Assembly (NCBI GenBank): GCA_002720745.1
Contig: PBJO01000005.1
Coordinates: forward strand, 39,388 to 73,576
Direction of reading: 5' to 3'
DNA length: 34,189 nt
DNA from: Balneola sp.
GTDB lineage: Bacteria; Bacteroidota; Rhodothermia; Balneolales; Balneolaceae
Position numbers and translations under genes: made by a program. Every line of letters begins with the position of its first letter. Position 1 is the stretch's first letter. The notes beneath the pieces were generated by a model. It searched no databases. It was not told the origin of the DNA and saw nothing but the letters and a program-made list of their open reading frames with translations. Of the stretch, positions 1-34,189 are shown in pieces.

Positions 1-750
1 GCAGCCTGCATGGTGTTTTTCATACAAGCAGGATTTACACTCGTTGGGACAGCCTTTACACGGGCAAAAAATGCTCTAAACATTGTAATGAAAAACGTAA
101 TGGATGTCTCTGCAAGTGGATTGGCATTCTTCTTTTTAGGTTTCGGCTTAATGTTTGGTAGTACAGCCGGCGGATGGATTGGAACTGATAGTTTTGCTTT
201 AACTGAAATTGGTGACTACTCAGCTGAATGGTCATGGACATTTTTCTTTTTTCAAGCAGTGTTTGCAGCTACAGCAGCCATGCTTATTACTTGGGTTACC
301 ACCGGTAAACCTGATGGTGAAGTGACGCTAAATAGAGTCTTGGCTGGTTCAGTCGGAATAACTGCGGGTTGTGCTAATCTAACCCCTACTTTTGCTATTC
401 TTACCGTGGTACTAGCTGGAATTTTAGTTCATTATTCAATGAAATTCCTTGAAAAATATGTTGATGATGCTGTTGGTGCGGTATCAGTTCGTGGAGTGTG
501 TGGTGCATGGGGCACACTAGCTGCAGGCATGTTCAACACTGGAGATCTATTTAAGCTTGAACAAATGGGCGTACAAATGATTGGGGTCAGAGTTGCCTTT
601 GTTTGAGCATTTGGCGTCTCATATCTTGTCTTTAAACTAATTAATACTATCGTCCCACTTCGAGTAAGCGAAGATCTAGAGCAGAGAGGACTTGATATTA
701 TGGAGCATGACACAAAGTCGTATCCCGAATTTGTACACACTACTTCTTAA
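1..750 (+). pseudogene. amt: Ammonium transporter (Amt), 5' cut by window, internally deleted and stop-interrupted
   Basis: The reading frame is open from base 1 and encodes Amt/Rh-family membrane segments (FIQAGFTLV, RAKNALNIVMKN, FFLGFGLMFG). A TGA at 604-606 interrupts it, and the same frame then continues with a normal Amt C-terminus (FGVSYLVFKLINTIVPLRV) to TAA at 748-750; the TGA sits where a Trp is expected. Amt proteins usually run about 400-450 residues. Here the motif FQAVFAATAA (near base 280) jumps straight to MLITWVTTGKPD, which in intact homologues lies roughly 130 residues later, so the middle membrane helices with the first pore histidine are absent. The second pore histidine, normally in VHGVCG, is Arg (VRGVCG, CGT). 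Three independent lesions make a dead gene by far the best reading. The true start lies upstream of the window. Confidence 0.88.
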
Positions 751-794
751 TTCGAATTTTACTGAAATAAATTTTAATAAATAAATCAATAATT

Positions 795-1460
795 ATGAAA
801 TCACTAGCAAATAACCTCGCAAAAATATTCTCTGTATTAACACTTACTATGCTCATCAATTTATCTGGAAGTACAGAAGCCTCTGCTCAGTTAGAAGTTA
901 GCACTGGCATAGACCTAGTTAGCACCTAGGTGTGTAGGGAGGTAGCCTATTCTGGTCCATCATCGCAACCCTATGTATAAGCAGCAGCTGGTAACCTAAC
1001 TCTTAGCGCATAGGGCTCTCAAGGCTACGATGGTTTCCAAGAAATGGATCTTTATGCTTCCTTTAGCCTATGTGATTTAAGCATCGGATTAACGGACTAT
1101 TACTACCCAGGAAGTGACTACCTAGATGGAGACAGTCACGCCTTCGAGGTTAACCTTGGATATAGTTTAGGTAGCCTTTCTTTAGGTGCAAATTATATAC
1201 TAAGTGAAGCTGCAGGTACAGGCTCTGCTGGTGGCGATATATACTTTGAATTAGGATATTCAGGTTCTGTGACCGATGTATTTGTAGGTGCTGGCGATGG
1301 ATGGCACTCCGGTACGGGAGATTTTGGACTAGTAAATATTGGGATTACGAAATCAAAGGAAATTAAAATAACCGACAATTTCAGTTTACCCATTAGCGGC
1401 GGCGTTATTTTTAACCCGGATTCTGAACAACTCTACATATTAGCAGGAATTTCACTCTGA
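795..1460 (+). pseudogene. Outer-membrane beta-barrel protein (TorF/TIGR02001-like), broken by three stops
   Basis: An ATG at 795 opens a frame with a clear signal peptide (MKSLANNLAKIFSVLT..., ending ASAQ) and then a small barrel protein rich in alternating Gly/Tyr/Ser strands. In-frame stops lie at 927-929 (TAG), 978-980 (TAA) and 1011-1013 (TAG), after which the same frame runs cleanly to TGA at 1458-1460. Residues around the stops fit a V-W-R-G motif with substitutions (VCREVAY for an expected VWRGVAY). The family resembles putative outer-membrane channels of the TIGR02001 type; that assignment is from memory of the family. It lies 44 bases after the decayed amt and probably formed an uptake pair with it. 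The 138-codon ORF from 1044 is the surviving 3' part, with no reason to think it is translated alone. Confidence 0.8.
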
Positions 1461-1554
1461 ATCTCCGTTTAGATAAATATTTGCTTTTGGCCTTGCATTA
1501 AATTTGCAACGCTGTTTTATATTTGAAAACTATCTTATATCGACTGACTAAATT

Positions 1555-1589
1555 AAAAGTGAGTATCTTGACTGCCCTCACTTTTTTTT
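1555..1589. terminator. Bidirectional Rho-independent terminator
   Basis: A 9-bp stem, AAAAGTGAG (1555-1563) pairing with CTCACTTTT (1577-1585), with a 13-base loop, runs into eight T's (1582-1589). The left arm starts with A's, so the minus strand also ends in a short T run. It lies between the plus-strand outer-membrane pseudogene and the minus-strand murB, where both transcripts should stop. Confidence 0.75.
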
Positions 1590-1608
1590 AAAAAAATAAT
1601 ATCTTTAG

Positions 1609-2652
1609 CTAAATTTCTTTACCATTTACTGTGATAATTTGCACTTCGGCTTCTAAAGAAATTTCAAACATTTCTAAAACCTTAGAGTGAATTAACCTAG
1701 CAAATTCACAAATCTCATCTCCACTAGCCCCACCATGTTGTACAATAACTAAAGCTTGTTGTTCGTAGGTACTTACTTGCCCCTTTCTAAAGCCTTTTCC
1801 CACCGCTTTATCAATAAGCCAACCAGCGGCTACTTTGGTATGACCATTAGGCATAGGATAGGCTTTGATATCTGGGAAACGAGTTGATAAGTGATCAATT
1901 TGCTCAGAGGGAAGTAATGGATTCTTAAAAAAACTCCCACAACTACCCAACGTTTGAATATCAGGAAGTCGTGACTGACGCACCTGAATAACAGCGTCAA
2001 ATATTTGTTGTTGACTGGGGTTATGAATTCCTTGTTGACTAAAAAAGTATCTCAAAGATTCATAATCGGTTCTAAGTTGAGCGTTTTTAGGCAGTTTAAA
2101 TTGTACTTCTGTAATGATTGCCTTAGTTTTTAGCTCCTTTTTAAAGATGCTATTTCTATATGCAAAATCACATTTATCTCTATCTATCCAGATAAGATCT
2201 AAAGTTTCGGCATGCAAGTATTGTACACTGCTAATGTACTCTTCAACTTCTACACCATAAGCACCTATATTCTGAATAGGTGCCGCCCCAACACTCCCAG
2301 GTATGAGTGCCAGATTTTCTAATCCTATCCATCCTTTTTCCACAGTCCACTCTACCAATTCATGCCAATTCTCACCGGCTCCAATTAGAAGTTCTACCGA
2401 GTGTTCATCTTCATGGATAATGTTCTTTTTCTTAAGGTCAATAAGTAACACTAACCCTTCAAAATAACTCGGTAAAAGTACATTTGACCCTCCCCCTAGC
2501 ACAAGTACAGTAACCTTGTTTTTCCTAGCCCAATTCAGCGCTTCAACTAAGGAATCCACACTGTTGATTCTTGCAAGATACTGAGCCATTGCGGATACTC
2601 CCATGGTAGTATAGGATGATAATTCTACATATTTCTCAATAGTAATTGCCAT
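1609..2652 (-). CDS. murB: UDP-N-acetylenolpyruvoylglucosamine reductase MurB (type I)
   Basis: Cytoplasmic FAD enzyme that reduces UDP-GlcNAc-enolpyruvate to UDP-MurNAc with NADPH, the second committed step of peptidoglycan precursor synthesis. The 347-residue length matches the E. coli-type (type I) enzyme. FAD-binding motifs GGGSNVLL (53-60) and IPGSVGAAPIQNIGAYG (117-133) are intact. Substrate-loop motif AYRNS (164-168), the proton-donor serine in GSFFKNP (Ser240) and the late catalytic glutamate in LEAEV (Glu336) are all present. The start lies 6 bases after the stop of the upstream GldE-like gene, so the two are probably co-transcribed with ssb. A bidirectional terminator follows downstream. 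Confidence 0.96.
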   Translation of the reverse strand: MAITIEKYVELSSYTTMGVSAMAQYLARINSVDSLVEALNWARKNKVTVLVLGGGSNVLLPSYFEGLVLLIDLKKKNIIHEDEHSVELLIGAGENWHELVEWTVEKGWIGLENLALIPGSVGAAPIQNIGAYGVEVEEYISSVQYLHAETLDLIWIDRDKCDFAYRNSIFKKELKTKAIITEVQFKLPKNAQLRTDYESLRYFFSQQGIHNPSQQQIFDAVIQVRQSRLPDIQTLGSCGSFFKNPLLPSEQIDHLSTRFPDIKAYPMPNGHTKVAAGWLIDKAVGKGFRKGQVSTYEQQALVIVQHGGASGDEICEFARLIHSKVLEMFEISLEAEVQIITVNGKEI

Positions 2653-2658
2653 ACGATA

Positions 2659-4011
2659 CTAGGTTGAAACTGGAAGTAATTTTACCCGAACTTTTTTGAT
2701 CCTATTTTTTTGGACAGAATGAACTGTTAATTCAACATCCTTGTAAATTACCCTTTCTCCTACCATGGGTAGATTTTCGGTAATACTATAAATAAGACCT
2801 CCCAATGTCTCAAAATCGTCTTCCTCTGAGGTAAGTTCACGTTCTAAAACATCTTCCATATCGTCCAGATCTATATGAGCATCAAAGACGTAAATTCCAT
2901 TTTTAAATCTTTTATAAGGCCTTTCCTCCTCATCTCCATCATCTACCATTTCACCGACTAATTCCTCTAAGATATCATCCATCGTGACCACTCCTTCCGT
3001 TCCTCCATATTCATCAACAACTACAGCCATATGTGTTTTCTCCTGCTGAAAATCTCGAAGTAAATCATCCAGTTTTTTTGTTAAGGGTATAAATAATGCT
3101 TTACGTGAAATGGTCTTCCAATTAATTGTTTGATCATCTTCCTCCGAATGAATAAAAGGTAAAATATCCTTGGCATGGATAATCCCATTAATAGTATCTA
3201 AGTCATTTTCATAAAGTGGCATTCTTGAGAGGCTATGCTCACGGATTCGAGCAAGTACTTCTGGAAGTGAATCTTCCATGGATACACCAATTATATTGAC
3301 CCGTGAAGTCATTATTTCACGAACGATAATGTTACCAAATTCAATTACATTTTCAATAATCTCCCGCTCATCTTCTTTAATTGAACCTTCCTGTTCACTT
3401 ACTTCAGCCATCATTTTTATATCATCTGAACTAAAGGTATTTGAATTTTTAGGTAAAATTCGCTCCAAACTAATAGTGCTTTCAGCAATTAACTTAGCCA
3501 GTGGTTTAAGTAGAATAAAATAGATGTAAATAAAACCGCTTAACTTCCTCGATATACGTAGAGGATTATTGATTGAAATAACTTTAGGAGTGATTTCACT
3601 TAGAATTAGAATCACAAAAGTTAATACTATTACTTCTATGGTATAAACTAAAAATTCAGGTGCAGCAGTAAAGCCCATAAGTGAACCGGTAATCACCGCT
3701 GCCATAACTGAAGCTATGATATTGGCAAAAGTATTCCCAATTAGTACTGTGGCTAACAACCTCCTTGGTTGACTAAGCATCGTAGTCACTCTTCTATCTA
3801 TTTGAGAATAGGCTTCGTCTTTGTTTAGTAAATCTTGTTTGTTTGTAAGCGAGAAAAAGGCAACTTCCGACCCGGAAAATACGGCTGAAAAAATCAAACC
3901 AAGAGACATAATAACGAATTGGATAGACAGAGTGGATAGTTCAAACTCACCACTCTGAATCCATCCAATAAATATCCACCAATTAGAAAGGTAAATCGTC
4001 ATCAATATCAT
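2659..4011 (-). CDS. gldE: GldE-like CNNM/CorC transporter-family membrane protein (DUF21-CBS-CBS-CorC_HlyC)
   Basis: Domain order is a DUF21/CNNM membrane region (about residues 28-175, with FSGSEVAFFSL and LSEITPKVISI), two CBS domains (about 232-285 and 295-355, ending VDEYGGTEGVVTMDDILEELVGE) and a C-terminal CorC_HlyC transporter-associated domain (about 365-447). CNNM/CorC proteins are linked to Mg2+ or other divalent-cation efflux; in Bacteroidota the member next to ssb is called GldE, needed for gliding in Flavobacterium. Overlap of its start with the end of ssb (29 bases for the ATG at 4011, or 20 if the fourth codon's ATG at 4002 is used) supports that assignment. No gldD follows; murB does. 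The gliding role is inferred from synteny, so a plain CorC-like role remains possible. Confidence 0.85.
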   Translation of the reverse strand: MILMTIYLSNWWIFIGWIQSGEFELSTLSIQFVIMSLGLIFSAVFSGSEVAFFSLTNKQDLLNKDEAYSQIDRRVTTMLSQPRRLLATVLIGNTFANIIASVMAAVITGSLMGFTAAPEFLVYTIEVIVLTFVILILSEITPKVISINNPLRISRKLSGFIYIYFILLKPLAKLIAESTISLERILPKNSNTFSSDDIKMMAEVSEQEGSIKEDEREIIENVIEFGNIIVREIMTSRVNIIGVSMEDSLPEVLARIREHSLSRMPLYENDLDTINGIIHAKDILPFIHSEEDDQTINWKTISRKALFIPLTKKLDDLLRDFQQEKTHMAVVVDEYGGTEGVVTMDDILEELVGEMVDDGDEEERPYKRFKNGIYVFDAHIDLDDMEDVLERELTSEEDDFETLGGLIYSITENLPMVGERVIYKDVELTVHSVQKNRIKKVRVKLLPVST

Positions 4012-4450
4012 CTAAGTTAACCGTTTTATTCACTCCCTGACTCTTAGAAGCTCCACCGCTTTGAGCATTGATGGAACCAGGAACTGGCGGTATTTCTGAC
4101 ACACCTCCACCGTTACTACCTCGCGAGTCTAGCATGGTCATTTGTAGGGCCTTTACCTCAGTAGTGTATCTTTTTTGCCCTTGCTTGTCTTCCCACTCTC
4201 GGGTCTGCAAAGGTCCTTCAACATAAATCATTGAACCTTTTTTGAGGTACTGTTGACATACTTCAGCCGTTCTTCCCCACGCTACTACTCGGTGCCATTC
4301 GGTTTTGTCTTGATACTCACCATTGCTATCTCGATAGCGTTCATTAGTGGCAAGGTTAAGGGTAGCTACTGCAGTGTTTGACTGTGTATACCGAACTTCA
4401 GGATCTTGTCCCAAACGTCCAATCAACATTACTTTATTTAGTGAACTCAT
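3983..4450 (-). CDS. ssb: Single-stranded DNA-binding protein
   Basis: Homotetrameric OB-fold protein that coats ssDNA in replication, recombination and repair. Residues 1-110 form the OB fold (LNKVMLIGRLGQDPEVRYT; TEWHRVVAWGRTAE; YVEGPLQTREWEDKQGQKRY). A Gly/Ser/Pro-rich linker follows, and the acidic C-terminal tip DDDLPF (150-155) is the conserved docking peptide for partner proteins. The length of 155 is usual. The coding end overlaps the start of the GldE-like gene, so downstream translation is probably coupled. An AT-rich 97-base gap separates it from the asparaginase gene, so a promoter may lie there. Confidence 0.97.
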   Translation of the reverse strand: MSSLNKVMLIGRLGQDPEVRYTQSNTAVATLNLATNERYRDSNGEYQDKTEWHRVVAWGRTAEVCQQYLKKGSMIYVEGPLQTREWEDKQGQKRYTTEVKALQMTMLDSRGSNGGGVSEIPPVPGSINAQSGGASKSQGVNKTVNLDDIDDDLPF

Positions 4451-4547
4451 ATAATTCTTTTTTGTTTAATTTTAGTATAAGTTAAGGTCCTTTCGTCAAT
4501 CATTCCTTACCATTTATATTTTTTAATGAGTAATCACTGAATGACAT

Positions 4548-5573
4548 TTATTTTGATACAAACAAATGTGGTGCATCTATCATCCTATTTTCATGCTCTT
4601 TCGATAATAAAGCATAATTAAATCCTGGATGAATAGCACTTCCACCTACTTGTCCTTGTTTATTTAGGGCTATTACACCCACCTGTAGCGATTTAGGATC
4701 GCTTTCCTTTGAAATTATTCGGGCTATTACTTCCTTACAGGCCTGCTGAGGAGTATACCCTTGGCGCATTAACTCAACAGCCACTGAGGCTCCTGCAGAC
4801 CGAATGACTGCTTCTCCAAGCCCAGTAGCCACCGCACTACCCACCTCATTGTCCAGGTAAAGACCAGCACCTATAATGGGTGAATCCCCTACTCTGCCAT
4901 GCATCTTATATGCCGCGCCACTAGTGGTGCAAGCCCCAGATAAATTATCCGACTCATCTAGGGCTAACATTCCTATAGTGTCATGATTTTCCACATTAAT
5001 CACCGGAGCGTACCTAGAATCCTCTAACCACTTACGCCAGGCTTTTTCAGAAGCCTCGGTGAGTAAATTTTCACGTTTAAATCCCTGCTGCTCTGCAAAT
5101 TGCAACGCTCCTTTTCCCACTAGCATGACATGTGGTGTTTCCTCCATCACTTTTCTAGCCACCGAAATAGGGTGTAAAATATGTTCCAAAAAAGCTACTG
5201 AACCGCATTGCTGCTCATGATTCATAATACAGGCATCCAAGGTAACCCTACCTTCTCTGTCTGGGAATCCCCCAAGACCTACGGATTGGTTGGTGGGATC
5301 CGCTTCCGCAGTTTTGACACCTAACTCTACCGCATCTAAAGAAGTCCCCCCATTTCCTAGAACTTTCCAGGCTTCTTCATTGGCTAGGATGCCATGAATC
5401 CAGGTTGATACTACCACCGGTTTTACAGAAGACACTTGATCAGATGACATTTGGGTTAATGCATTTATAGCTAAGCTATCTCCTTTAGAAGCAACCTCAG
5501 CAGCCGCAAAGGCGCTAATACCTGCTAATCCAGCAACACCTTTTTTAAGAAATTCTTTTCTATTTTGATTCAT
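4548..5573 (-). CDS. Exported N4-(beta-N-acetylglucosaminyl)-L-asparaginase / asparaginase-2 family Ntn hydrolase
   Basis: Ntn hydrolase of the glycosylasparaginase family, which matures by autocleavage before a catalytic Thr. The cleavage motif is HDTIGML with Thr199 as predicted nucleophile. Downstream substrate and structural motifs GRVGDSPIIGAG and ATGLGE match glycosylasparaginases better than EcAIII-type isoaspartyl peptidases. The N-terminus (MNQNRKEFLKKG followed by a Gly/Ala-rich hydrophobic stretch to about residue 30) looks like a Tat-type signal with Arg-Lys instead of Arg-Arg, so the enzyme is probably periplasmic. Likely role: releasing aspartate from GlcNAc-Asn or related amides scavenged from glycoproteins. 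It lies 113 bases downstream of pgk on the same strand, without an obvious functional link. Confidence 0.9.
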   Translation of the reverse strand: MNQNRKEFLKKGVAGLAGISAFAAAEVASKGDSLAINALTQMSSDQVSSVKPVVVSTWIHGILANEEAWKVLGNGGTSLDAVELGVKTAEADPTNQSVGLGGFPDREGRVTLDACIMNHEQQCGSVAFLEHILHPISVARKVMEETPHVMLVGKGALQFAEQQGFKRENLLTEASEKAWRKWLEDSRYAPVINVENHDTIGMLALDESDNLSGACTTSGAAYKMHGRVGDSPIIGAGLYLDNEVGSAVATGLGEAVIRSAGASVAVELMRQGYTPQQACKEVIARIISKESDPKSLQVGVIALNKQGQVGGSAIHPGFNYALLSKEHENRMIDAPHLFVSK

Positions 5574-5686
5574 CTAGTCTCCATTATCTTTGTTTTTTCG
5601 ATTCTGCTAAATTATAATCTAAGTATGCCATTTGAACAAAATAAGCTTCACCCCCCTCGCTCTACAAAACAACCTAAGGTAATGTA

Positions 5687-6880
5687 TTATTTATCGCTTA
5701 GATGGGAAAGCCCTGGTAATTCTTTTCCTTCTAAATATTCTAAACTAGCTCCGCCACCTGTAGACACATGGGACACTTGGTCACTCAAACCTATATTCTT
5801 AATAGCCGAGGCAGAGTCTCCTCCTCCAACAATAGTTATAGCGCCACGTTCAGTGGCCTTCACCAAGGCTTTAGCAACAGACTGAGTACCCACCGCAAAG
5901 TTAGGCATTTCAAATACCCCCATAGGCCCATTCCAAAGTACAGTTTTTGCTTGAGTAATTGCAGCACCAAATAATGAGATAGTTTCAGGACCTATATCTA
6001 ATGATTCCCAGTTATCTAAAATTCTATCTGAAGCCACCACTTTTCTATTAGCATCGTTTGAAAAATCATCAGCAATAACCAAATCGATCGGTAACATTAA
6101 ATTAACTCCTGCCTCAAGCGCTTGGTCCATTAAAGATTTTGCCATCGGTATCTTATCTTTCTCTAACAAGGAATTTCCTACCGAATATCCTTTAGTAGCT
6201 AAAAATGTATAAGCCATCCCTCCACCTATAATAATGGTATCTACTTTCGTCAATAAACACTGGATAACAGATATTTTGTCTGACACCTTAGCTCCCCCCA
6301 AGATTGCTACGAAAGGGCGCTTTGGGTCATTCATACTATCACTTAAATAGGTAATCTCTTTTTCTAATAAAAATCCCGAAACTGATTCCTCCATGTAGGT
6401 AGTAACTCCAGCGACGGATGCATGGGCTCGATGCGAAGATCCAAAGGCATCGTTCACAAAGATATCGGCATGGACTGCAAGTTGTCGGGCAAATCGAGGA
6501 TTATTTTCAGTTTCACCTATATGGAATCGTACGTTTTCGAGCACCACAATTTCGCCCTCTTTCGCAGCGGAAATTGCCTTTTCAGCGACCTCACCAATGC
6601 AGTCATTGGCGAAATGTACCGGCGCACTCATTAAACTTGCTAGTTTTTGGGCTACTAGTCTCAAAGAAAACTCAGGATTTGGATGTCCCTTTGGCCGGCC
6701 CAAGTGAGAGGTCAATACAAGCTTTGCTCCTTGGTCAACAATGTATTGTATAGAGGGAAGTGCTTGAACCACCCGGTTGTCATCAGTGATTCTGCCTTCG
6801 ATTATAGGCACGTTAAAATCAACTCGCATTAAAACCGTTTTACCATTTATGTCAATATCACGTAGCGTTTTCTTTGCCAT
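5687..6880 (-). CDS. pgk: Phosphoglycerate kinase
   Basis: Glycolytic enzyme that transfers phosphate from 1,3-bisphosphoglycerate to ADP. At 397 residues it has the usual bacterial length. N-terminal substrate-domain motifs MRVDFNVP (18-25) and LTSHLGRPKG (56-65) and the RAHASVAG segment (151-158) are intact. The C-terminal nucleotide domain shows LGGAKVSDK (194-202), WNGPMGVFE (316-324), GGGDSA (352-357) and STGGGASLEYLEG (373-385). The start ATG is preceded by an AG-rich stretch. It is the first minus-strand gene from a 287-base divergent region shared with the cysteine desulfurase gene. Confidence 0.98.
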   Translation of the reverse strand: MAKKTLRDIDINGKTVLMRVDFNVPIIEGRITDDNRVVQALPSIQYIVDQGAKLVLTSHLGRPKGHPNPEFSLRLVAQKLASLMSAPVHFANDCIGEVAEKAISAAKEGEIVVLENVRFHIGETENNPRFARQLAVHADIFVNDAFGSSHRAHASVAGVTTYMEESVSGFLLEKEITYLSDSMNDPKRPFVAILGGAKVSDKISVIQCLLTKVDTIIIGGGMAYTFLATKGYSVGNSLLEKDKIPMAKSLMDQALEAGVNLMLPIDLVIADDFSNDANRKVVASDRILDNWESLDIGPETISLFGAAITQAKTVLWNGPMGVFEMPNFAVGTQSVAKALVKATERGAITIVGGGDSASAIKNIGLSDQVSHVSTGGGASLEYLEGKELPGLSHLSDK

Positions 6881-7167
6881 TTCTGAACCTTTAATGAGTG
6901 AATGTATGATGAATGATAGATCAAAAAATAACGATAGGTTTCGAATCTCTTCTACCTCAATTTTTAATGTTAGATAGCGCGATTACTATATAATTTTCTA
7001 ATTTACGCAACCCTACAACCATTTAAAACTTTTCCCACTCTTAGCTTTGCAAAGATAAGCCATGTATTGTGAGATTTACCCTTAATTGATTTCCCTAATT
7101 TATTCTATATTAAACACACAGCCTACGTATGGTTGCATAAAATCACAATAGATTTAAAACAGTTGAC

Positions 7168-8334
7168 ATGAGTTCAAATTCTACTCTGTATTTTGATTAT
7201 GCCGCAACAACACCTCTAGATAAAGAGGTACTAGATGCTATGCTTCCATTTCTAACCTCCGAATATGGAAACGCAAATTCAGCCCACCATCTCGGGCAAC
7301 GTGCAAAAGTAATAGTAGAAGACTCCCGAGAACAAATTGCCGAAATAATCGGAGCAGAACCCTCTGAAATCATTTTTACCTCAGGTGGAACTGAAAGTGA
7401 TAATGCCGTAATTCAAGGTGTGATGGCGCTTTCGGGTGATAAAAATGAACTTATTACCTCCCCTGGAGAACATCATGCCGTTTTACACCCTATTGAACTT
7501 TCCAAAATGAAAGGGTTTAAGCCCGTAATGGCACCCTTGAATGGCGATGGCATAGTTGATTTGGAAACGCTTGAGGAACTCATAACCGACAAAACCTGCC
7601 TGGTTAGCCTAATGCATGTTAACAACGAAATTGGATCGGTAAATGACCTCAAGAAGCTTTCAGATCTATGCCATGAAAGGGGCGTTCTCTTTCATACCGA
7701 TGCCGTTCAAAGCTTGGGAAAAATACCTGTGAATGTTAAGGAATTGGGAGTCGATTTTTTAAGTGGAAGTGCCCATAAAATATATGGCCCAAAAGGAATT
7801 GGACTAATGTTTATACGCAATGGAAGTCGCTGGATGCCCTGGCTTACTGGGGGCTCTCAAGAGCGTCGCAGAAGAGGAGGTACCACAAATGTACCTGGTG
7901 TTATTGGTTTTGCTAAAGCTTTGGAAATTACAACACGTACAATGCAGGATCAGCTCAAAACCTATCAAGAACTCAACGAATATCTCCTTTGTGAATTAAA
8001 AACCCATCTGCATGCTTGTGAATGGGAGATAAATGGAAAACCAGGGATTCATCACATAACTAATTTCTGCTTTCAGAATTCTGAAAAGCGTGGAATTGAT
8101 GGTGAAATGCTTCTTCTAAACTTGGATATAGAAGGTATTTGTGTTTCTAATGGTTCGGCCTGTACCTCTGGAGCTGTTGAACCTTCTCACGTTTTATTAG
8201 CCCTAGGACGGGAGGCTGAACAAGCTAAATCTAGCATACGAATCAGTTTTGGAAAACATACTACCAAAGAAGACATAAGCCGTTTGGTTCACTCACTTGA
8301 GTCAGTTCTTGCTAGAATGTTTACCCTAGTCTAA
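7168..8334 (+). CDS. Cysteine desulfurase (NifS/IscS family)
   Basis: PLP enzyme that takes sulfur from cysteine as an enzyme-bound persulfide, for Fe-S clusters and thio-cofactors. Motifs: N-terminal YFDYAATTPLD; PLP-pocket GGTESDN (73-79); EHHA (101-104, His102 stacking on PLP); SAHKIYGPKG (201-210) with PLP-lysine Lys204; and the mobile-loop Cys332 in GSACTSG, of the IscS-like group I form. The 388-residue length is normal. No iscU, sufBCD or mnmA is adjacent, so whether it is the housekeeping IscS or a dedicated desulfurase cannot be told. The LOG-family gene starts 17 bases later and is likely co-transcribed. MiaB, an Fe-S enzyme in the same window, would be one consumer of the sulfur. 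Confidence 0.95.
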   Translation: MSSNSTLYFDYAATTPLDKEVLDAMLPFLTSEYGNANSAHHLGQRAKVIVEDSREQIAEIIGAEPSEIIFTSGGTESDNAVIQGVMALSGDKNELITSPGEHHAVLHPIELSKMKGFKPVMAPLNGDGIVDLETLEELITDKTCLVSLMHVNNEIGSVNDLKKLSDLCHERGVLFHTDAVQSLGKIPVNVKELGVDFLSGSAHKIYGPKGIGLMFIRNGSRWMPWLTGGSQERRRRGGTTNVPGVIGFAKALEITTRTMQDQLKTYQELNEYLLCELKTHLHACEWEINGKPGIHHITNFCFQNSEKRGIDGEMLLLNLDIEGICVSNGSACTSGAVEPSHVLLALGREAEQAKSSIRISFGKHTTKEDISRLVHSLESVLARMFTLV

Positions 8335-8351
8335 TATAAAAGTATTGATAC

Positions 8352-8909
8352 ATGAATAGAATTTGTGTGTACTGCGGATCTCGCACCTCCCACCAGCCTA
8401 TTTTTGGCCAATCTGCAGATCAACTAGGCAAAGAAATAGCCAAACGATGCTGGGGTGTAGTTTTTGGAGGGGGTAAAATAGGAATGATGGGACGCGTAGC
8501 CGAAGCTGCACTTAGCCAAAACGGGGAGGTCATAGGTGTAATCCCAACAGCACTGAAAGTAAAAGAAGTCGCTCATACTGGGCTTTCGGAGCTTATCGAA
8601 ACTCAAAATATGCATACCCGAAAAGCAAAAATGGAGGAACTATCCCACGCTTTTATCGTTTTACCGGGGGGGTTTGGCACACTCGATGAATTTTTTGAAA
8701 TACTTACTTGGCGACAGTTAGGCTTTCACAATAAGCCTATTATAATTGTTGATATAGATGACTATTTTTCCGATTTAGAACAATTTATCCAGCGCGCCGT
8801 TGATGAAGATTATGTCCGTAAATCCAATCTAGAACTTTTTCATTGGGTAAGTACAGTGGAAGAAAGCATGACTTTTTTAGACGGATATTTCAAAAAAAAA
8901 ACAGATTAA
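8352..8909 (+). CDS. LOG-family protein (TIGR00730), nucleoside 5'-monophosphate phosphoribohydrolase
   Basis: Rossmann-fold LOG protein. Family members release a free base from cytokinin riboside 5'-phosphates or AMP-like nucleotides. Diagnostic motifs are VFGGGKIGMMG (37-47), MHTRKAKM (87-94, with the Arg-Lys pair) and PGGFGTLDE (105-113, whose Glu113 is catalytic). The 185-residue length is typical. Because MiaB in this window makes isopentenylated, methylthiolated tRNA adenosine, a role in clearing such nucleotides is possible but inferred. An A10 run (8892-8901) near the 3' end stays in frame (FKKKTD), another long homopolymer like the one that breaks pgsA. Confidence 0.92.
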   Translation: MNRICVYCGSRTSHQPIFGQSADQLGKEIAKRCWGVVFGGGKIGMMGRVAEAALSQNGEVIGVIPTALKVKEVAHTGLSELIETQNMHTRKAKMEELSHAFIVLPGGFGTLDEFFEILTWRQLGFHNKPIIIVDIDDYFSDLEQFIQRAVDEDYVRKSNLELFHWVSTVEESMTFLDGYFKKKTD

Positions 8910-9050
8910 AGCTTTATCTTATATATAATTCATTGTAAACATGCTAAAAAAAATAGGTGATATGTCAATAATTACTTCATATCTTAGATTTTGTTTCGTC
9001 ACACGGCTTAGTTTACAAGAAAAAAACCAAGCTTAACAACTCATCCTATT

Positions 9051-9416
9051 ATGCAAAATCTTACTTTAACATTAGGAATATTACTCATTATTTTAGGCGC
9101 AACATCCTATCTAGGAACAGGTCAAGAAAGTCTTACCGCGCTAATACCATCATTTTTCGGCATTCTATTTTTACTTTTTGGATGGTTAGGCAAAAAGGAA
9201 TCCTTACGCAAGCACATGATGCATGCAGCCGCTGGACTCGCACTAGTAGGTATATTTGGCACCATAGGGGCAGTTCCAGGGTTAATAGAAATGATTGGAG
9301 GTGGAGAATTAGAACGCCCAAGGGCCATCATTTCACGCTCAGTAATGTTTGTACTTTGCGTCATCTTTTTAACTCGAGCCATTCAATCATTTATTGCTGC
9401 AAGAAAAGAAGTTTAA
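9051..9416 (+). CDS. Small four-helix membrane protein of unknown function
   Basis: 121 residues with about four hydrophobic helices: 5-22 (LTLGILLIILGATSYLG), 30-45 (LIPSFFGILFLLFGWL), 58-78 and 96-115. The loop between the first two carries TGQESLTALIP and the second is followed by a basic KKESLRKHMMH stretch. The composition suggests an inner-membrane protein; no catalytic motif is visible and I do not recognise a named family. It follows the LOG gene by 141 bases in the same direction and converges on the acyl-CoA ligase gene with only 15 bases between the stops. Confidence 0.75.
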   Translation: MQNLTLTLGILLIILGATSYLGTGQESLTALIPSFFGILFLLFGWLGKKESLRKHMMHAAAGLALVGIFGTIGAVPGLIEMIGGGELERPRAIISRSVMFVLCVIFLTRAIQSFIAARKEV

Positions 9417-9431
9417 ACTCAGAGGTATTAC

Positions 9432-11309
9432 TTATTCATTTTTAAAGATATCGCTAATCAAATGAGCGTACTTATCAGCGATGACCCGGCGTTTCACTTT
9501 CATAGTTGGGGTAATCTCGCCCGTTTCAACCGTAAATTTATTTGGAAGTAGTCGGAAATCACGAATTTTTTCGTGAGAAGCCAGACTCTTAGAAAACTGA
9601 GCCATTTCTTTTTTATAGACTGACTTTACCTCGTCAAGTTCCAGTAATTCATCAGTGCCGGCATAGGATATCCCTTCGGAATCGGCGAACTTTTGGAGCG
9701 CATCAAAATCTGGGACAATAAGGGCTGCCATAAAGTTTTGTGCCTCCCCTATTACTACCAAGTGATCAATCCATTTACTAGACTTAAACATGTCTTCTAT
9801 GGGACCTGGATAAATATTTTTTCCACCGGCATTAACAAGCATGTGCTTTATTCGATCTGTGATTTTAAGATAACCATCTACAAATCTTCCTACGTCACCC
9901 GTGTGTAGCCAACCATCAGGATCTATCATCTCTTTGGTCGCCTCATCATTTCGCCAGTATCCCTTCATTACATTTGGTCCCTTACATAAAATCTCCCCTG
10001 CTTCTGAGCTAAGATTTGTTGGATACTCTTCCCCATTTATTTGGGCCATTATCTCCCCTGTTTCTATGCTTTGTATACCCACTGTTACACCAGGTATAAC
10101 TGTACCAACCATTCCAACCATCAAATCCCCTGGACGATTCGCGGTCATTACCGGTGAGGTCTCTGTAAGGCCATAGCCTTGCAAAATGGGTAATCCTGCA
10201 CACTGGAAAAAGGTGTCTATATCAGGTGGTAATGCTGCCCCACCGGAAACAAATAACCGGACACGCCCTCCTGTTTTTTCTTTTAGCTTGTCAAAGACTA
10301 ATTTGTCAGCAAGTGATTTTTGCAACGACACTAATCCTCTTTTTCCATCCACATATTTTTGACCTGTATTAAGCGCCCATTTGAAAATTTTCTGCTTAAC
10401 GGCGCTGCCTTCTTCAACATTTTTATTGATCACATTAAAGATTTTCTCAAAGAGTCGTGGTACCGAGATAACCACGGTAGGTTTTACCTCCGGTAAGTTT
10501 CGGGATACTGTATCCACACTTTCCGCGTAATAAATTTCAGCGCCACATGAAATAATAGCATAATACCCGGCGGTTCGTTCAAAGGAGTGACATAAAGGCA
10601 AAAACGATAAACAAGTATCTTTATCATCCCAATATATATGTTGAGTAGCCGCTTTAACATTACTACAAATGTTATTATGAGTCAGCATTGCTCCTTTTGG
10701 TTTACCTGTGGTTCCTGAAGTATAGATCAAAGTACAAATATCATCGGGTTTTACTTTTTTAGCATAACCCTGTATCGTGTCATCATGCTCCTTATACAGC
10801 TTTTTCCCTTCACGCATGGCATGGTCAAACAAGCGTACAAAATCATTCTCTATCAGTTTTTTATTTTTGGGCATTTCGAAGGCAAGTACTTCTTTCAAAT
10901 CGGAACAATTTTCAAAGACTTCCACAGCTTTTTTTAGCTGAATACCTGTCGACACAAAAAATATTTTCGCCTGTGAATCTTGTAAAATATATTCACACTG
11001 ATTCGGAGGCAAAGTGGTATAAAGTGAAACATTAATTCCGCCTATTAGTTGAATAGCTAAGTCGACTACTGCCCACTCGTAACGGTTTTCACTTAGTATA
11101 CCAACAGGGTCTCCGTTCTTAATACCTTTGCTTGTTAAGTAACCAGCGATGGCTTGTACGTCCTCGGTAATCTGGTCCCAGTAAACCGGTTCATAACCAT
11201 TAGAAGCATCTAATTTATGATGAAAGCCGGCCTTGTTTTGGCCAGCATATTTTTTGGAAAGATTAATATATAAATCAGTTAGCGTATCAAAAGGTACTAA
11301 AATAGGCAT
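9432..11309 (-). CDS. Long-chain fatty acid-CoA ligase (AMP-binding, ANL superfamily)
   Basis: Activates fatty acids to acyl-adenylate and then acyl-CoA. ANL motifs in order: P-loop YTSGTTGKPKG (196-206), substrate-tunnel region FLPLCHSFERTAGYY (236-250), QGYGLTETSP (377-386), GWLHTGD (466-472), hinge region DRIKHMLVNAGGKNIYPGPIE (485-505) and the adenylation lysine near the C-terminus in PTMKVKRR (Lys604). At 625 residues it matches the long bacterial FadD15-like or eukaryotic ACSL-like group rather than E. coli FadD. It is a single gene, divergent from the Fur-family regulator across 263 AT-rich bases. It could supply acyl-CoA for beta-oxidation or for acyltransferases such as the PlsC-like protein in this window. 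Confidence 0.94.
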   Translation of the reverse strand: MPILVPFDTLTDLYINLSKKYAGQNKAGFHHKLDASNGYEPVYWDQITEDVQAIAGYLTSKGIKNGDPVGILSENRYEWAVVDLAIQLIGGINVSLYTTLPPNQCEYILQDSQAKIFFVSTGIQLKKAVEVFENCSDLKEVLAFEMPKNKKLIENDFVRLFDHAMREGKKLYKEHDDTIQGYAKKVKPDDICTLIYTSGTTGKPKGAMLTHNNICSNVKAATQHIYWDDKDTCLSFLPLCHSFERTAGYYAIISCGAEIYYAESVDTVSRNLPEVKPTVVISVPRLFEKIFNVINKNVEEGSAVKQKIFKWALNTGQKYVDGKRGLVSLQKSLADKLVFDKLKEKTGGRVRLFVSGGAALPPDIDTFFQCAGLPILQGYGLTETSPVMTANRPGDLMVGMVGTVIPGVTVGIQSIETGEIMAQINGEEYPTNLSSEAGEILCKGPNVMKGYWRNDEATKEMIDPDGWLHTGDVGRFVDGYLKITDRIKHMLVNAGGKNIYPGPIEDMFKSSKWIDHLVVIGEAQNFMAALIVPDFDALQKFADSEGISYAGTDELLELDEVKSVYKKEMAQFSKSLASHEKIRDFRLLPNKFTVETGEITPTMKVKRRVIADKYAHLISDIFKNE

Positions 11310-11572
11310 AACGACTGGACTAAATGAATGTTGACTACTATATAATATAGCATTCCCGCACTGAAAATCTCTATGTTTTTCTCTTTCTGTATTTTTCTAG
11401 GGCATTCAAACTAGATTAAAAGCTAAAAAAACTGCGTATTCGGTACTTATTCAATTTCCTTTCCATCACATTTCTTTCATATTGTAACATTTGGTATATT
11501 ATATAAATAGGAAATAATAGAGTACTGGTGTCACATAAAAATTAGTAGCCCTGTAAAATTTGAATACTCATT

Positions 11573-12073
11573 ATGGCGCATCCGGCACATGAAGAAACAA
11601 TCGCTTTAGTAAAAGAAATCTTTAGTTCTTATTTAAAGGAAGGCAGTCAACGCCAAACTCCCGAACGGTTTATGGTACTAGAAGAAATCTACCGTTCTGA
11701 TGGTCATTTTGACGCAGATGAACTCTTTTTCAGCATGCAGCACAAAGGCACTCGTGTAAGTCGGGCTACTGTATACAATACTTTAGATCTTCTAGTTGAA
11801 TCAGGATTAGTACAACGCCAACAATTTGGGAAAAGTCAGTATCACTACGAAAGAGCTTATGCCTATCAACAACATGATCATATTATCTGTAGTAAGTGCG
11901 GACATGTGCATGAATTTTGCGATCCACGTATAGGTGAGATTCAACAACTTATTGGCCGAATTCACGGGATGAATATCGAATCACACTCCCTCCATTTCTA
12001 TGGGCATTGTGAAGACACAAAGACTTGTGAGCATCGCAAGAGCACTCATGAAAAGAGTTCCGAATCAAGGTAA
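11573..12073 (+). CDS. Fur-family metal-responsive transcriptional regulator
   Basis: Ferric-uptake-regulator fold: winged helix with RQTPERFMVLEEIYRSDGHF (28-47) and recognition helix VSRATVYNTLDLL (62-74), then the dimer/metal domain with HDHIICSKCGHVHEF (101-115). Cys106/Cys109 pair with Cys146/Cys152 (HCEDTKTC) as a probable structural zinc site. The 166-residue length is slightly long owing to a charged His/Lys/Ser-rich tail. Whether it senses iron (Fur), peroxide (PerR) or zinc (Zur) cannot be decided from this alone. It is divergent from the acyl-CoA ligase gene and converges on ftsX with a 49-base gap. Confidence 0.92.
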   Translation: MAHPAHEETIALVKEIFSSYLKEGSQRQTPERFMVLEEIYRSDGHFDADELFFSMQHKGTRVSRATVYNTLDLLVESGLVQRQQFGKSQYHYERAYAYQQHDHIICSKCGHVHEFCDPRIGEIQQLIGRIHGMNIESHSLHFYGHCEDTKTCEHRKSTHEKSSESR

Positions 12074-12122
12074 TAAGTATATCGAAAAAGCTCGTAACTA
12101 ACACTAGGACTCATCTTCGCAG

Positions 12123-12995
12123 TCAAAGTTCAGTTTTTCGAATAAAGGTTCCGGCAGCCCAGCGACTCCCAAGCCAACCTAAAAGGACAGATAAGGTCAT
12201 CATAGCTCCAATCAAGTAATACCATTGTCCAAATGGCCAAACCATTAAATCAAACTCTGGCGTAAGTTTTGGTAATAGGCTCTCGAAGGACAAATGTAGT
12301 ACACTGATACTAATTCCACCAGCAAGGAAACCTTGTAAAATACCCTCTATTACAAAAGGAGCACGGATAAACCTGTTAGTCGCCCCTACCAATTTCATTG
12401 CTTTGATGACATCGCGTCGGGCATAAACTGTCAATCGTATTGTATTAAAGACTAATAACATAGCGGTTATGAGAACAAGTAAGCCTATAATTGCACCCAT
12501 TCGAGTAAGTGTTCGAAGGTTCGTCTCCAATAGTTGAAGCAGTGAGGCATTATATTTTATATTTTCAACTCCAATCCACTCCTCTATTTCTGCTGCAACG
12601 ACTTCGATTCTATCAGCAGGAATATCTCTGCGCAAGCTAAGTTTAAATGAAGCTGGCAGAAAATCTAAGGCGACTAAACCCTCAACACCTGTTCCAAATT
12701 CAGACCTCATGATAGTGGCGGCACTGTCTTTGGAAATAAAACTAATTTCTTCTACCACATTTAAAGATAGCAATGCCTGCTCCATTAAGCTAATATTTTG
12801 ATCATCTAGATCATAAAGAAAAACTTCTAATTCGACAGAATCGCGAAGACTTACGGCACTATCATATAAATTGTAAGAGAGCCTAAACAGTATCCCAATA
12901 AGTAATAAAGCTAAGCTAAGAGATATAACAGATGTCATTGACGCCCATTTTGTTCGCATAAGCCCAGCAAAGCCTTCTTTTAATAAATAAGTCAT
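12123..12995 (-). CDS. ftsX: Cell-division ABC transporter permease FtsX
   Basis: Inner-membrane partner of the ATPase FtsE; FtsEX relays divisome state to periplasmic peptidoglycan hydrolases or their activators. Topology fits: short cytoplasmic N-terminus, TM1 (about 20-42), a large extracytoplasmic domain (about 45-165), then three helices (about 167-190, 214-236, 258-276). The FtsX signature YARRDVIKAMKLVGATNRFI (191-210) and the following FVIEG are clear. Length of 290 is usual. ftsE is not in the window, which is common in Bacteroidota-like genomes where the two are unlinked. It sits 30 bases downstream of the barrel gene in the cinA-led operon; the N-acetylmuramoyl-L-alanine amidase at 32.6 kb is one possible functional target. 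Confidence 0.92.
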   Translation of the reverse strand: MTYLLKEGFAGLMRTKWASMTSVISLSLALLLIGILFRLSYNLYDSAVSLRDSVELEVFLYDLDDQNISLMEQALLSLNVVEEISFISKDSAATIMRSEFGTGVEGLVALDFLPASFKLSLRRDIPADRIEVVAAEIEEWIGVENIKYNASLLQLLETNLRTLTRMGAIIGLLVLITAMLLVFNTIRLTVYARRDVIKAMKLVGATNRFIRAPFVIEGILQGFLAGGISISVLHLSFESLLPKLTPEFDLMVWPFGQWYYLIGAMMTLSVLLGWLGSRWAAGTFIRKTEL

Positions 12996-13025
12996 AACTT
13001 CTTAATTATTTAATTTAAAATAATA

Positions 13026-15038
13026 TTAATTTCGAAATGTCGCCTTAATACTTACTACCAATCTTCGGCCTGGCATGGGAAAGCTATCTGCTCCAAAATA
13101 TCCTGGACCCAATAATCCCTGGGCCATATTTTCCCATCGCAAAAAAACTATCATAGAGCGTACTCTAGAAGATATTTCAATATCGGCCCGAAGGAATGCG
13201 GGTTGCTCAGCAAGTCCATTTTGTTGCACAGACCACCATTGAGCAGCGGTATCAAAAGCTAAATTATGACTACCTAACGGAGAGCCGTATAAACGAACAC
13301 CCATTTTAGTATAGGCAGCCCGTTCAAATACATAACCTTTCCAAAAGACGTGAGAGCGTAAACGAAACTGCATATCGGTTTCAAAAAGCTCTGTAGATTG
13401 TGCTTGAATTTGACCATTACCTCGACTAAATGCCGTTGCACTCAATCCATATTCCCAATGTGAAGAATGGGTATCTAGCCCCACGCTTGTAGACCAAAAA
13501 CTATGTTCCTTAGCATAATAAACCCGTATCTCCTCCTGAAATAGCCCAGAAGGTGCCAACAAAGCAATCCCCGATTCTACACTATATCGAGCATTCAGCC
13601 ATATGGTAAGGATGCGTTCTGGCCAAAGATCCACCGATCCCAAAATATATTGACTTTCTTGAAGTGGACTGTCCTCAAAGTTGGTTCCATCATTCTGCCA
13701 GCTATTGGATGTCCAATACTGATCTTGAATACTCCGGAGTTGTAATCCTTGTCCCAGTTGTAGATTCGTCTTAATAAACTTATTATCGAAATCTAGGCTT
13801 ACCCATCCACTTAAAGCAGACCCACGGTCGCCAGTGAAGGCATGCTCCACTCCCAATCTAAGATTCACAGTTGGTAGGACCTTCCAATATCCCAGTAGGT
13901 TAGCATTTGATTCCCACCAGTTTGATAGTTTAATGGTATGAAATCCAGTGTCTGAACCTTTTCTGTTGGTGTAGCCCGACCAACGCCCTTCAGCACTAAG
14001 CCCCCAACTTGGTCCTTCCAAAACGGTAGCACTAGTAAACCAGAGAGAGCGGATGTTCCATGCCGTGGTATCAGTGCCAAAAGGCAAAGAGAATTTGTGG
14101 ATGGTTCGACCTAATTGAAAAGATGAAGAAGCCAAGGAACTAGAGTCTGGTCGATGACCTAAACGCACAAACCAGTCACTTCGAGAACTACTACTGCTCA
14201 CAGAGTTACGACGAGGAATCGGACCATACTCTGAAAATGGAAAGCCAGCGGACGAATTAGAATAACCAAAAGACTCATCTGCTTCAAAGGAATTATTCGC
14301 CGCCCAAGCGTCTAAGCGTAGGGTTTTACTTAGGTGATAATATCCCTTAGCAAACATTTGACTCCCTTTGAGTTCATTAGCAGGATAATTACCACCCGCC
14401 CGACGGTCCCAAAAAGATAGCTCCAAATGGCTACGCTCTGAGAAATTATGCCCAACTCCGAATTCCAAATTACGGTAGGTATAACTGGATTCATCGTAGT
14501 TGAGTGTACTGATGGGCTTTATGAGATAATAATCACGTAAACGCCAATCCGAGCGCAGGCGATGTGAGGCTAGCTCTTGAATACTCGACACCTTATTTAT
14601 AGGTACATATTGCAGCTCTTGAAGACCTGTTATGGGGTTACTAAGATCAATTCCTTCCAGGTAAACCTTCTGATCACCAGGTCCAAACCCCTGCACATAA
14701 TGGCCTGATTGACGGCCAACAGTACCCAACTCATAAGCTATAACATCACTGCGCTGTGCCCATAAAACATGTCCGTCGGTATAATGCTCCCATCGCAACA
14801 AACTATCCGTGGCAACTTCCCGCGCCCCCCACTTAGTGCGGTTGGCCCAACGCCAAGGGATAATCCCAAACACTTCCAAACCTTCTTGCATCGCAACTAA
14901 GTCTGATGTATCTGCTTGAATACTTCCCAAAGCCGAAATATTAGGCTGCGCCTGAGCCTGTTGATCGACACCCAGATTTAGGAAAAATAGCCCTAATATT
15001 ACCAATCGAAGACGCCCTATGGAAGCCCATTTGTTCAT
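13026..15038 (-). CDS. Outer-membrane beta-barrel protein with TonB-plug-like N-terminal segment
   Basis: 670 residues. The signal peptide is about 1-30 (basic MNKWASIGRLR, hydrophobic core, ending AQAQ). Residues about 88-156 look like a small plug domain: the run GHYVQGFGPGDQKVYLEGID then the segment NPITGLQELQYVPINKVSSI resembles the 'R-G... DG... i-E-v' spine of TonB-dependent receptor plugs. The rest alternates aromatic/polar strands typical of barrels and closes with GRRLVVSIKATFRN. No TonB box is identifiable, and the closest family is uncertain (short TonB-dependent receptor or putative porin). The gene start overlaps the cinA stop by 4 bases and ftsX follows after 30 bases, so it is expressed with both. 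Confidence 0.75.
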   Translation of the reverse strand: MNKWASIGRLRLVILGLFFLNLGVDQQAQAQPNISALGSIQADTSDLVAMQEGLEVFGIIPWRWANRTKWGAREVATDSLLRWEHYTDGHVLWAQRSDVIAYELGTVGRQSGHYVQGFGPGDQKVYLEGIDLSNPITGLQELQYVPINKVSSIQELASHRLRSDWRLRDYYLIKPISTLNYDESSYTYRNLEFGVGHNFSERSHLELSFWDRRAGGNYPANELKGSQMFAKGYYHLSKTLRLDAWAANNSFEADESFGYSNSSAGFPFSEYGPIPRRNSVSSSSSRSDWFVRLGHRPDSSSLASSSFQLGRTIHKFSLPFGTDTTAWNIRSLWFTSATVLEGPSWGLSAEGRWSGYTNRKGSDTGFHTIKLSNWWESNANLLGYWKVLPTVNLRLGVEHAFTGDRGSALSGWVSLDFDNKFIKTNLQLGQGLQLRSIQDQYWTSNSWQNDGTNFEDSPLQESQYILGSVDLWPERILTIWLNARYSVESGIALLAPSGLFQEEIRVYYAKEHSFWSTSVGLDTHSSHWEYGLSATAFSRGNGQIQAQSTELFETDMQFRLRSHVFWKGYVFERAAYTKMGVRLYGSPLGSHNLAFDTAAQWWSVQQNGLAEQPAFLRADIEISSRVRSMIVFLRWENMAQGLLGPGYFGADSFPMPGRRLVVSIKATFRN

Positions 15039-16393
15039 GAATGCAGAGAATCCCGACTTGGTAATGTGTGCGATAGCCCCTTCTTAGCCTGATCCACTGG
15101 TTCGAGAGCGTCTAAATACACCCTTTGCAGGTTGTAAGGTAACTCATCAATACCCAACAAGCAGCGCCGCAGAATTTCAAAGCCTGTAATCACCGATTGT
15201 AGTTTATTTAGGCTTCGGGAGTTACTAAATTCGGCTCGCACAGCAAATTGTTGAGTAGGAGTAAAAAAACCAATCCAAACGGTTCCAACCGGTTTCTCGG
15301 GGCTCCCACCTCCTGGGCCCGCTACACCAGTAGAAGAAATACCACACTCCACACCCATGAGCTGAGCAACCCCTTTGGCCATCTGTAACGCAACTTCTGC
15401 ACTGACAGCGCCTTTTTGCTTAAGTACGCTAGCGTCAACTCCAAGTTGGCTCATTTTTATTGCATTATTATAGGCAATCACACCACCTTGCATATAGGCA
15501 CTTGAACCCGGGGTTTCGGTCAACATATGTCCCATTAACCCACCAGTACAACTCTCCGCTGTAGCTAAACGATATCCATTTTGAATTAATATGCGTCCTA
15601 GTGCACGATCCAATGTATCCTCTTTTTCGTCGCTATAAATCAAGTTCCCTAACCGTTGCTCGATCTCCAAGCTCAAACTTTTTATCCGACTTATGGCCTC
15701 TTTGCGACTTTGGCCGCGACCGGTGAGTCGTAAACATACTTGCCCTTTAGATGGTAAAAAAGCCAGATCGATGGATTCATTTAATATGCACTTAATATTA
15801 GGCAACCAATTATCAATCAAATGACTCTCTCCAATACCTGCTACTTTAAGATAGCGGGTTTCAAAAATATTCAAGCTCCCCCATTCTTGCAAACGTGGAG
15901 CAACCTGCGTGGTCATAATATGCTTCATTTCATGGGGTACGCCCGGTAAAACAACCAGTACAGAATCCTGTTCAGTGAACAACATACCTGGTGCGGTTCC
16001 AGTGGCATTAAAAAGTAGTTCAGCGTTATTAGGTATCAGTGACTGAGCTTGATTGGATTTTGAGTATGGCAGATTTCTGCGATGAAAAAGTTCTTTAATA
16101 TGCTTTTCTACGCTTTTTTCATGACGCATACCTACCCCAAATAGTTCCGCTAAGCTTTTTTTCGTAACATCGTCTAAGGTAGGCCCTAATCCGCCGGTAG
16201 AAATGACCAAATCAGCCTTATCTAAAGCTTGCTGAATGGTGAATTTAATTTGTTCAGGTTCATCGGTAATCGTGTGAACCTGAGTAACCTGAACCCCCCT
16301 ATCGTGAAGAAATTGCCCTAACCAACTCGCATTGGTATTCACTGTATCTCCAATCAAGAGTTCATTTCCAATTGAAATAAGGTGCGCAATCAT
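15035..16393 (-). CDS. cinA: CinA: competence/damage-inducible protein A with nicotinamide-nucleotide amidase domain
   Basis: Two-domain CinA. The N-terminal MoaB/MogA-like domain (LISIGNELLIGDTVNTNASW at 4-23, GGLGPTLDDVT from 67) is linked in studied homologues to ADP-ribose/NMN pyrophosphatase-type activity. The C-terminal PncC domain (TAESCTGG at 278-285, STGVAGPGGGSPEKPVG from 354) deamidates NMN to NaMN for pyridine-nucleotide salvage. I place the start at the ATG at 16391-16393 because a further-upstream ATG (16456) would add 21 residues before the conserved first strand with no family match; this gives 452 residues. It is first in an operon with the barrel and ftsX and divergent from pgsA. 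Confidence 0.94.
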   Translation of the reverse strand: MIAHLISIGNELLIGDTVNTNASWLGQFLHDRGVQVTQVHTITDEPEQIKFTIQQALDKADLVISTGGLGPTLDDVTKKSLAELFGVGMRHEKSVEKHIKELFHRRNLPYSKSNQAQSLIPNNAELLFNATGTAPGMLFTEQDSVLVVLPGVPHEMKHIMTTQVAPRLQEWGSLNIFETRYLKVAGIGESHLIDNWLPNIKCILNESIDLAFLPSKGQVCLRLTGRGQSRKEAISRIKSLSLEIEQRLGNLIYSDEKEDTLDRALGRILIQNGYRLATAESCTGGLMGHMLTETPGSSAYMQGGVIAYNNAIKMSQLGVDASVLKQKGAVSAEVALQMAKGVAQLMGVECGISSTGVAGPGGGSPEKPVGTVWIGFFTPTQQFAVRAEFSNSRSLNKLQSVITGFEILRRCLLGIDELPYNLQRVYLDALEPVDQAKKGLSHTLPSRDSLHS

Positions 16394-16538
16394 ATATACG
16401 AATTGGGATATTTTTGATCGAGAACTCGGTATAACATAATACGAAGTAAATCGCACAAAGGTGGCTCACTATTCAATTTCTAATCTGGTATTTACCATAC
16501 TACTCTAAAGTGGTATAAAAAAATAGTATCTTCAACTC

Positions 16539-17121
16539 ATGGAGCGACTACCGAATATACTAAGTACGATACGCATATTATTAACCCCAATTTTTTTGGT
16601 TCTTTTTTTCGAACCAGAACTTTGGATAAAGCTGATTGCACTTGGGGTGTACATCATCGCGGCAATAACCGATTTTTTTGACGGGTATTACGCAAGAAAA
16701 TACAATATTGAAACATCTATGGGCGCGTTTTTAGATCCATTTGCAGACAAATTACTTACCCTTAGTGGCTTTGCCGTTCTCCCTTTTATAGCTGCGGACC
16801 AATTTCCTTGGTGGGCAATAATCGCAATTGCAATACGTGATATTTCTATTACCTTATTTCGATTATGGGCTCGGCAAAAAAAAAATAGAGATACAAACCA
16901 GTTCCTTAGCCAAACTTAAAACTACCGTACAGATGATTTTCCTATATATGGGCCTTATTCTTGGAGTATTTAAAGGCGCTCCTATCTTTTTAGGGGATTG
17001 GGTGTCTTTGATTTTAAGTACTGATCTTATGTTTTGGCTATTAGTTCTTGTGACAGGTATAACAGTATATAGCGGCGTTCAATATCTAAGCAAAAATCGA
17101 CATTTGTTTCAACTAGCTTAG
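16539..17121 (+). CDS. pgsA: CDP-diacylglycerol-glycerol-3-phosphate 3-phosphatidyltransferase, split by a +1 frameshift in an A10 run
   Basis: Integral membrane enzyme making phosphatidylglycerol-phosphate. The complete CDP-alcohol phosphotransferase signature is present: Asp45-x2-Asp48-Gly49-x2-Ala52-Arg53-x8-Gly62-x3-Asp66-x3-Asp70. The first frame (from 16539) reads through LFRLWARQKK, then goes off into a short tail ending at 16919. The frame one base later continues with IEIQTSSLAKLKTTVQMIF, the expected PgsA sequence, to TAG at 17121. The switch falls in a run of ten A's (16876-16885); nine A's would give one 193-residue protein, the normal length. Sequencing error, a real mutation, or slippage-dependent expression are all possible. 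pgpA, the next pathway step, begins 5 bases later. Confidence 0.88.
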
Positions 17122-17126
17122 ACACC

Positions 17127-17603
17127 ATGCTTGCTTATATCCGACGCTTCCTGGCTTCTGGGTTTGGCTCTGGCTACAGCCCCATTGCCCCTGGCACTGT
17201 GGGAAGTATTGTTGCCTCAGTACTCATTTTTTTCGGATTAAAGGTATCAGGAATCCCTTTCTTAATTGCTTTTACAGCATTTAGTGTGGTAACCAGTTTC
17301 TGGACTGCATCAGAAGCTGAAGAGGCGTGGGGAAAAGATCCTGGAGCCATGGTAATAGACGAATGGGCTGGTATGGGAGTTAGCTTATGGGCCTGGCTTT
17401 GGACAATGGGCTTGAATGGCGAGGAACTTAACATAATCCATCTCTTAGTGGGATTTGTATTCTTCCGTCTATTTGATGTTTGGAAACCAATAGGAGTTAA
17501 TAGTATGCAGAAATTGAGCGGAGGATTTGGTATATTATTAGATGATATTGTAGCCGGATTGTACGCTGGGATAGGTTGGTACATCGTTTTCCAAATTTGG
17601 TAG
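17127..17603 (+). CDS. pgpA: Phosphatidylglycerophosphatase A
   Basis: Membrane phosphatase that removes the terminal phosphate of phosphatidylglycerol-phosphate, directly after the PgsA reaction. Motifs: GSGYSPIAPGTVGS (14-27), KDPGAMVIDEWAGM (70-83, including the acidic Asp-Glu pair 78-79) and C-terminal FRLFDVWKPIG and LLDDIVAGLYAG. The 158-residue length is typical. Only 5 bases separate it from pgsA, a natural pathway operon; pyrE follows after 86 bases. Confidence 0.95.
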   Translation: MLAYIRRFLASGFGSGYSPIAPGTVGSIVASVLIFFGLKVSGIPFLIAFTAFSVVTSFWTASEAEEAWGKDPGAMVIDEWAGMGVSLWAWLWTMGLNGEELNIIHLLVGFVFFRLFDVWKPIGVNSMQKLSGGFGILLDDIVAGLYAGIGWYIVFQIW

Positions 17604-17689
17604 ATGATTCCAGTCAATGCATGTATTTTAATGCAGCACGTTCTTCGTTCACACAAACTACTTTGCTAAAAGGCCTCAATTTAGATAAC

Positions 17690-18331
17690 ATGATTATAGA
17701 TACCACATTTGCGAGAGAACTAGCTGCAGATTTATTGGAAATAAATGCCGTGATTTTACGCCCAAATAAACCTTTTATTTGGGCTTGTGGATGGAATTCT
17801 CCGATATATTGCGACAATCGACTAACCTTACGCCAACCTCATATTCGCTCCAAAATTGCCGCTAAATTTAGTGAGTTTATTATCCAAGAATTTTCTGAGA
17901 TCGATGTAGTAACGGGTACGGCGACAGCCGGTATACCACACGCAGCTTGGATTGCCGACAAGGTTAATAAACCGATGGCATATGTACGCGCCAAGCCTAA
18001 AAGTTACGGAATGGGTAATCAAATTGAAGGGGGTGTTGCTAAAGGAGAAAAAACAGTAGTCATCGAAGATTTGGTCTCCACCGGTGGATCTGCTATCTCA
18101 GTCATCAATGCCTTACAATTTGTGGGTGCCAATGTGCAAGCACTTATATCCATATTTAACTATGGTTTTGATAAATCGACCAAAAATTTCTCTATGGTAA
18201 AGGTTCCTGTTTTCAATCTCACCGATTATACCATCCTGGTTGATGTTGCAGTCGAAAAAGGCTTTGTTACAAGTAACGACTTAGAGCATCTAGCCAATTG
18301 GAGAAATAACCCCGAAACTTGGCCTAATTAA
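17690..18331 (+). CDS. pyrE: Orotate phosphoribosyltransferase
   Basis: Converts orotate and PRPP to OMP in de novo pyrimidine synthesis. From the ATG at 17690 the protein is 213 residues, the family norm, and begins MIIDTTFARELAADLLEI, followed by the usual FIWACGWNSPIYCDNR region. Other motifs are TGTATAGIPHA (from 75), YVRAKPKSYG (98-107, the flexible-loop lysines) and the PRPP loop VVIEDLVSTGGS (123-134). The frame is open upstream to 17576 inside pgpA, but that extension has no family counterpart, so I reject the longer starts. It is last in the pgsA-pgpA-pyrE run and converges on the EEP hydrolase gene. Confidence 0.95.
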   Translation: MIIDTTFARELAADLLEINAVILRPNKPFIWACGWNSPIYCDNRLTLRQPHIRSKIAAKFSEFIIQEFSEIDVVTGTATAGIPHAAWIADKVNKPMAYVRAKPKSYGMGNQIEGGVAKGEKTVVIEDLVSTGGSAISVINALQFVGANVQALISIFNYGFDKSTKNFSMVKVPVFNLTDYTILVDVAVEKGFVTSNDLEHLANWRNNPETWPN

Positions 18332-18403
18332 ATTGAACATTACATTACCTAATAACATTTAATATAAACTTACAATGCGTATGTTTACAATCATTTAGGG
18401 TGA

Positions 18404-19333
18404 TTAGTCATTAAATCTGACCTCTACAAGTACGGGAAGATGATCGGATGGATAGCGATTCTCGAGTTTATCGGTTAAAATAGCATGATAATAAATGGGT
18501 AAATCCTCACTAATTAAAATATAATCAATCCGCCTATTTTCTTCTATTTTAGTAAAACCTGTCCAGGTAGATGCTGGGCCGTGATGAGCCTGAATGCTGT
18601 GTTTAAATCCATCATGTAGAGACCGACCATCGACCATAGGGGATTCTAATAACAACGCAAGTGGTGGCTCCTCCGATGTTGCATTTAAATCTCCCATTAA
18701 TATTATCGGTAGACCGTTCGCAAATTTGGAAGCCTGTTCTTTGATCAGTCGCGCACTCTCAAGACGGGCTTCCTCCCCTTCATGGTCAAAATGTGTATTC
18801 AGCACAAATATCTCTTGTTCATCATACTTTGTATCAAAATGAGCCCATGTGGCAATACGAGGAAGTGAAGAATCCCAAGACTGGCTACCAGGAATATCAG
18901 GAGATTTTGAAAGCCAAAAAGTATGAGCAGCTTTCACAGAGACAATAGAACTTCGGTATAGAATGGCACTAAATTCACCACCTCCATCATTATTTCGCCC
19001 CATTCCTACCCAAGCATAACCAGGCAGTAACGCCATTAAATCCTCTATTTGATGCTCTAATGCTTCTTGTACTCCTACTATATCAGCCTTGTGAAAACGA
19101 ATTACACTGGCCACCAATTCTTTTCTATTAACCCAAGCATGCTCTCCGTCTTCGGGGTTATCGAAACGAATATTATAAGTCATAACGCGCAAAGTGTTAG
19201 AATTACTATCATTTTGCATCTCATACGGTGTAGAAGAAAACAATAAATATTGAGCATATGTTTTAAAAGGGGAAAAAATGACTGTGAAAAATAAAAAAAG
19301 CGTAATGTATTTATGATATTTAGGTTGAGCCAT
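18404..19333 (-). CDS. Secreted endonuclease/exonuclease/phosphatase (EEP, DNase I-like) family hydrolase
   Basis: Metal-dependent phosphoesterase fold. N-terminal signal peptide (about 1-27, ending TYAQ). The EEP catalytic set is complete: Asn54 in MTYNIRFD, Glu90 in GVQEAL, His181 in LNTHFDHEG, GDLNAT (214-219, Asp215/Asn217), Asp270 in RRIDYILIS and the SDHLP motif (Asp297-His298). Length of 309 fits the bacterial secreted subgroup found widely in Bacteroidota, whose substrates (nucleic acid, phosphoinositide or sphingomyelin-like lipids) vary. Substrate is not determinable here. A single gene; the AT-rich lipid operon begins beyond its 5' flank. Confidence 0.92.
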   Translation of the reverse strand: MAQPKYHKYITLFLFFTVIFSPFKTYAQYLLFSSTPYEMQNDSNSNTLRVMTYNIRFDNPEDGEHAWVNRKELVASVIRFHKADIVGVQEALEHQIEDLMALLPGYAWVGMGRNNDGGGEFSAILYRSSIVSVKAAHTFWLSKSPDIPGSQSWDSSLPRIATWAHFDTKYDEQEIFVLNTHFDHEGEEARLESARLIKEQASKFANGLPIILMGDLNATSEEPPLALLLESPMVDGRSLHDGFKHSIQAHHGPASTWTGFTKIEENRRIDYILISEDLPIYYHAILTDKLENRYPSDHLPVLVEVRFND

Positions 19334-19647
19334 AGAATAATATTATTTGAGTTTGTTTTTAAGACTCGATTTTTTGAAGCCTGTGGTTAATTTTTAATTC
19401 TATGTAATCCAAATAATGATTCATTATTTAAACACTTGTACTATTCAAAGAAACCTATACATACCTAGAAAAAAGTTCTATATCGTAAATTACTAGCTAT
19501 ATAAAAAGTTAAATCTTGGGATGAACTTGCTCGAAAGTTCATTGTTAGCTGGGCTTGGGTAACTAAGGTAACATACAGTTGTCAATAAATTTCAATATAG
19601 CTTTATCTTCGCTTATTCTTCCTCAGCATTGGTAGTCATTTCGGGTT
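19334..19647. other. AT-rich intergenic stretch at the edge of the lipid operon
   Basis: 314 bases without a supportable gene. It holds the EEP gene's upstream region and the 3' flank of the lipoprotein gene. The only structure I see is a perfect 8-bp inverted repeat at 19521-19542 (described separately). No transposase fragment or T-tract terminator is visible. Confidence 0.6.
19521..19542. repeat. Perfect 8-bp inverted repeat
   Basis: ATGAACTT (19521-19528), a 6-base spacer GCTCGA, then AAGTTCAT (19535-19542). There is no T run after it on either strand, so it is not a classical terminator. It lies about 105 bases downstream of the lipoprotein stop and could be an RNA-end hairpin or a binding site; function unknown. 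Confidence 0.45.
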
Positions 19648-20460
19648 CTATTCAAAAGGATCCCAGTCATATGGTATGTATCTAGCCTGTTTTGTAAATT
19701 TTGAATATTTGATAAATTCTAGAATGTCTGGTCCTATCACATCAAAAGAATAATACATTTCATCATGATTTAATGGGGTATAAATCAGCTGATCATAAGA
19801 CTGATTCAGATCTAAATTATTCCAATCAATTGACCCATAACTCATTGTTAATTTTTTAAATCTTCGTATCAAAGGAGTAGCTTTATTCTCTACAATCACG
19901 CCAATATTTATCTCGTCATTTAGAATTGGTGCGTAGCTTACTGTACTAAATTCATTGAGAACTTTACCTGCAAATATCCTCCCTATCAACGGTATCGTTT
20001 CCACAACTACACGAGGAGCTCGTTCCTGCAGAGGACTTCTATTATATACAATAGTTTTTATGTTTTTACTTCCTGATTCATTAATAAATTCATTAAGGAC
20101 GTAGGAACCTAAGATGTATGAAAAAATATGTACTTTTTTATACTCTTCAAGTCGATAGGTATTATATAATTTGGTAAACCTATCTACTGTACCTGCATAT
20201 GATCTTCTATCAATATAGTCTGGTATATATAGATCATAACCCACATTATTAAAATATTTTTTCTGATGTCTTCTTCCCTTTTTAGAATCGCCAAATCCTG
20301 GTAGAATGATTAATGCTTCTTTTTCTGAATAAGAAAGTTCATCGCTATGAATAGCTATAATACCCTTCCTACTACTAGGAGATGTTTTAGAATCTAGCAA
20401 ATTTGAACTGATGCATCCTGAAACAAAAGAAAAAAGAAGTATAAGCTTATAAAGCTTCAT
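19648..20460 (-). CDS. Lipoprotein with alpha/beta-hydrolase-like fold, canonical nucleophile absent
   Basis: 270 residues. A type II signal peptide with lipobox VSGC (lipidated Cys16) puts it on a membrane. The sequence then follows an alpha/beta-hydrolase plan: an oxyanion-type strand-turn ALIILPGFGDSKKGRRHQKK (49-68), a strand YDLYIPDY (75-82), and the nucleophile-elbow position KVHIFSYILGSYVLNEF (109-125). Where V-H-x-x-G-x-S-x-G is expected, the nucleophile site is Ile116. A late NHDEMY (231-236) could carry the catalytic-type histidine (His232). It is last in the five-gene lipid operon, so a lipid-binding, remodelling or sensing role is plausible. I do not recognise a named family, and the fold call is by pattern only. 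Confidence 0.65.
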   Translation of the reverse strand: MKLYKLILLFSFVSGCISSNLLDSKTSPSSRKGIIAIHSDELSYSEKEALIILPGFGDSKKGRRHQKKYFNNVGYDLYIPDYIDRRSYAGTVDRFTKLYNTYRLEEYKKVHIFSYILGSYVLNEFINESGSKNIKTIVYNRSPLQERAPRVVVETIPLIGRIFAGKVLNEFSTVSYAPILNDEINIGVIVENKATPLIRRFKKLTMSYGSIDWNNLDLNQSYDQLIYTPLNHDEMYYSFDVIGPDILEFIKYSKFTKQARYIPYDWDPFE

Positions 20461-20487
20461 AATGATCTGACAGTATTCTTTTTAAAC

Positions 20488-20835
20488 TTATTTACCCATT
20501 AAATACATGCCACCTATTATAAGTAACATACCTATGACGTTAATTATTTTTATTGGGGTACCATAAGCTAATAATCCAATTACAGCTGCCCATATAAAGG
20601 TAGATGCATAAATTGGGTAAAGTACAGTTAATGAACCTCCTTTTTTAAATGCAGCCACAAATAACACCATTACTGTTATATAACATAATACTCCACCAAT
20701 AAGTTTTGTGTTAGTTAAATAGCTCAAAAGTAATCCATTTGAACTTTCAGCACCAGCCTTATATAAGTATTGACCTACTGCGCCAAAGATTGCAGCGATG
20801 ATGAAATAAATGATTGATGAAATAGGGGTATTCAT
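20488..20835 (-). CDS. SMR/EamA-like four-helix membrane carrier
   Basis: 115 residues with four hydrophobic helices: about 5-24, 44-63, 69-89 and 95-113. The pattern AAIFGAVGQYLYKAG in helix 1 and LYPIYASTFIWAAVIGLL then VIGMLLIIGGMYLMG in helices 3-4 match the drug/metabolite transporter superfamily (EmrE, or ArnE/ArnF-type lipid-carrier flippases). The EmrE substrate glutamate in helix 1 is not evident, arguing against multidrug export. Position between plsC-like (6 bases away) and the lipoprotein gene (27 bases) suggests it translocates the lipid made by this operon or its head-group. Dimer formation is expected for proteins of this size. Confidence 0.8.
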   Translation of the reverse strand: MNTPISSIIYFIIAAIFGAVGQYLYKAGAESSNGLLLSYLTNTKLIGGVLCYITVMVLFVAAFKKGGSLTVLYPIYASTFIWAAVIGLLAYGTPIKIINVIGMLLIIGGMYLMGK

Positions 20836-20841
20836 GAGTGG

Positions 20842-21498
20842 TTAATAAAATTCAAACTGATTTCTATCCCTTTCATTTTTTTTCTTTAAATTTAAAATTT
20901 CTTTTTTCACTTCTTCTAAAGTAGTTTTAATATCATTCGTTGTGGCAAACAGAGGCGATCCAAATCTAACTTTACATATCAAAGGTACAATAAGAATTTT
21001 ATTTTTAGGAAGTACTCTACCAAAACCATCTAAATAAACAGGTATGAATGGTACGGATGGATTCTCTTTCAATAATTTAGCAATACCTTTTTTGAAGCTG
21101 GATATTGTACCTGGGTTTCCTCTACTACCTTCTGGAAACATGATTAGAGATTTCCCTTCTTTTATTCTTTGATCTAATACTTCTAGATTAGACAGTTCTC
21201 CAGGCTTTACTTTTTTTGTAATTAAAATAGCATTAAAAAATAATTTCATTAAGCTAACAGTAAGCGATGATTTCCCAAAATAGTCACCAGAAGCAACTGC
21301 ACATGTATTTTTGCGCAACTTGGATGGTAAAGCTGCCATTATAGACACAGTATCGAAATGACTGTTATGATTGGCCACAATTATAAACTGATCTGCATCT
21401 CTTAGATGTTTAATATTATGAAAACTAACTCCAATGAAAAAGGTAAGCCATGGTCTAACCAGAATAGTATAAATTAATGTTACAAATAATTTTCTCAT
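20842..21498 (-). CDS. Lysophospholipid / 1-acyl-glycerol-3-phosphate acyltransferase (PlsC family)
   Basis: Membrane-associated acyltransferase that adds a second acyl chain to lysophosphatidate or a related lysolipid. The catalytic motif NHNSHFD (43-49, His44/Asp49) and substrate motif FPEGSRG (121-127) are intact, with VPFIPVYLDGFG (149-160) as the later family block. The 218-residue length is usual. An N-terminal hydrophobic segment (about 5-24) likely anchors it. It abuts the YnbB-like gene exactly (stop at 21499, start at 21498), so translation is likely coupled. A housekeeping PlsC is presumably elsewhere; this copy appears dedicated to the operon. Confidence 0.92.
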   Translation of the reverse strand: MRKLFVTLIYTILVRPWLTFFIGVSFHNIKHLRDADQFIIVANHNSHFDTVSIMAALPSKLRKNTCAVASGDYFGKSSLTVSLMKLFFNAILITKKVKPGELSNLEVLDQRIKEGKSLIMFPEGSRGNPGTISSFKKGIAKLLKENPSVPFIPVYLDGFGRVLPKNKILIVPLICKVRFGSPLFATTNDIKTTLEEVKKEILNLKKKNERDRNQFEFY

Positions 21499-22443
21499 TT
21501 AGTTTTCAATAAAAAATATAAGTAAATAATAAAATGTTGGAGTTGTAAGTACGATCGAGTCTAATCTATCCATTGCGCCACCGTGTCCTGGAATAAGATC
21601 ATCTGTATCTTTTATTTTTAGATCTCTTTTTACAGCTGAAATAATTGAATCTCCAATAAAACCAATTATACTTAGAGACAAACCCATATAAAAACATTTA
21701 ATGTAATCCAAGGGGGTTAAAAAACTAAGCGCACCTCCTAAAACACCTGATGTAAGTACTCCACCAATAAATCCTACCCAAGTTTTATTAGGACTAATTT
21801 TGGGTAAAATTTTTCGTTTTCCAAGCAACTTTCCCCAGGTGAATTGAAAAATATCATTAAAGGCTGTAATCATTATTAAAAATATGATTAACCCACCAGC
21901 GCCTACAGTAAAACCTGATACAGATACATGAAAAAGTAACACCATATGACTCGGCATGTATACAGTTAATATCAATGTGGTTGGTATGATTGCCATAGAT
22001 CTACCTATACGATTCGTTTCTCCTGTCAAAACAAGAATGACGGATACGCTTATAAACATGACCAGTGGTATAAAGATTTGAAATAAGTAATAATAATTTT
22101 TGTATGCCAAGTAAAATTGAATTGGTATAGCAAAATATGATGCGACCAAAACAGTTCTATCTGCTGTTCTTAGTGGTATTATGGATAGCATTTCACGTAA
22201 TGCAACAAATACCACGTATGCTAAAACTATTGTACCTATTATTGCTGGGGCCGTTGCGACAATAGTAATTCCAATTGCCATTTTCCACCAAGAATTAGTT
22301 CTCACGACTAATTCTGAAACGGAATCACTTTTATTCATAAGTGAAATGATCCCAAATGTAGATGAGCAGATAATAAGGACTACAAATATTATACATAGTA
22401 TAAAAAACAACTCAATTGGTATGTAGTATCCAAAAATATCCAT
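21499..22443 (-). CDS. CDP-diacylglycerol synthase homologue (YnbB-like CdsA family)
   Basis: 314 residues with about eight membrane helices. CdsA-family C-terminal signature: FNDIFQFTWGKLLGKRK (195-211), KISPNKTWVGFIGG (215-228), GDS (264-266) and KDTDDLIPGHGGAMDRLDS (278-296). CdsA makes CDP-diacylglycerol from phosphatidate and CTP. The 'N-D-I-x-Q-x-x-W-G-K' form in place of the usual 'A-D-T-x-A-Y-x-x-G-K', and the N-terminal VVRTNSWW, resemble E. coli YnbB (from memory), a paralogue rather than housekeeping CdsA. The start ATG overlaps the stop of the YnbA-like gene by one base (TAATG), a classic coupling arrangement. Confidence 0.9.
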   Translation of the reverse strand: MDIFGYYIPIELFFILCIIFVVLIICSSTFGIISLMNKSDSVSELVVRTNSWWKMAIGITIVATAPAIIGTIVLAYVVFVALREMLSIIPLRTADRTVLVASYFAIPIQFYLAYKNYYYLFQIFIPLVMFISVSVILVLTGETNRIGRSMAIIPTTLILTVYMPSHMVLLFHVSVSGFTVGAGGLIIFLIMITAFNDIFQFTWGKLLGKRKILPKISPNKTWVGFIGGVLTSGVLGGALSFLTPLDYIKCFYMGLSLSIIGFIGDSIISAVKRDLKIKDTDDLIPGHGGAMDRLDSIVLTTPTFYYLLIFFIEN

Positions 22444-23036
22444 TATAAAGCTTTATAGAGTCGTATTATTGTACCCACAAGTACTAAGGCACTTGCAGTA
22501 CCAAATATCCAATCACCATAATATGTTACATCACTCCAAAAGAAAAACACTAAACAGAAAATACCAATTACTAGGGCCCTATCGCTTTTACCCATTGGGC
22601 CATCATATCTTCTTTCTTTTCCTATAGCTTTACTTAAAATACCGGCAAACTCATTAAGGATAGCCAGCACTCCAAACAATATTATTATAAAAGGATTTAT
22701 TCCGGGTAATATTACAAATGGAAAAATTATAGCTATATCAGAAACTACATCCCCTATCTCATTTAGTATTTCGCCAAGCTGGCTCTGCATATCGTATTGC
22801 CTTGCCATCATACCATCCAATGCATTTAATGCCATTCTTAACAACAATCCAAAAGGAATAATTAAAATGCCTAGATAAAATTTATGATATTGTAAAAAAC
22901 CAAAACCCATTAAACAGGATAGAATAATAGCACTGATAGTCAATTGATTGGCGGTCACTCCAATCTTATAGAGTGCATGCAATATCGGTTGCAGCAATTT
23001 CTGAAATACTGGCTTTAAATTATATACAGAAAACAT
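22443..23036 (-). CDS. CDP-alcohol phosphatidyltransferase, YnbA-like
   Basis: 197 residues, multi-helix membrane enzyme of the CDP-OH-P transferase family, which swaps CMP on CDP-diacylglycerol for an alcohol. The active-site signature is Asn71-x2-Asp74-Gly75-x2-Ala78-Arg79-x8-Gly88-x3-Asn92-x3-Asp96-x3-Asp100. The first and third metal-binding positions are thus Asn rather than Asp, with Asp96 and Asp100 further on. Together with the following GPMGKSDRALVIG block this matches E. coli YnbA as I recall it, a member with unknown head-group. It is the first gene of the operon, with an inverted repeat about 75 bases upstream. The housekeeping PgsA in this window has all four Asp, so the two are distinct enzymes. 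Confidence 0.9.
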   Translation of the reverse strand: MFSVYNLKPVFQKLLQPILHALYKIGVTANQLTISAIILSCLMGFGFLQYHKFYLGILIIPFGLLLRMALNALDGMMARQYDMQSQLGEILNEIGDVVSDIAIIFPFVILPGINPFIIILFGVLAILNEFAGILSKAIGKERRYDGPMGKSDRALVIGIFCLVFFFWSDVTYYGDWIFGTASALVLVGTIIRLYKAL

Positions 23037-23681
23037 CTCTACGTTCGACTAACTAACGAGTTAAAAACGTTTTATGTTTGAATTTTATTGTAAATAAATG
23101 TCTAATGAAATATACTTTACAGTATATATTATCTCTATGATATTCACAAAATGAAAATTTACTTAGTACCACTACTTGGCTCTGGTTACTTTACTATGGT
23201 ATGCAACTAAACAGTATAACGTACAATTATCTAATGACGAATTGTTACTGATTTGTAAAGAGTATCCAAACAATACAAATTTAGATATCGAATGGACAAT
23301 TGGAATTGATAAAATGAAAAAATAAAACATTAATAAAATCATTCAGTCTCATATCGCTTTTATTAGAGAAGAAACTGATTAAGATGTAAGATCTAAGTAA
23401 GTAGATAGATGTTAGAGATTTAAAAGATTTATATAAGGATAAAGGTAAGTCAGTCTTTATTGATGTAGAAAATGTGTTGATATTAAAAACCGCTCCTTTT
23501 TTTTTATCTTTGAGATGTGATGGTAAGTGATTTGATATATTTTAGAAAAAAGTTTTACCATCATATCGTTCTAAAATGAACCCATATTTTAGTATTTAAA
23601 TCAATATAAAATAGTAGTATATAGGTGTTAAATAGTTTTATTTTATACATCACATTTACCATCACAAATAGTTTACTGTAA
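23037..23681. other. Intergenic AT-rich stretch with short open fragments, probable gene debris
   Basis: 645 bases between the YnbA-like start and miaB, holding both divergent promoter regions. Two plus-strand stretches read like protein but lack starts or are flanked by stops: about 23167-23325 (includes LLWYATKQYNVQLSNDELLL, then ending IGIDKMKK) and about 23409-23530 (includes VRDLKDLYKDKGKSVFIDVE). They lie in different frames with stops between. I do not recognise either. A T9 run near 23499 follows an AAAACCGCTCC stretch but has no convincing stem. Confidence 0.5.
23110..23127. promoter_or_regulatory. Inverted repeat upstream of the lipid operon, possible operator
   Basis: ATATACT (23110-23116), spacer TTAC, AGTATAT (23121-23127): a perfect 7-bp dyad. 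It lies 74 bases upstream of the YnbA-like start, in the expected promoter zone of the minus-strand operon. No recognised regulator consensus matches. AT-rich dyads arise by chance in such DNA, so this is a candidate only. Confidence 0.35.
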
Positions 23682-25061
23682 GTGAAAGAAAATCAATCAG
23701 ATATAAAATCAAAGTCCTTCTATATAGAGACTTATGGGTGTCAGATGAATTTTGCGGATTCAGAAATCGTTAACGCTATACTTATAGAAAGAGGAATGTA
23801 TCCAGTGCGTGATGCTGAACTTGCTGATATTGTTCTAGTGAATACCTGCTCCATTCGTGAAAATGCTGAAACGAAGGTATGGAACCGGTTAAAAGAATTT
23901 AGAAAACTCAAAACGCAAAATAAATTATTGACAGTCGGGGTTTTGGGGTGCATGGCCGAGCGAATTAAAGACCAGATTATTGAAGAAGAACAGCTAGTAG
24001 ATATTGTTGTAGGTCCCGATTCCTACAGGGATATTCCCCGGCTTATTGAAGAGGTAGAGGATGGTCGTAAAGCCGTAAATGTATTACTTTCGCTCGAAGA
24101 AACCTACGCTGATATAGCTCCTGTGCGGACCACAGGAAACGGAGTAAGTGCTTTTGTGTCTATCATGCGAGGCTGCGACAATATGTGTTCATTTTGCGTG
24201 GTACCATTCACCCGTGGACGTGAACGAAGCAGACCCTTGGGGAGTATCCTAAATGAAATTTGTCAACTTTCTGACCAAGGCTACAAGGAAATAACATTGT
24301 TGGGTCAAAACGTAAATTCCTACAAAGATGGTAATCATACATTCAGCACTCTTATGGACAAATCTAGTTTATTATACCCTGAAATAAGATTTCGATTCTC
24401 CTCACCTCATCCAAAAGATTTCCCTGACGAGCTGCTCTATCTCATAGCAGAACGCCCCAATCTGTGTAATTACATTCATATTCCAGTTCAGGCGGGAAGC
24501 GACAGTATGCTAGAACGTATGCGCCGACCCTATACTCGTGACCAGTATCTTCAGCTGATCGAAAAAATGAAAAAGATTATATCCAACCTCTCCCTTTCTA
24601 CAGATATAATTGCCGGTTTCTGCGGAGAAACAGAAGAGGAGCATCAGCAGACATTGTCACTCATGCGAGAAGTTGAATATGATCTAGCGTACATGTTTGC
24701 TTATTCTGAACGCGAGCGGACCCTAGCATACAGAAAATTTGAAGATGACATATCAGAAGTAATAAAAAAACGTCGTTTATCTGAAATAATAAGTCAACAA
24801 ATGTCCATTCAACACAGACGCAACCAAAATGAAATTGGGCAGCGACATTTGGTATTGGTTGAAGGTACATCAAAACGCTCCGCACAACAAATGAGTGGGC
24901 GAACCGACAATAACAAAATAGCGGTTTTTGATCGAAAAGATTTTGAGAAGGGCGACTATGTAGAAGTAGAAATCACCGGAGCTACTTCTGCCACGCTAAT
25001 TGCAAAACCGATATCCAAGACCGGCCTCGTAGATTATTATTCGGCCGTATTGGAAGCTTGA
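23682..25061 (+). CDS. miaB: tRNA-2-methylthio-N6-dimethylallyladenosine synthase MiaB
   Basis: Radical-SAM methylthiotransferase that adds the 2-methylthio group to i6A37 of tRNAs. N-terminal MTTase domain with the auxiliary-cluster cysteines Cys20 (ETYGCQMN), Cys56 (NTCSIRE) and Cys90 (LGCMAER); the radical-SAM motif Cys165-x3-Cys169-x2-Cys172 (GCDNMCSFC); SSPHPKDFP and IPVQAGSDSMLERMRRPYTR in the SAM barrel; and a C-terminal TRAM domain (about 390-450). The start is GTG at 23682: the next in-frame ATG is Met22, after Cys20, so it cannot be the start. Length of 459 is usual. The next gene overlaps or nearly overlaps its TGA. Confidence 0.97.
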   Translation: MKENQSDIKSKSFYIETYGCQMNFADSEIVNAILIERGMYPVRDAELADIVLVNTCSIRENAETKVWNRLKEFRKLKTQNKLLTVGVLGCMAERIKDQIIEEEQLVDIVVGPDSYRDIPRLIEEVEDGRKAVNVLLSLEETYADIAPVRTTGNGVSAFVSIMRGCDNMCSFCVVPFTRGRERSRPLGSILNEICQLSDQGYKEITLLGQNVNSYKDGNHTFSTLMDKSSLLYPEIRFRFSSPHPKDFPDELLYLIAERPNLCNYIHIPVQAGSDSMLERMRRPYTRDQYLQLIEKMKKIISNLSLSTDIIAGFCGETEEEHQQTLSLMREVEYDLAYMFAYSERERTLAYRKFEDDISEVIKKRRLSEIISQQMSIQHRRNQNEIGQRHLVLVEGTSKRSAQQMSGRTDNNKIAVFDRKDFEKGDYVEVEITGATSATLIAKPISKTGLVDYYSAVLEA

Positions 25062-26611
25062 ATGGTATGTTACATGCCAAAATAAATTTGACCAACTTCT
25101 TTAAAAATACTGGCATATTGCCTAATTCACTAAAAGGTCATACTCATCTTCGAACGGTACTTTTATGTACAAGTTTGCTGATTGGCATTCAGAGCACAAG
25201 AAGTATGTCGCAAGAACTTGGATTATGGATACCCTCGTATGAGGTAAATCAAACCCAGTTGATTTCTAATGGTTCTGATTCTAGCTTTTCTTTACTTCAC
25301 GATCTAGGCATCGAATTGCTGATTCTTCCGTTTGAAATATTTTCAGAAAATAAAACTATTTCTTCCCTTTCTGATCAATGGGACGGAAATATAGTGATTG
25401 ATTATGGTATTAAGTTTTTAGATGCTTATAACCTAGAAATGCAGCGGGACTCGTTGCTCAATCACTACACTTCAAGTATGATGTTGCTAAGACAACAGTC
25501 CACCATTACCGGTCACCTTATGCATCACTACAGTCCTTTCCAAGACAGCTTATTTAGAGAAAGATGGAGACTAGTAACGCAGATTTTGAAAGACTTCAAC
25601 ACGAATGGATTCTATTATGTAATCCCCGAAAATCTAGATAGTATCGCACTCAGCTTTACTACTGACAATATGAGTACCAGATGGGTTCCTAAAAACAATA
25701 TTTTTGAATCTCCTTTTCAGTTGGAGGACCTAAAACGATTGGAGAGTGCCTTCCTGATTAATCAAGCAGCAGAATTTATATGGTTTACTCAAACTTGGTT
25801 AGACGAAGCATTCCTAGCGCATCCAAGCTTAGAAGAAAGCCTGGTTTTCTGGAATGAAACAGGTAATTTTATGTTGACAAAACCAGCCCAGAAAATGAGC
25901 TCCATGAATACCCACTGGAGTAGACCCTTCATGGTCGTCCTTATTCTGCTATTTCTTGGCTTATATCAACAGTCTCAAGTCTACAGAAGAACACCTATGC
26001 GTTATCTAACGAATTATAGCTTTTTGATCGACGACATGCTACGTTACTCTGAACGATACACTTCTATTGGCTTTCTTTTATTTGTAATACGATCATGTGT
26101 TGTGAGCCTATGTTTTGTGATTTGGGGACTAAGTAATTGGAATGATTTAGATTGGGTCTATTTGGAACATCTTATCTTTGGACAAACAAAACATTCCCCA
26201 AATACCTTTCTATTATGGGGCGTATTAAGCCTAGTTCTACTCCTAACTCAGTTAGTCGAATTACTGCTACTCAGAATCCCAAAGAGTGGTTACCAGTCAA
26301 TGCGGCAAATCCTCGCTATATATAGTTGGAATGTACATCTAAACCTTATCTTATTATTGTTCATTTTTATCGCTTTTGTAAATCAGTTTTCAATAATTAA
26401 TGGAATGACTATTCTTTTTTTAATTATACTATCTTGGTGTATTGGTTTTGTTATTTCTTCAATTCAAGGTGCAAAAATAAATTACAGAACAGGTAAACGG
26501 TATGTTATTTGGAGCCTTGGCACATACATACTACTTATAAGCCTTAGTATATACTTGTTCAGCCAATCCGAGGTATCTCATGGTATCATGAGTATGCTTT
26601 ATGCTCTTTAA
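25058..26611 (+). CDS. Membrane protein with large N-terminal (possibly exported) domain and C-terminal helix bundle, unknown
   Basis: Up to 517 residues. The frame starts at TTG 25058, overlapping the miaB stop by 4 bases; an ATG at 25067 is the safer start and gives 514. A hydrophobic segment near 33-48 looks like a signal or anchor, then about 235 residues of mixed alpha/beta sequence (LHDLGIELLILPFEIF, NGFYYVIPENLDSIALSF, FIWFTQTWLDEAFLAHP). From about 290 to the end come around six membrane helices, with a basic loop YRRTPMRYL between the first and second. No catalytic motif is certain and I do not recognise the family. The gene converges on anmK with a 4-base overlap of the coding ends. 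Confidence 0.8.
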   Translation: MNGMLHAKINLTNFFKNTGILPNSLKGHTHLRTVLLCTSLLIGIQSTRSMSQELGLWIPSYEVNQTQLISNGSDSSFSLLHDLGIELLILPFEIFSENKTISSLSDQWDGNIVIDYGIKFLDAYNLEMQRDSLLNHYTSSMMLLRQQSTITGHLMHHYSPFQDSLFRERWRLVTQILKDFNTNGFYYVIPENLDSIALSFTTDNMSTRWVPKNNIFESPFQLEDLKRLESAFLINQAAEFIWFTQTWLDEAFLAHPSLEESLVFWNETGNFMLTKPAQKMSSMNTHWSRPFMVVLILLFLGLYQQSQVYRRTPMRYLTNYSFLIDDMLRYSERYTSIGFLLFVIRSCVVSLCFVIWGLSNWNDLDWVYLEHLIFGQTKHSPNTFLLWGVLSLVLLLTQLVELLLLRIPKSGYQSMRQILAIYSWNVHLNLILLLFIFIAFVNQFSIINGMTILFLIILSWCIGFVISSIQGAKINYRTGKRYVIWSLGTYILLISLSIYLFSQSEVSHGIMSMLYAL

Positions 26612-27756
26612 TCGGATAAGGAAAGCTTGCCCAAAGAGATTTCTCTTTTGTTCACTAAAAACTTTTTTCCAACAATCATCGCATCCGCTAAAAAAGCGAT
26701 AAGAGCCGCTTCTTTTGCATCTGGAGGAATTCCTAATTCGTCAATATTTCGCTGTGGACAGTCTGGAAAATGGGCTCTTAGGCCTTCCATTATCATCGTA
26801 TTATATAGTCCGCCTCCACTCACATACCATTCAAAAGAAATACTATTGCTGATTTTTTTCATAGCTAAAGCCACGCTTTCAATAGTAAATTGGGTAAGAG
26901 TTGCCACTAAATCTTTAGGTTGAAGATATACTCCCAAACTCTGCATTTGATAATGAATATAGCCTAAATTGAACATCTCTTGTCCTGTCGACTTAGGGAA
27001 TTTTTTTTTGAAGAAATCGTCATATAATAAGGCTTTTACAAACTCATTATTAACTTGCCCCTGCCTGGCAACCTCTCCGTCTTTGTCATATTCTTTACCA
27101 AAATAAAGGGTCATAGCCTCATTAATTAGGGTATTTGCCGGTCCTGTATCGCTGCTAACCACCTCAGATCCTGAATTAGAAGACGGTAACCAACTCAAAT
27201 TAGCAATACCTCCTAGATTCAATAGCATTCGGGCAATTTTAGCATCCCTAAACAATGCTTCATCCATCAATGAAACCAAAGGCGCTCCCTCCCCTCCCAC
27301 TGCCGTGTGTTTTTGCCGAAAGTCGGAAACTACAGGTAGTCCTGATGCAACAGCTAGTTGATCTCCATCTACGATTTGTAGCGTAGCTGTACGCTCTTTA
27401 GTAGGGAAATGAAAGACGGTTTGTCCATGAGAACCAATGAAATCAACATCTTCATGATTAAGATTCCATTTTTGTAATGCCATCCTAATAAAGGCAGCAT
27501 AGCTATGAGCTAGCTTGGTATTCAAAATACATAAGCTGCCAAGTGGGACTTGATCTTTAGACTGTACTGATGCTAATAGAGAACGTATTTTTTTATCGTA
27601 TGGCACCGTTAGGTATTTCTTCACCTCCAATCCCTGCTCGGAACAATGACAATAGGCAATATCTAAGCCATCTAGTGAAGTACCTGACATGAGTCCGATT
27701 ACATGACGAATGGGTTTACCAGAAAGTTTATATATCTGTTTAAAGTGCTTGTTCAT
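26608..27756 (-). CDS. anmK: Anhydro-N-acetylmuramic acid kinase
   Basis: Phosphorylates and opens 1,6-anhydro-MurNAc from cell-wall turnover to MurNAc-6-phosphate (ASKHA fold). Motifs: GLMSGTSLDGLDIAY (21-35), GSHGQTVFHFP (108-118), NLGGIANLSWL (180-190) and SDTGPANTLI (202-211, with Asp203 the expected catalytic base), plus VSGGGLYN near 314. Length of 382 is normal. It carries an in-frame A9 run on the coding strand (27001-27009 as T's), giving three lysines. The stop overlaps the upstream convergent gene by 4 bases. No MurQ or permease is adjacent. Confidence 0.95.
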   Translation of the reverse strand: MNKHFKQIYKLSGKPIRHVIGLMSGTSLDGLDIAYCHCSEQGLEVKKYLTVPYDKKIRSLLASVQSKDQVPLGSLCILNTKLAHSYAAFIRMALQKWNLNHEDVDFIGSHGQTVFHFPTKERTATLQIVDGDQLAVASGLPVVSDFRQKHTAVGGEGAPLVSLMDEALFRDAKIARMLLNLGGIANLSWLPSSNSGSEVVSSDTGPANTLINEAMTLYFGKEYDKDGEVARQGQVNNEFVKALLYDDFFKKKFPKSTGQEMFNLGYIHYQMQSLGVYLQPKDLVATLTQFTIESVALAMKKISNSISFEWYVSGGGLYNTMIMEGLRAHFPDCPQRNIDELGIPPDAKEAALIAFLADAMIVGKKFLVNKREISLGKLSLSD

Positions 27757-27798
27757 AGAGCCTTAGTGAAGTATTTTAACGAAAATAATCATTACGCC

Positions 27799-28050
27799 AT
27801 GCAAACCAAAGAAGAACACGAATACGAATCTTTTGAGCAGGATGTAGATATGCTTGTACAATCACTTAAAGAAAGCTTTGAGTCAACACAGGCAAACTAC
27901 CGAATTGACGACCTGAACAACTCTATATATATATATCTAGAAGGCTTGGAGGATTACTCAGAACAGGAAGTAGAAGAATTTTCAGCTCCATTGTTAGAAG
28001 AATTAGATCTTGATTTCGAGCATATTTTTTTGCTCACTTTGCTTGCTTAA
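27799..28050 (+). CDS. Small acidic protein of unknown function
   Basis: 83 residues from ATG 27799. The frame is open further upstream to 27703, but that part overlaps the start of divergent anmK and looks non-coding, so the shorter start is preferred. The protein is strongly acidic (EHEYESFEQDVD; LEGLEDYSEQEVEEFSAPLL) with mixed helix/strand character and a hydrophobic C-terminus FEHIFLLTLLA. No signal peptide or known motif. It is divergent from anmK with a 42-base gap. It might be a small regulator or chaperone-like protein, but that is a guess. Confidence 0.65.
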   Translation: MQTKEEHEYESFEQDVDMLVQSLKESFESTQANYRIDDLNNSIYIYLEGLEDYSEQEVEEFSAPLLEELDLDFEHIFLLTLLA

Positions 28051-28090
28051 CCTCTACTTGAAACTGTTCAGAATATATATGCATACATCA

Positions 28091-28135
28091 GCGGGGATAT
28101 ATGAAGCGTGGATATATGAAGCGGGGATATATGAA
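28091..28135. repeat. Three tandem 15-nt units
   Basis: Units at 28091-28105, 28106-28120 and 28121-28135; the first and third are identical (GCGGGGATATATGAA) and the second differs at one base (GCGTGG...). As a multiple of three they would encode a 5-residue repeat (minus strand FIYPR, SYIPA or HISPL depending on frame). Whether they are coding relics or a slippage product cannot be told. Confidence 0.9.
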
Positions 28136-28234
28136 GTAATTTCTTGAACTTAGCGGAGTACCTGCTCTAGTTCAGTAGAAGCATCAGTCGAATGATCCCA
28201 ATACTGCACAATAATTGGACATTGCATGCTAAGC

Positions 28235-28496
28235 CCCTGAGAGCTAGCCCATTCTCATTTTTAGAGCTAAACTGAAAAGCAATATCCAAATGGCGACAAA
28301 CGATTTATTCAATCAAAGCATCACTAATTGATGTATTGGACGGTAAACTTGATAAACGAAGCAAATCATCTATAGTACCTGCATTAGCACTTATGACTAT
28401 CCAACTTCAGTTGGGATTATCTGCAATAATTTGAGCGCACCGCGACATGGCTTCGAAAGATTCAACACTTGTTCCTCCGAATTTCGAGACGTTCAT
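28235..28496 (-). pseudogene. Aspartokinase (LysC-type) N-terminal remnant
   Basis: A minus-strand frame starting ATG at 28494-28496 reads MNVSKFGGTSVESFEAMSRC and onward to DNPN, the diagnostic aspartate-kinase N-terminus (KFGGTSV nucleotide-binding motif), close to the E. coli LysC type. TGA (28407-28409) stops it; the frame then continues with VISANAGTIDDLLRLS, the next conserved block, until TAA at 28305-28307 and a further weakly similar segment (IVCRHLDIAFQ). The remaining roughly 350 residues of an aspartokinase are missing. It is therefore a truncated pseudogene, not a functional gene. Confidence 0.87.
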
Positions 28497-28647
28497 ATAG
28501 GTATAATATGTGATTGAGTATCGATGAAATACGGAGTTTCATGTTAATAGACATCCATTATTTATATATTACAAAAGAGAAGTGTATTTGAGCCTTTCTG
28601 CCTCCTAGAATTCACAATAAATAACCAAATCAAATTTTCACTAGAAC

Positions 28648-29886
28648 ATGCCATTAATCACCAACGATGCCATTGCTTTTGGATTATTAATAATCACTTT
28701 AGCAGTCATATTTGCGACCGCAAACAGCAATCACCCATTTTGGAAAAAATTCTACATCTTCATCCCCTCCCTACTGTTGTGCTATTTTATTCCCTCAATC
28801 TATTCAACTTTGGGGTGGATTGACCCAAATAGTTCTCAACTCTACTACATGGCTTCCAGATATTTGCTCCCTGCTTCGCTCGTACTCTTAACCCTGAGTA
28901 TCGATCTTAAAGCGGTTCTTAGCTTGGGATGGAAAGCCATCGCCATGTTCTTGACAGGTACCACAGGTATCGTCATAGGTGGACCAATAGCAATGTTAAT
29001 CTTAGGAGCAATTGATCCAAGTATACTTGAGGCTACTAGTCCTGATAACGAAATTTGGAGGGGTTTGGCCACCGTTGCGGGAAGTTGGATTGGAGGTGGT
29101 GCGAACCAAACCGCTATGTTAGAGGTCTATCAACCAAGTTCTAATCTATTCTCTGCGATGGTAACCGTAGATATCATTATGGCTAATTTATGGTTGGCAT
29201 TTTTGCTTTATGGTGCTAGTATGGCATCCAAAGTAGACCTTTGGCTAGGTTCAGACACCTCAGCGATCTCACATTTACGAAAACAAGTACAAGACTATCA
29301 AGATAAAATAAAGCGAATACCCAGCTTGCAAGATCTCATAATCATACTAGCCATGGCTTTTGGAATAACAGCTGTAGGCCATATCATTGGTGACAATATT
29401 GCTCCATGGATATCTAAAAACGCGCCTCGATTACGAGAATTTAGTTTGGACTCTGCCTTCTTCTGGATTGTAGTTACTGCGACCACAGGTGGGTTACTAT
29501 TGTCATTTACCAAACTGCGCACTTTGGAAGGCGCTGGCGCATCTAAAATCGGAAGTTTATTCCTATACATTTTAGTAATGACTATTGGTTTAAAAATGGA
29601 TTTAATGGCCTTTTTTGAAGCTCCTGGATATTTTTTCATTGGCTTAATCTGGATCTTAGTACATGTAACATTACTGTTGTTGGTTGCCAAATTAATTAAA
29701 GCTCCTTTATTTTTCGTAGCGGTCGGTAGTCAAGCCAATGTGGGTGGAGCGGCTTCAGCGCCTATCGTCGCCTCTGCCTTTCATCCTGCTTTGGCGCCCG
29801 TCGGTGTTCTTCTCGCCGTAGTTGGCTATGCCTTGGGTACTTATGGAGCGTATGCGACCGCCGAAATTATGCGATTAATTTATTAA
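28648..29886 (+). CDS. DUF819-family integral membrane protein (YjcL-like transporter)
   Basis: 412 residues, about eleven membrane helices throughout (e.g. 6-24, 36-50, 72-90, 97-120, 260-290 and the C-terminal stretch). Family landmarks include YLLPASLVLLTLSIDLKAVL, GTTGIVIGGPIAMLI, VAGSWIGGGANQTAM (Gly-rich) and, near the end, VAVGSQANVGGAASAPIVAS and the final GYALGTYGAYATAEIM. DUF819 proteins have an inverted-repeat transporter look but no settled substrate. It is monocistronic as far as spacing shows (75 bases to the next gene). Confidence 0.9.
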   Translation: MPLITNDAIAFGLLIITLAVIFATANSNHPFWKKFYIFIPSLLLCYFIPSIYSTLGWIDPNSSQLYYMASRYLLPASLVLLTLSIDLKAVLSLGWKAIAMFLTGTTGIVIGGPIAMLILGAIDPSILEATSPDNEIWRGLATVAGSWIGGGANQTAMLEVYQPSSNLFSAMVTVDIIMANLWLAFLLYGASMASKVDLWLGSDTSAISHLRKQVQDYQDKIKRIPSLQDLIIILAMAFGITAVGHIIGDNIAPWISKNAPRLREFSLDSAFFWIVVTATTGGLLLSFTKLRTLEGAGASKIGSLFLYILVMTIGLKMDLMAFFEAPGYFFIGLIWILVHVTLLLLVAKLIKAPLFFVAVGSQANVGGAASAPIVASAFHPALAPVGVLLAVVGYALGTYGAYATAEIMRLIY

Positions 29887-29961
29887 CTTATTATTTACGA
29901 CTTAGAAATGATTAACTAGCCTGTTAGCTAAGTACTCAATTATTCATCATCCAGTAAATCC

Positions 29962-31164
29962 TTGAAACGAGCGCTCCTATTTTTTTTTAGTTTTGTAGCC
30001 GTAGCCATCATTATTTATGCAATGGCAATCATCCCAAACTATACCGCCTTTAAAACCCTGTTCCAAAATGCAGAAGGGATGGCCGAGGGTAGTGAGTATG
30101 TGGCAAATACCTATTCACTGGCCGATTTGACCCGCTTCATTGGTAGCAAACCAGAACATGTAAGTTTGGTTTCAATTTCAATTGACCGGCCCGATTCAAG
30201 CCTATATTACGAGGAAAAGCGGCCACGCACTATGGGGTCTTTAGGCAATCTTATTCTACTTTATGCCTATGCACAAGCAGTGGAATCTTCTCAATTGGAT
30301 CCCAACAAAGAAGTACGCCTTAAAGACCTATCTAGGTTCCGACTACCACTAATAAGCCAGAATGCGCACGATGGGGCTATTCAACGGTTGGTTACTGAAG
30401 AAAGTCCGTCTTTTACCCTAGAAGACGCTGTACATGCTATGGTGGAATTCAATGACCTAGTTATAGCCGATTTTCTCTGGGCTAAATTAGGCGCTTCTAC
30501 CCTGCAATTCAGAATGGAGGAGCTAAAAGAATTTCTAAATCTCAAAGTAACCGAATTACCCCTTCCTAATGCTGCTTTGTACATGGCCATTGCTGAGCCT
30601 GCATCATTTTTGCCTGAATTTAGCCCAAAACATGATTCTCTTCGTATAAACTCTAGTTTGCGAGCTGTATTCCACACAAAAGCTCTAGAAAGTTTCTACC
30701 AAAAAACAGCCGACCTTGAACAATTTAATGCTGTCATAGCTTCTTTTGAAGAGAATCGTATAAACCAGAATTTCATGCAAGAAAGAGATGCACTTACTCT
30801 TTTTCCACAGACTACAGCTTCTGAATTAGCCCAAATAATGCGATACCTGTTACTCGATGATCAGCTTAATAGTAATGTTCAGACTCGTATTCTCAAAGCC
30901 TTGGGCTGGCCTAATGGTTCATCTTCGGTTGCCCGAAGCTTTGAATCCTATTTTGCTCAGTATGAGAGCCGGATGGGGTTGCTGAGTGGGTTGGATTTTG
31001 GGACTTCTATTTACACAGGAGAACGACGGATTCAAGTGGTCCTATTCGATGAGTTACCAGTAGCTTTCTGGCATCACATGTCAGCAAACCACATGCAAGA
31101 AGACTTTCAACAGCGGTTGATCTGGGATCCCGCCCTTTATCAAACTACTAAACTCGCTTTATGA
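29962..31164 (+). CDS. Membrane-anchored class A beta-lactamase-fold protein lacking catalytic residues
   Basis: 400 residues starting at TTG 29962; the next in-frame Met (residue 21) would remove most of the N-terminal anchor (ALLFFFSFVAVAIIIYAMAI), so TTG is preferred. After the anchor the sequence follows a class A beta-lactamase/serine-hydrolase plan: MGSLGNLILLYAYAQAVES (91-109) at the SxxK helix has Asn96 instead of Lys; VEFNDLVIADFLWAKLG (161-177) at the SDN position has Asn-Asp-Leu; and at the KTG strand the sequence is SIYTGERRIQVVLFD, without Lys-Thr-Gly. Catalysis is therefore unlikely; the fold call is by pattern. It overlaps the next gene by 4 bases (ATGA). Confidence 0.7.
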   Translation: MKRALLFFFSFVAVAIIIYAMAIIPNYTAFKTLFQNAEGMAEGSEYVANTYSLADLTRFIGSKPEHVSLVSISIDRPDSSLYYEEKRPRTMGSLGNLILLYAYAQAVESSQLDPNKEVRLKDLSRFRLPLISQNAHDGAIQRLVTEESPSFTLEDAVHAMVEFNDLVIADFLWAKLGASTLQFRMEELKEFLNLKVTELPLPNAALYMAIAEPASFLPEFSPKHDSLRINSSLRAVFHTKALESFYQKTADLEQFNAVIASFEENRINQNFMQERDALTLFPQTTASELAQIMRYLLLDDQLNSNVQTRILKALGWPNGSSSVARSFESYFAQYESRMGLLSGLDFGTSIYTGERRIQVVLFDELPVAFWHHMSANHMQEDFQQRLIWDPALYQTTKLAL

Positions 31165-31634
31165 TCCGACGGTTATTATATTTTTTCTGGATTTTACCAC
31201 TATACATGGGTTTCATAACCATGCAACAAATAACCGTTCATTTAGGAACACTTCAAACCTATGAAGGGGGGGTGAGCATAGCGGCTGATGTGACCGATTT
31301 CGACATAAAACAAATAGCCGCCCAGAGTAACGGATACGTAATCATCACTTTTCCCCTACCAGATGGCACCCAAACTGAACGTAAGTTATCTCTTTCGATT
31401 CAAATGGCTCAGAGAATTATTGACACCCAAGTTATACCTATTCGGTACCTTGAAGATAGTTGGCAACCTATCGTCATGATACCCACTTATGAACTCCAAA
31501 AAAGCACCTCCTTCTTAAACGCTATTATTGCACTTATTGGGTTTATTATTACTATTACTGCGTCTATATTTGCAACAAAATACATCCATATGTCAAAGCA
31601 GGAAAATACGGATATACAGATTGAACGTGTGTAA
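31161..31634 (+). CDS. Small two-helix membrane protein, unknown, partner of upstream gene
   Basis: 157 residues: N-terminal helix about 4-22 (LLYFFWILPLYMGFITM), a soluble beta-rich middle (about 25-115, including VIITFPLPDGTQTERKLSLS) and a C-terminal helix about 117-138 (LNAIIALIGFIITITASIFA). Both helices flank an approximately 90-residue domain, so the domain is likely extracytoplasmic. No family recognised. The start overlaps the previous stop by 4 bases, so the two are translationally coupled and may form a complex. The RsmI-like gene is 72 bases further. Confidence 0.75.
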   Translation: MIRRLLYFFWILPLYMGFITMQQITVHLGTLQTYEGGVSIAADVTDFDIKQIAAQSNGYVIITFPLPDGTQTERKLSLSIQMAQRIIDTQVIPIRYLEDSWQPIVMIPTYELQKSTSFLNAIIALIGFIITITASIFATKYIHMSKQENTDIQIERV

Positions 31635-31706
31635 ATCCTATAATTAGTATTCACAATGAACGATTCTCACACATAAGACTCTTTCATAAAAGACCTTTCC
31701 AACACT

Positions 31707-32441
31707 ATGAGTACTCCAGGCACCCTTTATCTTCTCCCAAATACACTGGGTAAAACCAACGGAAACGCCACTCATCCAGAGGAAGTTTTGGGAATCATTC
31801 GAAGTTTGGATATACTCATTGTCGAAAACATCCAAAATGCGACACGATTCCTGCAATGGGTCGGTAATACAGTCCCTGAGTTCAAAATTGAATTTTATCC
31901 TCTAACCAAAAAAACTTCTGATCTTGACCTGCTTGAATATATTAAACCTTTGAGAAAAGGTCGAAATGCGGGTATACTATCAGAAGCGGGACTTCCAGCA
32001 ATCGCGGATCCTGGGGCCCATTTAGTAGAATTAGCTCATAAATTTCATATACCTGTACGGCCGTTAGTGGGTCCCTCTTCCATTTTTTTAGCATTAATGG
32101 GGTCCGGTTTTAACGGGCAACAATTTCAATTTAATGGGTACTTACCTATCGATGATAAAGCCTGTTGTCAAAAAATTATGGAACTTGAAGGACAATCTAA
32201 ACAGCATAATATATCCCAAATTTTCATGGAAACACCCTTTCGAAATTCTGCTATGATTACTCGTATACTTACGCATTGTAAAGATGAAACTCGCCTTTGT
32301 GTTGCTTGTGATGTAAGTTTGGATACCGAAGAAATCATATCCAAACCCATTTCAGAATGGAAGAAAAAGCAGAAGCATCCTGATCATGCCCCTTCGAAAT
32401 GGAATAAGCGCCCTGTCATCTACCTCTTGTATGCTCGTTAA
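31707..32441 (+). CDS. SAM-dependent methyltransferase of the RsmI/tetrapyrrole-methylase family
   Basis: 244 residues, shorter than RsmI of E. coli (about 286). Motifs of the family: TPGTLYLLPNTLG (3-15), IVENIQNATRFL (38-49), LSEAGLPAIADPG (91-103) and LVGPSSIFLALMGSGFNGQQFQFNGYLP (120-147, in parts), then METPFRN. RsmI methylates the 2'-O of C1402 in 16S rRNA, but Bacteroidota also carry a shorter paralogue with uncertain target; this looks like that one because of the TLYLLPNTLG opening. No full-length rsmI is in the window to compare. It is probably transcribed with the genes on either side. Confidence 0.9.
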   Translation: MSTPGTLYLLPNTLGKTNGNATHPEEVLGIIRSLDILIVENIQNATRFLQWVGNTVPEFKIEFYPLTKKTSDLDLLEYIKPLRKGRNAGILSEAGLPAIADPGAHLVELAHKFHIPVRPLVGPSSIFLALMGSGFNGQQFQFNGYLPIDDKACCQKIMELEGQSKQHNISQIFMETPFRNSAMITRILTHCKDETRLCVACDVSLDTEEIISKPISEWKKKQKHPDHAPSKWNKRPVIYLLYAR

Positions 32442-32574
32442 TGCCGATATGACCCTGGACTAAGGACTCCTCTTAGATCCTAGAGGCCTTGGAAACCCTT
32501 AAGTTTAAGTTTTCTGTAAACACTTAAAATAGTATCTTATTAAATATTTTTTAGTGTTATTTGTTCGAATATAA

Positions 32575-33927
32575 ATGGATCCAAAGCAGCACTCTTACTC
32601 TTTTTCTGAATCACATCTAACAACATCCTTGCTTCGTATATTGCCTTTACGAAGACTTTTGCTTCCCCTTCTACTAGCGGTGACATTCTTTTTCGGTAAT
32701 GTTAGTCCACAAGCTGATATTTCATCTTTTGAACGATCAATAGGTGATTTTTCTAATGATAGTCTACACTTGGAGCGAATATCATTTGTCCCAAGAAGCG
32801 ATGGAATGGGGTATGTTATTCGCTTTCATCAATCTACCCGCTTGGATTCTTTTTCTTTGATTCAACCAGCTTCCGATTTGATCCAACTGGAGTTTTTTCA
32901 CTCCAATATTGACACCCTTGGTATAGAATTTCCTACCTATAATGAAGATATTCAAGAGGTGCGACTCTATAAACTCGAGAATAGCTATGGGGTAGACATC
33001 TATCTCGGTCAACAGCTAAAAGTCATTAGTAATGCCTATCCCGATGTGCAAAGTAAAGATTTATTAGTAGCATTAACTTATTCAACCACCAGAGAAGTGG
33101 AAATTTTCACACAACAATTTCTTGCCCGAAATTGGTACCTAAGTTTAAATCCAAATAATGCACTCGATATACTAACTCCAACAACCCCTAGCGCAGCAAA
33201 CTTAGATCAAGAATATAAACAAGTTAAAGGTAAACTCCGCTTTGATACGGTTATAATTGATCCTGGACATGGAGGAGATGACCCTGGTAACATAGGCTAT
33301 CGCAATATCGAAGAAAAAGGTGTGGTCCTCTCCATCTCAAAAAAATTAGGGAGTTATATTGAAGAATACCTACCCGATGTGAAGGTCATTTACACCCGTG
33401 AGACCGATCGTTATGTAGATCTTGAGGAACGCGGTTCTATTGCCAACCGTGCAGAAGGTGATTTATTTATATCTATTCATGCCGATGGATGGACTTCTTC
33501 ATCGGTGTACGGAAGCTCAGTATTTTTCCTTGGTTTACACCGAAGCGATGCCGCATTTGAAGTGATGAAGCGAGAAAATTCAGTATTCACAACTCACAGC
33601 GAAGAATTATTCAATTTAACCGAAGAAGATCTACTAATTTACGAACTTGCCCATTCTGGATATATCGCCACTAGCGAACGAATTGCATATATGATCGAAG
33701 ATCAATTTAGAACACGAGCAAATCGCAAGTCACGAGGGGTAAAACAAGCAGGCTTTGTAGTCCTTTACCAAGCATCTATGCCTGCCGTACTCATTGAAAC
33801 AGGATTTTTAAGTAACCCCGCCGAACAACGATTTTTAACCAGTGATTATGGCCAATCGATCATTGCATCAGCAATTTTTCGAGCCATTCGAGATTACAAA
33901 ATTGAGTATGAAAAAAACCAAAACTAA
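32575..33927 (+). CDS. N-acetylmuramoyl-L-alanine amidase (Amidase_3), with N-terminal AMIN-like region
   Basis: Zinc amidase cleaving the bond between MurNAc and the stem peptide, acting in daughter-cell separation or wall turnover. 450 residues: a hydrophobic signal or anchor (about 26-41), a roughly 150-residue beta-rich N-terminal region (about 65-190) resembling an AMIN localisation domain, then the catalytic domain from about 224. Zinc ligands and catalytic residues: His232 in DPGHGG, Glu247 in IEEKG, His302 in ISIHADG, and Glu408 in LIETGFLSN. Length and layout fit AmiABC-type enzymes. Its activity could be coupled to FtsX in this window. The uridine kinase gene starts within its last 20 bases. 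Confidence 0.93.
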   Translation: MDPKQHSYSFSESHLTTSLLRILPLRRLLLPLLLAVTFFFGNVSPQADISSFERSIGDFSNDSLHLERISFVPRSDGMGYVIRFHQSTRLDSFSLIQPASDLIQLEFFHSNIDTLGIEFPTYNEDIQEVRLYKLENSYGVDIYLGQQLKVISNAYPDVQSKDLLVALTYSTTREVEIFTQQFLARNWYLSLNPNNALDILTPTTPSAANLDQEYKQVKGKLRFDTVIIDPGHGGDDPGNIGYRNIEEKGVVLSISKKLGSYIEEYLPDVKVIYTRETDRYVDLEERGSIANRAEGDLFISIHADGWTSSSVYGSSVFFLGLHRSDAAFEVMKRENSVFTTHSEELFNLTEEDLLIYELAHSGYIATSERIAYMIEDQFRTRANRKSRGVKQAGFVVLYQASMPAVLIETGFLSNPAEQRFLTSDYGQSIIASAIFRAIRDYKIEYEKNQN

Positions 33928-34189
33928 TGCCTTGGTAATCGGGGTAGCCGGAGGAAGTGGATCGGGAAAAACTACCGTTGTAAATCTAATATGTAATCAT
34001 TTTGACCAACAAAACATTCTTAGAATTGAGCATGATTCCTATTATCGAGATCTAAAGCACATGCCCTTCGCAGACCGTCTTCAGCAGAATTTCGATCATC
34101 CTGATTCTCTAGAGACCGAATTATTAATCCGGCACCTCAAAGCACTGCTTAAGGGATATCCAGTGCAGATACCTCAATATAATTTCGCT
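33908..34189 (+). CDS. udk: Uridine kinase, 5' part, cut by window end
   Basis: 94 codons are visible, from ATG 33908 to the window edge. Contains the P-loop AGGSGSGKTT (14-23), then EHDSYYRDL and NFDHPDSLETELLIRHL, the uridine/cytidine kinase signature. Udk salvages uridine and cytidine to UMP/CMP. The start overlaps the amidase stop by 20 bases in another frame, so translation is likely coupled. The C-terminal half is outside the window. Confidence 0.93.
   Translation, partial: MKKTKTNALVIGVAGGSGSGKTTVVNLICNHFDQQNILRIEHDSYYRDLKHMPFADRLQQNFDHPDSLETELLIRHLKALLKGYPVQIPQYNFA

Follow-up and report, generated by a model that had tools for sequence, protein, structure and literature searches.

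A mobile YnbA–YnbB cassette in Balneola and the phospholipid that it may make

The E. coli ynbABCD operon and related enzymes

The closest described relative of the locus analyzed here is the ynbABCD operon of E. coli K-12, in which the genes for YnbA and YnbB are adjacent and overlap by 1 base. Downstream of this core are YnbC (hydrolase and methyltransferase) and YnbD (PAP2 and dual-specificity phosphatase). The ynbAB pair is unexplained although it lies in the best-studied genome. A search of the open literature found no study of YnbA, and the work found on YnbB concerns only MPIase and ECA; the YnbA family is widespread and unstudied. Overproduction of E. coli YnbB raises MPIase without complementing cdsA, and an unknown factor for the incorporation of GlcNAc-1-phosphate could not be excluded by the authors, who do not mention YnbA (PMC6362211). 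A ynbB knockout leaves MPIase unchanged, and ECA-PG is made independently of ynbB (PMC6362211, PMC8609368).

The signature of the CDP-alcohol phosphotransferases consists of eight conserved residues, D1xxD2GxxAR...GxxxD3xxxD4, and R155 of MtPIPS is phosphate-binding (PMC4634129). Every mutation made in the signature of MjPSS, a characterized relative, lowered its activity, and the D62N mutation, which converts D3 to Asn, abolished activity that was not rescued by magnesium (PMC8633023).

The Balneola cassette and its recurrence

The window is a stretch of 34,189 nucleotides from the marine bacterium Balneola sp. Five genes on its minus strand were proposed in the initial annotation to form one accessory phospholipid-type operon, and all five open reading frames were found in place. 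The first gene (22443..23036) encodes a YnbA-family protein of 197 aa, which is a CDP-alcohol phosphotransferase homologue (PF01066, E 7e-10). It is followed on the same strand by a YnbB-family phosphatidate cytidylyltransferase paralogue (21499..22443, 314 aa, PF01148, E 3e-52), a PlsC-type 1-acylglycerol-3-phosphate acyltransferase (20842..21498, 218 aa, PF01553, E 1e-18), an EamA/ArnE-like four-helix small membrane protein (20488..20835, 115 aa), and an exported alpha/beta-hydrolase-fold protein (19648..20460, 270 aa). The proposed junctions were reproduced as a 1-base overlap, an abutment, and gaps of 6 and 27 bases. The proposal of a single operon stands, with the same order kept in other species; this conserved order and the adjacency of YnbA and YnbB in 79 of 82 loci place it beyond chance. 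Between the operon and the divergently oriented miaB lies an AT-rich stretch (23037..23681, 25% GC), the presumed promoter region for the minus strand. Promoter and terminator scans gave matches at or below the chance level. An endonuclease/exonuclease/phosphatase gene at 18404-19333 was rejected as a sixth member since it is separated by a gap of 314 bases and adjoins pyrE even in a genome without the cassette. No phosphatase gene is found within the window operon.

The G+C content is 31.9% for the five-gene cassette and 39.4% for the remainder of the window. In a same-genus genome the flanking genes are the same and the cassette is absent, which together with the low G+C content identifies it as accessory. 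The host genome contains a separate CdsA gene and three CDP-alcohol phosphotransferase genes besides the window YnbA, which also makes the gene set accessory. The five genes travel together as an accessory cassette that moves horizontally.

The neighborhoods of YnbA were tallied at the same 82 loci. Of these, 42 have PlsC beside YnbA, 22 have the hydrolase-fold protein, and 8 have the small carrier. The carrier and the lipoprotein are thus recurrent neighbors; the initial annotation had named the lack of such recurrence as a refutation. Two operon classes were identified: class I, with the order A-B-PlsC (42 loci), and class II, with the order A-B-patatin-SDR-YnbD-YnbC (33 loci). These classes are mutually exclusive; PlsC and YnbC/YnbD never appear together. 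The A-B-PlsC order is also found in Gammaproteobacteria. No headgroup-making gene is consistently present in class I operons. The YnbD of class II is a PAP2/dual-specificity phosphatase, which fits a phosphatidyl-X-phosphate intermediate. Genes of lipid hydrolase type lie beside YnbA-YnbB in the form of a patatin and YnbC in class II and of the exported hydrolase fold in class I.

The E. coli ynbABCD operon is close to class II. The homology proposed between this operon and the window holds for the YnbA-YnbB core, which has the same order and the same 1-base overlap in both, with YnbA proteins that are 43% identical and carry the same altered motif. The operons as a whole differ in kind: the window has PlsC, the EamA-like carrier, and the exported hydrolase fold, and contains neither YnbC nor YnbD.

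The YnbA signature and the partner proteins

The window YnbA matches PF01066 with 39.9 bits against a cut-off of 22. Its motif reads N71-x-x-D74-G-x-x-A-R...G88-x-x-x-N92-E93-x-x-D96 and is preceded by Arg67. Six of the eight signature residues are kept (D2, D4, both Gly, Ala, and Arg). The D1 to D4 positions, which are the four metal-site aspartates of the signature, are N-D-N-D in every YnbA examined, including that of E. coli, and Asn was found at D1 or D3 in none of 45 other members of the CDP-alcohol phosphotransferase superfamily. The Glu that follows D3 and the Arg upstream of D1 are as diagnostic of the family as N-D-N-D. The pattern used to scan the collection for YnbA, RMALNALD, presupposes Asn at D1, and the motif was therefore rechecked on matches obtained by profile alone or by generic PF01066. 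These also have N-D-N-D, which rules out a sampling artifact. The motif was unreadable in the weak gammaproteobacterial matches L170-L172 (58-69 bits), which were kept out of the classification.

In a tree with its relatives, the 31 YnbA rows group as a single clade with SH-aLRT support of 98, and E. coli PgsA, the PssA-like paralogues, and the PIPS rows fall outside it. Clustering inside PgsA, PssA, or cardiolipin-synthase clades had been named in the initial annotation as a refutation, and the tree does not show it. The window YnbA was also compared with the NCBIfam families for PgsA, PssA, ClsA, and the PI-phosphate and archaetidylinositol-phosphate synthases using curated equivalog cut-offs. 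The best score is 73.4 bits against a cut-off of 180, and the others are lower; a control PgsA clears its own cut-off with 185.8 versus 109.1 bits. The top scores, all below cut-off, are to the archaetidylinositol-phosphate and PI-phosphate synthases.

The nearest folds to the AlphaFold model of YnbA are also PI-phosphate synthases (Z 19.8, 2.7 A, 188 residues). The six-helix fold gives Z 17.5-19.8 to the PIPS, AF2299, and DIPPS structures, compared with Z 12.5 to PG-phosphate synthases and 12.4 to PS synthases. YnbA shares with the PI-phosphate synthases (MtPgsA1, RsPIPS) the nucleotide-binding portion of the signature. It also keeps their phosphate-binding Arg in the TM4-5 loop, where R153 of the window YnbA aligns with R155 of MtPIPS. 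It differs from them in the Asn residues at D1 and D3, the Glu after D3, the Arg before D1, and its separate clade.

The CDP-diacylglycerol synthase signature S..KR...D...PGHGG..DR.D is present in 81 of 81 relatives of YnbB. This protein resembles CdsA in its PF01148 domain and intact catalytic signature and differs as a paralogue that stands beside an existing CdsA, for which E. coli YnbB could not substitute (PMC6362211). The PlsC motifs NHxSHxD and PEGSRG are intact in the window and in 44 of 44 relatives. The initial annotation considered the domain logic complete, which treats YnbA as an ordinary CDP-alcohol phosphotransferase; this does not hold as stated, with Asn at D1 and D3 throughout the family. 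YnbA may not catalyze the usual reaction, given that D62N inactivates MjPSS and that any signature mutation weakens it.

The small carrier has four hydrophobic segments and an EamA-like second half, and conserved homologues occur at 8 loci. Its length and topology resemble those of the ArnE/ArnF-type flippases and SMRs, from which its scores set it apart: the EamA match of 17 bits is under the cut-off and the ArnE match in NCBIfam is weak. A membrane-embedded Glu in TM1 is the defining residue of EmrE-type SMRs. No acidic residue is found in TM1 of any listed homologue of the small carrier, which is thus not an EmrE-type SMR, and a role in multidrug efflux was rejected. Based on the sub-threshold EamA match, this protein is a candidate lipid flippase.

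Profile searches with the fifth protein matched no family in Pfam or NCBIfam. Its AlphaFold model (pLDDT 87) gives Z of about 15 to esterases, and superposition on the BlEst2 lipase gives 3.6 A over 211 residues (Z about 15). The nucleophile elbow G-x-S-x-G is not kept, and the window sequence at this site is FSYILGS. In an alignment of 21 members the nucleophile position is not Ser, Cys, or Asp; Y115, I116, E191, and H232 are invariant, and S114 is Cys or Ala in some rows. A serine hydrolase role was rejected since the nucleophile is missing in all 21. Profile-profile comparison with the hydrolase domain of YnbC gave no match. The lipobox (VSGC at 13-16 in the window; VSGC/ASGC) is found only in the window and same-genus homologues. 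The name "lipoprotein" is thus limited to the genus of the window, as homologues elsewhere carry a signal peptide without a lipobox, and the fold is that of an alpha/beta-hydrolase. In a phylum sample of about 297 genomes the hydrolase-fold protein occurs in three, adjoining YnbA in each.

Proposed pathway and rival explanations

There is an even chance, in our estimate, that the cassette makes one extra, undescribed phosphatidyl-X lipid and handles it at the membrane. Gene content, homology, the intact PlsC and YnbB motifs, the altered YnbA motif, recurrence, and mobility are observed; each enzymatic step, the identity of the lipid, and the way in which it is transported are predictions. PlsC would complete phosphatidate, and YnbB would convert it to CDP-diacylglycerol apart from the housekeeping CdsA. 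At the cytoplasmic face, YnbA would then transfer the phosphatidyl group to an alcohol that is polar and probably carries a phosphate, using a rebuilt metal site with Asn for Asp at positions 1 and 3 and the added Glu93 and Arg67. Flipping of the lipid may fall to the EamA/ArnE-like protein, and its binding or processing in the periplasm to the exported hydrolase-fold protein. Lipid synthesis is supported by the recurrent operon order, the intact PlsC and YnbB motifs, the retention in YnbA of D2, of the catalytic base D4, and of R153, the fold nearest to PI-phosphate synthases, and the YnbD phosphatase of class II. Against it stand the inactive D62N variant of MjPSS, the lack of a consistent headgroup-making gene in class I, the sub-threshold EamA match behind the flippase role, and the absence of a phosphatase from the window operon.

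More tentatively, the YnbA family may be a distinct catalytic type with an N-D-N-D metal site and invariant Glu and Arg that makes an undescribed phospholipid class. It would span at least Bacteroidota, Balneolota, Fibrobacterota, and Gammaproteobacteria, with E. coli among the last, and have two alternative partner sets to finish and export the lipid. The replacement of two "absolutely conserved" metal ligands across the family sharpens the question of whether a CDP-alcohol phosphotransferase works without D1 and D3, and on which acceptor. The pathway can be approached independently through each of the two mutually exclusive partner sets. If a new lipid emerges, it would be a membrane component common to distant phyla that lipidomics has missed.

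The replacement of D1 and D3 across the family and the inactivity of the D3N variant of MjPSS (PMC8633023) would also fit a YnbA that is no longer a phosphatidyltransferase and serves as a CDP-diacylglycerol-binding partner of YnbB. YnbA would assist YnbB in joining CDP-diacylglycerol with a sugar 1-phosphate to give a sugar-PP-diacylglycerol, either GlcNAc-PP-DAG, from which MPIase is made, or a related lipid. The rise in MPIase on overproduction of YnbB and the possible additional factor (PMC6362211) agree with this explanation. It is nevertheless unlikely: D4 is invariant and would be needless in a mere binding protein, the ynbB knockout leaves MPIase as it was and ynbB is dispensable for ECA-PG (PMC6362211, PMC8609368), and PlsC, the EamA-like carrier, and the exported protein are left unexplained.

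Production of an undescribed lipid was further weighed against two explanations that use known lipids. The shared superfamily and fold, and the best NCBIfam scores to archaetidylinositol-phosphate and PI-phosphate synthases, could indicate a mobile spare set that duplicates ordinary PG-phosphate, PS, cardiolipin, or PI-phosphate synthesis. This has a low probability in view of the separate, well-supported clade, the scores far under every curated cut-off, and the different signature. A PG, PS, or cardiolipin duplicate was rejected on the tree and the score thresholds, and a phosphatidylinositol pathway is disfavored, as myo-inositol-1-phosphate synthase (INO1) was not found in the host genome (98.6% complete). 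The hydrolase-type genes that accompany YnbA-YnbB in both classes would suit a cassette that remodels or salvages existing phospholipids, with the exported protein supplying a lyso-lipid, PlsC reacylating lysophosphatidate, and YnbB/YnbA operating in reverse or exchange. This is improbable as well, since the exported protein, lacking its nucleophile in every aligned member, should not hydrolyze esters in the usual way, and the class II patatins carry ASCGG or ATCGG in place of the usual GxSxG elbow.

Gene Content and Recurrence of the Operon

The accessory operon is real and recurrent; its architecture is new, and its core is known yet unexplained. All five minus-strand open reading frames of the initial annotation (19648-23036) are present, and the junctions that it described were confirmed as a 1-base overlap at 22443, an abutment at 21498/21499, and then gaps of 6 and 27 bases. 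The Pfam matches are CDP-OH_P_transf for YnbA (7e-10), CTP_transf_1 for YnbB (3e-52), and Acyltransferase for PlsC (1e-18). The fourth protein, a small carrier, matches EamA alone and below threshold, and the fifth is without any match in Pfam or NCBIfam. The motifs of PlsC are unbroken in 44 of 44 relatives and the CdsA-type signature of YnbB in 81 of 81. An exported endonuclease/exonuclease/phosphatase-family protein (18404-19333, minus strand) is encoded on the same strand 314 bases downstream of the operon, and its gene also adjoins pyrE in genomes without the cassette.

A genome-collection scan provided 80 loci, which together with E. coli K-12 and the window gave 82 after removal of duplicates. 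YnbB is found near YnbA in 79 of these loci and PlsC in 42. The exported hydrolase-fold protein (the lipoprotein of the initial annotation) and the carrier both recur near YnbA: the former in 22/82 loci and the latter in 8/82 (four Balneola genomes including the window, one Bacteroidia MAG, one Flammeovirgaceae MAG, and two Saprospiraceae MAGs). A second class, with the order YnbA-YnbB-patatin-SDR-YnbD-YnbC, accounts for 33/82 loci, many of them from Chryseobacterium, and thus locus counts do not equal independent events. PlsC occurs together with patatin or YnbC in none of the 82 loci; the PlsC and YnbC types are both found in Gammaproteobacteria. In a phylum-wide sample of approximately 297 genomes, YnbA is present in 7 and the hydrolase-fold protein in 3, with YnbA immediately adjoining in all three.

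The patatin-like proteins of the second class (locus L058:9412-10479 and relatives) carry ASCGG or ATCGG at the patatin GxSxG position, where Cys may replace the catalytic Ser. Other Balneola species (loci L031:2746-3690, L127, and L128) possess a second YnbA-YnbB-PlsC operon at a separate site, and upstream of it lies an S9/S15-type secreted hydrolase with an intact GHSQG elbow.

Metal Site and Relatives of YnbA

The signature D1xxD2GxxAR...GxxxD3xxxD4 is common to CDP-alcohol phosphotransferases, for which eight residues are called absolutely conserved (PMC4634129), and its four Asp residues hold two metal ions (PMC6506517). The motif of the window YnbA is N71..D74G..AR...G88..N92..D96, with Asn at D1 and D3. 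The same N-D-N-D reading appears in E. coli YnbA, in 83 of 83 distinct YnbAs of the collection (81 by pattern and 2, with Lys for Arg, by eye), and in 14 YnbAs recovered by profile only. The wider finding is that the metal site is altered across the entire YnbA family. In an alignment of 32 YnbAs with 45 other CDP-alcohol phosphotransferase members, N71, N92, and E93 are each present in 32/32 YnbAs and 0/45 other members, and R67 in 31/31 and 1/45, respectively. Mutation of D3 to Asn in MjPSS abolished activity with no rescue (PMC8633023). The catalytic base, D4, is retained in YnbA; the D4N substitution nearly abolished the activity of MtPIPS (PMC4634129). Because the invariant columns include D96, K150, D152, R153, and R192, the altered site of the family reflects selection rather than simple decay. 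A search of the open literature returned no paper devoted to YnbA.

YnbA forms a single clade (SH-aLRT 98) outside the PgsA, PssA-like, and PI-phosphate synthase rows. The tree was built quickly, contains some long branches, and draws its references mostly from Bacteroidota. The top curated score of the window YnbA is 73 versus 180 bits, for archaetidylinositol-phosphate synthase. Among the structures compared with its AlphaFold model (pLDDT 86), RsPIPS is the closest in fold (Z 19.8, 2.7 Å, 188 residues), with Z values of 12.5 and 12.4 for PG-phosphate synthase and PS synthase, respectively. R153 aligns with the phosphate-binding R155 of MtPIPS in a profile alignment, and YnbD of the alternative class is a phosphatase; together these favor an acceptor that carries a phosphate. 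Inositol phosphate is an improbable candidate, since no inositol-phosphate synthase was found in the host genome (2.17 Mb, 98.6% complete). Proteins of about 300 residues with DSADGQLAR motifs (L117 and L131-L143 among the compared loci) are CDP-alcohol phosphotransferases that are frequent in the phylum and occupy their own tree clades.

Carrier, Exported Protein, and Proposed Pathway

In the small carrier, TM1 is free of acidic residues, and the protein as a whole, with its four hydrophobic segments, weakly resembles ArnE; on these features a lipid flippase would be more plausible than drug efflux. The fifth protein is exported and adopts an alpha/beta-hydrolase fold (AlphaFold pLDDT 87; structural match Z about 15). 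Its nucleophile elbow is FSYILGS, with Tyr115 and Ile116 invariant; Glu191 and His232 are also invariant and sit where a catalytic triad has its acid and its His. It is presumably a lipid-binding protein or an unconventional enzyme. The lipoprotein label holds for the genus of the window, where a lipobox is present, but among the homologues the lipobox is limited to that genus. The window protein, which ends at 19648, stops approximately four residues before its same-genus homologues, at a TAG within the conserved C-terminus.

PlsC, YnbB, and YnbA would jointly make a phosphatidyl-X lipid, which would then be flipped and bound or finished on the outside; we give this pathway, the best reading, an even chance. 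The main rival, in which YnbA is a CDP-DAG-binding partner that aids YnbB in making a sugar-PP-diacylglycerol, is suggested by the increase in MPIase upon overproduction of YnbB, which nevertheless does not replace CdsA (PMC6362211). This role for YnbA is considered rather improbable.

Host Genome and Mobility of the Cassette

The close relatives of the host genome are Balneola MAGs. The host encodes a separate CdsA and three CDP-alcohol phosphotransferase genes besides YnbA, and the cassette is therefore accessory. YnbA is present in 4/9 genomes of the genus and 6/58 relatives. The operon is AT-rich, with a GC content of 31.9% versus 39.4% in the remaining window. In L192, a same-genus genome without the cassette, the gene order pyrE, endonuclease/phosphatase gene, miaB is collinear with that of the window, and about 650 bp lacking a long ORF occupy the cassette's position. 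The window YnbA clusters with those of Flammeovirgaceae and Saprospiraceae MAGs, apart from other Balneola YnbAs. Taken together, these observations point to horizontal movement of the cassette.

The housekeeping pgsA (16539-17121, plus strand), with pgpA and pyrE downstream, is frame-broken in this assembly by sequence error or in reality, and appears as two overlapping frames that part within a stretch of roughly ten A residues.
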